From positions 53,130-117,129 of the IMG/VR virus record IMGVR_UViG_3300032268_001483: a stretch of 64,000 bases of DNA. The stretch is one strand, 5' to 3'. Positions 1-64,000 of this stretch are shown here, one piece after another. Source of the DNA: a virus. Numbering within the stretch: position 1 is the first letter of the stretch; each line of letters starts with the position of its first letter. The notes beneath the pieces are model-generated. The model was not told the DNA's origin, did not search any database, and saw only the letters and a list, made by a program, of their open reading frames with translations. Position numbers and translations under genes: made by a program.

Positions 1-22
1 TACTCATTCTATTAAAAAAATT

Positions 23-961
23 ATGAAATTCGATTTTAACGACATTAACCTAAAACCAAGAAAGAGTATAGTTGACTCCAGAAGCCAATGTGATACATCT
101 CTAAAACTTGGTAAATACACGTTTCAATTACCAATTGTTCCTGCAAATATGCAAGCCATAATTGATGAAGATATTGCTATTAAACTATCTGAAGGGGGAT
201 ATTTTTATATACTACATAGATTTGATATTGATGTAGTTGAATTCATCAAGACAATGAAATCATATAACTACCCAACATCTATATCAATTGGTGTAAATAG
301 TGATTCATACGAACTAATTAACCAATTAGTAGAATTGGATTTAATACCAGATTTTATTACCATAGATATAGCACACGGACATTCCATCAAGATGGAAAAA
401 ATGTTGCAGTTTCTAAAAGAAAAATTACCACAAACATTCTTAATTGCTGGAAATATTTCCACACCAGAAGGGGTAGAAGATTTACAAAATTGGGGAGCAG
501 ACGCACTGAAGATAGGAATTGGCCCGGGGAGCTCCTGTACAACTTATCCAGCAACCGGTTTTGGTTCAAGAAATTGTCAAGCTTGGACTATCTATGAATG
601 CGCAAAAATAGCTAAAGTTCCAATTATCGCCGATGGTGGAATAAAAGTACCTGGGGATATCACTAAATCACTTGTCTTAGGTGCAACTATGGTAATGGTA
701 GGTGGAATGTTAGCTGGTCAGTTAGATTCTCCAGGCAAAACTGTACAGATTGATGGTAAACCCCACAAAGAGTTTTGGGGAAGTGCTTCATCACATCAGT
801 CGGGTAAGAAAAATAGAATTGAAGGAAAGAAAAATTTAATACCACTAAAAGATAAGACAATTTCACAAGAGATGAATTATCTAAAGGAGTGTTTACAGTC
901 TTCTATATCTTATGCAGGTGGAAAAAACTTAACTGTTTTTGAAGAAGTAAGTTGGTTTTAA
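23..961 (+). CDS. guaC: GMP reductase (IMPDH/GMPR family)
   Basis: This enzyme probably reduces GMP to IMP with NADPH and returns guanine nucleotides to the purine pool. The 312-aa protein is a single TIM barrel without CBS domains, the size of GMP reductases and much shorter than IMP dehydrogenase (about 490 aa). The active-site loop GIGPGSSCTT places the catalytic Cys at residue 172. The phosphate-binding motifs DGGIK (204-208) and MVGGMLAG (226-233) are intact. It starts 22 bases into the window, so its promoter lies mostly outside. A small gene follows 4 bases after its stop, suggesting one transcript. Family assignment is secure; GMP reductase rather than a short IMPDH is inferred from length and the loop sequence. 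Confidence 0.9.
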   Translation: MKFDFNDINLKPRKSIVDSRSQCDTSLKLGKYTFQLPIVPANMQAIIDEDIAIKLSEGGYFYILHRFDIDVVEFIKTMKSYNYPTSISIGVNSDSYELINQLVELDLIPDFITIDIAHGHSIKMEKMLQFLKEKLPQTFLIAGNISTPEGVEDLQNWGADALKIGIGPGSSCTTYPATGFGSRNCQAWTIYECAKIAKVPIIADGGIKVPGDITKSLVLGATMVMVGGMLAGQLDSPGKTVQIDGKPHKEFWGSASSHQSGKKNRIEGKKNLIPLKDKTISQEMNYLKECLQSSISYAGGKNLTVFEEVSWF

Positions 962-965
962 AAAT

Positions 966-1358
966 ATGGAAAGTATGATATTACCAGAAAACACAGAAGA
1001 GAAATTTCTATTTATGAAGGAGAAAATTGAAGAAAGATTTTCCAAAGTAAATGCCTCATTTCCATTCACAAAGCCCGAGATTGATGAAGAAACATCAAAT
1101 ACATTAAAGTATATATCTAATTTCTGGCAAGTCTATTATTATACAGATAGACCTTTTATTCAAGATTCAATTAACGATCGAATTCTATCTTGCTCAACAC
1201 TCCCAATTGGTGGTTTTGAATTTCTTATAAACAAAAATAAAGATAAGTTATTTGTTTTTTATTCGTCTACAGGTAGTTATATACGTGGTGAATTTATCCA
1301 ATCACCCGAAGTAATAAATAGACATAGAGATGTGACTATTGATAAATTATTGGATTAA
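966..1358 (+). CDS. Hypothetical protein, downstream of guaC
   Basis: This is a 130-aa protein of unknown function. It begins 4 bases after guaC on the same strand, so the two are probably co-transcribed. It has no membrane segment or recognisable motif; the C-terminal half is predicted beta-rich from its alternating pattern (IGGFEFLIN, KLFVFYSSTG). It ends convergently against the minus-strand gene at 1355-1846, overlapping it by 4 bases. It might be a SUKH/Smi1-like small globular protein, but this is only an impression. Confidence 0.6.
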   Translation: MESMILPENTEEKFLFMKEKIEERFSKVNASFPFTKPEIDEETSNTLKYISNFWQVYYYTDRPFIQDSINDRILSCSTLPIGGFEFLINKNKDKLFVFYSSTGSYIRGEFIQSPEVINRHRDVTIDKLLD

Positions 1359-1846
1359 ATTTTTCTAGCTTCTAATGAATATGTAGTCTTGCACTCATAA
1401 ACTGAATTCCAAGCAAATCTTCTTATCTCGTAACCAAATCGCTCTATTTTTTGTAAAGTCAATTCTAAGTCTTCTTCGAATTGACTTTTATCTTTATTGT
1501 CAAATTCTTCAGTTAATTGTAAACCAATATGTATTGCATATGAAAACTGGACTGATACATGGCCTTTTCTATCTTCACTACCATAACTACCACTTATTAA
1601 ATCATAGACACTCAGATAATATTTGTCAGCTAGTTCAACCATCAAATCCTCAATCAAGTCCCTATTATCTTCGGAGAGATTTTCATTTATGAATTCTTCA
1701 AATCTAAGTATGACAGACTCTTTCTCTAAATGAGTCCATTCTTCACCCCAAACCCATTTCCATTTTTTTGGTGTCTTAGATTTGGTTTTATATTTTCTTC
1801 TGATTGCCCAAATCAATCTTAATTGTTTTTCACTTTTTGCTGGCAT
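1355..1846 (-). CDS. Phage protein: basic N-terminal module fused to a tagged paralogue
   Basis: This 163-aa protein has two parts. Residues 1-40 (MPAKSEKQLRLIWAIRRKYK and following) form a Lys/Arg/Trp-rich module of a kind common in small phage proteins. From about residue 48 a segment ILRFEEFINENLSED resembles the tag found at the N-terminus of many proteins here. The rest aligns with the neighbouring 126-aa protein at 3407-3787: both read NE(N/S)L(S/T)ED then later ERFGYEI / KRFGYYI. It therefore looks like a paralogue with an extra basic module placed before the tag. It directly follows 1847-2602 on the minus strand. Function is unknown; a virion-internal role is inferred. Confidence 0.65.
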   Translation of the reverse strand: MPAKSEKQLRLIWAIRRKYKTKSKTPKKWKWVWGEEWTHLEKESVILRFEEFINENLSEDNRDLIEDLMVELADKYYLSVYDLISGSYGSEDRKGHVSVQFSYAIHIGLQLTEEFDNKDKSQFEEDLELTLQKIERFGYEIRRFAWNSVYECKTTYSLEARKI

Positions 1847-2602
1847 TTACTTTAACAATTTTATTATTTGATTTATAATTGCCGATTTACTTCTTCTTGC
1901 ATCAGTTTTTGTAAATACTTCTATGATATTATCAGTTAAACTTCTATTGATTTTATCATGACTTTTCGTATAGTAATTTTTATATTTAGTCCAGCCCTCT
2001 GCCCAATGTGTACCACCTTTTACTTGGTCACCAAGTTTTTTTACTGTTTTCTTAGGTATATCAGTCCGTTTTAATTTACCACCACTACCACCAATCATAG
2101 CTTCTACTAACTCTATCAACCTCCTCTTTTTTGATTCAGAAAACTCACAATCTTCACTTTTCAAATCTTTTAATATTTGTTCCAAAGGTTTTATCCCATG
2201 ATAATCAATTCTTCTTTCATGTGACTTCTTCAATAGTTCTTGACTTTTCTCAAAGTCATTTGATGGTACAAGGACAAAAACATTTTTATAATCCTTAATT
2301 AATTTTTTTACATCACCTTGATAGATGTGTCCTCCACCGAAATCTAATATACTCGGTTTATTATATTTTTCAAAATCTTCTGATAGAACATGCTCCACAC
2401 ATTTGATTTCATTTTCGTTACCATACCCGAAATCTGGTTGTAGTCTATCTAAAGATATTACTTCTAAACCAAGTTTTTCACCTAATTCTTTTGAAATAGT
2501 TGATTTTCCAATAGTTGGCGCACCTAAAAGAATAATTCTATCTTTTTGGCAATATTTCTGATTTTTTGACTCAAATACTCTGTATGATTGTAAATATTTC
2601 AT
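1847..2602 (-). CDS. P-loop NTPase/kinase-like protein with capsid-targeting-like tag
   Basis: The 251-aa protein starts with the tag MKYLQSYRVFES and then a strand plus Walker A motif GAPTIGKST (residues 27-35), as in shikimate-kinase or adenylate-kinase-like small-molecule kinases. DFGGGH near residue 93 may be part of the nucleotide or substrate site. The C-terminal 80 residues (VKGGTHWAEGWTKYKNYYTK and following) are basic and not kinase-like. It is first in a run of minus-strand genes ending at 1355. The substrate cannot be guessed. The tag, if cleaved after VFE, would make it a packaged enzyme. Confidence 0.65.
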   Translation of the reverse strand: MKYLQSYRVFESKNQKYCQKDRIILLGAPTIGKSTISKELGEKLGLEVISLDRLQPDFGYGNENEIKCVEHVLSEDFEKYNKPSILDFGGGHIYQGDVKKLIKDYKNVFVLVPSNDFEKSQELLKKSHERRIDYHGIKPLEQILKDLKSEDCEFSESKKRRLIELVEAMIGGSGGKLKRTDIPKKTVKKLGDQVKGGTHWAEGWTKYKNYYTKSHDKINRSLTDNIIEVFTKTDARRSKSAIINQIIKLLK

Positions 2603-2648
2603 TTTTAATAATTTTTTTTTAAACTATATAATTCGAATGTTTCACTTC

Positions 2649-3410
2649 TTAGATTTCGAAATCATCATCATCATCCTGTGTCTGCTCGTTTATAAAATTG
2701 ATTAGTTTTATAAAATCACTCTTTAATTGACTATCAAATAAAATTTCATTAAATTTATCAACGGCTATATTTACAGCTGGTAATAATTTATCATAGTCAA
2801 ATTCATTTCCCTCAAATTTATACTTCTTACTATATCCACTCACAATTCTTTTATTAAAATCACCAACATTAAAGAACATCTCAGGAATAATACTAATCTC
2901 ATTTATTTCTTCATCCATCGAATTTTCACTAACAAACAATATTAATGAGAAGCGTATATAAATATTATCCGAATTTATTTCTCTAATGAATTTATATGAA
3001 CCATCTTCAAAAGACCCAATACTCTTATTTTGACGCACAGGAATCAAAGGACTACTAATTTGTCTATATTTAGGTATGTCCATCTTAAAATCTATATCAG
3101 AAAAATTAGAGAAATTTTCAACCTTTAAATGATTTATAATTAAATCAATTAGTTCTTCTAATGTAATAGAAGAACATCTCAAAATATTATTTATGTTATT
3201 AACAATTAAAGTATATCCACTTCTTTTATCACTCACATCATAATAATCTTCACTTCCAATCATGTTCAAAGCCAGTTCAATACTTTCTTGGTTTTCGGAT
3301 AAAAATAGTTTGAACAAGTTTTCTACCTCATACTTATCAAATTTTTCATCTCCATCAAAAGATTCAAACAGCAAAAAATCTTTAAAATTTTTAATCTTTT
3401 TCATTTTCAT
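2649..3410 (-). CDS. Tagged hypothetical protein (putative internal virion protein)
   Basis: This 253-aa protein begins MKMKKIKNFKDFLLFESFDG, which carries the tag with an LFE|S candidate cleavage site at residue 16. The remainder is acidic and has no recognised domain; it ends in a run of Asp residues (QTQDDDDDFEI). Its start overlaps the stop of the upstream gene 3407-3787 by 4 bases, so the two are translationally coupled. A packaged or prohead-core role is inferred only from the tag. Confidence 0.6.
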   Translation of the reverse strand: MKMKKIKNFKDFLLFESFDGDEKFDKYEVENLFKLFLSENQESIELALNMIGSEDYYDVSDKRSGYTLIVNNINNILRCSSITLEELIDLIINHLKVENFSNFSDIDFKMDIPKYRQISSPLIPVRQNKSIGSFEDGSYKFIREINSDNIYIRFSLILFVSENSMDEEINEISIIPEMFFNVGDFNKRIVSGYSKKYKFEGNEFDYDKLLPAVNIAVDKFNEILFDSQLKSDFIKLINFINEQTQDDDDDFEI

Positions 3411-3787
3411 ACATTATTTTTTTTGTTTATATAAATCGAATATAACATATTTTTTTCTTCACTAAAATCAAAAGGATTCACAATTTTTTTTAAATAACCC
3501 CAAGTATTTATCTCTATATAATACCCAAATCTTTTAATTCTCTCAATTACTAATGTTAATTCCTTTTCAAATAAAGTCATATCTATATTGGTATTTGTTA
3601 TTCTAATAACAGTAATAATCCCAGTATCATATAAGGATATATTTATATGACCATTTTTATCTAATTCTGAATCTAAACTGAAATTAAAATCATCAGAAAG
3701 AAAAACAAAGGTATCCTCTATTTGCAACCTATCATCTTCTGTCAAAGATTCATTTATTCTGTAATATTCCAAATATTTCATTTTCAT
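3407..3787 (-). CDS. Tagged hypothetical protein, paralogue of 1355-1846
   Basis: The protein has 126 aa and starts MKMKYLEYYRINESLTEDD, giving an INE|S candidate cleavage site at residue 13. The body aligns with residues 58-163 of the protein at 1355-1846, including a shared I(K/E)RFGY(Y/E)I block, so the two derive from a duplication. It overlaps 2649-3410 by 4 bases and follows the GIY-YIG endonuclease gene closely. Function unknown. Confidence 0.6.
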   Translation of the reverse strand: MKMKYLEYYRINESLTEDDRLQIEDTFVFLSDDFNFSLDSELDKNGHINISLYDTGIITVIRITNTNIDMTLFEKELTLVIERIKRFGYYIEINTWGYLKKIVNPFDFSEEKNMLYSIYINKKNNV

Positions 3788-3789
3788 TT

Positions 3790-4947
3790 TTATTTATATT
3801 TCCAAATAAATCCATTTGAATGTTTATATTTACCCACACAACACATTTGAATACAACTACCTCTACTTCCTGTTTTTTTAGCAGCCTCTACAATTGAATC
3901 AAATTCCATTATGAAGTTACCATCTAAATCATACTGACAAACAGATTTTAAAGTCTTATTTGAATATTTTTTAGGTGGATTATCACCATAATATCTCCAT
4001 ATATATTTACCTGCAGATTTGTATTTTCCTCTACAACACTCACCTATATTACCATGATTTATACCAGTAACTTCCGAAGCCCCAAACATTGAATCAAAAT
4101 CTCTAATCCAATTACCATCTAAATCATACTGACTAACCTTTTTAGAATTTTCATCTAACTTATCCAGATTTAAATCAAACCACTCATCCTTATATCTCCA
4201 AATAAATCCACCACAAGTTTTTTGTTTTCCAATACAACAACCAGAAACATAGAGATTCAAATCTTTTTGAATCCTTTCCGCACTCTCCCACTCACCTACT
4301 AAATTACCCACTAAATCATACTGTAAGACTACCTTTTGACCAGTAGCGAGCTGTTTCATCCACTCAGATTTATCTTTCTCTATTCCCCATTCCTTTAAAC
4401 TTCTGAATACTTTTGTCTCACTACAATTTAACTTCTCTGATATCTTTGGCATTGATAAGTTTTCCACAATGTAAAGTTCATATAATAAATCTTTATCAAT
4501 AAATGTTTTTGGTCTATTATTATAGCCAGGTGTTTCTAAATATTTTTCTTTTAACTTTTCAGAAATTTTTTTCTTATGTTCATCAGAAAGTTTTACACCT
4601 CTTTTAGATTCACTCATTCTTTTCTTGGTTTCTTCGGTGTGTGAATATCCATTACCACCTTGTCCACCCTCAGTGAGATTTGTGAGATTACATCCTTCAT
4701 TTCTCAATTTTTCTATCCAATATTTTTCCCAGTATTCCCAATTATCCTCTTCAACAGTATCCAATGTAGATATTATGGGTCGCTTTTCATTTTTTAATAG
4801 TGATTTGATCCATGATATTTTATGTGACTTTCTACCTGAATAACACTCTTTTATGTGGGAATATAATCTCTGTTTCAAATATTGTTTTGTCTTACCCACA
4901 TATCTTATTTCACCAGATTCATCTGATAGTGCATAAATAATTACCAT
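3790..4947 (-). CDS. GIY-YIG homing endonuclease with NUMOD repeats
   Basis: The 385-aa protein has the layout of a free-standing phage homing endonuclease. An N-terminal GIY-YIG nuclease domain (residues 1-95) carries IIYALSDESGEIRYVGKT, in which IYA replaces GIY and YVG replaces YIG. Next comes a NUMOD3 DNA-binding segment (HTEETKKRMSESKRG, SDEHKKKISEK, about 100-130) and a helix-turn-helix-like stretch (about 155-185). Three NUMOD1-like repeats follow, each beginning QYDL(V/D)GN and ending in a G-(F/Y)-IWRY(K) motif. A perfect TTTAATATATA sits 22 bases upstream on its strand. It probably spreads itself by cutting a cognate allele lacking the gene. Confidence 0.88.
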   Translation of the reverse strand: MVIIYALSDESGEIRYVGKTKQYLKQRLYSHIKECYSGRKSHKISWIKSLLKNEKRPIISTLDTVEEDNWEYWEKYWIEKLRNEGCNLTNLTEGGQGGNGYSHTEETKKRMSESKRGVKLSDEHKKKISEKLKEKYLETPGYNNRPKTFIDKDLLYELYIVENLSMPKISEKLNCSETKVFRSLKEWGIEKDKSEWMKQLATGQKVVLQYDLVGNLVGEWESAERIQKDLNLYVSGCCIGKQKTCGGFIWRYKDEWFDLNLDKLDENSKKVSQYDLDGNWIRDFDSMFGASEVTGINHGNIGECCRGKYKSAGKYIWRYYGDNPPKKYSNKTLKSVCQYDLDGNFIMEFDSIVEAAKKTGSRGSCIQMCCVGKYKHSNGFIWKYK

Positions 4948-4969
4948 AATATAATATAATATTTTTATT

Positions 4970-4980
4970 TATATATTAAA
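4970..4980 (-). promoter_or_regulatory. Phage promoter-like 11-mer TTTAATATATA
   Basis: This is a perfect copy of the window's recurrent 11-mer, read on the minus strand and placed 22 bases before the GIY-YIG endonuclease start at 4947. Twelve perfect copies occur, each just upstream of a gene in the matching orientation, so it is probably the -10 element of a phage gene class. Confidence 0.6.
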
Positions 4981-4989
4981 TATGGTAAC

Positions 4990-5748
4990 CTATCTTTTTA
5001 TCATTACAAAAAACGACGAAGTCGACATCGCTTTTATATCCTCTTCTACCTTCCCCATTTCTTCTTTCCCATCTGACACCAAATCAGCACTATTGTAGGT
5101 AATTCCACCGGGAAGTGTAAAATTAAATTGACCTAATAATCTACCTTGTTGCATCTTAGCCCACCCAGTACAATATCTCAGAAAATAATGATCAGCCATT
5201 AAAGTCTCCAAAGGAATATTGACATAAGCTTCTAATATTAAGTGGTGTTCTACATTTGTTAAAATATTCAATCTATGAGTTAATTGATTGAAGTGAAATT
5301 TAGTAGTATATAAATTCAATTGATTCAACATATCCGCCATTGAGTCAATCTGTGTTTTGTAAATACCCAACTCACCGATAGTTGTTATATAGGATGAAAG
5401 ATATGGTTGATTTGTAACTCCCAGATTTACAGACAAGTTAGGAACATTGATGCCCAGCTGTAAAAGATTTTGATTGCTTAATTTGTAAATCCAAGTTACC
5501 GATTGAATTTCACAAGGTAACTCTATATACTTATAGTTGACGTATTCAGCAGTCGAAAAAGCTGTTTTGTCAATGAAATAATACATTTTACCTACTGCAT
5601 ATTGGTAGTTTTGCCAAAACCATTTTGCGGCTCTTGTTTCTACGAATTGTCTGATTGAATGATCTGGTAGATTTTTTGGAAGAGCTCCCCCAACCGTAAC
5701 ATCGGTTTGAACTAAATCTATAAATTCTTCGATAGTAATTTGACTCAT
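4990..5748 (-). CDS. Putative neck protein (T4 gp14-like)
   Basis: The 252-aa protein resembles T4-type neck/tail-completion proteins in its C-terminal third: a helix FLRYCTGWAKMQQGRLLGQF, then LPGGITYNSADLVSDG and a helical acidic EEMGKVEEDIKAMS. T4-like gp14 homologues show the same order (aromatic/Arg helix, L-P-G-G-x-x-x-N, Glu-rich helix). It would join the portal/neck to the tail sheath terminator. It lies alone on the minus strand behind a perfect TTTAATATATA, divergent from the endonuclease at 5822. The assignment rests on pattern, so another head-tail connector is possible. Confidence 0.5.
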   Translation of the reverse strand: MSQITIEEFIDLVQTDVTVGGALPKNLPDHSIRQFVETRAAKWFWQNYQYAVGKMYYFIDKTAFSTAEYVNYKYIELPCEIQSVTWIYKLSNQNLLQLGINVPNLSVNLGVTNQPYLSSYITTIGELGIYKTQIDSMADMLNQLNLYTTKFHFNQLTHRLNILTNVEHHLILEAYVNIPLETLMADHYFLRYCTGWAKMQQGRLLGQFNFTLPGGITYNSADLVSDGKEEMGKVEEDIKAMSTSSFFVMIKR

Positions 5749-5768
5749 AAAATATTTTTAATTTATAG

Positions 5769-5779
5769 TATATATTAAA
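5769..5779 (-). promoter_or_regulatory. Phage promoter-like 11-mer TTTAATATATA
   Basis: Perfect motif copy on the minus strand, 20 bases upstream of the neck-like gene start at 5748. Confidence 0.6.
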
Positions 5780-5821
5780 AAATTAAAGTAACATAAACTC
5801 CAATTTTAGATATATAGTAGT

Positions 5822-7630
5822 ATGAATACGATACTTCAAGATATAACTAACAGAACTTCCAATATAGGGTCACTTGTACTCCTGGTAAAAAATAATTCTG
5901 AATACTTAGATTTTATTAATCATAATGTTCCAGAATCTATTTTAGATAGACAGCTATCTGAAAAAATTTATTATTTAGTTAATAATATAAACACACCTCA
6001 GTTATGTAGATGTGGAAAACATCTATCTTTTATTGGCTTTAAAAATGGTTATAGAAAGAGTTGTGGTGATAGGGAATGTTATGTGAGTTCAAGAAAAGAA
6101 ACTTGTATTGAAAAGTTTGGTGTAGATAATCCAAAAAAATCTAAAGAAATTTTGGAGAAAGAAAAAGAGAACATTCGTAAAAAATGGAATGGTGAACATT
6201 TCATGCTGAATAAAGACATAAAAGATAAGTTTAAGAAAACAATGATTGATAACTGGGGAGTTGAATGGGCTCAACAAAACAAATCTATTAAAGATAAATC
6301 CCTAGAAACTTGGAATAATAATCCAGAAAAGGTGAGTGTAATAGAATCGAGAAAAAATAAATTATTGAAAAAATCCGATGAGGAGAAAAGTATCATAGAA
6401 AATAAAAAAAGAGCAAAGATAATTGATAAATTCAGTACCTATGAAAACTTCATAAATTTCAGAAAAGAAAAGATTGAAGAGGCTTCTATAGAAAAGTATG
6501 GAACTCAACACCATCTTTCTTCTCCAGAAGTAATTAAATTGAGAATTGATAAATATAAAGAAAAAATCACCCAAAAGATTTTAGAGAAATTACCCAATAC
6601 TTTAACTTATTTAGATAGGTTTCATAATAAGAATCTTACTGACCACTACATTAAATTGCATTGTCAAAATTGTGATAGTGAATTTTCTATAACAAGACAA
6701 TTATTAGTAAATCGAATTAACTCCGGAATAGAAGTGTGTTTGAATTGTAATCCAATATTAGTTGGTAAGTCTAAAGGAGAAGAAGAAGTATTTGAATTTA
6801 TATCATCAATTTATAGTGGACAAATTTTACAGAGATATAGAATTGATGGAAAAGAAATTGACATTTACTTACCGGATTTGAAAATAGGATTTGAATATAA
6901 TGGACTATTTTGGCATTCTAACTTACACAAAAGCTCACAATTTCATTTAGAAAAAACAAAATTTTTTGAGGAAGTTGGAATTAAATTAATTCATATTTGG
7001 GAAGATGATTGGTTATATAAAAGGGAAATTATAAAATCAATAATATCAAATAAGATAGGTGCTACTAAAAATAAAATCTTTGCAAGAAAATGTCAGGTAA
7101 GAGAAGTTGATAATAGTCAAGTTCGTAGTTTCTTGGAAAGTAATCACATACAGAGCTTTGTGGGCTCACGAGTTAAACTTGGACTTTTTTATAAAGATGA
7201 ATTAGTTAGCATAATGACTTTCGGTAGTCTTAGAAAATCTTTAGGTTATAACAATGTCGAAGGCAATTGGGAATTGTTGAGATTTTGTAATAAATTAGAT
7301 TGTTCTGTAGTCGGTGGTGCCTCTAAATTATTCAATTATTTCTTGAAAGTATGGAAGCCAAGTCAAGTCATAAGTTTTTGTGATTATAGTAGATCAGATG
7401 GGAATATCTATAAAACTTTAGGATTCGAGTTACAACATCTTTCAACTCCTAACTATTACTACATCGTAGATAGTGTTAGAAGACATAGATTCAATTATAG
7501 AAAGGACAAATTAGTTACTAATGGATCTGATTCTAATCTAACAGAATCACAAATTATGCAAAATTTAGGTATAAATAAAATTTATGACTGTGGTATGCAG
7601 AAATGGATTTTTATCCGAATTGAAAGTTAG
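5822..7630 (+). CDS. Free-standing homing endonuclease, Vsr/EDxHD-like (copy 1)
   Basis: This 602-aa protein starts with a small Cys-containing region (CRCGKHLSF, about 60), continues with several loosely repeated segments of the type KFGVDNPKKSKEI and WGVEWAQQNKSIKDK, then a Zn-like pair CQNC/CLNC (about 280-305). The nuclease domain around 345-400 reads EIDIYLPDLKIGFEYNGLFW, then H-S and IWEDDW, a PD-(D/E)XK/Vsr-like core. The C-terminal 200 residues (FGSLRKSLG, WELLRFCNK, FNYRKDKLV) are shared with the protein at 12037-13851. ATG is preceded by TAGATATATAGTAGT, so the leader is very short. It is probably a mobile nuclease inserted next to the neck gene. Confidence 0.8.
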   Translation: MNTILQDITNRTSNIGSLVLLVKNNSEYLDFINHNVPESILDRQLSEKIYYLVNNINTPQLCRCGKHLSFIGFKNGYRKSCGDRECYVSSRKETCIEKFGVDNPKKSKEILEKEKENIRKKWNGEHFMLNKDIKDKFKKTMIDNWGVEWAQQNKSIKDKSLETWNNNPEKVSVIESRKNKLLKKSDEEKSIIENKKRAKIIDKFSTYENFINFRKEKIEEASIEKYGTQHHLSSPEVIKLRIDKYKEKITQKILEKLPNTLTYLDRFHNKNLTDHYIKLHCQNCDSEFSITRQLLVNRINSGIEVCLNCNPILVGKSKGEEEVFEFISSIYSGQILQRYRIDGKEIDIYLPDLKIGFEYNGLFWHSNLHKSSQFHLEKTKFFEEVGIKLIHIWEDDWLYKREIIKSIISNKIGATKNKIFARKCQVREVDNSQVRSFLESNHIQSFVGSRVKLGLFYKDELVSIMTFGSLRKSLGYNNVEGNWELLRFCNKLDCSVVGGASKLFNYFLKVWKPSQVISFCDYSRSDGNIYKTLGFELQHLSTPNYYYIVDSVRRHRFNYRKDKLVTNGSDSNLTESQIMQNLGINKIYDCGMQKWIFIRIES

Positions 7631-9117
7631 CCAAACTACAAATCTTACCTTTTACAAGTCCTTTTTCACAACAAGTTCTAACTAGTTGAATTGAGGCTAC
7701 AACTAAAAGTGTATATTTCAAAATAGTTAAAACTGGGCCGATTTGTGTTTCTAAAATTGCTACCAAACTTGCACCTATAATTGGAGCAACTACTTTAGCA
7801 AATCCGCTAAAAATAGACTTTAATTTTTGATTTTTATTTATCGATACTTCACCAGCCTGTTCAATCGATTCCTGTGCTTGTTGAGTAGGATCACCCTCAT
7901 CTTCTGCCTCTCCCGAAATAATTTCATCTACTTTAGGCAAAACTTTACCAAATGCTTTATATTTATATGCTTTATCTAATCCCCTTCTAGCAACTCCTGA
8001 TATTAGATATAGAGCGCCATTTGTTCCATACTTCAAAGCCTTCAAAACAAGATAGTCTATAGGTCTAATAATTAATTTAAAACATTCTAAAACCCAACCC
8101 ATTACACCCATTCTACCTTTAACTGCCTTTTCTTCACCACCCTTTTCACCAGATGATTTTGAAACTATATCACCTTTCTCTTTGTAGAATTCATTTTCTT
8201 CTTTATCTTTAAAATAGAATTTATCACCTTCTATCTTTGTTATTTCTTTTTCTATTTCTTCTCCAGTTTTAGATTTATATTTTACTTTATCACCAACATT
8301 ATATTCTTGAGCTTCTTGTACCTCATTTATTATCATATCAACATCACTCAGATTACCACCTTCAACTAAAAAACCTTTGAGTGAATAGTAAACTCTTTCG
8401 AAATTAAATTTACTATAAAGATTGAATGAGTCCTTAACTAAATCTTCAATTTTATCTAAATCATCAACTGCATCATATTCTGATGCCTCCTCTTCTAATT
8501 TCTTTTTTACTTCATCAGAGGTGTTACCTATCTCACCTTTTGAAAATCTACTTTTGATACCGTTCAAGTCTGATACAACTTCACCTGTTTCAGTTGAGAA
8601 AGTTTCATCTAAAATAATTTCAGATAAGGCTTCTACTGATGGATTTTTTTGATTTTCTATTATCCATCCACCTACACTTTTAACTAATGTGATCCCGGCA
8701 GTTTTTGTGATTTCCCAAAGAGCTATAAATACTTGACTTATTTTTTTAAAGATATTTGATATGGTATCTTTTATATTTTTTAAAAATTCAGTAAAACTAT
8801 TATAAGCTTTTCCAACAATATTAATACCGCCTTCCCAAGCATTTTTTGTTGCGTTCCATATTTTACCAAAAATATTTTCTTCTTCTAAAATTGAACTATC
8901 ACTATTTAAAAAACTTCCATAAATTTCTTTAATGATAATTTTATCTAATTTTTTAAAATTTATATTTTTTTTTGAATTGTGTCACGTCAATTCTTTCTGA
9001 TATAAGACAACTTTCAAAAATTGATTTATTCGATTCTCTACCTATATTATAAAAATAGTATAGATTATCAACCTTTCTACTTTGACTAAAACTTGAATAA
9101 TTTTTTATATATCTCAC
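7611..9117 (-). CDS. Tagged internal-protein gene with a +1 frameshift in an A9 run
   Basis: Two overlapping reading frames seem to form one gene. Frame 1 starts with GTG at 9117 inside a GTGA overlap with the paaA stop. It encodes [20 protein letters not shown] and continues to a stop just after nine consecutive A residues (8965-8973 on the plus strand). Frame 2 is open from 8981 to 7611 and contains no ATG, GTG or TTG before a TTG at 8567, although the upstream part ([17 protein letters not shown] and following) is clearly protein-like. Removing one A joins them into about 500 aa. The C-terminus has hydrophobic segments (about 40 residues before the end) and Lys/Glu-rich middle parts. The tag, candidate site IFE|S and operon position suggest a virion-internal, possibly membrane-active protein. 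The extra A may be a sequencing error, slippage or programmed +1 shifting. Confidence 0.6.
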
Positions 9118-10049
9118 GCCTTTTTCATTCTTTTTTTCTCTGCAAATACACTCGCAGCTTCTCTAACCCATTCACCTTCATCATATGCCCTCTTTCTTGT
9201 CTTTAGTCTTTGTTTATTACAAGGTCCGTTTCCCCCAACGACTTTCCAAAATTCATCCCAATCAATATCTCCGAAGTCATAGTGTCCCCTTTCTTCATTC
9301 CACTTCAACTTTTCATCTGGAAGTTCAACTCCTAAATAATCAGCTTGTTTAACGGTTGCATCTACAAAATCCTGTCTTAACTCATCGTTGGATTTTCTTT
9401 TTATTTTCCAATCCATAGATTTTTGAGAATGCACCGATTGGGAATCATTAGGACCAAACATCATTAAGGCAGGCCACCACCATCTATCAACAGCATCCTG
9501 TAACATCCCCCTTTGTTCTTCATTACCTTGACTCAATTTTACAAGAATTTCATAACCTTGCCTTTGATGAAAACTTTCTTCTTTACAAATTCTAACCATT
9601 GCCCTTGCATAGGGCCCATAGGAAGTTCTACATAACATGACTTGATTCATAATGGCAGCGCCGTCAACTAACCAACCAATTGCACCAATATCTGCCCATG
9701 TTAGGGTAGGATAATTAAAAATACTTGAATACTTTGCTGAGCCATTTAGGAGTTGTTTATAAAGTTCATCTCTACTTATGTCTAATGTTTCTGCTGCACT
9801 ATAAAGATATAGTCCGTGACCAGCTTCATCTTGAACTTTGGCTAATAGACCGACTTTTCTTCTGAGAGTTGGTGCTCTAAGTATCCAGTTTGCTTCTGGT
9901 TGCATCCCAATGATTTCAGAATGTGCGTGTTGGGATATTTGACGAATTAGATTCCTTCTATATTCGTCTGGCATCCAATCTTTTGGTTCTATTTTTATGT
10001 CAGCATCAATCTTTTTTTGAAAAATTAATTCGGTAGATTTTGTTTCCAT
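9114..10049 (-). CDS. paaA: Phenylacetyl-CoA 1,2-epoxidase catalytic subunit A
   Basis: The 311-aa protein is a full-length, highly conserved PaaA, the diiron subunit of the PaaABC(D)E monooxygenase that epoxidises the ring of phenylacetyl-CoA. Residues matching the family's iron ligands are present: E45, E75 and H78 (in QDEAGHG), D129, E158 and H161 (in CKEESFH). Long family blocks such as [20 protein letters not shown] and [20 protein letters not shown] are intact. It lies in a minus-strand operon: its stop overlaps the next gene's GTG start, and its start is 2 bases after the tagged gene 10052-10777. No paaB, paaC or paaE is in the window, so it may exchange into the host complex. Identity is secure; its role in infection is unknown. 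Confidence 0.95.
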
Positions 10050-10051
10050 TT

Positions 10052-10777
10052 TTAAATCTTCTTTAATTGAACTACAACTTGATTATCACCACCAGTGAGT
10101 TCACATCTAAATCCACCTTGTGTCACTCTTGTTGCCCACTGAATTAGATCAGCATCTCTGGTAGCATCTAATTGATTATTAAAAGATCTCCTAATTTTTT
10201 GATTAAGTGCATAATCGTTTCCATACAATCCACCACCTTTTACAGGTGTTCTTATTTCTAACCAATTAGAACGTTTTAGATTTACTTTTTTGTAATTATA
10301 TTTTGTTTTCAAAATTATTTCTAATTCTTTCAGAAAATTTTCTATTTGTTCTTTTACATCAAATTCAGAACTTTCTACAAGTCCACCAACTATGTAAAAT
10401 TTTATTTCTAAATCTTCCCAACTTGGTTTAACTCGGAAGTTTGGAGACTCACCGCTTCGATGATAAAATTGTTCGATTTCTGATAAAATTTTGGAAAGTA
10501 CTTTAATATCGGTCAAACATCTACCACCACCACTATGAGGCTGGATACCATCAGCTACACCTTTTAAATTAATTGTAATTTCTTTACATTTTTTTGTATC
10601 TTTTTTTACATTAGCAACATCAGTAAAAAATCTATTATCAGAAGAAACAAATCCTTCTACAAGTCTAAATTGTTTATTGTCAACGTAGTCGATAAATAGA
10701 TCTTCTATATCTTCGTTATCTAATTTGAAACTTTCAAATAGACTTTCAAAGTTGTTAAATTTTTTTAATTTTTTCAT
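10052..10777 (-). CDS. Tagged hypothetical protein upstream of paaA
   Basis: This 241-aa protein starts [20 protein letters not shown], with an LFE|S candidate cleavage site near residue 16. A Gly-rich middle ([12 protein letters not shown]) and late Arg-rich part ([20 protein letters not shown]) resemble a nucleotidyl- or phosphotransferase-like fold, but no catalytic signature is clear. It overlaps 10774-10956 by 4 bases and is followed 2 bases later by paaA, so all three are one operon. Virion packaging is inferred from the tag. Confidence 0.6.
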
Positions 10778-10956
10778 GACTTATATTTTCCTCCTCTTTT
10801 TTTCCTTTTACAATATTGCCTTTGAGAAAAGCCTAAATTAGGGTTACTACAATTTATTGATTTTTTGTATTTTACAGACCATCTTTTTTTACCACCCGCT
10901 CTTGGCTTATTGTAACTTTCGAATAAAAATTCTTCAAAATTTAATATTTTTTCCAT
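10774..10956 (-). CDS. Tagged small basic Cys-containing protein
   Basis: This is a 60-aa protein: the tag MEKILNFEEFLFESY (LFE|S) followed by a strongly basic mini-domain with RWSVKYKKSINCSNPNLGFS and [16 protein letters not shown]. The C-N-P-x-GFSQ-x-x-YC arrangement recurs in small proteins of phages and large viruses. After cleavage the product would be about 45 residues and very basic, suitable for binding packaged DNA. It overlaps the next gene by 4 bases. Confidence 0.65.
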   Translation of the reverse strand: MEKILNFEEFLFESYNKPRAGGKKRWSVKYKKSINCSNPNLGFSQRQYCKRKKRGGKYKS

Positions 10957-10958
10957 AA

Positions 10959-11492
10959 TTAACTCTTAAATAAATCATTTACATTAAATCCTTCTAATGA
11001 TGCTCCCAATAGATTCGCTGGTGGATCTAAATTGACATAACCTTCCAAATAGTCTATGAAGAATTTTCTAAGCTCTGTAGCATTCAATCTAGCCTTTTTA
11101 TAGTCATTAATATCAAAACGAAAATCGTATGAATATCTTAAAACTAAAACATTGCCTTCTTTCTGAATGTAGAAAACCAAAGGTATTTTCTTCTGGCTTC
11201 CCCAATTTGATTCTAATATTATTTCGAAAATAACCCTACTACCAACTACCTTCTGTGCCGGGAGTGTGAAAGGTTTGACATCAATTATACTAAAAAATTC
11301 TCCATCCGGACTAATTTCGAAGATAAATCTAAATGGCCAAAGTCTAGGTTTGGATGTAGGCATATCTGTCCCTAATTCAGTTGCATGTTTCAGTAATTGT
11401 TCTTTTCTCTTGGGGTGGTGGTGACCAAGTCTATCAGCAGCACTTTTATAAGTAGATTTGAATAATTCATTTAATGTTTTTAAGTATTTCAT
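10959..11492 (-). CDS. Tagged hypothetical protein, first gene of the paaA operon
   Basis: The 177-aa protein starts MKYLKTLNELFKSTYKSAAD. LNE|L is a weaker match to the cleavage consensus. The following ADRLGHHHPKRKEQLLKHAT is a His/Lys helix seen in many small phage structural proteins. The C-terminal part is a predicted beta-sandwich ending GASLEGFNVNDLFKS. It is the first gene of the minus-strand operon that contains paaA and has a one-mismatch copy of the TTTAATATATA motif at 11523-11533. Confidence 0.6.
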   Translation of the reverse strand: MKYLKTLNELFKSTYKSAADRLGHHHPKRKEQLLKHATELGTDMPTSKPRLWPFRFIFEISPDGEFFSIIDVKPFTLPAQKVVGSRVIFEIILESNWGSQKKIPLVFYIQKEGNVLVLRYSYDFRFDINDYKKARLNATELRKFFIDYLEGYVNLDPPANLLGASLEGFNVNDLFKS

Positions 11493-11507
11493 GTTAAATT
11501 TAATAAT

Positions 11508-11542
11508 TTTGTATTATAATTCTATATATTAATTTATCTTTG
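11508..11542 (+). promoter_or_regulatory. Bacteroidetes-type promoter (TTTTG / TATCTTTG)
   Basis: TTTTG at 11508-11512 and TATCTTTG at 11535-11542 match the -33 and -7 elements of the Bacteroidetes primary sigma factor (TTTG, TANNTTTG), with a 22-base spacer, slightly long. It would transcribe the gene at 11572. Confidence 0.5.
11523..11533 (-). promoter_or_regulatory. Phage promoter-like motif ahead of the paaA operon (one mismatch)
   Basis: Read on the minus strand this is ATTAATATATA, one mismatch from the recurrent 11-mer, 30 bases before the start at 11492. It would drive the operon from 11492 down to 7611, including paaA. Confidence 0.45.
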
Positions 11543-11571
11543 TAAAATATTATATATAAAAACAAAATACA

Positions 11572-12048
11572 ATGAAACATATTAAACTATTTGAAAACTT
11601 CAATTTGGAAGACATACTTTATCAAATAAATCTTATTTGTGATAGAGATAATTACCATAATCCACAAATAAGAACTTCGAATAAATCTTACAATGAGGAG
11701 TTTATTACCTATCTCTGGGAAATAGCTGAAATTAAGAGAATTGACGCTCTTGGTGGTACAGAATCTAAATCAGGCTTTAGAAGATATGATATTTCTAACA
11801 AAGTGAATTTTGAAGATATTATACATATGGCTCCGACTGGCATAGCAACTGGTATAAAAATAGTAAAATATCCAATGGCTAAAATGTTAGATTATGAGAC
11901 CTGGTCCGGTGGTTATATTGAAGGTTTTATCAGAATGGATAGTGATGATAGGAGATTTGGTGAGTATTTTATTTGGACTTATATTAAGATGGATAGACTT
12001 AAAGATATAATTGAAAAATTTAGTGATAAGTTGAATTTAGATTTTTGA
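11572..12048 (+). CDS. Tagged hypothetical protein
   Basis: This 158-aa protein begins with the tag MKHIKLFENFNLEDILYQIN (LFE|N). The rest has no recognised domain; IKRIDALGGTESKSGFRRYD and ETWSGGYIEGFIRMDSD suggest a small alpha/beta fold. It is transcribed divergently from the paaA operon, behind a host-like promoter, and converges with the endonuclease at 12037, overlapping it by 12 bases. Confidence 0.6.
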   Translation: MKHIKLFENFNLEDILYQINLICDRDNYHNPQIRTSNKSYNEEFITYLWEIAEIKRIDALGGTESKSGFRRYDISNKVNFEDIIHMAPTGIATGIKIVKYPMAKMLDYETWSGGYIEGFIRMDSDDRRFGEYFIWTYIKMDRLKDIIEKFSDKLNLDF

Positions 12049-13851
12049 AAAAAACCACTTTTTATTGCCTGAATCAAATATTTTAAAATATCCCTTGGAT
12101 TCCATAATTTTTTCCTCTGTTAAATTTGGATCTGCACCCTCTTTAACCAACTTATCTTTTCTAAAGTTAAATCTACCTACTCGTTTACCACCAATTACAT
12201 AATAGTAATTTGAAACTGTTTCACCAACAAATTCGAAGTCCAATATTTTATAAATCTTTCCATCAGAATAATCATTTTTCGAATAGGAAATAATTTCATT
12301 GACATCATCTCTTTTGATAAATCTTTTGAATAACTTGGTGGCTGAACCAACTACATTATAACCAATTTTATTACAAAATCTTAATAGTTCCCAGTGACCG
12401 AATTTACTTTTTTGACCAAGTGATTTTCTCAATTCACCAAACGTCATGAGACTAACTAATTCATTTCTATAAAAGAGGCCTAATTTTATTTTTGAACCAA
12501 CAAATCCCTGTATATGATTATTTTCTAAAAAATCTCTGACTAATTTATTATCCTCGATTATTCTGACATCACATTCTCTAGCACCAATTTTAATGTTGGT
12601 ATTACCAAGTTTATGTCCTATCATAGACTTTAATATTTCTCTTTTCAAAATCCAATCATCTTCCCAAATTTGAAAAATTCTAATGTTTTTATCTTCAAAG
12701 TGTTTTAACTTGTCGGAGTGATAACTTTTATCTTTAAACTTTGTGGAGTGCCAATAAACACCATTGAACTCAAATCCAATTTTTAATACGGGTAAATAAA
12801 TATCTATTTCTTTTTTATCTATTTTATGATTTTTTATAATTTCACCTTTATAAATCTCTGAAATAAAATCATATAATGAATTTTCAAAAAATGAAGATTT
12901 TGTTTTTAGTGGATTGCAATGTATACAAATCTCATTTTCAAATCTTTTTCTAACGGAAAGTGTCGATTTGTGCATAGTAAAATCTTTTCCACACTTTTTA
13001 CAATTTAAGTGAAAAGTATCTTTGATATCAATCATCTCTAAATAGAAATTGTTTGAATTAAAAAAATTATTATATTCATTGATTATCTTTCTTTTAATTC
13101 TGTTCTTTATTATATCTGATTTACTAATATGATCTACACCCCATTTTTCTAAACAAGTTTCTTTAAATTTATTTTTAATTTCTGGGCTTTTCATTGGATT
13201 ATCAACACCAAAATTCTTCAGAATTGTTTCTTTCTTTTTTTTCTTTATTTCATCTGAATGAGCTGGATGACTGACTCCAAAATTTTCCAGTAAAGTATTT
13301 TTAATTTGTTTTTTTATTGCCTCATTTTGGAATGGATTCTCAACACCCCAATTTTTGAGTGTCGTTTTTGATTTTTTTTCTTTAACGCTCTTCAACTTGG
13401 ATGGATTATCAACACCCCACTTCTCCAAGAAATTCTTTTTAAATGTCTCAGTTCTTTTTTTATATCCTGCCTTTGTCTGATTCTCAATTAGTCGATTTTT
13501 TATCCCCTCATTTTTCATCGGATTATCAACACCCCATTTCTCCATGAAGTTTTTTTTGAAACTTTCTAGTTTTTTATTATTCAATTCAATATCGTTATTC
13601 GAGCAAGTTTTAGAACAATAAGTCCTATAACCTCTTTTTATTGATAAGAATTGAGTTTGATTTTTACAAGATTTACACTTACCAACATCTAATCCATCGT
13701 TCAAGTATAGATAAATTTTCTCTGATAATGTCGATCCATCCCGATCATTGAAAAAAATGTATAGATTAGGTAAATTTGAAATTACCCAAGATTCCTTTAC
13801 AATATATTTTGATAAATAAATTTCTAACTCAGATTTTTGAATTTCAGTCAT
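12037..13851 (-). CDS. Free-standing homing endonuclease, Vsr/EDxHD-like (copy 2)
   Basis: This 604-aa protein is a paralogue of the one at 5822-7630. It has an N-terminal Cys cluster (CKSCKNQ, YCSKTCS), at least five tandem repeats of about 28 residues with the core (W/F)GV(D/E)NP(M/S/F)K(S/N)xxIK (residues about 100-245), a Zn-like CKKC/CIHC pair, a Vsr-like core (EIDIYLPVLKIGFEFNGVYW, then IWEDDW) and the shared C-terminal domain (FGELRKSLG, WELLRFCNK, FNFRKDKLV). It sits directly upstream of nrdB; ribonucleotide reductase genes are classic targets of phage homing endonucleases. A perfect TTTAATATATA is 16 bases upstream. The repeats probably read DNA, as NUMOD-type modules do. Confidence 0.82.
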   Translation of the reverse strand: MTEIQKSELEIYLSKYIVKESWVISNLPNLYIFFNDRDGSTLSEKIYLYLNDGLDVGKCKSCKNQTQFLSIKRGYRTYCSKTCSNNDIELNNKKLESFKKNFMEKWGVDNPMKNEGIKNRLIENQTKAGYKKRTETFKKNFLEKWGVDNPSKLKSVKEKKSKTTLKNWGVENPFQNEAIKKQIKNTLLENFGVSHPAHSDEIKKKKKETILKNFGVDNPMKSPEIKNKFKETCLEKWGVDHISKSDIIKNRIKRKIINEYNNFFNSNNFYLEMIDIKDTFHLNCKKCGKDFTMHKSTLSVRKRFENEICIHCNPLKTKSSFFENSLYDFISEIYKGEIIKNHKIDKKEIDIYLPVLKIGFEFNGVYWHSTKFKDKSYHSDKLKHFEDKNIRIFQIWEDDWILKREILKSMIGHKLGNTNIKIGARECDVRIIEDNKLVRDFLENNHIQGFVGSKIKLGLFYRNELVSLMTFGELRKSLGQKSKFGHWELLRFCNKIGYNVVGSATKLFKRFIKRDDVNEIISYSKNDYSDGKIYKILDFEFVGETVSNYYYVIGGKRVGRFNFRKDKLVKEGADPNLTEEKIMESKGYFKIFDSGNKKWFFSKI

Positions 13852-13867
13852 AAAATACCTTTTATTG

Positions 13868-13878
13868 TATATATTAAA
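13868..13878 (-). promoter_or_regulatory. Phage promoter-like 11-mer TTTAATATATA
   Basis: Perfect motif copy on the minus strand, 16 bases before the endonuclease start at 13851. Confidence 0.6.
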
Positions 13879-13972
13879 AATATCATCGTAGGCTACAAAA
13901 AAACAAAATAAATTATCAACTAAACATTTACTATTTTAATAAATATAACTATACAAAAAAAAGAAAAAAATT

Positions 13973-14938
13973 ATGACAGTACAAGAACCAATATTAATAC
14001 CAAATCCAAACAGATATGTTATATTTCCCATTAAACATCACGATATTTGGGAATCATATAAGACATCCGAACACCTCTTCTGGACAGCAGAAGAAATAGA
14101 TTTGGCCCAAGATTTAACAGATTGGAAGGATAAACTTAACGATGATGAAAGACACTACGTTAAAATGGTTCTGGCGTTTTTCGCGGCGAGTGACGGAATT
14201 GTGAATCAAAATCTGGCACAAAACTTTGTAAATGAGGTACAATATCCAGAAGCAATGTTCTATTATGGATTTCAAATCATGATGGAAAACATCCACTCTG
14301 AAACTTATTCTCTTCTAATTGATACTTATATCAAAGATGAGGAGGAAAGAAATAAACTGTTCAATGCCATCGAGCACTTCCCATCTATTCAGAAGAAAGC
14401 AAAGTGGGCACTTAAATGGATTGATTCTCCGAATTTTACTGAAAGATTAGTTGCTTTTGCTGCTGTTGAAGGTATATTTTTCTCTGGTGCTTTTTGTTCA
14501 ATTTATTGGTTAAAAAAACGTGGTTTGATGCCGGGTTTAGCATTCTCAAATGAATTAATTTCAAGAGATGAGGGAATGCATTGTAAATTTGCGACTTTAC
14601 TATATACAAAACACATTGTAAATAAACTTTCAGAAGAAAGAATTAAAGAGATTATTTGTGATGCAGTTGAAATTGAAAAAGAATTCATTACTGAATCTTT
14701 ACCTGTATCATTGATTGGTATGAATTCTAATTTAATGAAACAATATATTGAATTTGTTGCTGATTATTGGTTAGTAGAACTTGGATGTTCAAAACAATAT
14801 AATTCTGCAAACCCATTCGACTTTATGGATATGATTTCTCTACAAGGTAAGAGTAATTTCTTTGAGAAACGTGTTGGTGAATATAAGAAAGCAACAGACA
14901 GAAAGTTTGATTGGGATAATATGGATACAGACTTTTAA
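13973..14938 (+). CDS. nrdB: Class I ribonucleotide reductase, beta (radical) subunit
   Basis: The 321-aa protein is a complete R2 subunit, which houses the metal-radical cofactor used by NrdA to make dNDPs. Visible ligands are D43 ([10 protein letters not shown]), E105 and H108 (ENIHSETY), E166 (AAVEGIFF), E200 and H203 (RDEGMHCKF). The radical Tyr is retained at Y112, in the same spacing as E. coli Y122. The C-terminus ends NMDTDF, the flexible tail that docks on the large subunit. No large subunit occurs in this window, so nrdA must lie elsewhere or come from the host. Its start follows an AAAAAAAGAAAAAAATT stretch. Identity is secure. Confidence 0.95.
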
Positions 14939-14953
14939 AATTAAATATAAATT

Positions 14954-15130
14954 ATGAAAAAATTAGTATTAGTTCTACTTGGGTTAATTATTTTAGGAAC
15001 ATCTTGTTCAAGTCCTTATAAAAGGAGAAAAAGATGTAGAGGAAATGGAAGTTGGTATGGTAATAGAAACTTAGGTGAATCTACAAAATCTGAAAATACT
15101 TATCTATTTGTTAACAATTTAAATAAATAA
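14954..15130 (+). CDS. Small phage lipoprotein after nrdB
   Basis: This 58-aa protein has a textbook lipoprotein signal: MKKL, a hydrophobic stretch LVLVLLGLIIL, then lipobox GTSC with the acceptor Cys at residue 18. The mature part is short and basic at first (SSPYKRRKRCRGNGSWYGN), so it would sit on a membrane face as a roughly 40-residue peptide. It begins 15 bases after nrdB and is probably co-transcribed. Role unknown; superinfection exclusion or lysis timing are possibilities. Confidence 0.7.
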   Translation: MKKLVLVLLGLIILGTSCSSPYKRRKRCRGNGSWYGNRNLGESTKSENTYLFVNNLNK

Positions 15131-15134
15131 AAAA

Positions 15135-15296
15135 ATGCTTTATATACTTTCTTGGGTAATGATTTTAATTTGCGTATCAATCACAGCTTTAGCTGTTGGG
15201 GTTTTTTTAGTAAACAGAAATCCCCATACTAAATTCGCAACTTGGTGGAAAGAAAACATTATTGATAGAGAATCAGAAGATAAATTTTTTGATTGA
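15135..15296 (+). CDS. Small single-pass membrane protein
   Basis: This 53-aa protein starts 4 bases after the lipoprotein gene. Residues 3-26 (YILSWVMILICVSITALAVG and following) form one transmembrane helix; the C-terminal 27 residues are hydrophilic (TKFATWWKENIIDRESEDKF). It probably belongs to the nrdB transcript. No homology is recognised; a lysis accessory or membrane-targeting peptide is possible. Confidence 0.55.
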   Translation: MLYILSWVMILICVSITALAVGVFLVNRNPHTKFATWWKENIIDRESEDKFFD

Positions 15297-15610
15297 TGTC
15301 TGATTTTTACTTAAAAATAGATGTATAGAAAAAAGGGAAGTTAGATGGATAATATATAATCTTCCATAGTTTTTAGAAACCGAGGGTAGTTTAAAAAAAT
15401 ACAAAGTATAATATGAACTGAAAACCTTTCCCAGACTTAGAATTTTAATGAGGAATGAATTTACTACCCTATTCATTCCTTAAATTCAATCAAATTATTG
15501 TTTAACTACTTTTGTAATCTTTGATGTTCTTCAAAGATTATAACACCAAGTTTTAAATTTTTTTAAAATGGTGAGCTTGAAAAGGCTAAGATAAAAATTT
15601 AAAAAAAATT
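15297..15610 (+). ncRNA. Candidate structured RNA in a 314-base gap
   Basis: The gap holds no credible gene on either strand but several strong foldable elements. AGGAATGAAT (15451-15460) pairs perfectly with ATTCATTCCT (15471-15480); its loop ACTACCCT (15463-15470) is the exact complement of AGGGTAGT at 15383-15390, allowing a pseudoknot. TAATCTTTGA (15515-15524) pairs perfectly with TCAAAGATTA (15531-15540). Then CACCA...TGGTG with TTTTAAA/TTTAAAA (about 15544-15572) and a GAAA-capped stem AGCTT/AGGCT follow. It lies between the nrdB group and the transglycosylase. It could be an independent small RNA or a long 5' leader; strand and family are not certain. Confidence 0.4.
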
Positions 15611-16483
15611 ATGTTAAAATTTAGATTAAAGAAATTAGAAACAAAATTGATGTTTAATGAGAAAAATCTCACATTTTTCGAACGACTATTTAAAAACCAA
15701 ATCAGAGTACTTATTAAATGGTATCTCTACCCAGAATTCAGAAAAGGTAATTTATTTATAAAATCCATCAAAGAAAATAGACTCTTAATAGGTATCTTAG
15801 CATTCTTTGTTATTTGGAATATCACACTTTTTAACTTCGGTAAATTGTCCAATCTAAAACAAGTTAAAAATTTAGAATCAGAACTTAGTAAAACTACTTC
15901 AACACTCCAATCAACTTACCGATTACTAAATCACAAAATTACTACAATTGATAACCTAAGAAAACAAACTCAAACTCGTCAATATTTGGAATATATCATC
16001 AAAAGAGATTGTTATCTTAGATGCCCAGACGCACTCAGTAAATTACCAGACGTTGTCTTTTTCACAATGATCGAAGAAATTGAAAGTTACGAAATCCCAT
16101 ATACTATATTTTTTAGAGTAGTAGATTTAGAATCAGGATTTGAATTTATTACTAATACTAGTTCAGGAGCATATGGTTATTGTCAAGTAATGCCTTCTAC
16201 ATTCAACCACGTATCTAAAATCTTAGATTTAAAAGAACATTCCCCAGTGAATAATGTAAAAGTAGGAGCTTATGTACTAAAAGACGGATTCAAAAGACAC
16301 AAAGCTAGAGGATTAGATGATAAAGATGCTTGGTTTCACTCTTTAGTTAATTATTGTGGAGGAAGTCATGAAATTGCAAAAAAAGAAATGATGTATTATA
16401 AAGAAGGACTATTAGATACTAAATCCATACTTATAAAAAATCCAGATTCAACTGAAACAAAAGTAAAGGTGAAAGGGGCTTAA
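15611..16483 (+). CDS. Membrane-anchored lytic transglycosylase (SLT-like)
   Basis: The 290-aa protein has a cytoplasmic basic N-terminus (1-55), one transmembrane helix (about 57-74, LLIGILAFFVIWNITLF), a coiled coil (about 80-120) and a C-terminal lysozyme-like SLT domain. The catalytic Glu is E174 in VVDLESGFEF, and the downstream GAYGYCQVMPST (186-197) matches the family motif GxxGxxQxMPxT. The topology, with the catalytic domain outside the inner membrane and no signal-peptide cleavage site, suits a phage endolysin or a peptidoglycan-remodelling protein. It ends at a bidirectional terminator. Confidence 0.82.
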   Translation: MLKFRLKKLETKLMFNEKNLTFFERLFKNQIRVLIKWYLYPEFRKGNLFIKSIKENRLLIGILAFFVIWNITLFNFGKLSNLKQVKNLESELSKTTSTLQSTYRLLNHKITTIDNLRKQTQTRQYLEYIIKRDCYLRCPDALSKLPDVVFFTMIEEIESYEIPYTIFFRVVDLESGFEFITNTSSGAYGYCQVMPSTFNHVSKILDLKEHSPVNNVKVGAYVLKDGFKRHKARGLDDKDAWFHSLVNYCGGSHEIAKKEMMYYKEGLLDTKSILIKNPDSTETKVKVKGA

Positions 16484-16490
16484 AATAAAA

Positions 16491-16518
16491 AAAAAGAGGA
16501 TTTTTAAATCCTCTTTTT
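16491..16518. terminator. Bidirectional intrinsic terminator
   Basis: AAAAAGAGGATTT (16491-16503) pairs perfectly with AAATCCTCTTTTT (16506-16518), with T-runs on both sides, between two convergent genes. The minus-strand stop codon lies within the hairpin. Confidence 0.85.
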
Positions 16519-18336
16519 TTTTATTCTAAAATAACGATTTAAGTCAGTCATAAATTTACTACACCTAAGTGATTTTGCATAATTCAATTTACTATCTCCA
16601 TCAGTCGCAACTTCAAAAAAGTTTCTCTTTTCTGTAGCTAATTTTTCTAATTCTTCAAATCCTATTTCTTCTAACAATAGATTATAATATTCTAATACAT
16701 CGAAAACTTTTTCATTTACACCTAATTCTAAACCTAAAATCAATGCAGTTGCAGAGTCGCAATATTCTAAATTAGAATATGGATTATCACCTACTATGTC
16801 CCACAATACGATTACGAAATCCTTCAATATCCACCCGCCTTTCCAATCTTTTACTAACAGTCTTTCCAATATCCCATAATGATTCTCCCAATTTGAATTT
16901 CTTTTTTCTGATAAATGATTATACCAAAAAGTATTTTTTATATTTGAATTACTAAATCTTAAATAACAACTATCGTTTTCATGTACCCAACAAGGTTCTT
17001 CATTACAATTACCATTTTTGTAAACATAATCAACTACATCAACCGATTCATCTGCTAAAATATATCCACCATAGTAATCAGAATAATAAGCATCATTAAT
17101 ATGTATTGAATCTTGGTGCCAATGGTCAAAAACAATACTATCGTGATCTTGAGGCCACCAACCTACATACATTCGACTACCCTTACTTATATAAATTGCA
17201 TCACTTTCATAAAGGTAACTATCTACATGATCTGACCAAACTGATTCATCTTCTGGAATTGTTTCTCCATGCCATTCGGAATAAACACCACCTGTGATCT
17301 CAGTATGACCTCCGGATGTATCATTCAAGAGGTAATCACCTTCACAGTCTTGATCCTCATCATTATACAATTTTGAATCTTCAGTACCAAATCTTCTAAA
17401 TGTATCTACATACGGAAAGAATCTATATCTCTCATCTTTTAACTGAACAGTCATATTTATCTTGAAATTCTCTTCATTGAATGTGACTCCTGTAAAACCA
17501 CCAAAACTATTACTTGATTTATAAGCATAACCTTCTTTTATAGCCCATTCTCTTAAATATTCTACATCAGCATCTGAAATAGCATATTGTCTATCCATAA
17601 ACCATTCGAATTTTGGATTTCCTTTCCAAGATTTAATTGAATCGATTTTCCAAAGTAGGGCTCTTGCTCTCAATTTCGGTTGATTATTCTCATCTTCGTC
17701 TAAAAGACAAACCATTTTACAAACTTCTGGGTTTTTTGTATAGATATCAAAATAATTTTTACATCTTTCATATCTCATACAAGAAGAACCAAGACTTGAA
17801 TCTTTATTCAGATAGTTTTTTCCATCATACCAAAAAGCAATTTCATCACCTTCAACAACCTTTATTACCATTGAAGTCTCACCTTTTTGAACAGCTTTAA
17901 ACTTATCTGTAAACTTCTCAATATCACCAGGAGTCCATTTACCAGGTGAAAGAATATTAACAATTTTACCTACTTTGACTGGATTTCTAGCCTTATTCCA
18001 AGATGGCAATTTAATCAGATAACTATCTGAATAGGCTTTGATGAAATCATTCTCTACCCTTTTTAGTGTATCTTTTACAAAAGAATCATCACCATCTTCT
18101 TCTATACCCTTTAACATGGATTTCATAGTTTTAAAGGTAACATATCCTTCTCTCGAATCAACATCTAAAAATGTCACATCTTCTTTAGGATTTGTTCCCT
18201 CTTTTGATAGGATATCTTTTGCGATAGGATGTTTTACTTTAGCTAATTCTTCTCTCAATTTAGGAGAAAAATAAACAATAGACTCATTAATTGATTCTAT
18301 TTGCTTTTCAACTAAAAATTCATAATAATTTTTCAA
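16504..18336 (-). CDS. Large tagged protein with the closest match to the T4 capsid-targeting peptide
   Basis: The 610-aa protein starts MKNYYEFLVEKQIESINES. Its first ten residues align position by position with the T4 internal-protein leader (M-K-x-Y-x-E-F-(I/L)-x-E), with LVE|K as the candidate cleavage site. The first half holds a conserved-looking block DSSLGSSCMRYERCKNYFDI, then MVCLLDEDENNQPKLRARAL and LLWKIDS, which recurs in large phage proteins of unknown function. The second half is acidic, rich in Trp, Tyr and Asp, with repeated short Y-x-S-(D/E) segments (SDYYGGYILADES). It ends at a bidirectional terminator. It is probably a major internal or core protein; no enzymatic function is evident. 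Confidence 0.65.
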   Translation of the reverse strand: MKNYYEFLVEKQIESINESIVYFSPKLREELAKVKHPIAKDILSKEGTNPKEDVTFLDVDSREGYVTFKTMKSMLKGIEEDGDDSFVKDTLKRVENDFIKAYSDSYLIKLPSWNKARNPVKVGKIVNILSPGKWTPGDIEKFTDKFKAVQKGETSMVIKVVEGDEIAFWYDGKNYLNKDSSLGSSCMRYERCKNYFDIYTKNPEVCKMVCLLDEDENNQPKLRARALLWKIDSIKSWKGNPKFEWFMDRQYAISDADVEYLREWAIKEGYAYKSSNSFGGFTGVTFNEENFKINMTVQLKDERYRFFPYVDTFRRFGTEDSKLYNDEDQDCEGDYLLNDTSGGHTEITGGVYSEWHGETIPEDESVWSDHVDSYLYESDAIYISKGSRMYVGWWPQDHDSIVFDHWHQDSIHINDAYYSDYYGGYILADESVDVVDYVYKNGNCNEEPCWVHENDSCYLRFSNSNIKNTFWYNHLSEKRNSNWENHYGILERLLVKDWKGGWILKDFVIVLWDIVGDNPYSNLEYCDSATALILGLELGVNEKVFDVLEYYNLLLEEIGFEELEKLATEKRNFFEVATDGDSKLNYAKSLRCSKFMTDLNRYFRIKKKRI

Positions 18337-18344
18337 AATAAAAT

Positions 18345-18764
18345 TTAATTTTTTATTCTATATACCATTTGAAACTCTTTCTTTGAGAATCCGACCTTTT
18401 CATAAAATGGTATATTATCTAAACTACAATCCAATATAATTTTATAACAATTTTTTTCCTTAGATATTTCTATAGCCTTATTTAATAATTGCTTGGATAT
18501 ACCTTTGCCCCTACAATCTACATCGGTTACAACATCTTCGATGTGCATAACACATGAAAAACTTCTCTGTATTTTTTGCTCTACCAAATAACTAACACAT
18601 CCTACAACCTTTCCATCTAATTCATAGACTAAAACTTCAAAGCTTTCGCCTTGAGATTCTACGAACTTTTTAAATTGGTTTTCTGTAACTTCACCAACTT
18701 GAGTCAATTGCGATAAAAGATTTAAATAATCTTTATAATCTTCTTGTTTCAATAATCTAATCAT
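18345..18764 (-). CDS. GNA1-type glucosamine-6-phosphate N-acetyltransferase
   Basis: This 139-aa GNAT protein carries the features of eukaryote-type GNA1, which acetylates GlcN-6-P with acetyl-CoA: HIEDVV (74-79), the acetyl-CoA loop CRGKGIS (84-90), CYKIILDCS (106-114), and NIPFYEKVGF (117-126), close to the GNA1 consensus CYKVILDCxxxNxxFYEKCGF. The length fits (yeast Gna1 is 159 aa). It lies near glmS, whose product is its presumed substrate, and just after a class II aaRS-like gene on the same strand. Bacteria normally acetylate GlcN-1-P with GlmU, so this route would be distinctive. A generic GNAT of other specificity remains possible. Confidence 0.75.
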   Translation of the reverse strand: MIRLLKQEDYKDYLNLLSQLTQVGEVTENQFKKFVESQGESFEVLVYELDGKVVGCVSYLVEQKIQRSFSCVMHIEDVVTDVDCRGKGISKQLLNKAIEISKEKNCYKIILDCSLDNIPFYEKVGFSKKEFQMVYRIKN

Positions 18765-18784
18765 ACAACTATATATAAAAAAAA

Positions 18785-18809
18785 GAGGATGTATTTTAAA
18801 TACATCCTC
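18785..18809 (-). terminator. Intrinsic terminator after the aaRS-like gene
   Basis: On the minus strand GAGGATGTATTT (18809-18798) pairs with AAATACATCCTC (18796-18785), followed by eight T residues (18784-18777). It ends the transcript of 18829-19689 before the acetyltransferase gene. Confidence 0.75.
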
Positions 18810-18828
18810 CGGTACACAAGATTTGAAA

Positions 18829-19689
18829 TTAAGCTAATTCAGACTCCAACTTTTCCTGTTTCATAAGTTCGTATGCCCTTGCAAGACGAGTCATACCAAT
18901 TCCACCACCGAACCTGTCAAAGAACTTATATGATAAAAACTCATCTAGTTCCTTTTCGACTCTGTCTTTCCCAAAGAGTTCGAAAAGCTTTGAGGAATAA
19001 GCACCGTTCTCTATTTTGTAGAACATTTCCCTCATTACATTCACATCGGAACTTCTCTGAGCCGACCCAATCGTTTCTTGTCCATATAGTATTACATCTA
19101 CTTTATTAAACAAACCCGTTTCTTCGTTCATTTTCATGTTAAAGAATGGATTTGTGCGCAACGGAAAATTCTGAAGAGACACAACTGGACTTTTTTCTTT
19201 CCACATTCTTGATTCATGTTCATCCTCAAGAATTGATACCCCACCATATTCTTCACAAACGTCGTCATAATTAACTTCTACAGGTGAATCAAATCCAAGG
19301 TGTTGAAGAAGTTCAGATTCCAATTCTACCATATCCTTCATTGTACCCTTTGATTCGAATTCAAACATAGTGAATACTTTTTTATGTCTACCAGGAATCG
19401 GATTTTTTTCATCTCTATATGATGTAGTTATACAGAAACAACCCGGAATTTCGGGATTTGATAATAATACTTCTTCGAGTATCATTTGGCCTGTTTGTTG
19501 AAGTGGCCAAATATCACCATCAAAATTAAATTTTGCGATAGAGTGAGGGTTTTCACAGGCTGCTAGTATGGTAAGATTTGCCTGAGTGGGTACTTCAATG
19601 AACCCTCTTTTTTGGAAGAATTCTCTGAGTAGATTTATCAACGAATTATAAGTTTCGATTGATTTAAGGTTTGTTCTTTCTTTTGACAT
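18829..19689 (-). CDS. Class II aaRS catalytic-core protein, possible asparagine synthetase (AS-AR type)
   Basis: The 286-aa protein is a class II aminoacyl-tRNA synthetase core without any anticodon-binding domain. Motif 2 is TTSYRDEKNPIPGRHKKVFT plus MFEFE; motif 3 is FGGGIGMTRLARAY near the C-terminus. N-terminal residues 8-35 form the motif 1 helix and strand (RGFIEVPTQANL). Free-standing cores of this kind include AS-AR (asparagine synthetase derived from AsnRS, about 290 aa), AsnA and EpmA. The size and GGGIG motif favour asparagine synthetase, making Asn from Asp, ammonia and ATP. It is divergent from glmS, another nitrogen-using enzyme. The exact reaction is an inference. Confidence 0.6.
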   Translation of the reverse strand: MSKERTNLKSIETYNSLINLLREFFQKRGFIEVPTQANLTILAACENPHSIAKFNFDGDIWPLQQTGQMILEEVLLSNPEIPGCFCITTSYRDEKNPIPGRHKKVFTMFEFESKGTMKDMVELESELLQHLGFDSPVEVNYDDVCEEYGGVSILEDEHESRMWKEKSPVVSLQNFPLRTNPFFNMKMNEETGLFNKVDVILYGQETIGSAQRSSDVNVMREMFYKIENGAYSSKLFELFGKDRVEKELDEFLSYKFFDRFGGGIGMTRLARAYELMKQEKLESELA

Positions 19690-19873
19690 AATAATTTTTT
19701 TTTTATTAATTCAATAAAACTACTGAATTTTCAAATTTTTACAAATAAATCTTTCTATATATAAATCAAAATAACGAATAGTTCAAAAAATAGTAAAAAA
19801 ATTTTTTAAATAACTAAATCTTGATTAAATCTCCCAGTAAAATATAATATATACACTAAAATAAATTATCAAT

Positions 19874-21721
19874 ATGTGTGGAATAGTAGGTTTTTTAGGT
19901 TCACAGAATTCTTTTGAAATATTAATAAAAGGTCTACAAAGACTCGAATACCGTGGATATGATAGTTCTGGTATTGCTATTTTGGACAATCAAAATAATA
20001 TAGTTGTTAAGAAGAAAAAAGGGAAGGTAAAGGATTTAATTGATATTTGTGAATCCGAAAACTTAAAATCAACTATCGGAATCGGACACACAAGATGGGC
20101 AACTCACGGAGAACCTAATGATGTTAATGCACATCCACATCTTTCTCAAAATTCAGATTTAGCATTAATACATAACGGAATAATTGAGAACTATTCATCA
20201 ATAAAAGAAACACTGAAAAGGGAGGGCCACCAATTCCAAAGTGATACAGATACAGAAGTATTAATACATCTTATAGAAGAAATTAGAAATAAAGAAAATT
20301 TAGAATTGGAAGAAGCTCTTAGAATAACTTTACAAAGAGTCGTCGGTGCCTATGCGATTGTAATTTTAGATAAAAATAACCCAGATAAACTTTTTGCAGC
20401 TAGAAAAGGAAGTCCTCTAGTTTTAGGTATTGGTGAAGGTAATAATTTTTATATTGCTTCTGACGCTTCACCAATCATTGAATATACAAAAGATGTAGTT
20501 TATTTAGAAGAAGAACATATTCTTACAATAAGTAGAAATGGAGAAATTGTGATTAAGGATATCCAAAATCAGTTACAAACACCTTTCATACAAAAATTGG
20601 ATCTTGAAATAGAGAATATAGAGAAGGGTGGATATGCACATTTCATGATAAAGGAAATATTTCAACAAAATGTAACTATTGCTGATGCAATGAGAGGTAG
20701 AATAAATAGTAAATTGGAATTTGCTCAATTAGGCGGTTTGTTAAAGTGTGAAGATAAAATATTGAAATCGAATAGAATAATAATAGTTGGATGTGGAACA
20801 TCTTGGATTTCTGGATTGATTGGTGAATACCTACTTGAAGATTTAGCAAGAATTCAAACAGAAGTAGAATACGCTTCAGAATTTAGATATAGAAACCCTA
20901 TTGTTGGTGAAGGAGATGTAGTAATTGCTATTTCTCAGTCTGGTGAGACCGCAGATACTCTAGCAGCTATCGAAATAGCTAAATCGAAAGGTGCGTTTGT
21001 ATTTGGTATATGTAATGTGGTGGGATCATCTATAGCACGAAATTCGGATTCTGGTTCATATATACATGCCGGACCTGAGATAGGTGTAGCCTCAACAAAA
21101 GCATTTACTGGACAAATAGCTATATTAACACTTATGGCTCTTCAATTAGGTATGAAAAAAGGAACTTTGACAAAGGAATACTACCTAAAATTGGTTGAAG
21201 GATTAGAAAAAATTCCAGATAAAGTTTCTCAAATTCTAAAAAATTCAGAAAAATTATTAGAAATCGCAGAAGCTTGGAAAGATTCAACAAATTGCCTTTA
21301 TTTAGGTAGGGGATATACATTCCCTGTGGCATTAGAGGGAGCATTGAAACTTAAAGAAATTTCATATATACACGCTGAGGGATATCCAGCAGCAGAAATG
21401 AAGCACGGACCTATAGCTCTAATAGATGAAAATATGCCGGTTGTGGTGATAGCAACAAATCAAACTAATAGAGAAAAAATAATCAGTAATATACAAGAAG
21501 TCAAAGCTAGAAAAGGAAAAATCTTCTCTATAATTAGAGAGGGAGACGAAGAAATTAAAAAACTTTCGGATTTTAGTTTTGAGTTACCAGAAACTGAAGA
21601 CCCTCTAATGCCAATATTATCAGTCATTCCCCTACAGTTACTTTCCTACTACATTGCTGTACTGAGAGGTTGTGATGTAGATCAACCTAGAAATTTAGCG
21701 AAGTCGGTAACAGTTGAATAG
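19874..21721 (+). CDS. glmS: Glutamine--fructose-6-phosphate aminotransferase (isomerizing)
   Basis: This 615-aa enzyme makes glucosamine-6-phosphate from fructose-6-phosphate and glutamine. It is full length. After Met removal, the N-terminal Cys (MCGIVGFLG) is the amidotransferase nucleophile; GIGHTRWATHGEPN and the HNGIIEN region complete the glutaminase domain (to about 230). Two SIS sugar-binding domains follow (about 285-420 with ISQSGETADT, and 455-600 with EGYPAAEMKHGPIALID). The C-terminus DQPRNLAKSVTVE is the invariant tail that lines the ammonia channel. It is transcribed divergently from the aaRS-like gene across 184 bases. Its product is the expected substrate of the nearby GNA1-type enzyme. 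No glmS ribozyme is apparent upstream. Confidence 0.97.
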   Translation: MCGIVGFLGSQNSFEILIKGLQRLEYRGYDSSGIAILDNQNNIVVKKKKGKVKDLIDICESENLKSTIGIGHTRWATHGEPNDVNAHPHLSQNSDLALIHNGIIENYSSIKETLKREGHQFQSDTDTEVLIHLIEEIRNKENLELEEALRITLQRVVGAYAIVILDKNNPDKLFAARKGSPLVLGIGEGNNFYIASDASPIIEYTKDVVYLEEEHILTISRNGEIVIKDIQNQLQTPFIQKLDLEIENIEKGGYAHFMIKEIFQQNVTIADAMRGRINSKLEFAQLGGLLKCEDKILKSNRIIIVGCGTSWISGLIGEYLLEDLARIQTEVEYASEFRYRNPIVGEGDVVIAISQSGETADTLAAIEIAKSKGAFVFGICNVVGSSIARNSDSGSYIHAGPEIGVASTKAFTGQIAILTLMALQLGMKKGTLTKEYYLKLVEGLEKIPDKVSQILKNSEKLLEIAEAWKDSTNCLYLGRGYTFPVALEGALKLKEISYIHAEGYPAAEMKHGPIALIDENMPVVVIATNQTNREKIISNIQEVKARKGKIFSIIREGDEEIKKLSDFSFELPETEDPLMPILSVIPLQLLSYYIAVLRGCDVDQPRNLAKSVTVE

Positions 21722-21722
21722 A

Positions 21723-22499
21723 TTAATCTTCATCAAAATTTGTTTCAAAACTGAGCATAAGATTTGAATTATCCTCTTTAACTAAGATAAAAGTCTCAAA
21801 AACGATGAACTGAATGTAGTCATTACTTTCGTTAATATTTGATAAATATTTTTTATTAAATATTAATTGTTCATTTTTATGTTCGATTCCATCTATCTCC
21901 AATTCCCATTTAGAAGGCTCATTCATAGTGACCTTCCCATTCATTACATTTATATAAAGAGTTTTATCTTCACTATTAATTGAAGATAGTTTCTTAACAT
22001 CTGAGAAATCGGATCTACTAATTTTGAAGCTCCACTTAGATAGTTTTGGATTCATTCTTGATTCAAGGATAGAATTAGTAATATCCCTTATTTTAAACTG
22101 TTCTCCACCAATACAGGATATTTTTAATTTTTCATTTGAAAATTGAGCAGAACGAACTTGCATCAAATCTTCTTTTTCCGGCATCTGTTTATAAACAATA
22201 TCCAATTTGATTTGTTTGTCTGGGTTAAAAAATTTGAGGTTCTTAACGAATTTGCCTGCAGAAGTAATAATGAAATCAAATGTTGAATCACTTTTGAAGT
22301 TTTCAAAGTAATCGTTAGTTTTCAGTGTATAACTTTTGAGTGCTAATACTGAAACATCGTTACTTAACATAGAATAAATTAGAGTCTTTTCAGACTCTAA
22401 TTTTATTTTAACGGTGTCATCTATATGACTTAAATCTTGTAATTTACTAACTAAATCTAAGAAGTTGCTACCTTTTATTTTTAAACTTAATTTGCTCAT
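21723..22499 (-). CDS. Probable sliding clamp (T4 gp45-like)
   Basis: The 258-aa protein has the size and two-domain alternating beta/helix layout of phage processivity clamps. The start SLKIKGSNFLDLVSKLQDLS is the first clamp helix; GKFVKNLKFFNP and DFSDVKKLSSIN resemble later helix repeats; the acidic C-terminus (LMLSFETNFDED) matches clamp behaviour. It would encircle DNA and tether the polymerase and, in T4, activate late transcription. It is the last gene of a three-gene minus-strand operon joined by 4-base overlaps, convergent with glmS. Sequence identity to gp45 is low, so this is a fold-level guess. Confidence 0.5.
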   Translation of the reverse strand: MSKLSLKIKGSNFLDLVSKLQDLSHIDDTVKIKLESEKTLIYSMLSNDVSVLALKSYTLKTNDYFENFKSDSTFDFIITSAGKFVKNLKFFNPDKQIKLDIVYKQMPEKEDLMQVRSAQFSNEKLKISCIGGEQFKIRDITNSILESRMNPKLSKWSFKISRSDFSDVKKLSSINSEDKTLYINVMNGKVTMNEPSKWELEIDGIEHKNEQLIFNKKYLSNINESNDYIQFIVFETFILVKEDNSNLMLSFETNFDED

Positions 22500-22807
22500 A
22501 ATAAACTTGAAATTAATTGTGCTACTTTATAACCTGTGAATGCTCCAAGTGAAGCTGAAACTGGTAGAACTACAAACCTACCTAATCTTGTTTTATATTT
22601 ATCTCGATTTACTACATAAGAAATCAATAAGTAATAGAGAAAGAAGTTTATAAACACTGCTAAATCAAATTCTTTAGCCATAAAAACTACTATTGAGTTG
22701 CCAACAAAACCCCAACAGAAATTTATTAGGGACTCAACGGTAAGTTCAGAAATTGATGTTTTTGCACCAAATATATCAATTTCTCTTTTAAATAAATTAT
22801 TACTCAT
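22496..22807 (-). CDS. Small multi-pass membrane protein
   Basis: The 103-aa protein has about three hydrophobic helices (roughly 27-45, 47-64 and 77-100) separated by a short basic loop NRDKYKTRLGR. It overlaps both neighbouring genes by 4 bases, so it is translationally coupled with the clamp gene. No family is recognised; a holin-like role is possible from size and topology but not supported by context. Confidence 0.55.
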   Translation of the reverse strand: MSNNLFKREIDIFGAKTSISELTVESLINFCWGFVGNSIVVFMAKEFDLAVFINFFLYYLLISYVVNRDKYKTRLGRFVVLPVSASLGAFTGYKVAQLISSLL

Positions 22808-23295
22808 CTTCCTAAATAATTCATTAATTCAATAATATTTTTAATTGTATATCCTAAACTCTCTAAGTTTTTAGAAGTGCTTCTCAAAAATTCAATATAG
22901 TTTTCTATTAGTTGAATGTTTCTTTCATTCTCTGAGATATGCGCATCAATCAAAGTATTCTTTTCACCTAAAGAAGTTTTGAGTCCGATACCAAGTGCAT
23001 AAAACATAAACTTATCTTGTTTTACTTTTTTTAGTTTGACTTCTTCTTTACTTCTCTTATTTAAGAAGAAAGAAATTTGTTCATTAATCCTTTGTCTAAA
23101 AGTAAGTGAAGTTGCTTGAGAATCTATAACTTTAGAGTAACTTTCTAAAGTGAAGTTACTTTTAATGACATCAAAAAGAGGCTCAACATTTTTAGTCCAT
23201 TCTTCTCTTTTATCATTGAAGAATTCTTCTAATTTATCATTAGTCTCTTTGATTTTATTTATTCTGTCGAGTTCTTCTTGTGGGTAGAGGTTCAT
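22804..23295 (-). CDS. Hypothetical coiled-coil protein
   Basis: This 163-aa protein is mostly helical and charged, with likely coiled coils at about 5-60 and 115-150. There is no membrane segment. It opens the three-gene operon that ends with the probable clamp gene and overlaps the membrane-protein gene by 4 bases. Function unknown. Confidence 0.55.
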   Translation of the reverse strand: MNLYPQEELDRINKIKETNDKLEEFFNDKREEWTKNVEPLFDVIKSNFTLESYSKVIDSQATSLTFRQRINEQISFFLNKRSKEEVKLKKVKQDKFMFYALGIGLKTSLGEKNTLIDAHISENERNIQLIENYIEFLRSTSKNLESLGYTIKNIIELMNYLGR

Positions 23296-23320
23296 AAAAA
23301 TTTAAATTAGGCATTAGAAA

Positions 23321-23350
23321 ACAAATAAACTGATTTCTCAGTTTATTTGT
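23321..23350 (-). terminator. Intrinsic terminator with GAAA loop
   Basis: A perfect 13-bp stem (23321-23333 with 23338-23350) closes on GAAA when read on the minus strand and is followed by a short T-rich stretch. It separates the Cys-rich lipoprotein gene from the clamp operon. Confidence 0.65.
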
Positions 23351-23367
23351 AAATTTTTGTAAAAGGT

Positions 23368-23538
23368 TTACTTTTTAGTGCAACAACTTTTTTCTGTTTT
23401 TGTACAAGTTTTTGTAGTTGTTTTCTCACAAGCTTTTTCACATTTAGTTTCACAATTTTTTTCCTTGTGAGCACAATGTTTGTTTGATGTACAAGATGTC
23501 ATAAAGACTACAAGTGCGAATAGAATTAATTTTTTCAT
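23368..23538 (-). CDS. Small Cys/Lys-rich lipoprotein
   Basis: This 56-aa protein starts MKKLILFALVVFMTSC, a clear lipoprotein signal with acceptor Cys at residue 16. The mature peptide (SNKHCAHKEKNCETKCEKAC and following) has seven further Cys residues, evenly spread among Lys, Thr and Glu, suggesting metal binding or disulphides. It lies directly downstream of 23548-24450 on the same strand and ends before a hairpin terminator. Function unknown. Confidence 0.65.
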   Translation of the reverse strand: MKKLILFALVVFMTSCTSNKHCAHKEKNCETKCEKACEKTTTKTCTKTEKSCCTKK

Positions 23539-23547
23539 AGTTTTTTT

Positions 23548-24450
23548 TTAAATTTTATTTTCAAATATAAATAGGTCAAAGATTGCATTTCCTTTAACAC
23601 CTTTTATTCTTTTCAAAACATCACCAGAAGTTGAGTCCAAAACTTTAAAAATACCAATATTAACACCTTTTTCGTCTAAAAGTTTTACTGTATTGCCTGG
23701 TTGACCTAAAGCTCCCAATATTGCAACATACTTCGTTCCATAAATACTTTTCACGAATGAAACTCTAAGATTGGCAAAATCTTTTAGATTATTGATATAG
23801 GGGTTATCCATTACTTTATTTAAATCTAATTGTGTTTCTGTATTTCTTGCTTTGACAGTTGCGAATTTTCTTTCTTCTGTTCCAAGCATTACATCTTCTT
23901 TATTTTGTATTGTTTGAGCTTTAAGAAGTGCTTGTTGATTTTTTCTAATTTCAATAAAGTCTGCCTTAGCAATTATACCACCTCTCATACCTCTATCATT
24001 CATATTATATCCCATTGGTGGTAGTCTATAAAAAGAACCGGTAAAAGTAATAGAAAGAATTCTATCAAAGCGAAACATCCTCCAAATTTTTTCGATACTC
24101 CTACTGTTAGAAACTGAGTAACCATTCAAGTGGTATCCCCTAATGAGAAAATTTCCTTTAGAAGATTTACCTAAAACCATAGGATAGATTACTCTTTCGT
24201 GACCGGCAAAGGCAGTATCTTTTTCCCCTTTGTAACTTATCAAGAAAATCATTCCATATTTAATTGCTTTAAGAATATTATCTTGAGTTGGTTTTACTGG
24301 TTCATTGATTTTGATGTCTGCTATTTCTTTAACATTTTTTAGTTGAAATCTAGGTATATAGAGATTATCTTCTCTAAGTTCATAATTTTCTCTAATTATA
24401 AACTCAACAGGTTTTGTATTATAGTACTGTCTGTGATCGTGTAAATTCAT
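23548..24450 (-). CDS. Phage protein with a WYL-like domain
   Basis: The 300-aa protein contains a segment (about 65-140) that fits the WYL pattern: LISYKGEKD, an Arg-containing HERVIYPMVLGKS, then NFLIRGYHLNGYS and a late FRFDRILSITFT. WYL domains bind nucleic acids or nucleotides and regulate bacterial defence and phage genes. There is no helix-turn-helix before it. The C-terminal 100 residues are beta-rich (KYVAILGALGQPGNTVKLLD). It has no tag. It is placed between two lipoprotein genes; a structural role is an alternative. Confidence 0.45.
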   Translation of the reverse strand: MNLHDHRQYYNTKPVEFIIRENYELREDNLYIPRFQLKNVKEIADIKINEPVKPTQDNILKAIKYGMIFLISYKGEKDTAFAGHERVIYPMVLGKSSKGNFLIRGYHLNGYSVSNSRSIEKIWRMFRFDRILSITFTGSFYRLPPMGYNMNDRGMRGGIIAKADFIEIRKNQQALLKAQTIQNKEDVMLGTEERKFATVKARNTETQLDLNKVMDNPYINNLKDFANLRVSFVKSIYGTKYVAILGALGQPGNTVKLLDEKGVNIGIFKVLDSTSGDVLKRIKGVKGNAIFDLFIFENKI

Positions 24451-24473
24451 GATAATCTATATATAATAAAATT

Positions 24474-24503
24474 GAAGTCAGAAATAAAAAAATTTCTGAC
24501 TTC
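24474..24503 (-). terminator. Intrinsic terminator hairpin
   Basis: GAAGTCAGAAAT (24474-24485) pairs perfectly with ATTTCTGACTTC (24492-24503), with an A/T loop. It would end the transcript of the lipoprotein gene at 24560-24733 on the minus strand. Confidence 0.65.
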
Positions 24504-24559
24504 TTTAGGCCGACAGTAAAGTCTCTCCACCAATTTGTTTTTATATAAAACAAATAAAA

Positions 24560-24733
24560 TTATTTGTGTGCCTTTGCTGTGTCAACTTTAGCTGAGTCAA
24601 CTGAAGGAGTTGTTACAGTTGTAGTAGAAACCGATGTTGAATCACCTTCAGTTTTAGTTTCTTCAGTTGTTGAAGCCGTGTTACAAGAAGCTAAGAAAGT
24701 AACTACAGCAAAGATAAAAAGTACTTTTTTCAT
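24560..24733 (-). CDS. Small Thr/Ser-rich lipoprotein
   Basis: This 57-aa protein begins MKKVLFIFAVVTFLASC, a lipoprotein signal with acceptor Cys at 17, followed by a low-complexity Thr/Ser/Val/Asp tail (TTEETKTEGDSTSVSTTTVT). Because the tail is repetitive, the opposite strand is also open, but that reading lacks a sensible protein. It is the third tiny lipoprotein in the window. It may be surface-exposed in infected cells. Confidence 0.6.
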   Translation of the reverse strand: MKKVLFIFAVVTFLASCNTASTTEETKTEGDSTSVSTTTVTTPSVDSAKVDTAKAHK

Positions 24734-24864
24734 AATAATTATAATTTTTGTTTTTTTTTGTTCTAACTATATATATTAATTCTTATATTAAGTTTATTTT
24801 TTTTTAATTTTTTTTTTTTGGAATCGAATTTATTTTTATAAATAATATAAAATAAATTTGTTGT

Positions 24865-25131
24865 ATGAAGAAAATAGAAAATCGTCAAGAACTTTCACAG
24901 TTATATTATCTAGTTCAGTCCAAACTCGAGGGTTATTTAACAATCCATAAAATAAGTGTAACTGAATTACACAATTACGTAAGTCACAATATTGAGGATT
25001 TTATCAAAGAATGTGATTTGGATAATGTCTTGGGTGTCTCGAGCATAATTTATGACGTGATAGAACATTTGAAGAACAACGAAGGGGACTCTATCGAAAA
25101 ATTTGAGTCGTTCAGGTTAAAATTCATGTAA
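24865..25131 (+). CDS. Hypothetical small helical protein
   Basis: The 88-aa protein is predicted all-helical with no motif recognised (VTELHNYVSHNIEDFIKECD in the middle). A TAAATTTG at 24853-24860, a possible -7 element, lies 4 bases before ATG, so a very short leader is possible. It precedes the tail-fibre block. Confidence 0.5.
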   Translation: MKKIENRQELSQLYYLVQSKLEGYLTIHKISVTELHNYVSHNIEDFIKECDLDNVLGVSSIIYDVIEHLKNNEGDSIEKFESFRLKFM

Positions 25132-25166
25132 GATCATGATACTACATAACTTACTGAGTTTTCAAT

Positions 25167-25177
25167 TTTAATATATA
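25167..25177 (+). promoter_or_regulatory. Phage promoter-like 11-mer TTTAATATATA before the fibre block
   Basis: Perfect motif copy 22 bases before ATG at 25200. It would start transcription of the tail-fibre genes from 25200 on. Confidence 0.6.
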
Positions 25178-25199
25178 TAGATAAAATTTAATAAATTTA

Positions 25200-26150
25200 A
25201 TGGCAACTTATGGTACTCCTGGTTCACCTACTTATGCAGTAGCAATAAACAACTTAGTTGGCATGTTGGATGTTTTGCCTGACAACTCCTCTAACTTAAT
25301 TGACGCTCAAGACGTCCGAGATGTTGTCTCTGGCTTGTTCGAAAATATTGAGAATTTCGGGGCGAGTCTTTCTTCTTTTTCTTCTGCTAGTGTAGTCTAT
25401 AATAATCCTAACCCAACATCTGTAGAGTTGGGAGGTGTTCCTTTTAATTCCACCTTTTCTTCTGTTTCAGTACAACAGGTTTTGGATGCTCTTTTTTATC
25501 CTTACTTACCACCTACTCTGTCTTTGTCCGTATCACCGGGAGTTATAGAATATGGCGATACATCATCAACTGCAACTTTAAATTGGAATGTAACTGGTGG
25601 TATTAACAACGTTATATCTACAATCCTATATAGATCTCTTAATCCTAATCAAATCTTAACTTCACCTGCTGCGTTTACCTCAAGTTCTGGTGTATTAGCT
25701 CCTAATACTCTAAACTCTACTATAATTTCGACTTTTACTCTTAGTGTAACTGAACCTACTGTTTATAACCTGACAGCTAGTGTAAATGTTAGTCATAGGA
25801 GGTATTGGGGCACTCTTCCTTCATCCAGTCCTTTGATAGGTGTTTCTTCTTCTGGTTTTAGTTTTTCAGATATTTCTTTCTTAAATTCAGAATTAGAAGA
25901 GGATTATTCTCAAACACGCGATATATATGGTAATAATGAATACGTTGTTTTTGTTTGGCCAACATCACAAGTTAATCTCTTGAGTTTTCCTCCAAAAGTT
26001 TATATAAACGGTCTTCATAATAACGATTGGATTAAAACTAGGGATTCAGTGATTTTCTCAAATAATTTCGGTTATACTTCAAGTTACGATGTTTGGAGAT
26101 TTAACCATATTCAGGGTGGATACACATCATCTTATACTATTATAAGTTAA
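25200..26150 (+). CDS. Putative tail appendage protein, first of the fibre block
   Basis: The 316-aa protein starts with a helical region (about 10-55, INNLVGMLDVLPDNSSNLID, DVRDVVSGLFENI) typical of N-terminal attachment parts of baseplate appendages. It then becomes a Ser/Thr/Asn-rich beta structure (PPTLSLSVSPGVIEYGDTSS) like Ig-type or fibre domains. It has no signal peptide and is followed 17 bases later by another fibre gene. A structural role is inferred from composition and context. Confidence 0.6.
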   Translation: MATYGTPGSPTYAVAINNLVGMLDVLPDNSSNLIDAQDVRDVVSGLFENIENFGASLSSFSSASVVYNNPNPTSVELGGVPFNSTFSSVSVQQVLDALFYPYLPPTLSLSVSPGVIEYGDTSSTATLNWNVTGGINNVISTILYRSLNPNQILTSPAAFTSSSGVLAPNTLNSTIISTFTLSVTEPTVYNLTASVNVSHRRYWGTLPSSSPLIGVSSSGFSFSDISFLNSELEEDYSQTRDIYGNNEYVVFVWPTSQVNLLSFPPKVYINGLHNNDWIKTRDSVIFSNNFGYTSSYDVWRFNHIQGGYTSSYTIIS

Positions 26151-26167
26151 AAAAAATTTAGAATCAA

Positions 26168-29008
26168 ATGTCATACGCAACAAATAGTTTAGGTAATTAT
26201 AGTGGTACAATAGTTTCATCTCCAATTAGACCCTTTGGACCGAACGAATATATTGCTACAGCTTACTCAAATGAAATCAAAGGTGGTCATCACACCTATG
26301 AGTTTCTATCCGAAAGAGATGGTATAATTGAGTCTCGTAGAGACTGGGGTATGCTTGTAACAATTTACAACGATCCAACATCTTCAAACAATAAAACTTA
26401 CAAATTAGAGTATAATTATTATAATACCAATATTACAGATAATTTCAATTGGATTGAATATAATCCTACCGGAAATTTTAATTTAGGAAACACTGAATGG
26501 GTGGATTCAGTACAAGAAATCTCGACGAACCCATCTACTTTTACAGATGGTTATAGATATCTCGTGGATAACTCAGCTTCTGGTCTTTTTTCTGGGCAAG
26601 ATGGTAAAATTGCTCAATACTCTACACTACTTTCTGCTTTCACCTTTTTTGAACCACTATATGGAACCACATTACGTGTTGATAACCTCCCAAATCTCGT
26701 TTATAAATACTCTGGCACCTTCTCATCCGGATTCTGGGGAGTCGAGATACAGAACGGTGTGAGGTATTTGAATGCCACTTCACCTGATGGTATTACTTAT
26801 TCGTCAATTTCTATACAATCACCTCTAAGAGATTATTCTGATTCTATTTATTATGTCAATTTTGCTGTTACATCATCCGGTACAGTTTCACTTTCAATTG
26901 ATGGATTATCATTTTCCTATATCTATAAGGTTGAAAACAATAATTTGAATGGAGTCACATCCAATGATATTGTACCAGGTATTCAATATCAATTGATTTG
27001 GAACGGCATTTCTTTTCAAACTACACTACCCTCTTCATCAACTACTACTATAGGACCAGCAGAAGATGGTGACTACACAGACGGTCTTTTTACGGATTTC
27101 ACTACACTCACACCTATTGGTACACCGATTGATAGATTTAACGAGTTTTTTTTGAATTTAGTACCACTTTCTAGTCCAGCACTCTCATCTTGGGATGCTC
27201 AGGGCAGTTTTGTTGATGGTGGTTTGTCTTTTGATGATTCTACTTCTGGATCATTTTCATCAGCTACCTATTCGCCTTATGGACCTGTATTGGCTGGATC
27301 CACTTTTTCTCAATCAGATAATTATTATAGACTAGGGATTATGTCAAAAACATCTCAACCTATAACGGGTACACAATACTATAGTGATATTACTGGAACA
27401 CTCAATATAAATGTTTTAGAAAGTACCCAATTGCCCTATCCATCTTATACTACTCATTCCTTCGGTTTTGCTGACTCAGGTACAATCTCACTTTTATTAA
27501 ACGGTGTTACCATTTCTAGTTTCGGATTGACTGGAGGATCAGTTGATACTACTCTTTCAGGAGCTACATCTGGTTTGAATATTAGCGCGCCAACATCTTC
27601 GAGATTCCCATCAGGTAATTATTTTCAAAATTACCAGAATAGAACTGGGACTTACTTATTGAAGAGTGATTGTTCCCAAATAGTCTCTGGATATAATTAT
27701 TTTTTTATACAACATGAAACAAATCTAAATAATTACATATTGAGCCAATTTGAATTCGTATCAGATGACTCTATACTAGATGTAACGGTTTCTGCCCCTG
27801 CGATAACTACTGCTGTGACTCCTTTTCAAAAATATATATCAGGGATATCTTATTTTACAAGTCCTGCTAATTTTGTTTACACTGGTACAATACAGAATCT
27901 TTTTTCAAATACTTTTAATCAAGACAGTGATGCAGTAACCTACTTAGATTTATCAAATGAATTGTCTTCATCCACTAATAGTGTAACATCGACAATTACT
28001 AATGGATACACAAGTAGTATAACAATACCAACTAACTATATACAAAAATTAATACCATCGGGTATAATCGACCCAACTTCTACTATGTTGATTAACATGA
28101 CATACTCTATCAATTCACAAATTAGGAGAATTAATGATAGTATAGGTTTCGGAGTGCAAGTTAAGCGTACAGTTCAGGGTACATTTAGTGGTGGTACAAG
28201 TTCCAGTGGTCCATATCAAACTACTAATTGGTTTTTTGATACAGTCAATCCAACTTCTACAACACATTCAGAAAATTTTGATGATGAGGACTTCAGATTG
28301 ATTAATGGTAGTACAAAATATAACACGTACAATTTTACGAGTGATATATTTGTCGGAACCTGGTCTTCAATTGCTAGCCTTATTTCTGATTCAAATCACA
28401 ACAATGGTTTGCAAGTAATTAATGGATTGTTAATATATCCAAATTTCGATTTTTCTTTTCCTGGACCAGGTAATTCTTTTACTAACCCTAATTATGGATT
28501 GGGTAGTCCAAGAAATTATTCTAATTGCTTCTCGATTAGTTCGGGATTCGGTACCTATTCACTATCACCAGCGACTAACAATCGAACATATACCCGTTGG
28601 TTTTTTTTAGGATCATCCAATTTTAGTAAGGCTAAACTTATAATCACCCATGATAATGTGAGTTTTGTTAATACCACACAGCCCCTATCTGGACCTGGTT
28701 CCTCAAATCCAAACACAGATGTTTGGGTCGAATTGAAACTTCCTTATGATTCGGGGGTTGTGCCGGGCGGAACTGTTTCTTCTGGATCAGTTACTGGTTG
28801 GATTGATGCTACATTACCTTTCATCGGTAGTTATGAAGATGGTGATGGTTGTCTATCAGGTATTGTTCCAACATCTAGTGGAGGGGAATGGTTAGTCGAC
28901 TTTGGTATAAAGGGTACAGAGTTTTCTGGTGGATATGTACTATTAAGAATCACAGCCGGTCAAGATTGGATAGGAAATATAAATTCGATATCGATTTTAC
29001 CTGATTAA
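26168..29008 (+). CDS. Large tail-fibre-like protein
   Basis: This 946-aa protein is low in Lys/Arg and rich in Ser, Thr, Gly, Asn and Tyr, the composition of beta-solenoid or jelly-roll fibre proteins. Repeated short segments such as YSGTFSSGFWGV, TSSGTVSLSIDGLSF and DSGTISLLLNGVT (about 240 and 440) indicate internal duplication of beta modules. No enzymatic domain is seen. It lies in a co-oriented run of fibre genes and probably contributes to host-surface binding. Confidence 0.6.
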   Translation: MSYATNSLGNYSGTIVSSPIRPFGPNEYIATAYSNEIKGGHHTYEFLSERDGIIESRRDWGMLVTIYNDPTSSNNKTYKLEYNYYNTNITDNFNWIEYNPTGNFNLGNTEWVDSVQEISTNPSTFTDGYRYLVDNSASGLFSGQDGKIAQYSTLLSAFTFFEPLYGTTLRVDNLPNLVYKYSGTFSSGFWGVEIQNGVRYLNATSPDGITYSSISIQSPLRDYSDSIYYVNFAVTSSGTVSLSIDGLSFSYIYKVENNNLNGVTSNDIVPGIQYQLIWNGISFQTTLPSSSTTTIGPAEDGDYTDGLFTDFTTLTPIGTPIDRFNEFFLNLVPLSSPALSSWDAQGSFVDGGLSFDDSTSGSFSSATYSPYGPVLAGSTFSQSDNYYRLGIMSKTSQPITGTQYYSDITGTLNINVLESTQLPYPSYTTHSFGFADSGTISLLLNGVTISSFGLTGGSVDTTLSGATSGLNISAPTSSRFPSGNYFQNYQNRTGTYLLKSDCSQIVSGYNYFFIQHETNLNNYILSQFEFVSDDSILDVTVSAPAITTAVTPFQKYISGISYFTSPANFVYTGTIQNLFSNTFNQDSDAVTYLDLSNELSSSTNSVTSTITNGYTSSITIPTNYIQKLIPSGIIDPTSTMLINMTYSINSQIRRINDSIGFGVQVKRTVQGTFSGGTSSSGPYQTTNWFFDTVNPTSTTHSENFDDEDFRLINGSTKYNTYNFTSDIFVGTWSSIASLISDSNHNNGLQVINGLLIYPNFDFSFPGPGNSFTNPNYGLGSPRNYSNCFSISSGFGTYSLSPATNNRTYTRWFFLGSSNFSKAKLIITHDNVSFVNTTQPLSGPGSSNPNTDVWVELKLPYDSGVVPGGTVSSGSVTGWIDATLPFIGSYEDGDGCLSGIVPTSSGGEWLVDFGIKGTEFSGGYVLLRITAGQDWIGNINSISILPD

Positions 29009-29080
29009 ATTCTCAATTAAATGGCGATTTGTAGAAAGTAATTTTTTATATATAAGAAAATATAAAATTATTTATCTAAG

Positions 29081-31228
29081 ATGTCCTTGACTTTTTCGAC
29101 TCAATCACAAATAGCTTTTAAAAATCTATCGGGTAAATCTCAAACTACACCGAATAAAGGATTATTGAATGAATTTTATGGATTTTCATTTAATCTACCT
29201 TCGAATCATATTTGGAGTAGTGATTTATCTGATGATCCTTCTTTATCCCAAATACAAGGATTAACTATCGAAGTTATTGCCGATTTAGAATTGATACCTG
29301 GTAGTAATGGACATTCATACTTATCAAAATGGCCCTCGTTAGTACCCTCCGGAATTGATGTCACTACTGGAACTTCCTATTCTTATGGATTGGGTTTACT
29401 CACGGGTATTACAGCTGGTGATTCTCTTAAGAATGTGATTTCCCCTTACTTCGGTTTTTCTTATTCATCAATCCCATATGTCACTTACCCGAACTTGAGA
29501 GTTGAATTTTTAGATAACCGAGATTGGATTTACCAATATAATTCTGGAATTTTTTACCAGGATTTAGTTGTTGGTTTGACACCCTCTAAAATAAAAGTAT
29601 ATCCGTACCTTGGTAACACTCTTAACTTATCAACAAGTTATGAAAATATAAGAGTTTCCGCAACAGGTACTAATGATTATTATTCTTTAGTTTCGAATCC
29701 AAATATATCAACTTATTCAACTAATTACTTATTTTTAGTCGATTTTGCTAACTCTAACACATCTGGAACAGTTTCTCTTAACATATCTGGTATAGGAACT
29801 TATAGTATAAAGAAGTTTACTAATTTAGGACTTCAGGATCCAACTGTTGGTGAAGTATTAGGGGCTACTTCTGGATTGATATATTATCTTACATTTGATG
29901 GTAATAACTTTCAACTATTTTCTGCAAATCCAGGACAATCTGGAGTTTCATATACAAAACCTAATCCTTCCCTATACTCAGTTGGTACAATTGATAAGGG
30001 TACTTCTTTTTATGATGTTAGTTTTCAGAACTTATTCACAGATTTGATATACGGTAACGAACTTGCTAATATAAATACTTTCAATATAGTTGGAACATCA
30101 GGTTATATTGATTCTTTGGAGGTAGGAGATATTTTACCAACTTCAACTTATACTTTCAGTTGGGTTACTGAAAACAGCCTTCTTTTAGAAAATAATACAA
30201 CCTCAATAGAAAGAGTAGGTGATAGTATACTAGGATTTAGTCTTACCAACTCAGGTCCTTTCGAATGGATACTTTCGAGTACTATAAGCTACGGTTATAC
30301 ACAATCAGAATATTTTATTCTATCGGTTAAAAGAACCAACGGAACTATTATTAGTAAACCTCTACAGTTAGAATGGAGGTACCCTATCTATTTTGGTTCA
30401 ACTAATTCTTCAAGTATCTCAGGAATTGATTTTCCTGGTATTTTTAATAAAGTTTTAGCAACGAATTCAAATTTCGTGACTAATATTCCAAATTCTGGAT
30501 ATAAATACATTGCTATACCAGATGGTTTCTCCTCAATCTATTCTCTAACAGTTGAAGGTGTACCTTTGGCTATGGCAGGGACTGCAAACGGATTTACTTA
30601 TCAGGAGACTAAAATCGGAAATTATAACGGCACGATAAGTTCTATTTATCATGATAAGATATTTGTTACTAGTTCATTTGGTATAGGTAAGACTTACAGC
30701 CTATATAGAACTCTCAACATTATTAATTCCGATGTTGATGTAATTTCAAATGAGATTGCTGATAGCAACTTCGGATTGATTGTTGGTAGAGACGGCTTTT
30801 CTGGACCTATTGGACCTACAGGTCCTATCGGTCCAACTGGACCATCCGGTGGACCAGTAGGTCCAACTGGATCAACTGGGGCTCAGGGGGCAACAGGAGC
30901 AACTGGAAATGTGACTGATGTTGGTATAAAATTCATTACCGATTCTTTTTATAGTTTAATTCTATCTGATGTAAACAAAGTCATATCTGTGAGTCAATCT
31001 TCTATAGGCACAATTTCTATACCAACTTACGCTGATGTTAATATAGCCACTGGCTCTCAGATTATGTTTATTAATTGGACTGGGGCAACTCTTTCAGTCG
31101 GACCAACTTCTGGGGTAACACTATTGAGCGCTGATGGTGCGACTAAAATTAGAACACAATACTCTGCTGCAACGTTACTGAATATGGGTACCGATGTATG
31201 GATATTAACTGGTGATATAACAATTTAA
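29081..31228 (+). CDS. Tail-fibre protein with collagen-like segment
   Basis: The 715-aa protein has a long beta-rich N-terminal part that shares phrases with the preceding protein (TSGTVSLNISGIGTYSIKKF). Around residues 567-612 it has a collagen-like Gly-x-y stretch (GPIGPTGPIGPTGPSGG, then GPTGSTGAQGATGATG). A C-terminal globular domain (about 613-715) follows, as in many trimeric phage fibres where the collagen part forms a shaft. A TATATATAA-rich leader precedes it. Host adhesion is inferred. Confidence 0.68.
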   Translation: MSLTFSTQSQIAFKNLSGKSQTTPNKGLLNEFYGFSFNLPSNHIWSSDLSDDPSLSQIQGLTIEVIADLELIPGSNGHSYLSKWPSLVPSGIDVTTGTSYSYGLGLLTGITAGDSLKNVISPYFGFSYSSIPYVTYPNLRVEFLDNRDWIYQYNSGIFYQDLVVGLTPSKIKVYPYLGNTLNLSTSYENIRVSATGTNDYYSLVSNPNISTYSTNYLFLVDFANSNTSGTVSLNISGIGTYSIKKFTNLGLQDPTVGEVLGATSGLIYYLTFDGNNFQLFSANPGQSGVSYTKPNPSLYSVGTIDKGTSFYDVSFQNLFTDLIYGNELANINTFNIVGTSGYIDSLEVGDILPTSTYTFSWVTENSLLLENNTTSIERVGDSILGFSLTNSGPFEWILSSTISYGYTQSEYFILSVKRTNGTIISKPLQLEWRYPIYFGSTNSSSISGIDFPGIFNKVLATNSNFVTNIPNSGYKYIAIPDGFSSIYSLTVEGVPLAMAGTANGFTYQETKIGNYNGTISSIYHDKIFVTSSFGIGKTYSLYRTLNIINSDVDVISNEIADSNFGLIVGRDGFSGPIGPTGPIGPTGPSGGPVGPTGSTGAQGATGATGNVTDVGIKFITDSFYSLILSDVNKVISVSQSSIGTISIPTYADVNIATGSQIMFINWTGATLSVGPTSGVTLLSADGATKIRTQYSAATLLNMGTDVWILTGDITI

Positions 31229-31240
31229 TCTATAGTAATA

Positions 31241-32131
31241 ATGATAACCACATTAAATAATAGTATATCTAATTCTATTTTAGATTTTGACGCTAGAGAA
31301 TTCATTGATACTTGTGGAATTACAAGTTCCAATATTATAAGGAATATCAATGATTGTTTTAAAGAACTTAAACGGTCGGGAATTTGGGATAGTATATATT
31401 ATGGATTTGCGATGATATATTCTGGAACATCACAAAGTATGTTAGTGGATATAAAATCAAGGCAATCACTAAATTCTTACATACCGATATCTGGACCAAC
31501 TACGAGTGCGACTTATTCAACTACTGGTATACAATATAATGGTGGGGAATTTCTTGCGATTGATAATATTCCTTTTGGTAACATTATAAATTCTGACTCT
31601 GCACCAGGTCATATTTCGATATACAACCGAACTGATTATAACTCACTTGGACTAACACTTAGCTCTAAACATGGATATAGAGAAATCTTCGGTGGTTATG
31701 AACAATCATTCTCGTTTACAAATACAGGTGTTTCAGGTTCACTCTGGAATGCTGCTGGTCCGATGGGCTTCTCAGTAAGTAATACATCTGGATTCTTTCT
31801 ATTTAGTAATGTGGATGACAACGATGGTATACCTGCTTCCATTTCAAATCCGTATAAATTTTATATGAGTAGAAACGGACAAATATTAGGTTCTCAATCT
31901 AGCGTAAAAAATTATCATACATTTGGTTCCAATATCGTAATTGGTGCCTTTACTGAAAATCTATTAATTTCTTTAGAATCAAGCTTTGATGAAATTTGTT
32001 GGTATTCGATAGGTTCTGGTTTCGGATCTGAATCTCAATACGGAAGACAAATTGATATAGAAAAACAAGAAATATATTTTCAAATCATACAAAAATTACA
32101 AAAGTCTCTCAGTAGAGAAAAGGATACATAA
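31241..32131 (+). CDS. Tail adhesin-like protein (lectin-like fold)
   Basis: This 296-aa protein has a helical N-terminus (about 20-50) followed by a beta-rich domain with LamG/concanavalin-like phrasing (GEFLAIDNIPFGNI, HISIYNRTDYNSLG, EICWYSIGSG). It starts 12 bases after the collagen-containing fibre gene. A carbohydrate- or surface-binding role is likely but not proven. Confidence 0.5.
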   Translation: MITTLNNSISNSILDFDAREFIDTCGITSSNIIRNINDCFKELKRSGIWDSIYYGFAMIYSGTSQSMLVDIKSRQSLNSYIPISGPTTSATYSTTGIQYNGGEFLAIDNIPFGNIINSDSAPGHISIYNRTDYNSLGLTLSSKHGYREIFGGYEQSFSFTNTGVSGSLWNAAGPMGFSVSNTSGFFLFSNVDDNDGIPASISNPYKFYMSRNGQILGSQSSVKNYHTFGSNIVIGAFTENLLISLESSFDEICWYSIGSGFGSESQYGRQIDIEKQEIYFQIIQKLQKSLSREKDT

Positions 32132-32153
32132 TTAAAATTTTATATATAATGTT

Positions 32154-32855
32154 ATGGGAATTAAATTAACAGGTTTAGTAACTACATATAGTCCAGATGA
32201 CAATTATCCAGTAATCGATCCACTCTTAGGCATCGATGGCTTGAGATGTGTATCCTCAATATCTGATATGTATAATATACCTTTGGAAAGGAGAAGGGGT
32301 GGTATGGTAGTTGGTATACAAAATCTAATTACTAATGATACAAATTATTATAAACTCAAACCAGGTGTTACTTGGAGTGTTGGAACTTTATCTGTTACTG
32401 ATTGGGATCCTTTTCTTATATCTGGAACTGGTTCGTCAAATTCAAATATAAGATATAACATTGCTTCTGAAACTGTTATAGTTTCACCGAACGAACAATA
32501 CCTTCTATATGGAAATCTGAACATCGGAACAGGAGGTGTTTTCGAGACATACGGACAGGCTGTAATTATTAACGGTTCTATTCTTCTATCGGGAGATGGT
32601 ACCTATTCTATTGGTGGGGCTGGGAGCATTCAGTATGTCAGCTTATCAACAACTTTAAAATACAGCGGTACTTTTTCGGCTTCACCTGGTTCAACTGTAA
32701 GTATAAATCATGGACTTTCATCAGAAGATATTGTTTTATCTGTTAGAGATGGTAGTAACTTTGTTTATCCAAACATTGAAATAATTGATTCTAACAATAT
32801 TTTGTTGACTTTATCCGGCACAGTAAGTAATGGAAAGATAAATATTTTAATATAA
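32154..32855 (+). CDS. Tail-fibre-associated structural protein
   Basis: The 233-aa protein is beta-rich: the N-terminal half (GMVVGIQNLITNDTNYYKLK) resembles the short domains of phage fibres that accept different tips; the C-terminal 70 residues (YSGTFSASPGSTVSINHGLS) look like a small jelly-roll. A TATATAA motif sits a few bases before the start, and the next gene begins 1 base after its stop. Confidence 0.5.
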   Translation: MGIKLTGLVTTYSPDDNYPVIDPLLGIDGLRCVSSISDMYNIPLERRRGGMVVGIQNLITNDTNYYKLKPGVTWSVGTLSVTDWDPFLISGTGSSNSNIRYNIASETVIVSPNEQYLLYGNLNIGTGGVFETYGQAVIINGSILLSGDGTYSIGGAGSIQYVSLSTTLKYSGTFSASPGSTVSINHGLSSEDIVLSVRDGSNFVYPNIEIIDSNNILLTLSGTVSNGKINILI

Positions 32856-32856
32856 A

Positions 32857-35800
32857 ATGGCTATTAATAAACTACTATTTATACCTCAGTGGCACACAAC
32901 AGGAACAGTATCAATTCCTGATGCAAATTTCAAAGCTCTATATCCCAAATCTGGTGATAGCCATTGGTATTTCGTAGACTCGGATGGTAGTGAGAAAAGA
33001 ATTGAGACTGGTTTAGATATCAGAAATGGTATCACAACTACAACTTTAGCAACCTCGAGTGTTTTTAGAGCTAGGATCGACCTATCAATTGGTTCTGGAT
33101 TAACCTTTTCTGGTAACTTTGCTGGATCCTCTGTAAGTGTATTCGGAGTAACTACTGATATGTTACAATCAATTGGATCAGCAACATCTGGATATGTATT
33201 AACCTCGAATGGAGCATCATTTAATTGGGTAACGCCTTCGTCATTGGTTGCTGGTATAAGCGGAACTACTAATAAAATTAGTAAATTCACCACACCAACT
33301 ACACTTGGAAACTCTTTAATTACAGATGATGGTGTAAAGGTTGTTATAGGAGTTACACCTTCTTTTGCAGTTGGATTAGTCAATGTGGATGGTGATTTAT
33401 ATGTCAGTGGAGACTTATTCTTAACCGATAATAATAATGTTTATATAAGACATTCTAATGGAATTTTAGTGCAGTCTGACGAAAACATAACATTTAGAGA
33501 TGAATTAGCTTACAATTATTTAGATATGAAAACGGATAACATCTCTTCTTATACGTTTTCAATTTTAAATCAGACTTTACTTTTAGGTGATAATGGTTCT
33601 TACAGTTATCTAGTTGCAAACGATATAAATAATGTTTCCTTTGGTTCCACCTTGTCTACAATGACTTATTCTATTCTATCTAATACACCTGGTGTGTTAA
33701 GAATAAAAGACACTAGTGAAGGTATAAATAAAGTTTTTGTATCCGATTCTCAGGGTTATGGTAGATGGCAAAATCTTAGTGCTGGGTCTGGTTTAACAGT
33801 TAGTGGTCTTACTTATTCTATAAGATTGGGTGGTACTGGGTTAACTTTTAGTTCAGGTAATTTGTTATTTGACTATTCAATACTTGGATCTACACTCACT
33901 CAATCTTCTGGCACAATAAACTTGAGCAACAGTGGAGTACTTGCTGGTATTTACGGTACATCAAATCAACTTGTTAGTTTAACTATCGATTCTTATGGTA
34001 GAATTACTCAAGTTAATACATTTACATTTTCTGGACCAACTACTTCGGGTATCAGTAGTGCGGATAATGGATTGTCATCCATCGCAAATGTAGTCATTCT
34101 AGGTGGTACATTATCTCAGAATACTGTCATAAATTCGGGAGGTTATGATTTAACCATCGGTGCAGATATTTTAACAATAACTGGTTCTGTTTTTGATGTA
34201 GAAGCGGATGGTTTGATTAGTTTAGATGCTGGTACTGGGTCGGTTCAAATACTAGCAGATGATACAATTACAGTATCAGCTTCTTCCTCTATCGATTTGA
34301 TTTCAACTGGAAGTTTGAATATTACTAAAAGTAATTTAATATCAAACAATCTTTTAAGTTTGTCATATGGGGTCGAGGAATTTATGGTTTTACTTTCAAC
34401 TGACACCACATCATCATCCTATGGAGCAGTTGCTGCCGGGACATTTGCAACAATATTCGTAGTCAATGATGGTGTAAATGAGAGTAGAATAGACATTACA
34501 TCCAATGCAAGTGTATTATCTAATGATGGGTCGACTGATAGTACAATTTTGATACAAGATCAGATTGCTAATAAAGGAATGGTTTATGTAGATGACTACA
34601 GTTCGAATTTTACACCTTACTCACTAATTCACAAACAATACCTTGAAAATTATGTATCTAATAATCTAATTCCTACATCTTATTCTAAGGAGTTGATTTC
34701 TGGTGGTGCAATCTGGAACTCAGGTTTGACTTTTGATGTTTCTCAATTAACATACACATTTAATGGAAATATACAGACTACAAATGGTGCAACACAAGTA
34801 ACCTTTAATGTTGGTGATCCTACTTATAGTAGAATTGACGCTCTTGTAGTGAATGATGATTTGCCCTATGGATTGGTATCTATACTTCAAGGAGTTGCCT
34901 CACCTTCTCCAATAACACCTGAAATACCAAGTAACGAACTTTTAGTACAATATGTCATTTTACCTAGTGGGGCTACATCATTATCATTTAATCAAGACTT
35001 CATTTATAATGAAAATACTGAATGGGTTGGGTCTGTTTATGATTTATCGGGCGCACTTGGTACCTTTAGTTTTACTTCTTCAAACCCAACTGCCTTTTCT
35101 GGAACATATTCTTTGAGTGGTACTGGTATAAATAGAAAAAGATCAACAAGATTCACAAGAGTTTCACCTATACTTTCAAGTGATTATAGCTCTATTTCTT
35201 TTACTGTATATTATCCTGCTGCATTACCCACTTCGAGATTCTTAACTTTGAGATTTTTGTTAGGTGGAGTTTATATTGGTAACTTAGTAAATGTAAATCC
35301 GACATTTGCTAGTGGAACCGTAACCGGTAGTTGGCAACAGGTAGTTATACCACTATATCTTTTTGGATTAACAGGTAATATTGATGGTTTGGAATTTCAG
35401 TTAGCTGGTAGTAGGGACTCGGATGTTAGAGACTTCTCAATAGATTATGTTCAACTACAAAGTGGTATCACACCAACATATTTATCATCATCCTCTGGAA
35501 CACTGATTAACTCCAACTCAGCTGGTGACGGATTAACTTTTTCTAGTGCTAGTTTTGGTGTGAATGTAAACCCTGATTCACTAGAAATTACTGCCGATTA
35601 TTTAAGGTTAAAGAACTCTATAACTGGAAACAGAAATTTCACAGGTGGAGTTACAATAAGTAATAATTTTTCAGTAACGGGTAGCACTACATTAGTTGGA
35701 TTAACAGCATCAAAAGGTTATATTTCTGGTACTGGTTCTGACATATTGACTTTAACAAGTACAGGTACGGGTAGTACTATATTTAGAGTTCAAGGTAACA

Positions 35801-36234
35801 GCGGTGAATTATTTAGTATTGTTGATGGATTAACAGGCTCTCTATTCTCCGTAAATGATATATCTGGTTTACCTATATTAGAAGTTTTCTCCGATGAAAC
35901 AATTTTGATGGGAGATTATGCTGCTCCTTCATTGAATACGACATCTAAAATTACTTCTGTTACTGGTTCGAACACTATTTACTCTATTGATAAAACTCTA
36001 TACACAGGTGCATTTTTCGAATATACAGTTACAAAGGGAACAAATGCTAGAGCAGGTAGGATTATGTCTGTATGGAATGGACTAACGGCTTCTTATACTG
36101 AAAATCAGACATCCGATATAGGTAGTACTTCAGATATTGTATTTGTTATAAGTGCAACTGGTAGTAGTGCTGTTTTATCCGCCTCAGCTTCATCGAATAA
36201 CTGGATTATAAAAACAATCATAAGAAGTATTTAA
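32857..36234 (+). CDS. Very large tail-fibre/adhesin protein
   Basis: The 1125-aa protein is the largest of the block. It starts with a phage-fibre-type segment (residues 1-60, SGDSHWYFVDSDGSEKRIET), continues with many short Ser/Gly/Thr beta repeats (GSGLTFSG, GSGLTVSGLTYS, GGTGLTFSSGN, DGLTFSSASFGVN), and closes with a compact domain ending WIIKTIIRSI. Recurrent G-x-G-L-T-(F/V)-S units at about 75, 310, 325 and 890 suggest a beta-solenoid shaft. No chaperone/peptidase motif is evident at the C-terminus. It is probably a long tail fibre. Confidence 0.65.
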   Translation: MAINKLLFIPQWHTTGTVSIPDANFKALYPKSGDSHWYFVDSDGSEKRIETGLDIRNGITTTTLATSSVFRARIDLSIGSGLTFSGNFAGSSVSVFGVTTDMLQSIGSATSGYVLTSNGASFNWVTPSSLVAGISGTTNKISKFTTPTTLGNSLITDDGVKVVIGVTPSFAVGLVNVDGDLYVSGDLFLTDNNNVYIRHSNGILVQSDENITFRDELAYNYLDMKTDNISSYTFSILNQTLLLGDNGSYSYLVANDINNVSFGSTLSTMTYSILSNTPGVLRIKDTSEGINKVFVSDSQGYGRWQNLSAGSGLTVSGLTYSIRLGGTGLTFSSGNLLFDYSILGSTLTQSSGTINLSNSGVLAGIYGTSNQLVSLTIDSYGRITQVNTFTFSGPTTSGISSADNGLSSIANVVILGGTLSQNTVINSGGYDLTIGADILTITGSVFDVEADGLISLDAGTGSVQILADDTITVSASSSIDLISTGSLNITKSNLISNNLLSLSYGVEEFMVLLSTDTTSSSYGAVAAGTFATIFVVNDGVNESRIDITSNASVLSNDGSTDSTILIQDQIANKGMVYVDDYSSNFTPYSLIHKQYLENYVSNNLIPTSYSKELISGGAIWNSGLTFDVSQLTYTFNGNIQTTNGATQVTFNVGDPTYSRIDALVVNDDLPYGLVSILQGVASPSPITPEIPSNELLVQYVILPSGATSLSFNQDFIYNENTEWVGSVYDLSGALGTFSFTSSNPTAFSGTYSLSGTGINRKRSTRFTRVSPILSSDYSSISFTVYYPAALPTSRFLTLRFLLGGVYIGNLVNVNPTFASGTVTGSWQQVVIPLYLFGLTGNIDGLEFQLAGSRDSDVRDFSIDYVQLQSGITPTYLSSSSGTLINSNSAGDGLTFSSASFGVNVNPDSLEITADYLRLKNSITGNRNFTGGVTISNNFSVTGSTTLVGLTASKGYISGTGSDILTLTSTGTGSTIFRVQGNSGELFSIVDGLTGSLFSVNDISGLPILEVFSDETILMGDYAAPSLNTTSKITSVTGSNTIYSIDKTLYTGAFFEYTVTKGTNARAGRIMSVWNGLTASYTENQTSDIGSTSDIVFVISATGSSAVLSASASSNNWIIKTIIRSI

Positions 36235-36235
36235 T

Positions 36236-36940
36236 ATGCCTTTTCATTTTTCTCCAAAAATTGTAAATAATGGATTGTCCTTGTGTTTCGATACCGCTAA
36301 TACAAGAAGTTATTCAGGCACAGGTTCTAACTGGATAGATTTGGTTTCTCTTGATTATAGAGGAGTTCTCACAAATAGTCCGATTTTTAATAGTTTAAAT
36401 AGTGGTCATTTAATTTTTGACGGATTGAACGACTACGTTATTACAAATTATACTACGCCATTTGGTACAAGTAATTTAACTATCGGTTTGTGGATTTCCT
36501 ATACCGATTCTCAACAAAGTGGAATTCTATCAAAAAGAACAAGTATAAACTTCGAACAATTAAGTATATTTATAGGTGGTAATGTTAATGTGAGTACTGC
36601 TGGTACTAAAATAGTAATTAATGATTTCAATGGTGGTGTGAGTAGAAATGCAATTACTACCAATAGTTATAATGACGGCTTATGGCATTATTTAGTTTTG
36701 GTTAGAGACACCAATGAAAACAGACTTTATATAGATAATCAATTAGTCTCAACTATAATCTCAACTAAACCCGATTTATCAAGTGCCACCACTTTATTTT
36801 TTGGTGTTGTGGGTAATGGAAATTCAGTTGCAGGATTTTATTTTAAAGGTAAACTTTCACTAATAAAACTCTACAATAGAGCACTATCGGTTAATGAAAT
36901 ACAACAAAATTATGACACACAAAAAACAAGATTTTCATAA
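36236..36940 (+). CDS. LamG/concanavalin-like adhesin (paralogue 1)
   Basis: The 234-aa protein is essentially one LamG-like jelly-roll: NGLSLCFDTANTRSYSGTGS, LIFDGLNDYVIT, LWHYLVLVRDTNENRLYID and a C-terminal LIKLYNRALSVNEIQQNY. The last phrase is the hallmark of phage LamG tail proteins. It starts 1 base after the large fibre gene and has a paralogue immediately downstream. It probably binds host glycans. Confidence 0.75.
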   Translation: MPFHFSPKIVNNGLSLCFDTANTRSYSGTGSNWIDLVSLDYRGVLTNSPIFNSLNSGHLIFDGLNDYVITNYTTPFGTSNLTIGLWISYTDSQQSGILSKRTSINFEQLSIFIGGNVNVSTAGTKIVINDFNGGVSRNAITTNSYNDGLWHYLVLVRDTNENRLYIDNQLVSTIISTKPDLSSATTLFFGVVGNGNSVAGFYFKGKLSLIKLYNRALSVNEIQQNYDTQKTRFS

Positions 36941-36958
36941 ATATTAATTCTAAAACGG

Positions 36959-37657
36959 ATGAGTACATTACAAAATGGTAGAATAGTAACTAATGGGTTA
37001 GTTTTTTATATGGATGCATCAAATAATAGGTGTTATTCTGGAACTGGTTCATCTTTTGAAGATATAAGTAAATTTGAAAATAATGGTAGCTTGATAAATG
37101 GTGTATCTTATACTTCAGAATATTTGGGTGGATTTTCATTTGATGGAATTAATGATATGATAGATGTACCATATAACGAATCAATTAACCCAGCCACCGC
37201 AGTTTCTATTAGCGCTGTTTTTAATGTCTCAGGGTTTTCTTCCTTTTACGGTCCAATTATCTTTAAACAAAATGGTAGCTTAACAAACTATGAACAATAC
37301 CAACTTGGTGTATATGGACTTGGACAACTCAGATTTTACGTCACTAGCCCTGGACTTACACAAACTTTCACCTCTGTAAATAATGTATTCAATAATGTTA
37401 TACATGCTGTTGGTACTTGCGATAGTACTACTGACAGAATGGACCTATATGTAAATGGTGAATTAGTTGACTCCAAAACATTTTCATTCACATTTTTTAC
37501 ATCAAGTAATGCTGTAAATATTGGAGCGGTAACAATTTCATCGTTCAGTGGTTATACATCAGGGAAAATATATCAGGCACTTATTTATGATAGAGCTCTT
37601 ACAGTGGAAGAAGTCAAACAGAATTACCAATTTACAAAAACTAGATTTGGTTTATAA
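36959..37657 (+). CDS. LamG/concanavalin-like adhesin (paralogue 2)
   Basis: The 232-aa protein is a tandem paralogue of the preceding one: NGLVFYMDASNNRCYSGTGS, FSFDGINDMIDVP, MDLYVNGELVDSKTF and ALIYDRALTVEEVKQNYQFT align throughout. Both proteins conserve the start and the end most strongly, with the middle loops diverged, as expected for receptor-binding domains under selection. Confidence 0.75.
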   Translation: MSTLQNGRIVTNGLVFYMDASNNRCYSGTGSSFEDISKFENNGSLINGVSYTSEYLGGFSFDGINDMIDVPYNESINPATAVSISAVFNVSGFSSFYGPIIFKQNGSLTNYEQYQLGVYGLGQLRFYVTSPGLTQTFTSVNNVFNNVIHAVGTCDSTTDRMDLYVNGELVDSKTFSFTFFTSSNAVNIGAVTISSFSGYTSGKIYQALIYDRALTVEEVKQNYQFTKTRFGL

Positions 37658-37674
37658 AAAAAAAATAATTTAAA

Positions 37675-37932
37675 ATGAGTTACGAAAATAGAATTTTTTA
37701 TATTTTAGATGTCTCTGAGTTGGATTTAGTTGACTTCTCACAAGTTTTAGAATCTTCTAAAGAAACAGTTAGGAAATCTGTAGATGAAACTAAAACATTT
37801 ATAAAATTTGATAGTGATGCGCCGAAATTTCTTGACAATTTGAAATCCGCAGATGGACCGTATACATATGGTGAAATTATCGATATTTTGTCTGGAACAG
37901 CTTGGACTCCAGAATTGAACACTGAGAACTAA
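37675..37932 (+). CDS. Small hypothetical protein at the end of the fibre block
   Basis: This 85-aa protein is acidic with a possible short alpha/beta fold (ENRIFYILDVSELDLVDFSQ). It starts 17 bases after the second LamG gene and is probably co-transcribed. Small proteins in this position are sometimes fibre assembly helpers; nothing in the sequence proves that. Confidence 0.5.
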   Translation: MSYENRIFYILDVSELDLVDFSQVLESSKETVRKSVDETKTFIKFDSDAPKFLDNLKSADGPYTYGEIIDILSGTAWTPELNTEN

Positions 37933-37938
37933 AGTAAT

Positions 37939-38208
37939 CTATTCCGTATCTTTTCTTATTACTCTATCTAGATTTGATTTGGTGAATCCGTGTAGTGGTA
38001 TACCACCCTTTCCCAGATAGTGTTGATATAGACTTTGATAGTCATCATATGTATACATATGTCCATCGAATCCCATTAAAACTTCAGTATCTGATGAAGA
38101 TAAAGTAACTCTTAATTCTTGTTCAGGGTATCCTGGACCCATTACGTGTTGACCGACTAATTCCCATCCTGATATTGATTCATATTGATGAAACCGTTTA
38201 ATCCTCAT
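37939..38208 (-). CDS. Tagged small hypothetical protein (start moved to second Met)
   Basis: An upstream Met at 38232 is possible, but the Met at 38208 gives MRIKRFHQYESISGWELVGQ, which matches the N-terminal tag of many proteins here (position of E followed by S). I prefer it, giving 89 aa and an 11-base overlap with the upstream gene. The body (MGPGYPEQELRVTLSSSD) has no recognised fold. Confidence 0.5.
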   Translation of the reverse strand: MRIKRFHQYESISGWELVGQHVMGPGYPEQELRVTLSSSDTEVLMGFDGHMYTYDDYQSLYQHYLGKGGIPLHGFTKSNLDRVIRKDTE

Positions 38209-38662
38209 TTTTATCAATTGTAATTTTTTCAAAGTATTCGTCTTGTATCGTCAAGACATAATGATTCTTTTTAACATTATAGTTCAAATTATAAAGAAAC
38301 TTTTCGTATAAATTAGCGGTTTCACCCTTTTCTAAATGTAGTATACAACAGTCCTCTTCGAAATTGTTCTCAATTTTTATAATACTCTCACTTAGTTTTC
38401 CGTTCCTATCTGTTAAATCACAGATTATCTTGAAATTTCTCGCCATCAAATCACTAATCAACTCAACACACATATTTTTGGACAAATATAAATAATCTTT
38501 GATTTTGTAATCTATAACATGCTCTAATTTATCTAAAAAAGCGTTTTCTTCTTTAGTCAATTTCCTACCAATTAGGATTTTATCTAGTATTTGGTTAACT
38601 CTGATATCTTGAATAGAATCCCTAAGTACTAGATACTTTTTTAAGTTTTCTTTTGGTTCCAT
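38198..38662 (-). CDS. Hypothetical protein behind a perfect promoter motif (start moved)
   Basis: A first in-frame Met at 38686 would place the codons for residues 2-8 inside the promoter motif at 38671-38681, so the Met at 38662 (MEPKENLKKYLVLRDSIQ) is the better start and gives 154 aa. The protein is helical with charged ends (TKEENAFLDKLEHVIDYKIK). No family is recognised. Confidence 0.5.
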   Translation of the reverse strand: MEPKENLKKYLVLRDSIQDIRVNQILDKILIGRKLTKEENAFLDKLEHVIDYKIKDYLYLSKNMCVELISDLMARNFKIICDLTDRNGKLSESIIKIENNFEEDCCILHLEKGETANLYEKFLYNLNYNVKKNHYVLTIQDEYFEKITIDKNED

Positions 38663-38670
38663 TATAGTAG

Positions 38671-38681
38671 TATATATTAAA
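38671..38681 (-). promoter_or_regulatory. Phage promoter-like 11-mer TTTAATATATA
   Basis: Perfect motif copy on the minus strand. It ends 8 bases before ATG at 38662 and overlaps the longer alternative reading frame start, which argues against that longer start. Confidence 0.6.
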
Positions 38682-38771
38682 GACATAATTCAATTTTATA
38701 TATACATTATATTTTTATTCAATAATTTGATGTTGTTGATTAAATAAAAATTTTTTTAGCCTTGAAACTAA

Positions 38772-41700
38772 ATGGATAAGAAACTTTTAGACGCCCTGAA
38801 TAATTTATCGTTTGCCTTAGAAGAATTAGTTACTTCTATGAGCGAATCGAAGAAAGATAAGAATAAGTCTGCTACTTCTACAGCTTTGACATCTGGTAAA
38901 ATTGAGAAGAAGTTAGAATTAATTAACAAGGGTATAAAAGATTTAAAATCCGACAATAAGAAAATTCTAAAGAATCAAGAGGAATTACTAAAAATAGCTA
39001 AGTCTCAAAAAAAGGAGTCAGTTGTTGGTGATGCTGGAGACCCGAAACAAAAAAGTAAAATTAAAGATGGTGTAGCAACAATTATATTGATAGCTGTTGG
39101 TGTTTTAGCAATAGGATTAGCCTTCAAAATAATTGGGAAAATAAACATTGTCACCGTATTAGCACTTGCTTTTGTCCTACCAATTTTGGCATATTCGTTT
39201 GAAAAAATTGCCAAATCAAAGGATTTGAATCCCAAACGTATGGAAGAAGTTACAAAAGTCATCATATGGATGGCAGTTGCTGTGACTGGAGCTTCTTTTA
39301 TTTTGAGCTTAATGGTACCATTATCGCTTCCGAAACTTATTTCAGCTGTATTAATTTCAGGAGCTTTTGTTGGATTCTCTTATGCTCTCCCGAACTTGAT
39401 TAAAGGATTCAAAGGGATAACTGCTACAAGTATCAAAAATATGGTACTTTTCGGTCCATTAGTTTTACTGACTTTGTCACTTGCTATTTCTTTATCCTCT
39501 TGGGTATTGCAGATGGTTAAACCAGTTGGATTTTTTAAATTATTTACCGCCATAATGATATCCGCCGCTTTCGTCGGATTAGCTTACTCTTTACCAAAGA
39601 TTCTGAAGGCATTTAAGGGTGTTGAACCGATGAGTGTTGCTAATATGGTACTTTTCGGTCCGTTAATATTCGTAGCATTATCAGCAGCAATCGCTGGGTC
39701 CTCATGGATTTTACAGATGGTTAAACCGGTTGGATTTTTCAAACTTGTAACGGTGATACTAATTTCAGCGGCTTTTGCGGCTTTAGGATATGGACTTAAC
39801 AAAATATTAACATCTTTTAAAGGAATTAGACCCGATGAGGCAGCAATTGCAGCGGCACTTATGCCAATTTTGTTTGTTGCATTAGCTCTTGCGATTACAG
39901 CATCCTCACTCATTTTTCAAAACATAAAAGTAGTAGGATTCTTCAAATTATTGACGGCTTTGATTATTGGAGTAATTTTTATACCATTAGCTTATGCCTT
40001 ACCCTTTATTGCAAGGGCGATAAATGAAATTGATATAACAAAGGCTTGGATGATTCCAGTTGCATTGGTTTTGTTGGCGACAGCAATAATGGCATCTTCT
40101 TACTTATTCGACTTGACAGTACCAATACCTTTTATGAAACTATTGAATATATTATTTCAATCTATATTATTAGCCGCCATTGGTTTTGTATTCTCATTTG
40201 TAATTTCCATAATTGCTAAAATTTCAATTGGAGATATGTTGAAGGGTAGTGTGGTACTAATTGGACTCGCTGCTGTGGTGATGGTGAGCTCACTGATATT
40301 CAATTTAGGAACATATGAAAATTATCCTGGTTTATTTTGGGTATTAGGTGTCGCTGCCTCACTCGCTGCGTTCGCTTTTGGAGCATTAGCTATTGGTGGA
40401 TTGGTTTTTGGTCCTCAAGCACTAGTTGTCGCAGCTGGATTAGCCGCTATTTTGGTGATAGCTGGTACAATTGTTGCCGCTTCTTATATACTAAATGAGG
40501 GTTCGTATGACGCATATCCTGGTTTGTTTTGGATTGCAGGAGTTGGAGCTTCACTCACTGTTTTTTCAGCACTTGCTGTAGCACTCGGAGTGACTGGATT
40601 ATTGGCTATGATAGGACTCCCATTTATGATTTCAATTGCTAACACAATTGTTGAAATTTCAAATATACTTGGATCGGGGAAATATGATTTACCGGGATTT
40701 ACAAATTGGGCATTAAACGTAGCTCTTTTATATGGAGTATTTACGCCTATACTATTGATTTTAGCCCCGATTGCGGTTGCAAACGCGGTTGCTAGTGCCT
40801 TCGGGGCTAATCCTTGGAAAATGGCTGGTGATATGATGATTTCTATTGCTCAAACAATGGTAGATGTTTCGAATGTTTTGGCTAAAGGTAATTATAAGGG
40901 AGGTCCTACAGTGGAATGGGCTGGTGGAGTGGCTATTGCTTTAGGGGCTTTTGCTCCAATTTATGGAATGTTAGTCAGTAATAAAATTATGGAATTTTTA
41001 GGTGGTGGTGGAATAGGTCCAGATGACTTTAATCAGGCTATACGAACAGTTGTTGGTGGAATACAGTTTGCTGCTGATGCTTTTGCTGGTTTTTCACAAA
41101 AGGCATATCCTAAGAAAGAATGGGCTGAAGGGGTTGGTTTGGCAATTGGTGCATTTGCTCCAGTATATGCTATTTTAGCTGCAAGTAAAGATGGTATTTT
41201 TACTAAGGGAGGTCCTACACCTGAAGAATACACTCGTGCTATTATGGTAGTTTGTCAAGGTATTCTTGATGCTGCCAATTTCTTTGGTGAGAATATAGCT
41301 TCCTTTGATTTAGAAAAAGTTCCTAAAAAAGAATGGGGTGAGCGTGTTGGTGGTGCTATTAAGGCTTTCTCACCTGCTCTGGATTTCATTACTAAGAATG
41401 CTTCTTGGTGGGCCGGTGCTGATCCTGAAATAATAGGAAAAGCAATCCGAGCCACCGCATACGCTATTAGAGACTCTTCTTCTATATTAATAGATGGTAA
41501 TTACACAGATGGTGTAAAAAAAGAATGGGTAGACAATACGAGTACTGCTGTAAGAGCTTATGTGGATCTAGCCATGTGGATGAATAAACAGAACGGTATG
41601 ACTAGTGCAATGAATTTCTTCCACAGTGTAAGTCGAAACATATCAAATGTTTCCAATACTCTTGCTAATGGTACTTATACTGATAGTTTTACTGCAGAAT

Positions 41701-42425
41701 GGGTAAAGATGTTAGATGATGGAGTTACATCTTATGTGCATTTAGCTATGTGGATTAATAAACAAAAAGGATTAAAGGCAGCTATGAGGTTCTTCTATAA
41801 CCAAGTTACTTGGTATATACTTAAAACCTCTGAAAGATTTAGCGAAATTGGTAAAAACATGAAAACTGTTGATAAAAATTGGATGACAAACGTTAGCGAT
41901 AACGTTAAAGAATACGTCATGTTAGCTCAATGGATAACAGAAAATAATGTTGACAGCGGAACAATTATGGATACTGTGGATAGTATGTATAAAATGTCAT
42001 TCGGATATTCAGCACTAGCCACTTCGATCAAGAAATTGAATTCAACATTAGAAGAACTGGATGTTGAAAAATTGAATGCTCTTAGAAATTTAAATGCCTC
42101 TGTTGTATTAATGTCACTTATGGATCCTGACCAGTTTGCATCAATGATGGATGAGTTAGAAGATAAAGGTGGGGTATTGATAGATGCGTTGGAAGGTCTG
42201 GAGAGTAAAGAAGGTGAGGCTGAAAAGAGTGGTAAAAAAGCAGCACCGTCGCCTAAGTTGAAGACTAGTACTGGCGCGGTTGAATCTCAGAAAACAATTT
42301 CAGATTTATTTGGTGTTATGCAATCTGTTGAATCTAAATTAGCAGAAATAGCTAAGCACTCAGACAAATTATCAAAATATGTTGATGAAATTAGAGGAGA
42401 TGATAATTGGATGAGAAAAAAATAA
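38772..42425 (+). CDS. Tape-measure protein with hydrophobic tandem repeats
   Basis: The 1217-aa protein has the order expected of a phage tape measure: charged coiled-coil N-terminus (1-90), a long hydrophobic region (about 95-660) and a helical C-terminus. The hydrophobic part holds near-identical tandem units of 68 residues (204 bases), for example NMVLFGPLVLLTLSLAISLS and NMVLFGPLIFVALSAAIAGS, each followed by QMVKPVGFFKL. The C-terminal half has looser repeats around W(A/G)(G/E)GVxxAIGAFAP and AMWxNKQ. It sets tail length and is thought to be ejected and insert in the host inner membrane. It lies between the fibre block and the baseplate-like gene. It is not a transporter: no such family motif is present. 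Confidence 0.72.
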   Translation: MDKKLLDALNNLSFALEELVTSMSESKKDKNKSATSTALTSGKIEKKLELINKGIKDLKSDNKKILKNQEELLKIAKSQKKESVVGDAGDPKQKSKIKDGVATIILIAVGVLAIGLAFKIIGKINIVTVLALAFVLPILAYSFEKIAKSKDLNPKRMEEVTKVIIWMAVAVTGASFILSLMVPLSLPKLISAVLISGAFVGFSYALPNLIKGFKGITATSIKNMVLFGPLVLLTLSLAISLSSWVLQMVKPVGFFKLFTAIMISAAFVGLAYSLPKILKAFKGVEPMSVANMVLFGPLIFVALSAAIAGSSWILQMVKPVGFFKLVTVILISAAFAALGYGLNKILTSFKGIRPDEAAIAAALMPILFVALALAITASSLIFQNIKVVGFFKLLTALIIGVIFIPLAYALPFIARAINEIDITKAWMIPVALVLLATAIMASSYLFDLTVPIPFMKLLNILFQSILLAAIGFVFSFVISIIAKISIGDMLKGSVVLIGLAAVVMVSSLIFNLGTYENYPGLFWVLGVAASLAAFAFGALAIGGLVFGPQALVVAAGLAAILVIAGTIVAASYILNEGSYDAYPGLFWIAGVGASLTVFSALAVALGVTGLLAMIGLPFMISIANTIVEISNILGSGKYDLPGFTNWALNVALLYGVFTPILLILAPIAVANAVASAFGANPWKMAGDMMISIAQTMVDVSNVLAKGNYKGGPTVEWAGGVAIALGAFAPIYGMLVSNKIMEFLGGGGIGPDDFNQAIRTVVGGIQFAADAFAGFSQKAYPKKEWAEGVGLAIGAFAPVYAILAASKDGIFTKGGPTPEEYTRAIMVVCQGILDAANFFGENIASFDLEKVPKKEWGERVGGAIKAFSPALDFITKNASWWAGADPEIIGKAIRATAYAIRDSSSILIDGNYTDGVKKEWVDNTSTAVRAYVDLAMWMNKQNGMTSAMNFFHSVSRNISNVSNTLANGTYTDSFTAEWVKMLDDGVTSYVHLAMWINKQKGLKAAMRFFYNQVTWYILKTSERFSEIGKNMKTVDKNWMTNVSDNVKEYVMLAQWITENNVDSGTIMDTVDSMYKMSFGYSALATSIKKLNSTLEELDVEKLNALRNLNASVVLMSLMDPDQFASMMDELEDKGGVLIDALEGLESKEGEAEKSGKKAAPSPKLKTSTGAVESQKTISDLFGVMQSVESKLAEIAKHSDKLSKYVDEIRGDDNWMRKK

Positions 42426-42475
42426 AAAAATTTTACACATACTTCAACTAATTAAATAATTGATATATAATTGGT

Positions 42476-42904
42476 ATGAAGAGAATCTCATATTTAAAGA
42501 GGATTAAACTTTTTTTGGAATTTAGATCGACATTAAAAAAACTAAAGTTCGAATTAGAAGATAATTTCAATGCTAGGGTTGATAGATCGTCCAGAATCTA
42601 TACAGTTATTAATATCCCACCTTCTCTAATAGAAGAACCCTACAACATCAGAAAAGAAGACATCGACTCACTCGCTAAAAATTTCATACAAGACTATACA
42701 AAAAAACTTTCTGTTTTCTTGAACTCAAAGAACTTATTTGAGATGTATGACTTTTATGAAATTAGAAAAGTTGATAAGTATAGTTACCTATTAGTTTTTG
42801 GTTTTTCTCTATTTAACTCAACTAATTTCTTATTAAGATTTTATACACTCTTGTCTCTTTTGACAATATCACTCACATCAGTGATTATTTATCTTTTAAC
42901 TTAA
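42476..42904 (+). CDS. Hypothetical protein with C-terminal membrane segment
   Basis: This 142-aa protein has a basic N-terminus (MKRISYLKRIKLFLEFRSTL), a soluble middle and one or two hydrophobic segments at the end (about 112-142, FLLRFYTLLSLLTISLTSVI). It follows the tape-measure gene by 50 bases behind a TATATAA-type leader. Function unknown; a tail or membrane accessory role is possible. Confidence 0.5.
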   Translation: MKRISYLKRIKLFLEFRSTLKKLKFELEDNFNARVDRSSRIYTVINIPPSLIEEPYNIRKEDIDSLAKNFIQDYTKKLSVFLNSKNLFEMYDFYEIRKVDKYSYLLVFGFSLFNSTNFLLRFYTLLSLLTISLTSVIIYLLT

Positions 42905-42953
42905 ACTTTTACAAACTATTTTATAAAATAGACTAAAATAAACTATACAATAT

Positions 42954-43379
42954 ATGAGTAAATTCTATGAACTTTCTGAAGACACAATTGATACATTCAA
43001 ATCAGTCTTTTTAAAAAAATCATTCCCTTTTAATCTGGGATTCCAATTCGTTGGTTCAGAGTCACAAAAAAATCTTATAAAAATTTCTAAAATCTCAGAT
43101 CAATTCTCATTCGTTCTTGGCAAAGAGTTACTCGTATCAATCAATGAGTCACTGATACTTGTTTATGATGAAGAATCTATCCAGATTCTAATTGAACAGG
43201 AGATAGATAAAATTTCTGTAAATATTGACAGCGGAAAAATCAAATTAGTCAAGCCAGATCTAACAACATTCTCGAGCTTGATAAATAAATACGGCATCGA
43301 AAAGATTGCTAAAGCTAATAAAGTCGAGGAACTCTATTCACAACAAAGAAAGGAAGTTGAAGAGGACTTTATAATATAA
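42954..43379 (+). CDS. Hypothetical protein downstream of the tape measure
   Basis: The 141-aa protein is a soluble alpha/beta protein with no known motif (LGKELLVSINESLILVYDEE, IKLVKPDLTTFSSLINKYGI). It starts 49 bases after the preceding stop and is followed 15 bases later by the next gene on the same strand. Possibly a tape-measure chaperone, purely from position. Confidence 0.5.
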   Translation: MSKFYELSEDTIDTFKSVFLKKSFPFNLGFQFVGSESQKNLIKISKISDQFSFVLGKELLVSINESLILVYDEESIQILIEQEIDKISVNIDSGKIKLVKPDLTTFSSLINKYGIEKIAKANKVEELYSQQRKEVEEDFII

Positions 43380-43394
43380 AAAAAACCAATAATT

Positions 43395-44045
43395 ATGAAT
43401 TACAAAACTCAAGTTGAAACAAATGTAGTGAAACCAAGAACTTCATTCAAGGAAAATAATCAAGAATATTTAATTCTTAATTCTATTGATGAGGCAACTC
43501 TTGATACACAAATTCACGAAATTGAAAGCTTTATCAAATCACACGACGGTAGATTTCAATCTGATGAATACAAAGATAGCCTCTACGCTCAGTCAAAAAA
43601 ATTGTGGGAGGATTATGCAAATTTCCTAAGAAACGTAAACTTCTCATTTTATCTAAACAAGAATCAGTTTGACTATTTGACTGATTTATTGATCGAAGGT
43701 TTAGAGTATGATGTTGATACAATTTTCTTCGCTATTGAATTGACTAACATGCTTGGAGAATGGAATAACATTCAAATCTCAGAAGGTGACATTGAATTAA
43801 AATCGTTTCAAGCTGATGCAATTGAAATAACTTATATTTATCACCTTATTTCCAAACACAAAGTTTTCGGTTTAACCGAATCATCTTATAGATTTGCCGA
43901 AGTATTGAGAAGACTCAAAGAAGTCCATAGAGTAATTTCTTACTATGATACCGCTGCTAAAACTATGGCTAAGGAAATACAAGATTGGGTAGCAGGTTTT
44001 GAACCACAACCTCTACATTCAACTACACTTTCACCTTCAATCTAA
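43395..44045 (+). CDS. Hypothetical helical protein before the baseplate gene
   Basis: The 216-aa protein is mainly helical with acidic stretches and an aromatic core (LWEDYANFLRNVNFSFYLNK). The C-terminus PQPLHSTTLSPSI is disordered. It ends just before a bidirectional terminator. Function unknown; location suggests tail assembly. Confidence 0.5.
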   Translation: MNYKTQVETNVVKPRTSFKENNQEYLILNSIDEATLDTQIHEIESFIKSHDGRFQSDEYKDSLYAQSKKLWEDYANFLRNVNFSFYLNKNQFDYLTDLLIEGLEYDVDTIFFAIELTNMLGEWNNIQISEGDIELKSFQADAIEITYIYHLISKHKVFGLTESSYRFAEVLRRLKEVHRVISYYDTAAKTMAKEIQDWVAGFEPQPLHSTTLSPSI

Positions 44046-44050
44046 AAACA

Positions 44051-44077
44051 AAAAAACTCACTTTAAGTGAGTTTTTT
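44051..44077. terminator. Bidirectional intrinsic terminator
   Basis: AAAAAACTCAC (44051-44061) pairs with GTGAGTTTTTT (44067-44077), with a T-run on each side, between the convergent genes 43395-44045 and 44081-49822. Confidence 0.8.
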
Positions 44078-44080
44078 TAT

Positions 44081-47000
44081 TTATAATCCAGATAGATTGC
44101 CAATATTTGGAAGATTTGGTGATGTAGAACCAATTGTTGGTGTCAATATTGTCGGTCTCGGAACAAATGGACTTGACACTTGCACTATTGGAGAAAATGG
44201 TACGATTGGATCTCCTTCATAACCTGTGAATAAATCGTTTAAACCTCTGATTTCATAGTTTTTCTTAACTGTATATATTTGCCCATAACCATTATCACTT
44301 GTTACTTCTATTACTATGAATGGATCTATATTTGTATCAACTGTGAAATTATAAGAATGAGTAGCTGTTCTGTATTCGGATAAGTATTGCACTGGTTCAA
44401 GATCGAATACTTTCCATTCAGTCATATCTGTCCACGATGCAAATGACATATTCTGATTAATATCTAAAAGTGGATTCAGAGTATTAGAATTTGTACCAGA
44501 CACCATAAATGAGGACATAGTTCCTATATATTGATAGATAAGTCTATCGTAGTTTACTAATTCCCCTAATGTGTAATCAACTTCTGAACTCCATCCTAAG
44601 ATATTGTCATACTTTCTTGGATTTCTAATTCTATTATTTGAGATTACAGATATATAGAGTTTTTCGAAGTATGTCACTTTATCACCTATTTGATATGTTG
44701 TAAATGGATTCCATTCCATATATGTTTTATATGTCCTTATATTGATTGTGAAATAATCCGGAACTTCCGTTGATTTATTATTACTAAAATCTATATGACA
44801 AGTATATACTGTACTGCCACTGTTTACTGGCATCAAATATGCTTCAGTTAGATTAAAATCAATTGGAGTCATTGACTGTCTGATGTTAAGAATCTTTGTA
44901 TCATAATTTCTATGAACAATATCAGTGTTTCCAACAAAATCTGCCCTTCCCGTTATATCTAAAATTTGATGTGTAATAGGTATTACTTTTCTTTCTAGCC
45001 AATATTTCAAACCTTCTAGTTTAATAATAACCTCACCTAATGAATATAGTAATACGTTATTTCCCTCCTTATCCGTAATTTTATAAGTTAGATTGAATAA
45101 ATTTGTATTCTCAAAATTTGCATTTGGAAAAGTACCCCTAATGAAATCATTTTCTTTCCAACCCTCTACTGTATTATCAAATATATCAGGAACCTCTACT
45201 TTGAATAGCTTACCTAAGTCCGGAGAGCTCAGATTTATATTTCTATAATACTCATATAATTCCAAATCGTTGTAACCAAAGAAATTTATTGCATTAATTA
45301 TGGCTTTATAAGAACCAACATATGGAAAGATATCGTGTCTTACCATCATTAGTTCCTTTCTCTTTTTATTAAGATAAGTCCAATCAATACCCTGTTCATT
45401 TATATCATATGGTTTGAATATATAGACATCTTCCGGGTCGATATTTTGACCGACATTATTTAACTCAATTTTATATCTAATGTCTTCTATTTCTGTTTGT
45501 CCAGATATTACAAACCTACCTATTGTTTTATCCATCACCTTAAATCTAACACTTAAATAAGTTGTCTGACTAATTTTTGGATAATCGTTTATCTTCGTAC
45601 TTTCTTCATATAAAAAGTCACCAAAATCAACGGTTAGTGTTCTAGTTCTAATTTCTCTTATTCTAAATTGCTTACCATTATTTACTGAGATGTATTTATT
45701 TTTAGAATTAGTTATGTCTGTGATAAATACCTTTATTATTTGACCTACTTTCAAACCTCTTGGATTTCCTTGGTTATCATTTGTAAATGTAGATGTAGAG
45801 TTAATATCAAATGATATGGTTCCATAAAATTTTCCACCACTTTCTACGAATTTAAAAGTTAAAATATCTGAATTAGAAGAATTTGAGTTGATTGTAAAAT
45901 TTATTTCTTCACGTTTAACAAAAAGTAGTGCTGAAGACATGAATCCCTCATCCTGAGAATTATACCCAAGAAACGCTTGAAGTGGTTGTGGTACAACTGA
46001 AAGATCATTTTCATCATCAACATGTGATAGGGTAGTCACAACCTCGCTGAAAATTGTTTGTTGAAACTCAGGTAAAGATACCTTACCAATATCTTTATTT
46101 GGTGTTTTATTCAACGAAATTGTTGTTAGAGGTTTCGGTCCAGTATAAGCATAAGATCCAGTTATAGGTAATTGATCACCGCTAAAATCAAATAAAAACA
46201 TTTCTGGATATTGGTCCGTTTCCCACTTCCATACATATTTTACATAGGGTTCATTGTTATAATTTTCTCTTGGTTTTCTTAGATATTGTCTAGTTTTTAG
46301 CCATATATCCGTATAAGGTACATAGTCCGGACTAAGAGTACCGAATTGATTCTGATCTAAAATAGAATATGTCTGTGTATTTAAAACTACCGAGGTGCCC
46401 AATTCCACAGAAATTTCTATAAGTGTATTTGTATTTGGTTGAATACCAAACATAGTATTCCTTTCTGGATCAAATATCAACTTGGTGATAATGCTATTCA
46501 CAGTTTTACTTGATTTAACTATACCTGTGGTAGAATCTATCACAACAAACTTTGGTGAATTAAGAGAAGGTAAGTACACATCTCCATCCCATCCATTTAT
46601 AGAGAGTTTACCATATTCCGGAATCACTGATGTAAAATCCAAAATATTAGTATCCGAAATTTTAGAATAAGATGTGAATTGAGAAAGTATTAAATTGCCG
46701 CCTATATGATTAAAAATAAGATTGTTAAAACTTGAAGTCCCAACCCCTAAAATACTTGATATATTACCGTTATTAATATTGTTTAATCCAGTTGCGCCAA
46801 AATAATATACAGATGAATTTATAGGTTCGTAAAAAATTTCACTGTATAATCCACTAACACTATAGGAAGCTACCACTGCTCTTGAATTCGAATCGATTCT
46901 AATCAAGTAATCATCTGCTTGTGTTATATACACATCGTTTTCTGATTTATTGTAAACCATATTTAGAGTGTTACCAGTCGTATTTACCGATACAGTAGGA

Positions 47001-49822
47001 ATACTTGTAAAATTATTATATGACCAAATTCCAACCGAACTTGTACTATTATATGTCACATAAATATCACCGTTTAGTTCTGAAAACTCAATACTATTGG
47101 CTGTTCCAGTTAGTAACATTTGGTGCACAACTCTGTTTATTATTGGATCTACAACATTAATTTTTGATGATGACAGACAATATAAATAATTATTATAGGT
47201 ATTATATTTCATCATTATTTGTGTACCTGTGACTGATCCTGTTAGTGATATTGTTTGTACTAAATTTGCATTCTCTGCGTCATAGACACTGAGGTTATTA
47301 CCCAGAACATATATCCCACTAGATATCTGTAGATAAACTATATCTATTAAATCTGTATTATTTGGTACGTTATAATTCGTTGTGGTGTAAATATTCGGTG
47401 AGAAACTATACAAACTAAATGATTGTGTGAATTGTTGTAAATTGAAGTTACCACCACCTGAATATGTTGCTACGACTGGTGGTAAACAACCCGTTGCCCC
47501 AAATCCTGAATTAAAAGCAACTGATACATATGGTGACACATCACAGAATGGATCTGTGGTACCCCAAAATGGACCCTGATAACTCAAAACTAAATCTGTT
47601 GGTCCTAAGTATAAAATATTATATTCTTGATTATCATATGGATAAATTGTATTATTAATTGTCACAATTTGTCCGGTAGCAAATGGTTGAGATTCGAAAG
47701 AAAAGGTTGTTGTATCGGGTAATATTATAGAATTTGATGTCATTAATGCACCAAATCTCCCCTTTATTTTATTTTTTATTTTATAATATTCTGAACCTGG
47801 TAGATTAGCCTTACCCACTCTAATATCATATTCTAATCTCTGTGTTTGCTTCTTTATCCTAAATATAAGGCTGGCATTAATATTTTCTACATAAATACCA
47901 TAATCGTCTAATTCACCTGAATAGTTATCAACCCATTCTGATAAGGCCGTAATAATATCCGGTATTCCTGATGTGACTACAACACTTTGTCCGTAACTTC
48001 TACCGTTAATATTTATCTCTAAATAATTACTCATATCGTAAAAGATAACATCTGAATGTTCAATATAAAAATCAGCAGTAGAACCTACCCTTACGTCGAA
48101 TTGCAAAGGAACATTTGGATATTCAGTTTTTAATTTGATTGAATTATCATAAATTGGATTAGAACCACCTACATACTGTAAACTAGCAAATATACCCAAT
48201 GTTGCCAATTCGGCATAGTGGGCTACTAACCAATTTTTAAGAGTTCTGTCGATTGTTCTATCCATATCAACATTAATTCCGACATAAATAAAGTCAATTT
48301 GCTCATTATATTCTTGACCACCAATTCTTATTTTTATACCGAACTCATCCAAATCCGTAAATACTATATTATAAAGGAAGTTTTCGCAAATATCTTGATT
48401 TACCTCTGGTGATAAAATTTCCTCTACACCAACATTTTGTTCATAAATCTGACTCCTACTCGTATAATCAATTAAAGAGTTAGATTGTGTAAACAGAAAA
48501 TATTTAACTTGAGCATACTCTTCCGGGTATAACAAATCAGCATGTAGTGAGAAATTCTCATAATATAAATCGACATTGAAAACACTAAAATCATTTTTAT
48601 ATCTTTCTGCTGCCGAAGCTAATGTAGTAACACTACTAGCTGTATAATTAAATGTATAATAAAATTTATTAGTTGTTAACCTTACCTCAGTAGAAAAAAA
48701 AGTTTCTGTCACCACTGCCGTAGTTAATGGTAAATAGGTTGCTTTAATCCAATAAGAATTATCATTCGGGTCTATAGATGAAGTTGCTGACCAGGTATAT
48801 GCCTGAATACATTCGTAGACTAAGTTGTTAAATATTGTAAGTGACTGTAGTGGATAATATTGTAAATTGGAATTACCTATAAATTGAGATATCGAGTCGA
48901 CTACTAAGAAATTAGTATTTTGTGTTGAAAGTGGTAAGACAAATTGGATACCAGGCTTAAGAGAGTTTGGAGCTTCTCCACCTGTAAATTTGATTATACT
49001 ACCTGATAAATCCAACCCACCGACATAAACTATTGGTACATCTGTCTTTAGAGTTAACTCAATTAATAAGTTTTGACTTTGAGTTAAATTCAGAGTAGAA
49101 ATTTCATACTTATAATATACTTTATCGAATAACTGAACATTATCAACTGTATAAACACCATCATTTTTTTCTGTATTTATTACAGTAATCTTTTTACCAA
49201 TAAAGTATTTCGAATAAAAATCTGGCTCGCTCCAAGACGATAAATTATCTCTTAATTGACTATCTATATAATTATATACACCAATAGAATTCAATCCACT
49301 AATTGTTGTATTTACATAAGAAGAAGTTAATGAACTTGGTAACCCAAATTGACTATCGAAATCTTCATTACTTAAATTACTGATTATCAATATTGCATTC
49401 TTTCTAGTTGAAACAACAGTATAGGAACGATTTGGATTACTGAATTCAAAAATCGGACTATCAAATAAAATTTCGGTACCTATTGGGAATTTTTTTTCGA
49501 AATCAAACCCATAAATCCACTTTGAATAAAAGTTTGGATCTGTATTTGATGGTTGAATAGAACTGACTGATTCATTGGTATAAGTATTACCTGAATATCT
49601 GAACCTATACTCATTGAAGAGTTGAAATTTTTCAAGTTGAAGTACACCTGGTGCTTCAAACTCAAATGAAGGTATCTTTTCAAAAGTGTAAATCCCGATT
49701 GTTTTGAAGGTATCATCACTATTTTCATGAAATATTAAACTACCTTCCCATCTTTCCTGGTCTGGTCTCCATCTGAAATTTAGATTATCTCCTTCTTTAT
49801 TAAAGAATAACAAAGATTGCAT
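44081..49822 (-). CDS. Giant baseplate-like structural protein with beta-propeller insert
   Basis: This 1913-aa protein is the largest in the window. Much of it is Ser/Thr/Asn-rich beta structure. Residues about 815-1115 look like a YVTN/NHL-type beta-propeller, with repeated blades (SGIYVLGNNLSVYDAENANL, NNYLYCLSSSKINVVDP, NDVYITQADDYLIRIDSNS). Around 1480-1530 a helix RKELMMVRHDIFPYVGSYKA and NAINFFGYNDLELYEYYRNI resembles a baseplate wedge element (gp7-like) in phages of Bacteroidetes. Near the C-terminus two small W/Y motifs (WNPFTTYQIGDKVTYFEKLY, SSEVDYTLGELVNYDRLIYQ) resemble CBM5/12-type carbohydrate-binding modules. It is behind a perfect promoter motif. Baseplate wedge with host-binding modules is the best guess. 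Confidence 0.55.
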   Translation of the reverse strand: MQSLLFFNKEGDNLNFRWRPDQERWEGSLIFHENSDDTFKTIGIYTFEKIPSFEFEAPGVLQLEKFQLFNEYRFRYSGNTYTNESVSSIQPSNTDPNFYSKWIYGFDFEKKFPIGTEILFDSPIFEFSNPNRSYTVVSTRKNAILIISNLSNEDFDSQFGLPSSLTSSYVNTTISGLNSIGVYNYIDSQLRDNLSSWSEPDFYSKYFIGKKITVINTEKNDGVYTVDNVQLFDKVYYKYEISTLNLTQSQNLLIELTLKTDVPIVYVGGLDLSGSIIKFTGGEAPNSLKPGIQFVLPLSTQNTNFLVVDSISQFIGNSNLQYYPLQSLTIFNNLVYECIQAYTWSATSSIDPNDNSYWIKATYLPLTTAVVTETFFSTEVRLTTNKFYYTFNYTASSVTTLASAAERYKNDFSVFNVDLYYENFSLHADLLYPEEYAQVKYFLFTQSNSLIDYTSRSQIYEQNVGVEEILSPEVNQDICENFLYNIVFTDLDEFGIKIRIGGQEYNEQIDFIYVGINVDMDRTIDRTLKNWLVAHYAELATLGIFASLQYVGGSNPIYDNSIKLKTEYPNVPLQFDVRVGSTADFYIEHSDVIFYDMSNYLEININGRSYGQSVVVTSGIPDIITALSEWVDNYSGELDDYGIYVENINASLIFRIKKQTQRLEYDIRVGKANLPGSEYYKIKNKIKGRFGALMTSNSIILPDTTTFSFESQPFATGQIVTINNTIYPYDNQEYNILYLGPTDLVLSYQGPFWGTTDPFCDVSPYVSVAFNSGFGATGCLPPVVATYSGGGNFNLQQFTQSFSLYSFSPNIYTTTNYNVPNNTDLIDIVYLQISSGIYVLGNNLSVYDAENANLVQTISLTGSVTGTQIMMKYNTYNNYLYCLSSSKINVVDPIINRVVHQMLLTGTANSIEFSELNGDIYVTYNSTSSVGIWSYNNFTSIPTVSVNTTGNTLNMVYNKSENDVYITQADDYLIRIDSNSRAVVASYSVSGLYSEIFYEPINSSVYYFGATGLNNINNGNISSILGVGTSSFNNLIFNHIGGNLILSQFTSYSKISDTNILDFTSVIPEYGKLSINGWDGDVYLPSLNSPKFVVIDSTTGIVKSSKTVNSIITKLIFDPERNTMFGIQPNTNTLIEISVELGTSVVLNTQTYSILDQNQFGTLSPDYVPYTDIWLKTRQYLRKPRENYNNEPYVKYVWKWETDQYPEMFLFDFSGDQLPITGSYAYTGPKPLTTISLNKTPNKDIGKVSLPEFQQTIFSEVVTTLSHVDDENDLSVVPQPLQAFLGYNSQDEGFMSSALLFVKREEINFTINSNSSNSDILTFKFVESGGKFYGTISFDINSTSTFTNDNQGNPRGLKVGQIIKVFITDITNSKNKYISVNNGKQFRIREIRTRTLTVDFGDFLYEESTKINDYPKISQTTYLSVRFKVMDKTIGRFVISGQTEIEDIRYKIELNNVGQNIDPEDVYIFKPYDINEQGIDWTYLNKKRKELMMVRHDIFPYVGSYKAIINAINFFGYNDLELYEYYRNINLSSPDLGKLFKVEVPDIFDNTVEGWKENDFIRGTFPNANFENTNLFNLTYKITDKEGNNVLLYSLGEVIIKLEGLKYWLERKVIPITHQILDITGRADFVGNTDIVHRNYDTKILNIRQSMTPIDFNLTEAYLMPVNSGSTVYTCHIDFSNNKSTEVPDYFTINIRTYKTYMEWNPFTTYQIGDKVTYFEKLYISVISNNRIRNPRKYDNILGWSSEVDYTLGELVNYDRLIYQYIGTMSSFMVSGTNSNTLNPLLDINQNMSFASWTDMTEWKVFDLEPVQYLSEYRTATHSYNFTVDTNIDPFIVIEVTSDNGYGQIYTVKKNYEIRGLNDLFTGYEGDPIVPFSPIVQVSSPFVPRPTILTPTIGSTSPNLPNIGNLSGL

Positions 49823-49845
49823 TTATAAAATTGACAATTTTTAAT

Positions 49846-49856
49846 TATATATTAAA
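49846..49856 (-). promoter_or_regulatory. Phage promoter-like 11-mer TTTAATATATA
   Basis: Perfect motif copy on the minus strand, 23 bases before the start of the giant baseplate-like gene at 49822. A second perfect copy on the plus strand lies only 28 bases away, making a divergent promoter pair. Confidence 0.65.
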
Positions 49857-49884
49857 TTCAGGAGTGGCACTACGATTTTTATTT

Positions 49885-49895
49885 TTTAATATATA
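49885..49895 (+). promoter_or_regulatory. Phage promoter-like 11-mer TTTAATATATA
   Basis: Perfect motif copy on the plus strand, 22 bases before ATG at 49918. It would transcribe the tagged-protein island 49918-52180. Confidence 0.65.
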
Positions 49896-49917
49896 GAATT
49901 AAATCTAAATTTTTAAT

Positions 49918-50499
49918 ATGAAATATCTTCAGCAATTTAATAACTTCACACCAATCAGTGAAAATCTAAAATATCATTTAGACAATAACCTTTCAATTTT
50001 AGAAAATGTTTTTAGACCCTATTCCGATTCTTTCTATAATTTATTAACAGAAGCAAGAAACCTATTCGATAACGGATTTGATAACTTCCCAGATTTAGAT
50101 AAAAACCTTTTTGAGAATACAGATTTTGGTAAATTTGCTCAATTCGAAGGTAAAATTGTTCCATTAGATTTACCAATTGAAAATATAGATTCTATATTGG
50201 AAGCAGAACATGCCGGAAAGAAAGTCAAACTAAACAAACCAATGAGAAGTAGTGGACCTAAAAAATATAAAGTCTATGTTAAAAATCCAAAAACAGATAA
50301 GGTTAAAGTTGTACATTTTGGTGATATTAAAGGAGGATTAACATCTAAGATGAATGATAAGGAAGCTAGAAAATCTTTTGTAGCACGTCATAAATGTGAT
50401 ATGAAAAAAGATAGAACTAAGGCTGGATATTGGTCTTGTAATTTACCTAGATACGCAAAGTATTTAGGATTAGCTGGTGGTGGTAATTTCTACTGGTAA
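49918..50499 (+). CDS. Tagged protein with DUF5754-like basic C-terminal domain
   Basis: The 193-aa protein starts MKYLQQFNNFTPISENLKYH (ISE|N). The C-terminal 95 residues form a conserved small basic domain: KKYKVYVKNPKTDKVKVVHF, GLTSKMNDKEARKSFVARHK, CDMKK, then GYWSCNLPRYAKYLGL. This domain recurs in phages and large DNA viruses (DUF5754 as I recall it), with unknown function; Cys, His and basic residues suggest nucleic-acid binding. It opens a five-gene same-strand island of mostly tagged proteins. Confidence 0.7.
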   Translation: MKYLQQFNNFTPISENLKYHLDNNLSILENVFRPYSDSFYNLLTEARNLFDNGFDNFPDLDKNLFENTDFGKFAQFEGKIVPLDLPIENIDSILEAEHAGKKVKLNKPMRSSGPKKYKVYVKNPKTDKVKVVHFGDIKGGLTSKMNDKEARKSFVARHKCDMKKDRTKAGYWSCNLPRYAKYLGLAGGGNFYW

Positions 50500-50515
50500 A
50501 ATTAAAATGTTAATA

Positions 50516-50929
50516 ATGAATTACCTTAAAACGTTTGAAAATTTCCAAGACGATATAATTAAAAGTACTGCTAACCAATTAGTAGAAACACTACATTGTG
50601 ATAGATTTGGTGCTTGTGTCCATTTTGCTGAAGAATTTGTCCTAAAAATCCATCAAATAAATCCAGAATTACTAAATCAATTTTTTGTAACAGAGAGGTT
50701 TGTTAATTGGTCTCACGGTGATGGAATTCCGCAACAACATACTTGGATTGAACTTCTAAATGGTGAAAAAATAGATCCTACCTATATCCAATTCACTAAG
50801 TATGGTACTGCGAGTTATTCAAGAAAGATTAAAAATAAATTCACTGGACTAGAATATTATAATGATACAATTGGTGGTACTTGGTTTTCAGATAGAAGAA
50901 AAAAATTTCCAGAAATGATTTACAAATGA
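50516..50929 (+). CDS. Tagged protein with a Cys-His-Asp hydrolase-like core (start moved)
   Basis: An upstream Met at 50477 would overlap the previous gene by 23 bases; the Met at 50516 gives MNYLKTFENFQDDIIKSTAN, the common tag, so I use it (137 aa). The core has C34 (FGACVHFAEEF), H75 (QQHTWIEL) and D87 (GEKIDPTYIQF) in the order and context of transglutaminase-like or papain-like thiol hydrolases. The substrate is unknown. The start codon of the next gene overlaps its stop by 4 bases. Confidence 0.6.
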   Translation: MNYLKTFENFQDDIIKSTANQLVETLHCDRFGACVHFAEEFVLKIHQINPELLNQFFVTERFVNWSHGDGIPQQHTWIELLNGEKIDPTYIQFTKYGTASYSRKIKNKFTGLEYYNDTIGGTWFSDRRKKFPEMIYK

Positions 50930-51510
50930 GATATATAAAACCTTTTAAAATATTCGAGTCTAGTACAAGTGAAAGATTATATCACGGTAATAGAAAAGGA
51001 GATTTTCCTCCAGAAAAGAGAAGATTTGCCGGTGCAATTTTTCTTACAAGTAATTTAGAATTTGCTAAAAACTTTGCAGGTTTTGACGAAAGAGAAGAAT
51101 TTCCAAACGGGTCGGTATGGGAAATACTTCTAAAGCCTAACTTAAGACTTTGTGATCCTATGAGTCAAGACACAATAAATAAATTAGATTTAATTTCTAC
51201 TTTACAAAAAATGATAGCTAGTAATTATGTAGATCCTACTAATGGAACAAAATTTTCAACTGTTCAAGTGGGATTAAGTGGATATAATCCAGAAACTAAT
51301 GAAAACTTCGAATTAAAGACACCAGATGAATCCGTATATCATTATTTGTGGAGAATTAAAAATGGTGCTTGGAGGATTATTGAATGTCAACCTATAATTG
51401 AACAAATAAAGTCAAATGGATATGATGGTTTCTATGTAATAGAGAGGGGTTCTAAAAATGTTGCAATTTTTAACGAGAATTCTATACAAAAATTTGAAAA
51501 AATTCTATGA
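50926..51510 (+). CDS. Tagged ADP-ribosyltransferase-like protein
   Basis: This 194-aa protein carries the tag MRYIKPFKIFESSTSERLYH (IFE|S). It continues with features of the ADP-ribosyltransferase fold: YHGNRKG (about 20-26), an S-T-S-like GAIFLTSNLEFAKNFAG (about 36-52), and a C-terminal YDGFYVIERGSKNVAIFNEN, comparable to the last strands of ART domains. A clear catalytic Glu is not certain. T4 Alt is a capsid-packaged ADP-ribosyltransferase with the same kind of cleaved leader, making this assignment attractive. It overlaps both neighbours by 4 bases. Confidence 0.55.
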   Translation: MRYIKPFKIFESSTSERLYHGNRKGDFPPEKRRFAGAIFLTSNLEFAKNFAGFDEREEFPNGSVWEILLKPNLRLCDPMSQDTINKLDLISTLQKMIASNYVDPTNGTKFSTVQVGLSGYNPETNENFELKTPDESVYHYLWRIKNGAWRIIECQPIIEQIKSNGYDGFYVIERGSKNVAIFNENSIQKFEKIL

Positions 51511-51773
51511 TATTTCCATTCAAAGAGACTAAATTAGAGGATAATATTTTTATCAGAGAATTCAATCAACAAACCGACTCTTCAGAGATGGTTTGGCATA
51601 GAGATAACGAAGATAGAATAATAGAGTCTTTAGAAGAAACAGATTGGATGTTTCAATTAGATAATAAATTGCCACAAAAAATTAGTGGTGAAATATTTAT
51701 ACCAAAAGAAGTATATCATAGGTTAATTAAAGGGACTGGTGATTTGAAAATAAAATTAATTAAATTAGTATGA
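51507..51773 (+). CDS. Untagged small protein in the tagged island
   Basis: The 88-aa protein overlaps both neighbours by 4 bases, so it is translationally coupled in the island. It lacks the tag (it begins MIFPFKETKLEDNIFIREFN). The sequence HRDNEDRIIESLEETDWMFQ, LDNKLPQKISGEIFIPKEVY suggests a small beta-barrel cupin-like or acidic DNA mimic shape. Function unknown; possibly an immunity-like or chaperone partner of its neighbour. Confidence 0.5.
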   Translation: MIFPFKETKLEDNIFIREFNQQTDSSEMVWHRDNEDRIIESLEETDWMFQLDNKLPQKISGEIFIPKEVYHRLIKGTGDLKIKLIKLV

Positions 51774-52180
51774 AGTACATAAAATTATTTGAAAATTTTT
51801 TTAGTAAAATTGATTTCGGAAATCAATTATGGGTAGAGGCTGATTGGTACAGTTGGGATGATTTAATATGGAATGAACAATCAGAAGAACTGGAACAACA
51901 TGAAATTACTCAAATTTTGGATAAGTTCAAATCAGATAAAGACTTCAGAATTAAAGAATACAGAGTCGTAAAAAGAATACATAGAGATGACTTTAATTCT
52001 TGCCTTAGTATTGATAATGGGAATCATCCAACAGCAACAGTATTGATTTTTAAGTTTAGAGATGATATGTGGTTGATAGAAATATTTGATTTTAAAACTC
52101 AAGACGATGCAAAATTTGCTTGTGATGGCACCGATGGATTATTATTATGGCTTGAAGAATGGGTGAAAAAATTAAGATAA
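51770..52180 (+). CDS. Tagged hypothetical protein
   Basis: This 136-aa protein has one of the clearest tags, MKYIKLFENFFSKIDFGNQL (LFE|N). The body is an alpha/beta protein with no recognised motif (EADWYSWDDLIWNEQSEELE). It overlaps 51507-51773 by 4 bases. Its first 27 bases nearly match those of 53942-54316, showing recent spread of the leader or strong constraint. Confidence 0.6.
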   Translation: MKYIKLFENFFSKIDFGNQLWVEADWYSWDDLIWNEQSEELEQHEITQILDKFKSDKDFRIKEYRVVKRIHRDDFNSCLSIDNGNHPTATVLIFKFRDDMWLIEIFDFKTQDDAKFACDGTDGLLLWLEEWVKKLR

Positions 52181-52184
52181 TTAA

Positions 52185-52195
52185 TTTAATATATA
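52185..52195 (+). promoter_or_regulatory. Phage promoter-like 11-mer TTTAATATATA
   Basis: Perfect motif copy 26 bases before ATG at 52222, separating two co-oriented groups of tagged genes. Confidence 0.6.
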
Positions 52196-52221
52196 GATAA
52201 TAAATTTTAATCATTTACTAT

Positions 52222-52446
52222 ATGGATTTAATGACATTTGAAAGCTTCCACTTTAATTTTGATTCTTATCAAGAATACATTATCGTGGAAAAAAACATAC
52301 CAACTAACTCCGAATTATGGAGTGCTTGTAAATCTTGGGCTAAATCAAAATACGATGTTTGGCCTTCTGCTTATGCTTGTGGAGCTGCAGCAAAAAGATA
52401 TAAAAGTAAAGGCGGTAAATGGAAAAAGAAAAAAAAATCTAAATAA
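52222..52446 (+). CDS. Tagged small basic protein with W-S-A-C module
   Basis: The 74-aa protein has a leader MDLMTFESFHFNFDSYQEYI followed by IIVEK, then a compact basic module SELWSACKSWAKSKYDVWPS and AYACGAAAKRYKSKGGKWKK. The module recurs in small proteins of phages and large viruses. The C-terminus is almost pure Lys. The leader is a variant of the tag with possible sites at TFE|S or IVE|K. It is 2 bases upstream of another tagged gene. Confidence 0.6.
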   Translation: MDLMTFESFHFNFDSYQEYIIVEKNIPTNSELWSACKSWAKSKYDVWPSAYACGAAAKRYKSKGGKWKKKKKSK

Positions 52447-52448
52447 CT

Positions 52449-52754
52449 ATGGAACGTTTACTCAACTTCGAGGAATTTCTTTTAGAAGAAAAAAAGGCTT
52501 ATGCTGATACCAAAGGTGGTTTAGATAAATGGTTTAAAGAAAAATGGGTTGATATATCCAAAACTAATGCTGACGGGTCACATCCACCCTGTGGTAGAGA
52601 TGATGCGAGTAAAGGTAGTTACCCAAAATGTAGAAAAGTTAGAGTGGCTGCAAAAATGACTAAAAAAGAAAAGAAAGCTTCTGTTCAAAGAAAAAGAAAG
52701 GCTGAAGATAAGGGTTCGAAAGGTAGTGGTAGAAAGCCAAATTATGCAAAATAA
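52449..52754 (+). CDS. Tagged protein with DUF5872-like basic domain
   Basis: This 101-aa protein has the leader MERLLNFEEFLLEEKKAYAD (LLE|E), very close to the T4 pattern. The domain KGGLDKWFKEKWVDISKTNA, HPPCGRDDASKGSYPKCRKV, AAKMTKKEKKASVQRKRKAE matches the small basic family known in phages and large DNA viruses (DUF5872 as I recall). Two Cys residues may bind metal. It ends at a terminator shared with the convergent gp47-like gene. Confidence 0.7.
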   Translation: MERLLNFEEFLLEEKKAYADTKGGLDKWFKEKWVDISKTNADGSHPPCGRDDASKGSYPKCRKVRVAAKMTKKEKKASVQRKRKAEDKGSKGSGRKPNYAK

Positions 52755-52758
52755 AATA

Positions 52759-52785
52759 AAAAGCCTATTATTCAGATAGGCTTTT
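52759..52785. terminator. Bidirectional intrinsic terminator
   Basis: AAAAGCCTAT (52759-52768) pairs with ATAGGCTTTT (52776-52785) between convergent genes; T-rich on both strands. Confidence 0.75.
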
Positions 52786-53898
52786 ATAATTTTGATTATA
52801 AATTTGGGTAATTTGTTCAAATTCCGATATAACTCCGAATTTTATTTTTTCTGAATTATATTTTTGATTAGTAATATAATCTTTTATTATATCTGTATAT
52901 TCTAATTGAAGAGAAGGTATTACACCACTTTCTAATTCTTCAGTTGATATCTCATCTATGATAGACTTTTCTTCACCCCGCTTCTCAACAATATCATCTA
53001 AATACTCAACAGAGGCAAAATTACCACTCTCCAACATCATTTCCAATTTTCGCCTTAACTTTCTATTATTGATTAATAGTGAATTTGAGATATAAAGATC
53101 TATATAATCTTTTGTTGATACTGAATCAAGAGAAAGGATATCTTCTTCAGTTCTAACCCAAACTTTCTTAAATCTTGGAGAAATTTTGTTTTCTATGAAT
53201 TCATGACTACCAGTTATTGTATCTAAGATATAAATACCCTTTTGATTGCCTAAGTCATTTCTATCCATCTCAAATGGATTACCAACATAAGTAAAATTTT
53301 TCGTATTCTGTACAATATGCAAATGACCAGAATAAACATTTCTATATCCACTAAATTCCTCAATATCAATTTTATCACTATTTTTATGGGCTACTGATGA
53401 TAGATGCATTTTTGCACCATTCAAATCAGAATGACAAAATAAGTAATCAGTACCAGAATATTTTTTAAGAATTTCTATCTGAGATTTTTTCTTTTCAACC
53501 CAAGGTAACATTAAAATAGATTTCCCATTAAATTCTATTTTTTGCGGCTCTTCATAAACAGAAATATTTGGAATATACTTATATAACTTTACAGTATTTA
53601 CATCATTGGTGGCTTTATTATAGAGGTCGTGATTACCAATGATGATGTGAACAGGACATATTTTAGCCATTTTTTCTAATACATTTTGAGCAAAGTTTAG
53701 AATGTTGATTTGTACTACTGAACGATTATCAAAAAGATCACCCAAATGAACTATTATATCATTTTCAGTTAATTCTTTTTTAATCAATGGTAGGAAAAAA
53801 TCTTGAAAATATTCTTGGTGTATTTTAAACCATTTTTCACTTGAGTTGGGAAAACCTAAGCCAAGGTGCGTATCACTTATTAATAATATTTTAGACAT
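52768..53898 (-). CDS. Recombination nuclease subunit, T4 gp47/SbcD/Mre11-like
   Basis: The 376-aa protein is a calcineurin-like metallophosphoesterase of the Mre11/SbcD type. The metal-binding motifs are present in order: SDTHLG (8-13), GDLFDNR (53-59), GNHD (88-91), H156 in CHSD and GHLH (191-194). The C-terminal part (RNVYSGHLHIVQ then a beta domain and a helical end) fits T4 gp47, which pairs with the gp46 ATPase to resect DNA ends for recombination-dependent replication. The partner gp46 is not in the window. It is not tagged. Confidence 0.88.
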   Translation of the reverse strand: MSKILLISDTHLGLGFPNSSEKWFKIHQEYFQDFFLPLIKKELTENDIIVHLGDLFDNRSVVQINILNFAQNVLEKMAKICPVHIIIGNHDLYNKATNDVNTVKLYKYIPNISVYEEPQKIEFNGKSILMLPWVEKKKSQIEILKKYSGTDYLFCHSDLNGAKMHLSSVAHKNSDKIDIEEFSGYRNVYSGHLHIVQNTKNFTYVGNPFEMDRNDLGNQKGIYILDTITGSHEFIENKISPRFKKVWVRTEEDILSLDSVSTKDYIDLYISNSLLINNRKLRRKLEMMLESGNFASVEYLDDIVEKRGEEKSIIDEISTEELESGVIPSLQLEYTDIIKDYITNQKYNSEKIKFGVISEFEQITQIYNQNYKSLSE

Positions 53899-53941
53899 TC
53901 ATGTAATTTATTTTAAAATTATATGAATTTTTATAAGTAAG

Positions 53942-54316
53942 TTACCCTAATACCTTCTTAAATTTTTCAGGAGCACTCCCCAAATCTAAAATTCTTGCTT
54001 TTACTTGCACACCATCTCTTAGAGCCTTAACAACTCTGTGTTGTCCATCTAATATTGATGTATATTCACCTCTTTTTGATAGAAGTATTATTGGATGTTT
54101 CAAATCTGATGCATCAACTCTTTCTGGGTCTCTTTCGACATCAATTAAAAGATGTTCTATGTCTTCTGGATTCAACTCTATAATGTTGTCTAAATAATTT
54201 AAGATATCAGTTAAAGTAACTCTAACTGGTTTATTTTTGATTTCTACTTCCCAATAAGTTTCCTCTCCGGTTCCCTCAGGTTGTTCGAAGTTTTCGAATA
54301 GTTTTATGTACTTCAT
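53942..54316 (-). CDS. Tagged ParB/sulfiredoxin-fold protein
   Basis: The 124-aa protein has the clear leader MKYIKLFENFEQPEGTGEET (LFE|N). The rest fits a small ParB/Srx-fold domain: PIILLSKRGEYTSILDGQHR, then VVKALRDGVQVKARILD. The DGQHR signature corresponds to the conserved DGxHR loop that binds nucleotide (CTP/ATP) in this superfamily. It follows 54317-54655 without a gap. The packaged version could act on host or phage DNA early, but its activity is unknown. Confidence 0.65.
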   Translation of the reverse strand: MKYIKLFENFEQPEGTGEETYWEVEIKNKPVRVTLTDILNYLDNIIELNPEDIEHLLIDVERDPERVDASDLKHPIILLSKRGEYTSILDGQHRVVKALRDGVQVKARILDLGSAPEKFKKVLG

Positions 54317-54655
54317 TTATTTGAAATCAAATTTATCTTGATAATACTTTCTTAAGAATACTTCTAATTTAGCACATTTCTTTTCAATGTCTAATCTTAT
54401 TTTATTATAACCATTTTCACTTAGGGGATCGTCGAAAATGTTTTTTAAAGCCTTGACCTCTAAATCACAAATCATATTTTTATTCTTATCCTTTACTTTA
54501 GCCTTATTCATCTCTAACCACTCATCAATTAATTTATCTTCACACTCCAATTCACCTTGTAGATAAAGTGGTATTATAAACGAAGCATACTTCTTGATTA
54601 TACTTGGATCCGGAAAGAAATTTTTCTTTTCATTTATCTGACTAAACTTTAACAT
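54317..54655 (-). CDS. Tagged hypothetical helical protein
   Basis: This 112-aa protein starts MLKFSQINEKKNFFPDPSII, a shorter form of the tag with INE|K. The body is helical and charged (ECEDKLIDEWLEMNKAKVKD, YNKIRLDIEKKCAKLEVFLR). A perfect promoter motif is upstream at 54677-54687, and the ParB-like gene follows directly. Confidence 0.55.
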   Translation of the reverse strand: MLKFSQINEKKNFFPDPSIIKKYASFIIPLYLQGELECEDKLIDEWLEMNKAKVKDKNKNMICDLEVKALKNIFDDPLSENGYNKIRLDIEKKCAKLEVFLRKYYQDKFDFK

Positions 54656-54676
54656 ATCACTCTTTATGTTTTTTAT

Positions 54677-54687
54677 TATATATTAAA
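54677..54687 (-). promoter_or_regulatory. Phage promoter-like 11-mer TTTAATATATA
   Basis: Perfect motif copy on the minus strand, 21 bases upstream of the start at 54655. Confidence 0.6.
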
Positions 54688-54763
54688 TCTTACCATTATT
54701 TTTTTACATCTACATACCTTCTTTTTTTATATATAATTTATATATAAAAAAATCCAAATAAAA

Positions 54764-55978
54764 ATGTACAATGAAAAATTAATATCCACAATCAAAAGAT
54801 CTTCAAAACAAGATCGCTTTGTGGGACACGACTATTATTTGATGGACGAACTCCTTACAGATGAACAAAGGATGGCTCGCGATGCCGTTCGAGACTGGGT
54901 TAAACAAGAAGTATCACCAATCATCGAAGATTGCTATGAAAGAGCTATTTATCCTAAAAATCTAATTGTGGGATTAGCAGAATTAGGAGCATTCGGTCCT
55001 AGTCTTCCCCAAAAGTATGGATGTGCTGGTACTGATGAAACAACTTATGGATTAATGATGCAAGAATTAGAAAGAGGGGATTCCGGAATTCGTTCTGCAG
55101 CTTCTGTACAAGGTTCCCTTGTTATGTATCCAATCTATAAATATGGCACCGAAGAACAAAGGGAAAAATATTTGCCAAAACTCGCTAAAGGAGAATTTAT
55201 TGGATGTTTTGGACTCACAGAACCTAACCATGGTTCAGATCCAAGTTCTATGCTTACTAACATAAAATCTGATGGTGATGATTATATTTTAAATGGTTCA
55301 AAAATGTGGATTACTAATTCACCTATCGCAGATGTTGCAGTTGTATGGGCTAAAGATGAAAATGGGGATATACGAGGGATAATAGTTGATATGGATCTGG
55401 AGGGTGTATCAGCCCCCGAAATTACCGGAAAACTTTCTTTGAGAGCTTCTATTACTGGGGAATTAGTCTTTGAAAACGTTAGAGTTTCAAAAAAACAGAT
55501 ACTTAATGTAACTGGATTGAAGGGTCCACTTTCCTGTTTAACAAAGGCTCGTTATGGGATTGCTTGGGGAGCAATTGGTGCTGCAATGGATTGCTATGAC
55601 TCTGCACTGAGATATTCATTAGAACGTGAACAATTTGGAAAACCACTAGCTGGATTTCAATTAACTCAGAAAAAACTAGCAGAAATGATTACTGAAATTA
55701 CTAAGGCTCAACTACTAACCTGGAGATTAGGCAAATTGATGGATGATGGAAAAGTCACACCTGCCCAAGTTTCTATGGCAAAACGTAATAATGTTCATAT
55801 GGCACTTACAATTGCCAGAGAATCTAGACAAATTCTTGGTGGCATGGGTATTACAAATGAATATCCTATCATGAGACATATGATGAATTTAGAAACAGTC
55901 TTGACATATGAGGGTACACACGATATACATTTATTGATAACTGGAATGGATGTTACCGGAATTAATGCTTTTAAATGA
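54764..55978 (+). CDS. Acyl-CoA dehydrogenase, glutaryl-CoA dehydrogenase type
   Basis: The 404-aa flavoenzyme matches the glutaryl-CoA dehydrogenase branch, which oxidises and decarboxylates glutaryl-CoA to crotonyl-CoA, passing electrons to ETF. Diagnostic blocks include ERGDSGIRSAASVQ, GCFGLTEPNHGSDPSSM (FAD and substrate binding), GLKGPLSCLTKARYGIAWGA and the active-site TYEGTHDIH with catalytic Glu at 383. It appears full length and intact. It has its own TATATATAA-type leader and is flanked by phage genes on both sides. With paaA it forms a pair of CoA-thioester catabolic genes. Exact substrate needs assay; another acyl-CoA is possible. Confidence 0.9.
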   Translation: MYNEKLISTIKRSSKQDRFVGHDYYLMDELLTDEQRMARDAVRDWVKQEVSPIIEDCYERAIYPKNLIVGLAELGAFGPSLPQKYGCAGTDETTYGLMMQELERGDSGIRSAASVQGSLVMYPIYKYGTEEQREKYLPKLAKGEFIGCFGLTEPNHGSDPSSMLTNIKSDGDDYILNGSKMWITNSPIADVAVVWAKDENGDIRGIIVDMDLEGVSAPEITGKLSLRASITGELVFENVRVSKKQILNVTGLKGPLSCLTKARYGIAWGAIGAAMDCYDSALRYSLEREQFGKPLAGFQLTQKKLAEMITEITKAQLLTWRLGKLMDDGKVTPAQVSMAKRNNVHMALTIARESRQILGGMGITNEYPIMRHMMNLETVLTYEGTHDIHLLITGMDVTGINAFK

Positions 55979-56112
55979 TTTTGAATAAAATCGATTTTAT
56001 AACTTAATATATACATTATAAAATATTTTTTCTAGATAATAGAGACAAAAAAATATTTTATATATAAATTATAATTGATTTAAACAATTAATTAAAAAAT
56101 AATATAAATAAG

Positions 56113-56745
56113 ATGCCTTTACCACATTTTACCCAACTTCAAATGACTGGATCACCGGGTGGACCTGGAACCACTCCACAAGAACCTGTTTATACAAACC
56201 TGTTTGAGATTTCATTCATTCTACCTGTAATTTTACAAGCTCAGCAAAGAGACCCAATTATGATGCTTCAACAAGCAAAAAAGGTAACTGTTGACTTGAT
56301 GAAAGATATTGGAATGGCAACACAACGTTTCAAATACTCAACAAGAGCATTTATGACTACACCAGAATCAACACACGTTGATTTTACAGTCGATTTCAAT
56401 GTAAATGTGGACCAAAGGGGTAGTGTGACTGTTTGGAATACTTTGAGAGCTTGGTACGACTTAGTTTGGAATTCACAAAATGGTTCACTATTCTATAAAT
56501 CGGATATCATTGGGACAATTATCGTGAATCAACACGATAAAAAGGGTGTTGTACTAAGAAGAGTAAGATTTATTAACTGCCAAATTAAAAGTATTACCGG
56601 AACTGACCTTGATTGGGGAACAGCTGGGATTCAAGACACTGTTACAGCAGCCTTTGTTGCTGATTACTGGACAGATGAATATATTGATGGTGGTTTAGCT
56701 ATATCACCTCCATTCGTAGATGGATATGCACCTGGTGGTGGATAA
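56113..56745 (+). CDS. Tail tube protein (T4 gp19-like)
   Basis: The 210-aa protein resembles the contractile-tail tube protein. It has NLFEISFILPVIL near the start (tube-fold first strand), an inner segment STHVDFTVDFNVNVDQRGSV, and a C-terminal LDWGTAGIQDTVTAAFVADY followed by WTDEYI, which parallels the T4 gp19 ending LDW...TFEVTLALDYWE. It would form the inner tail tube beside the sheath. It is a single gene between the dehydrogenase and a terminator. Confidence 0.72.
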   Translation: MPLPHFTQLQMTGSPGGPGTTPQEPVYTNLFEISFILPVILQAQQRDPIMMLQQAKKVTVDLMKDIGMATQRFKYSTRAFMTTPESTHVDFTVDFNVNVDQRGSVTVWNTLRAWYDLVWNSQNGSLFYKSDIIGTIIVNQHDKKGVVLRRVRFINCQIKSITGTDLDWGTAGIQDTVTAAFVADYWTDEYIDGGLAISPPFVDGYAPGGG

Positions 56746-56752
56746 AAAATTT

Positions 56753-56780
56753 AAAAGTCTGAGAAAAAACTCAGACTTTT
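56753..56780 (+). terminator. Intrinsic terminator after the tail tube gene
   Basis: AAAAGTCTGAG (56753-56763) pairs perfectly with CTCAGACTTTT (56770-56780), followed by a T-run of about nine. Confidence 0.85.
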
Positions 56781-56804
56781 TTTTTCTTTTCAAGAATTTT
56801 ACCC

Positions 56805-56812
56805 TATCTTTG
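56805..56812 (+). promoter_or_regulatory. Bacteroidetes-type -7 element TATCTTTG
   Basis: TATCTTTG fits TANNTTTG and lies 22 bases before ATG at 56835. A clear TTTG -33 box is not seen, so the assignment is moderate. Confidence 0.4.
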
Positions 56813-56834
56813 TATCAACAAAAATAAGAACTAT

Positions 56835-57254
56835 ATGAACAAAGGACAATTGCAAAATTCCCAAGCTTTAAATTTTATTCTTGCCGGAAACGCCACTGTT
56901 ACATTTCTTAATCCCAAAACTGATAAAAGATTCACCTATAAAATTACTAAACCAAAAGAAAGCGATGCCTTCTTTGTTTCTGTACTAACAAATTCCGATA
57001 CCTATACATTTATGGGTTCAATTCACTCACTTAACTTCAAGTCTTCCAAAAAATCTTCTATATCTGAGTCAGCTCAATCCTTTCAAGTTTTCAATTGGGT
57101 TTTCAATAAACTAAAGGCTAATGACTTACCCGATTTCATAGAAATTTATCACGAAGGTAGATGTGGTAGATGTGGTAGAAACCTTACGGTACCAGAATCA
57201 ATCATCTCTGGATTTGGTCCTGAGTGTGTTAAAAAAATAAAACCCAGTCTTTAA
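56835..57254 (+). CDS. DUF6011-like zinc-ribbon protein
   Basis: The 139-aa protein ends in a treble-clef-like zinc motif, HEGRCGRCGRNLTVPESIIS then GFGPECVKK, the hallmark of DUF6011 proteins in phages and bacteria. The N-terminal part (NATVTFLNPKTDKRFTYKIT) is a small beta domain. Such proteins probably bind nucleic acid. Its stop lies in the loop of the terminator hairpin. It is convergent with uvsX and driven by a host-like promoter, so it may be expressed early. Confidence 0.75.
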   Translation: MNKGQLQNSQALNFILAGNATVTFLNPKTDKRFTYKITKPKESDAFFVSVLTNSDTYTFMGSIHSLNFKSSKKSSISESAQSFQVFNWVFNKLKANDLPDFIEIYHEGRCGRCGRNLTVPESIISGFGPECVKKIKPSL

Positions 57255-57266
57255 CAACTGGGTTTT
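57239..57266. terminator. Bidirectional intrinsic terminator
   Basis: AAAACCCAGT (57239-57248) pairs with ACTGGGTTTT (57257-57266), between the convergent DUF6011-like gene and uvsX. Confidence 0.8.
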
Positions 57267-57271
57267 TATTT

Positions 57272-58507
57272 TTAAGAGAATAAATCATCCGCACTTACAT
57301 CATCAGAGAATCCATGTTCATCTGCATCAGCATCCATAATTTGCTCGAAATCTTTTTCAACTTGCTCAATTTCATCCAAAGATTTAAATCTAAAGTAATC
57401 ATTCACGATAGGTGCCATCCTTTCTAAAACTTCTCTTGTGAAGACTTCTTCTGTAAAGAGCTGCTTAGTAGTCACAGACTTACCTAAGTGTCTTACAAAC
57501 CAACGGTTACCACCTGGTTTGAATTGCAATTCACCAGTTGACTTATCTACTTCTTCTTTACCTTGTGCAATACCAATCTGGTCAAAAAATTCAGGTCGAC
57601 AGAAAGCGTCTAATCCTGTGAATCTGTTCATTCCTGATATGAATGAAATTTCAAATTTTATTTGTTTTGGTTTAGCTAATCTGTTCTTAGCTGTCTTGAA
57701 GGTAACAACTATACCAGATGCGCCTAAATCCATCTCATCTTCCTCGCCAACTTTTAGTTTAGCTTTACTCATCATGCCGATTACTGAAGAAGAGTACACT
57801 AATGCCTTACCACCTTTGAGAATCTGCTGGGGATACATATTGCCCTGCTCCAAATAAACATGATTGCAAACTACCATTGGTATATCTAAAAATCCCAAAT
57901 CTGTGTTAATAGATCTGAATAAAGCTGCTAAAGATTTTGCACGTGTCATGTCAACCTTAATATTCCCAGATATAAGATCTTCTTTTTCTTTATTCGAACT
58001 CATTTGTCCGACAGAATCAAGAACAATCAAAAATGGATCAATGTTGCCATTTTTAATTTTTTCGTCTTTCAAACTATCCAATAGTTGAGTTAATAAAATG
58101 TTGATGTCCTCGACTTTATTACCTCTGATAAGTTTGAATTTTTCAGGATCATTATCAATTCCATATTTCGGTAGATCTTCCATATTTATACTATATTCAG
58201 TATCTATATAAATGACACCCATCCCACTTCTTTGTGCATTTTTTGCCACTGATAGAGCTATAAATGTCTTCCCCGTTCCGGAATCACCCGCCACTGTAAA
58301 AATTTTTCCATATTCTATTCCCCCGTTTAGCATTCTTGCGCTTAGAGCTGCATTCAATAAATAAACACCTGTGTCTATAAATTTTCTTTCTTTTATTTCT
58401 GATTCAATTACTATAGGAACATTTTTAGAAATATTATTTAACAAATCACCTACTTTTGAAAAGGAAAAACCTTTTTTCTCTGAACTTTTTTCTACTTTTT
58501 TTGCCAT
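57272..58507 (-). CDS. uvsX: UvsX/RecA-like recombinase
   Basis: This 411-aa ATPase is a RecA-family strand-exchange protein in the T4 UvsX class. Walker A is GDSGTGKT (74-81), Walker B is FLIVLDSVGQMSS (about 158-170), and MVVCNHVYLEQG precedes the DNA-binding loop region (LKGGKALVYSSSVIGMM). The long acidic C-terminus (EQIMDADADEHGFSDDVSAD) is like that of UvsX, which loads through UvsY. It is a single gene behind a perfect promoter motif, divergent from a homing endonuclease. It would act with gp47 in recombination-dependent replication. Confidence 0.9.
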   Translation of the reverse strand: MAKKVEKSSEKKGFSFSKVGDLLNNISKNVPIVIESEIKERKFIDTGVYLLNAALSARMLNGGIEYGKIFTVAGDSGTGKTFIALSVAKNAQRSGMGVIYIDTEYSINMEDLPKYGIDNDPEKFKLIRGNKVEDINILLTQLLDSLKDEKIKNGNIDPFLIVLDSVGQMSSNKEKEDLISGNIKVDMTRAKSLAALFRSINTDLGFLDIPMVVCNHVYLEQGNMYPQQILKGGKALVYSSSVIGMMSKAKLKVGEEDEMDLGASGIVVTFKTAKNRLAKPKQIKFEISFISGMNRFTGLDAFCRPEFFDQIGIAQGKEEVDKSTGELQFKPGGNRWFVRHLGKSVTTKQLFTEEVFTREVLERMAPIVNDYFRFKSLDEIEQVEKDFEQIMDADADEHGFSDDVSADDLFS

Positions 58508-58528
58508 GTTTTAGTTGTTATTTTTTTT

Positions 58529-58539
58529 TATATATTAAA
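58529..58539 (-). promoter_or_regulatory. Phage promoter-like 11-mer TTTAATATATA before uvsX
   Basis: Perfect motif on the minus strand, 21 bases before ATG at 58507. Upstream lies AAGGGGGTAAT, mirrored by AAGGGGGGTAAT ahead of the divergent plus-strand copy. Confidence 0.65.
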
Positions 58540-58616
58540 TTACTATTACCCCCTTTTGATTTTTTCTTTGGAATTTTAAAATTTTTTACATAAAAATATT
58601 AAGGGGGGTAATTATT

Positions 58617-58627
58617 TTTAATATATA
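58617..58627 (+). promoter_or_regulatory. Phage promoter-like 11-mer TTTAATATATA before the endonuclease
   Basis: Perfect motif ending 5 bases before ATG at 58633. If it is a -10 element, transcription would begin at or near ATG, so the mRNA may be leaderless. Confidence 0.6.
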
Positions 58628-58632
58628 GTATT

Positions 58633-60237
58633 ATGAATAGACATGAATTTTTAGAGAAGGCAAGGCAGATACACGGATTTAAATATATTTATCCAACTTT
58701 GCCACCAAAATTTGTTTCAAACGACAAAATTGATATCTTATACAAAGATGTGCTTTATAGTCAAACTGTTTCAAAACATCTTATGGGAAGATGTCCGGAA
58801 AAAAATACACCCAAAAAAACCAATCAGGAATTTATATTGGAGGCTCGCAAAATATGGGGGGATAAATATGACTACTCACTAGTTGAGTATGAAGGTGCTC
58901 TAAAAAAAGTAAAAATAATTTATGATGGAATAATATATAATCAAATTGCTATTTCTCATTTGTCCGGTCAATCTGTCGAATTCCAAATGAATCAAGAATC
59001 TTTTATAAAAAAAGCAAAAGATAAGTGGGGTAGTAAATATAATTATTCGCTTGTAAATTATACTAATTGTTACGAAAAAGTTAAGATTATACTGAGTAGC
59101 ACAGGTGATATTTTCGAACAAACTCCATTTAACCATTTATTATATTCACCTGAAAACAAATCCGAGAAGAAAGACACGAATAAATTTATAGATGATAGTA
59201 ATAAAATACATAACCAAAAATATGACTATAGTAAGGTTGTTTATACGAAATCCTCAGAAAAAGTAACAATAATTTGTCCGGAACATGGGGAGTTTCAACA
59301 AGTCGCTAACTCACACATATTAGGAATGGGTTGTAAAAAATGTGGTGACAAATACAAAGATAGAGAATATGCAAAAAAGTACTGTACTAAAGAATTTATT
59401 GAGGCGGCAACTAATCGATGGGGAAAAAAATATGATTATTCATTGGTAGAATATGTAAATGGTAGAACTAAAATAAAAGTAATATATGATGGTATTATTT
59501 ATGAACAAATGCCTGAAATACACTTGAAACACCCACCAGAGGGATTTCTAAATCAAGAAATATTTATAATACGAGCAAAAAATAAATGGGGAGACAAGTA
59601 TGATTATTCACTCGTTGAATTCAAATCTACAAAACATAAAGTAAAAATAATTTTCGATGGAAAAATTTATGAACAATATCCACACAACCATTTTATTTAT
59701 GCTCCGGAATTAAGAAATCAATTAACATTGGAAGAATTCATTTCGAACTCTAAAGAAGTACATGGTAATAAATATTCTTATAATAAATCGATATATACTA
59801 ATTCCATAACAAAATTAATCATAACTTGTCCGTTACATGGTGATTTTTTACAATCACCACTAATACACTTGAATGGTAGTGGTTGTAAAAAATGTAAAGA
59901 AAGTCTTGGTGAAAGAAAAATTTCAAAATTTTTAGAAGAGAATAACATACAATATGAAAGTGAGAAGATTTTCGAAAATTGTAGAAATATATCCTTTTTA
60001 AGATTTGACTTCTACATTCCATCCAAAAGAACCTGTATAGAATTCGACGGTATTCAACATTTCCAACCAGTAGAGCATTTCGGTGGGATAAAAGCTTATG
60101 AGCAACTCAAACAGAACGATAAGATTAAAAATGAATATTGTGAAGAAAATTACATTAATCTAATTAGAATCAGATACGATCAAATTGATAAGATAGAAGA
60201 GATATTAAAAAATAATATATTAAAAAATCCTCTCTAA
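58633..60237 (+). CDS. Repeat-rich putative homing endonuclease (PD-(D/E)XK/Vsr-like C-terminus)
   Basis: The 534-aa protein consists of about six to seven tandem modules of about 60 residues with the core F(I/L)xxAxxxWGxKYDYSLVEY, then KVKIIYDGIIYEQ and a conserved H(L/F). Two modules instead end in a Zn-ribbon-like ITCPxHGxFxQ...GCKKC. The C-terminal 100 residues form a Vsr/PD-(D/E)XK core: FDFYIPSKRTCIEFDGIQHF, then NDKIKNEYCEENYINLIRIR. Phages and large viruses carry such modular DNA-reading nucleases (DUF723-like repeats). It sits beside uvsX, a recA-type gene; I-Bth0305I is a known EDxHD nuclease next to a phage recA. Confidence 0.75.
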   Translation: MNRHEFLEKARQIHGFKYIYPTLPPKFVSNDKIDILYKDVLYSQTVSKHLMGRCPEKNTPKKTNQEFILEARKIWGDKYDYSLVEYEGALKKVKIIYDGIIYNQIAISHLSGQSVEFQMNQESFIKKAKDKWGSKYNYSLVNYTNCYEKVKIILSSTGDIFEQTPFNHLLYSPENKSEKKDTNKFIDDSNKIHNQKYDYSKVVYTKSSEKVTIICPEHGEFQQVANSHILGMGCKKCGDKYKDREYAKKYCTKEFIEAATNRWGKKYDYSLVEYVNGRTKIKVIYDGIIYEQMPEIHLKHPPEGFLNQEIFIIRAKNKWGDKYDYSLVEFKSTKHKVKIIFDGKIYEQYPHNHFIYAPELRNQLTLEEFISNSKEVHGNKYSYNKSIYTNSITKLIITCPLHGDFLQSPLIHLNGSGCKKCKESLGERKISKFLEENNIQYESEKIFENCRNISFLRFDFYIPSKRTCIEFDGIQHFQPVEHFGGIKAYEQLKQNDKIKNEYCEENYINLIRIRYDQIDKIEEILKNNILKNPL

Positions 60238-60248
60238 ACGAGAGGATT
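60226..60248. terminator. Intrinsic terminator between convergent genes
   Basis: AATCCTCTC (60226-60234) pairs perfectly with GAGAGGATT (60240-60248). The A-run upstream gives a T-run for the minus-strand transcript. Confidence 0.65.
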
Positions 60249-60254
60249 ATCTAT

Positions 60255-61358
60255 TTATAAACTTTCCCAAATTTTTTTAAAAAATTCTTTTAGACCAGAA
60301 TTTTCAAATTTATTTTCACAGATAAATGTTAGATTCCTTTGACCTTCTAAATGATTCACCCATTCTGTCACCTTACCATTTTTATCTTTTATGCTCTTTT
60401 TGATGTCTACAATTGAGGCAATCATCCAATCAGAAACACTTTTTACTAAGTTTACTTTTGTTTTGTAATCTTCATTGACGATATCTAATGTTAAAACTTG
60501 ATATCTCCCTTCATTTATATTCAATATGTGTGAAGTTTCACTTGAAATTTCATGAATATTAATACTTGTCTTAATTTGATAATTTCGAAAAACTGATTTT
60601 GTTACTCTTTCAGTTTTATCTATTAAACTTTCATCTAAAATATCAAATAGGAAAGCTTCTTCATAACTTTCTACTACTCTTGAAAGATGTTTGATATTAT
60701 TTTCATTTAAATTAAAATTTATTCCACAATTACCAAGATTTATTAGGGATGATTTTTTTCTATCGGTATATTTTAGATATTCTAAGCTTTCTTCTAATGT
60801 GGTGGAACCATCTATTTCGAGATAAATATCTAAAATATTTTTTGTTTCTTGGTCACTGGTATCATAATGCACTACTCCATTTCCTAATTCTATCTTACCA
60901 TTTCTAATCAATTCGATTAGAGGTTCTTCTGTGTTGAAATAAAGCATTTCATCAGGACTTATAGTTATTTCAGTTTTACTTTCACCTACTCTTGGTGAGT
61001 TAGCATGAAGAGCACCACCGAGATTATTTGTTCTGGAGATTCCATCTCCACCGTTTACTTTGTATTTATTCATAGGTATATCTTTTCCGATTGCTTCTGG
61101 GTTTTCTATAAAATATTCAATCGCTTTTTGTTTCAATTCATCATAAATATCATCCATATTCATTGAATCGATATTTTTTGGTGGTTCTTCGCCTGCTGCC
61201 CTGTATAATAATTTCAAATCGTTTCCTTGAATAATTTGGTCTACATAAGATTTGGCATTTTGTTGAACCACAGGGTTATGTTTTGGTAAAAAATCAATAG
61301 ATGAACTATCTCTATCATCATCAGTCACCATTGATTCAAATTCTTTAAATTTTTTCAT
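60255..61358 (-). CDS. Large tagged hypothetical protein
   Basis: This 367-aa protein starts MKKFKEFESMVTDDDRDSSS, a shortened tag (EFE|S, a weak match to the protease consensus). The N-terminal third contains a flexible VNGGDGISRTNNLGGALHAN segment; the remainder is acidic alpha/beta with no recognised catalytic motif. A perfect promoter motif ends 5 bases before its start, so its leader is extremely short. Function unknown; virion localisation is inferred. Confidence 0.55.
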   Translation of the reverse strand: MKKFKEFESMVTDDDRDSSSIDFLPKHNPVVQQNAKSYVDQIIQGNDLKLLYRAAGEEPPKNIDSMNMDDIYDELKQKAIEYFIENPEAIGKDIPMNKYKVNGGDGISRTNNLGGALHANSPRVGESKTEITISPDEMLYFNTEEPLIELIRNGKIELGNGVVHYDTSDQETKNILDIYLEIDGSTTLEESLEYLKYTDRKKSSLINLGNCGINFNLNENNIKHLSRVVESYEEAFLFDILDESLIDKTERVTKSVFRNYQIKTSINIHEISSETSHILNINEGRYQVLTLDIVNEDYKTKVNLVKSVSDWMIASIVDIKKSIKDKNGKVTEWVNHLEGQRNLTFICENKFENSGLKEFFKKIWESL

Positions 61359-61363
61359 AAATC

Positions 61364-61374
61364 TATATATTAAA
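61364..61374 (-). promoter_or_regulatory. Phage promoter-like 11-mer TTTAATATATA
   Basis: Perfect motif on the minus strand, ending 5 bases before ATG at 61358. Confidence 0.6.
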
Positions 61375-61375
61375 A

Positions 61376-61408
61376 TTTTTGTTTATAAAAATAATATTTT
61401 TATCTTTG
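61376..61408 (+). promoter_or_regulatory. Bacteroidetes-type promoter (TTTTTG / TATCTTTG, 19-base spacer)
   Basis: TTTTTG (61376-61381) and TATCTTTG (61401-61408) with a 19-base spacer match the Bacteroidetes consensus TTTG-N19-TANNTTTG very well. It drives the gene at 61426 and is the best host-type promoter in the window. Confidence 0.65.
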
Positions 61409-61425
61409 TTTCATAAATATAGATT

Positions 61426-61767
61426 ATGAGTAAATATGAATTAGGCGATAGGGTTCAATGTGTTAAAGATTTTGAGAAACTCAAAGTCGCTAACACCTAT
61501 TCAATTAACCGATGTGTTGATTTAACAATGAATGCTGGAACAAATTTATCGGGATTTGGATATTGTATAGAGCATTATGAAATCACCTCGATACCTATGC
61601 AAGTTTTTATGCCTGTTGATAGTTCTAGTCCATACGCTTCTTACTTAGATAAAATTGAATGGTATTATTTCACAGAAGAAATGATGGATGAATATTTTAT
61701 TTCAGAAGAAGAAAGCTATAAAGCTTGGCTCAGAAATGATAAAATTAAACAGATAATAAATGATTGA
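61426..61767 (+). CDS. Hypothetical protein, host-type promoter
   Basis: This 113-aa protein starts with a short beta-barrel-like region (YELGDRVQCVKDFEKLKVAN, TYSINRCVDL) followed by an acidic C-terminus (FTEEMMDEYFISEEESYKAW). No family is recognised. It overlaps the SLOG-like gene by 8 bases and is probably co-transcribed with it and greA. Confidence 0.55.
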   Translation: MSKYELGDRVQCVKDFEKLKVANTYSINRCVDLTMNAGTNLSGFGYCIEHYEITSIPMQVFMPVDSSSPYASYLDKIEWYYFTEEMMDEYFISEEESYKAWLRNDKIKQIIND

Positions 61768-62374
61768 TATTTTTGATAAACCAAAATTAGATTTAAATAA
61801 TCTTGTCTGCCATAGTGGTGGTGCGCAGGGAAGTGACTCCTGTTTTGAAAAAATTGGAGAAGAATTTGGTGTAAAAACAAAAGCCTACTCCTATAAAACT
61901 GGGTATCATACTTCACCAAATAAAGTCGAAATATCAGAAGAAGACTATTTTGAGGGTGTTCAAATGATTAAACGGGCTAATTTAACACTAAATCGATGGG
62001 GTATCCATAAGTATATGAATTTATTAGCAAGAAATTGGGCTCAAGTAAAATACTCTAATCAAATTTTTGCTATTGGAACAATCATTGAACCAGGAAAAAA
62101 ATGTTCTAAAGGTTATCAAAATAAGTCAAAGTATCAAATTGTTGCAGGTGGGACAGGATATTGTTGTCAAATGGCAATTGACTCTATGAAAGAAGTCTAT
62201 GTATTTGAACAAAATAGGGAAAAATGGTTTAGGTGGTCTTTCAATGCCCTAAGGTTTGTGGAAGTACAAAGTCCTAAAATTTCTGTCCAAGATTTTGCTG
62301 GAGTTGGTACAAGAGAAATCAATGGAAGTGGAATAAATGCAATTAAAAATCTTTATTCTAAAACATTTTTATAA
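61760..62374 (+). CDS. SLOG/LOG-superfamily nucleotide-binding protein
   Basis: The 204-aa protein looks like a Rossmannoid SLOG/DprA-type protein. It has HSGGAQGSDSCFEKIGEEFG at the first nucleotide loop, VAGGTGYCCQMAID at the second, EVYVFEQNREKWF (core strand plus Trp-Phe), and a C-terminal FAGVGTREINGSGINAI. SLOG proteins bind or cleave nucleotide signals and occur in phage and defence contexts. It lies between 61426 and greA in a plus-strand group. The precise ligand is unknown. Confidence 0.65.
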   Translation: MIDIFDKPKLDLNNLVCHSGGAQGSDSCFEKIGEEFGVKTKAYSYKTGYHTSPNKVEISEEDYFEGVQMIKRANLTLNRWGIHKYMNLLARNWAQVKYSNQIFAIGTIIEPGKKCSKGYQNKSKYQIVAGGTGYCCQMAIDSMKEVYVFEQNREKWFRWSFNALRFVEVQSPKISVQDFAGVGTREINGSGINAIKNLYSKTFL

Positions 62375-62426
62375 TTTATTATATAATTGAAAATTTAATT
62401 TTTTAAAAAACAAAAAAAGAATACAC

Positions 62427-62897
62427 ATGAAGAAGGTCGTGATGACAAGAGATGGGTTTAACAAAATGGTTGAAGAGTACCAAAGGATGAGAGGTGACGA
62501 AATGAGGGAACTCTTACAAAATCTAACTGATGCAAGAGAAAAAGGTGATATTAGTGAGAATGCCGAATATGAAGTAGCTAAAGCTGCGCTTGATGATTTA
62601 CACACTAAGATTAAAAGGGTAGGTGAAATGTTAAACAACGTTCAAATTGTTGAGAGTGTTGTTGATGACGGTACTGTACAACTCTTAACTTGGGTAAAGA
62701 TTAAAAATACAAAGACTAATAAAGAAGTTGAATATAAGATTGTACCAGAGAATGAAAGTTCTTTGAAGGAAAATAAAATTTCATCTGAAAGTCCGATAGG
62801 TAAAGCACTACTTAGTAAAAAGATTTCCGATAAAGTTAAGGTGAGGGTGCCGGCAGGTGATTTGGAGTTTGAAGTATTAGATATTAGATGTTTCTAA
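62427..62897 (+). CDS. greA: Transcription elongation factor GreA
   Basis: The 156-aa protein is a full-length GreA of Bacteroidetes type. The N-terminal coiled coil carries the catalytic acidic tip DAREKGDISENAEYEVAK (D41 and E44), which stimulates transcript cleavage in backtracked RNA polymerase. The C-terminal FKBP-like domain (VQLLTWVKIKNTKTNKEVEY, SPIGKALLSKKISDKVKVRV) is complete. It follows the SLOG-like gene with a short A-rich gap. Gre factors are unusual in phages; it may help phage transcription on a host polymerase. Identity is secure. Confidence 0.95.
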   Translation: MKKVVMTRDGFNKMVEEYQRMRGDEMRELLQNLTDAREKGDISENAEYEVAKAALDDLHTKIKRVGEMLNNVQIVESVVDDGTVQLLTWVKIKNTKTNKEVEYKIVPENESSLKENKISSESPIGKALLSKKISDKVKVRVPAGDLEFEVLDIRCF

Positions 62898-62928
62898 AAA
62901 TTTGAATAAAAGATTAAAATCTCATAGA

Positions 62929-63414
62929 ATGGGGTATACAAGATATTGGAAAATAGAGGCGGATTTAGACCCTGAAAAGTTTATAACTTATTCGCAGACT
63001 TGTAAAATAGTTTGCCAAGAGTGGGAAAAGATTCAGATTGAATATTATCTTTCTGAAGGGAATTCTTTAGAGTTATCTCAACATAAATCTAAGATATGTG
63101 ATTGGGATGGTAGAGGAGAACCACAATTTTCTGATACAGGAATCTCGTTTAATGGATCTCGTTCAGATGATGATAGATTACCTGACTTGAGCCATGAGAC
63201 TTTTTGCATTAGTTTAATTGGCAGAGAATTCAACTTTTGTAAGACTGCAAGAAAGCCTTATGATAGTTATGTTTTTATTTGTCTTTTTTTAGCCAAACAC
63301 ATTTTTGGTGAACAAATTGAGGCTAGATGGGATGGTTCGAATAATGAAGAATTAGTTGAACCTTTCATCAAATCTTTTTTGAGGGATAGAAATATAGATT
63401 TTCTAATTTCTTAG
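62929..63414 (+). CDS. MGYTxYW-type phage protein (start moved to ATG)
   Basis: A TTG start at 62902 is possible, but ATG at 62929 gives MGYTRYWKIEADLDPEKFIT, the standard start of this widespread phage family, so I use it (161 aa). The family features are visible: SFNGSRSDDDRLPDLSHETF, FCKTARKPYDSYVFICLFLA and the late WDG. Function is unknown. It probably belongs to the greA transcript. Confidence 0.65.
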   Translation: MGYTRYWKIEADLDPEKFITYSQTCKIVCQEWEKIQIEYYLSEGNSLELSQHKSKICDWDGRGEPQFSDTGISFNGSRSDDDRLPDLSHETFCISLIGREFNFCKTARKPYDSYVFICLFLAKHIFGEQIEARWDGSNNEELVEPFIKSFLRDRNIDFLIS

Positions 63415-63431
63415 TATGTAAATAACCTATC

Positions 63432-64000
63432 TTAACTTATTTTAGTATATCCATAATATATTGTTACAGTTGAAACACTGTTATTGGTTATACCAAATGT
63501 AAAGGTGTTTGAATTCGTCACAGCCAGCGATGTAGTAATAATACTTCCCGCAGTTCCAACTATATGACTTGGTATTGATGTCAAAACTAAAGCATTTCCA
63601 TCAGTATAATACCACCCATACTGTACACCTATTGCAGGTACATTTGTGTTTGATAATGTTACTGTGGCGTTCCAATTAACAATACCATTTGGGATATTCC
63701 CATTTACCCACATAATATATGATTCACCCGCAGTAACTGTAAAGCTAACAGTATTTGAGCCCGTAGATAAAGTCCAACTTCCTATAGTAGGAGATAACCC
63801 GCTAGAACCAGTTGATCCTTGTGGTCCAGTTGGTCCTTGTGGTCCAGTAGCACCGATTGGACCATCATTACCAGTAGCACCTGTTGGACCGATTGGGCCA
63901 TCATTACCCGTTGGACCGATTGGGCCATCATTACCCGTTGGACCGATTGGGCCATCATTACCCGTTGGACCGATTGGGCCATCATTACCCGTTGGACCGA
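63432..64000 (-). CDS. Collagen-like tail protein, partial (5' end outside the window)
   Basis: On the minus strand one frame is open from the window edge to a stop at 63432. It encodes a collagen-like array (GPTGNDGPI repeats, then [19 protein letters not shown]) of at least 50 residues followed by a C-terminal beta domain of about 125 residues ([40 protein letters not shown]). The Met-initiated fragments in this region are internal to it or in shadow frames. It is probably a fibre with a collagen-like shaft and globular tip; the N-terminus is not visible. Confidence 0.7.
63880..64000. repeat. 27-bp tandem repeat encoding collagen-like GPTGNDGPI units
   Basis: About four and a half near-perfect copies of a 27-base unit (each encodes nine residues, three Gly-x-y triplets) run to the window edge. 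Such arrays change copy number readily, so shaft length may vary between isolates or be mis-assembled. Confidence 0.85.

What the first reader, a model, noticed from the sequence alone, without database searches (positions are those of the whole stretch)
50926..51510. Possible packaged ADP-ribosyltransferase, parallel to T4 Alt
The protein combines the targeting-like leader (IFE|S) with an ART-like pattern: YHGNRKG, FLTSNLEFAKNFA, YDGFYVIERGSKN. T4 Alt is injected and modifies RNA polymerase at once. A comparable effector in a Bacteroidetes phage would be new.
Basis: inference. Interest (0 to 1): 0.62.

Follow-up and report, generated by a model that had tools for sequence, protein, structure and literature searches.

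The report
Tagged ADP-ribosyltransferase-fold protein of giant phages
A small protein of T4-like giant phages, probably infecting Bacteroidota, has the fold of enzymes that use NAD+ to tag other molecules and starts with what looks like a ticket into the phage head, so it is probably injected with the DNA, but part of the usual catalytic centre is missing and nothing has been tested at the bench.

Summary
In detail: 50926-51510 (+) is a real 194-aa gene with about 33 IMG/VR relatives, under strong purifying selection. None was found in INPHARED, Pfam, PHROGs or NCBIfam at threshold. The predicted fold is an ADP-ribosyltransferase (ART): ART-PolyVal-type viral proteins (E 2e-7), a cyanophage pre-ejectosome chain (9e-5), AcrIF11 and RES/MbcT. 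Profile-profile comparison with a cyanophage ejection-protein ART aligns full length (E 4e-6). It is not an Alt relative. It belongs near the H-Y-D/E clade, with His20 invariant, Phe replacing Tyr, and the strand-5 acid replaced by Lys in 21 of 22 members, so enzyme activity is uncertain. Residues 1-11 (MRYIKPFKIFE|S) match a T4-type capsid-targeting propeptide. All 20 leader-bearing aligned relatives have [I/L]-F-E|[S/N]. Similar leaders start about 20 proteins of this record, 12 times the expectation. Relatives encode a gp21-like prohead protease, T4-like portal and gp23-like capsid protein. An auxiliary gene points to Bacteroidota (Saprospirales) hosts. Packaged phage ARTs are a known theme, so this is a new variant of a known kind. 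An RNA-polymerase target is pure analogy. Packaging, NAD+ use and target are inferred.

The parts
50926..51510 (+). ART-fold protein, 194 aa
   Evidence: ORF; about 33 viral relatives; AlphaFold2 model pLDDT 84, pTM 0.78; Foldseek to ART folds; hhalign to a cyanophage ART
50926..50958 (+). Leader, residues 1-11 (MRYIKPFKIFE), predicted T4-type capsid-targeting propeptide; predicted cut after Glu11
   Evidence: P3 = I/L, P2 = F, P1 = E, P1' = S/N in 20 of 20 leader-bearing aligned relatives; disordered in the model (residues 1-14); leader statistics
50977..51012 (+). Strand-1 motif LYHGNRKGDFPP (residues 18-29), invariant His20
   Evidence: Conservation; aligned with the FHG of cyanophage ARTs and YHG of the RPP1 ART-PolyVal domain
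51037..51078 (+). Strand-2 motif IFLTSNLEFAKNFA (residues 38-51), invariant Phe39 at the usual Tyr position
   Evidence: Alignments; column counts
51427..51489 (+). Strand 4-5 hairpin and what follows (residues 168-188): invariant E173, N178, E184; K177 aligned with the strand-5 acid of H-Y-D ARTs
   Evidence: alignment, column counts (K177: K 21, E 1)
49918..50499 (+). Upstream gene (193 aa, leader MKYLQQFNNF; C-terminal phrog_7595), found near the ART in 14 of 21 relative loci
50516..50929 (+). Leader-bearing 137-aa neighbour (MNYLKTFENF...), found beside the ART only here and in the 100%-identical locus L002
51507..51773 (+). Downstream 88-aa gene, no leader, near the ART in 16 of 21 relative loci
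51770..52754 (+). Three further leader-bearing small genes (51770-52180, 52222-52446, 52449-52754); the last two resemble DUF5872 below its cut-off
56113..56745 (+). Tail-tube-like gene close to the ART here and in relatives (late-gene context)
   Evidence: phrog_45 tail tube E 4e-7; neighbours

Best explanation
The gene encodes a small, single-domain ART-fold effector of T4-like large phages, probably of Bacteroidota. Inferred course: residues 1-11 carry it into the prohead core, the gp21-like prohead protease cuts after Glu11, the roughly 183-residue ART domain stays in the virion and enters the host with the DNA. There it uses NAD+ through an ART pocket (His20, Phe39, with E173, N178 or E184 in place of the canonical strand-5 acid) to modify, or otherwise act on, a host component at the start of infection. 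Shown: gene, family, purifying selection, fold resemblance, leader enrichment, protease and T4-like head genes in relatives. Inferred: packaging, cleavage, injection, NAD+ use, target.
For: Fold: BFVD hits are led by ART-PolyVal or polyvalent phage proteins (30 hits at E <= 1e-3, best 2.2e-7). The top PDB hit is a cyanophage A4 pre-ejectosome chain (9.1e-5), then AcrIF11, RES-Xre and MbcT. The L033 model again ranks MbcT and AcrIF11 first, though not significantly. The family profile aligns full length with the ART domain of Pf-WMP3-type ejection proteins (Prob 87, E 3.6e-6). Pfam ART-PolyVal matches the relative L016 over residues 12-185 (E 0.0016, below cut-off). Packaging: conserved [I/L]FE|[S/N] leader; similar leaders on about 20 mostly orphan proteins of the record and on none of 8 recognised intracellular enzymes or factors scanned; [LI]xE[SNDGA] peaks at residues 6-15 (17 against 5.4 expected; relatives 42 against 12.6); gp21-type protease in 12 of 20 records and T4 portal in 11 of 20, plus head maturation protease and major head protein; in L019 the ART follows the head-tail adaptor gene. 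Selection: dN/dS 0.07-0.16. Context: NADAR ADP-ribose-processing domain in 9 of 17 records. Precedent: PMC5512222, PMC9503650.
Against: The strand-5 acid is Lys in 21 of 22 members and Phe replaces Tyr, so catalysis may be altered or absent. Structural TM-scores are modest (about 0.35-0.55) and the Pfam match is sub-threshold. G000 itself holds no identified protease or portal (it is probably a fragment). No proteomics. The leader is absent or replaced by another N-terminus in L017-L020.
Confidence: 0.55

Rival explanations
1. Packaged ART-fold protein that does not transfer ADP-ribose to a macromolecule: an NAD+ hydrolase or phosphorylase of RES/MbcT type, or a non-catalytic binder of NAD+/ADP-ribose that blocks host NAD+-based defence.
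For: Strand-5 acid lost (K177) while the rest of the pocket is invariant; RES-Xre and MbcT among the best PDB folds. From general knowledge, RES enzymes consume NAD+ without a classical strand-5 Glu.
Against: Closest profile match is to an ART domain in cyanophage ejection proteins, where the acid also varies (D, R, K). The strand-1 motif is HG as in H-Y ARTs, not the Arg of RES (general knowledge).
Confidence: 0.25
2. Anti-defence ART made inside the cell, like AcrIF11, not packaged; the shared N-terminal decapeptide has another role.
For: AcrIF11 is a top fold match (6kyf) and works as a small solo phage ART (PMC12421852). In L017-L020 the typical leader is missing.
Against: The leader ends in a prohead-protease-like site in 20 of 20 leader-bearing homologues; similar leaders recur on many orphan proteins and on none of the intracellular enzymes scanned; gp21-type protease in relatives.
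Confidence: 0.13
3. Not an ART: a different small alpha+beta protein whose model resembles ARTs by chance.
For: Modest TM-scores; no above-threshold family match; the best PDB sequence match is a stray glucanotransferase.
Against: Fold search, profile-profile comparison and a sub-threshold Pfam match agree on ART, with the motifs in register.
Confidence: 0.05

Closest known systems
ART domain of cyanophage ejection proteins (Pf-WMP3_26; cyanophage A4 pre-ejectosome 9k3a_B)
   Same: Full-length profile alignment of the ART domain; top PDB fold hit; HG and Y/F-L-T motifs; strand-5 acid also variable; the A4 chain is a virion component by its PDB title
   Different: There the domain lies in a roughly 1,000-1,500-aa protein of a podovirus; here it is a solo 194-aa protein with a T4-type leader
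ART-PolyVal (PF18760; Tox-ART-HYD2 clade of polyvalent proteins)
   Same: Fold and motif order; L016 matches PF18760 at E 0.0016
   Different: Below the curated cut-off; Tyr to Phe; strand-5 acid lost; not multidomain
T4 Alt
   Same: ART-fold protein with a short N-terminal propeptide targeting it to a T4-like head (as proposed)
   Different: Alt is R-S-E clade; no match to ADPrib_exo_Tox; no evidence for RNA polymerase as target; much smaller
AcrIF11
   Same: Small phage ART, fold match 6kyf
   Different: Anti-CRISPR acting on Cas8f (Csy1); keeps a strand-5 acidic residue (D115, or D146/E147; PMC12421852); no T4-type leader known
RES toxins / MbcT
   Same: Fold match
   Different: Toxin-antitoxin NAD+-degrading enzymes; no toxin-antitoxin partner found here

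Membership tests
ART superfamily | Split beta-sandwich ART fold | tested here: met
   Model pLDDT 84; ART folds lead PDB and viral libraries
ART superfamily | Strand-1 His or Arg | tested here: met
   H20 in 22 of 22
ART superfamily | NAD+ binding and ADP-ribosyl transfer | not testable with these tools
   Needs assay
ART-PolyVal (H-Y-D) | Pfam PF18760 above gathering score | tested here: not met
   Best member 19.6 bits against cut-off 31.2; G000 none
ART-PolyVal (H-Y-D) | Tyr in strand 2 | tested here: not met
   Phe39 in 22 of 22
ART-PolyVal (H-Y-D) | Asp/Glu in strand 5 | tested here: not met
   K177 in 21, E in 1 (L016); alignment. Register could shift by one residue; N178 is invariant
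T4 Alt family (R-S-E) | R-S-E active site / ADPrib_exo_Tox profile | tested here: not met
   No match in 17 records; motif is HG...FLT
T4 Alt family (R-S-E) | Modifies RNA polymerase | not testable with these tools
   Needs biochemistry
T4-type capsid-targeting sequence | 10-20-residue N-terminal propeptide ending in a Glu cleavage site | tested here: met
   [I/L]FE|[S/N] at residues 9-12 in 20 of 20 leader-bearing relatives; description of T4 CTS in PMC5694885
T4-type capsid-targeting sequence | Shared by otherwise unrelated head-resident proteins | tested here: inconclusive
   Shared by many unrelated orphans; head residence unknown
T4-type capsid-targeting sequence | gp21-like prohead protease encoded | tested here: met
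   12 of 20 records, all relatives, phrog_207; not on the fragment G000
T4-type capsid-targeting sequence | Experimental packaging and cleavage | not testable with these tools
   Needs virion proteomics

The most novel reading that the evidence does not exclude
These large phages carry a T4-type head-targeting tag on about 20 or more mostly orphan proteins per 117 kb, a large set of co-injected effectors, and the ART-fold member has moved to an unusual active site (H-F-N/E without the strand-5 acid), implying an NAD+ chemistry or target not yet described.
Probability: 0.25. Interest if true: 0.68.

Novelty: new variant of a known kind. Interest (0 to 1): 0.45.

Why it matters
If packaged, it would extend injected ART-fold effectors to T4-like phages of Bacteroidota with an H-clade ART distinct from Alt. 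More broadly, the leader gives a sequence rule for listing candidate injected proteins of these phages, and virion proteomics of one isolate could test the whole list at once.

Tried and rejected
Pfam, PHROGs and NCBIfam with the window protein: nothing at threshold. Sequence search of the PDB: stray glucanotransferase match over 66 residues, rejected as chance. Cultured phages: no relative of the window protein and only insignificant matches with L016. Bacterial and archaeal genomes: none. PF18760 on the own record and on G002: no hit, although hmmscan of the L016 protein (from G002) gives E 0.0016, so the genome search is less sensitive here. T4-like late promoters (TATAAATA): 28 against 16 expected, 1 of 100 shuffles reaching it, but none just upstream of this gene cluster, so not used. 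My first impression that the C-terminal extension of L032/L033 is DUF5872-like was not supported by Pfam and is dropped. Searches for more divergent family members found only the same compact family. No paralogue: one copy per record in 17 records.

Full report
What is there. The ORF at 50926-51510 (+) is as described: 194 aa with all quoted motifs. The window is part of a 117,129-base viral record, probably a fragment since it holds no identified portal or protease. Relatives occur in 32 viral contigs in one scan, including records of 430-465 kb; none was found among annotated phages or bacterial and archaeal genomes. Each of 17 records searched has exactly one copy. Nearly all relatives are 57-68% identical to the window protein, and dN/dS is 0.07-0.16, so the protein is doing something selected.

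Fold. The AlphaFold2 model (14-sequence alignment) has mean pLDDT 84; residues 1-14 are disordered and the rest is mostly well ordered. In the viral structure library the best hits are led by ART-PolyVal or polyvalent phage proteins (best E 2.2e-7, 30 at E <= 1e-3). In the PDB the only hit below 1e-3 is a chain of the cyanophage A4 pre-ejectosome (9.1e-5), followed by the anti-CRISPR 6kyf (AcrIF11; PMC12421852), RES-Xre, MbcT and, more weakly, PARPs. A second model, of the longer homologue L033, again ranks MbcT and AcrIF11 first, but not significantly. TM-scores are modest, so I looked for sequence support. Pfam ART-PolyVal matches the L016 homologue over residues 12-185 at E 0.0016, below the curated cut-off. 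A profile of the ART domain of Pf-WMP3-type cyanophage proteins aligns with the family profile over residues 18-189 (Prob 87, E 3.6e-6), with the three motif blocks in register. The first two blocks also align with the ART domain of the Roseovarius phage RPP1 vRNAP, the prototype of the polyvalent ART family (PMC5512222).

Active site. Polyvalent-protein ARTs use His in strand 1, Tyr in strand 2 and Asp in strand 5 (PMC5512222); in AcrIF11, H20/Y46 and D146/E147 are needed (PMC12421852). Here His20 is invariant, Phe39 takes the Tyr position in 22 of 22 sequences, and the position aligned with the strand-5 acid is Lys177 in 21 of 22 (Glu in L016), next to invariant Asn178, with invariant E173 and E184 nearby. 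The alignment could be off by one residue. The cyanophage domains also vary at that place (D, R, K). So the family keeps an ART-like pocket but not the textbook triad. The NAD+ pocket may be intact (inference); whether it transfers ADP-ribose is open.

Leader. Residues 1-11 read MRYIKPFKIFE|S. T4 capsid-targeting sequences are 10-20-residue propeptides, and the T4 protease cuts C-terminal to a Glu (PMC5694885); T-even internal proteins share only that leader (PMC3012670). In the alignment, the 20 leader-bearing homologues have I/L-F-E|S/N; two (L017, L019) have another N-terminus. In the record, [FY]E[SN] within the first 18 residues occurs in 20 of 126 proteins against a mean of 1.6, and [LI]xE[SNDGA] is enriched at residues 6-15 (17 against 5.4; relatives 42 against 12.6). 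Eight leaderless proteins identified by Pfam are intracellular enzymes or factors (IMPDH domain, ribonucleotide reductase, SIS/GATase, RecA, GreA, metallophosphatase, tRNA synthetase, DnaJ), whereas nine of ten leader-bearing proteins scanned have no Pfam match and the tenth is kinase-like. This comparison is small and was selected by eye. One chaperone-like protein (GrpE-like by eye, L037 9209-9682) matches the short regular expression, probably by accident. The group has the machinery: Peptidase_S77 (gp21 type) in 12 of 20 records, T4 portal in 11 of 20, and in L054 a head maturation protease and a major head protein by PHROGs; the latter begins MSHIRIDKQ...HSINE|N and the protease MKPVLIVE|N, compatible with the same cut (sequence reading). 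The own fragment lacks these genes.

Context. The ART overlaps its neighbours and lies in a run of small, mostly leader-bearing genes between a very long ORF and a tail-tube-like gene. The neighbours 49918-50499 and 51507-51773 recur near the ART in 14 and 16 of 21 relative loci. In L019 the ART directly follows a head-tail adaptor gene. In L032/L033 the ART has a C-terminal extension of about 90 residues, basic and partly helical. NADAR, an ADP-ribose-processing domain, is present in 9 of 17 records, including the own one. The host is very probably a member of Bacteroidota: the acyl-CoA dehydrogenase at 54764-55978 is 84% identical to Saprospira grandis, and the listed best matches are Bacteroidota, Saprospirales first. 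This shows the gene's origin and only suggests the host.

Mechanism. Most likely the protein is carried in the head, trimmed, injected and acts early on a host component through NAD+. The RNA polymerase target proposed by analogy to Alt has no support here: Alt belongs to the R-S-E clade (PMC5512222) and no ADPrib_exo_Tox match was found. Rival readings (NAD+ hydrolase/phosphorylase or pseudoenzyme; AcrIF11-like intracellular anti-defence protein) are not excluded.

Novelty. Phage ARTs delivered from the virion are an established theme: PMC9503650 places about 44% of phage ARTs in packaging contexts and notes that over 40% of jumbo phages encode ARTs. What is new here is the family itself (no curated model), its solo form with a T4-type leader in phages of probable Bacteroidota hosts, and the lost strand-5 acid. 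New variant of a known kind.

Noticed in passing
L196 (record behind L019), 486-2363 and 3697-7644, minus strand: Probable inteins: one inside the prohead protease (CHSGDVDILTETGW...CHWTGN|S) and two inside the T4-like portal (ETKIATPDGF...FSHN|T and CLVGDTRVRTIDGY...PVHN|T); the Pfam matches for both host proteins are split accordingly.
   Followed up: partly
window and L035-L037 (whole record): A shared N-terminal decapeptide (MKxIKxFExF type) starts about 20 mostly orphan proteins, including a kinase-like P-loop protein (1847-2602, minus) and a 60-aa very basic protein (10774-10956, minus): candidate internal head proteins.
   Followed up: partly
54764-55978: Acyl-CoA dehydrogenase gene, 84% identical to Saprospira grandis: an unusual auxiliary metabolic gene for a phage.
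   Followed up: partly
L037 8019-8441 (record position 48019-48441): NADAR domain protein (E 1.8e-23), a possible ADP-ribose eraser; NADAR also in 8 other relative records, in L054 and L055 a few kb from the head genes.
   Followed up: partly
L017-L020: Homologues with a different N-terminus, MNLQEQTYKMKKLMGLKELTLEN, perhaps a second leader type.
   Followed up: no
L023 328-657: A 109-aa homologue with an in-frame internal deletion of the middle of the ART domain, motifs at both ends kept; real variant or assembly error unknown.
   Followed up: no
50516-50929: Leader-bearing neighbour with a C...HTW...D pattern (FGACVHFAEE, QQHTWIELLNGEKIDPTY) that looks papain/transglutaminase-like by eye; no Pfam match.
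   Followed up: no
3790-4947 (minus): GIY-YIG/NUMOD homing endonuclease gene.
   Followed up: no
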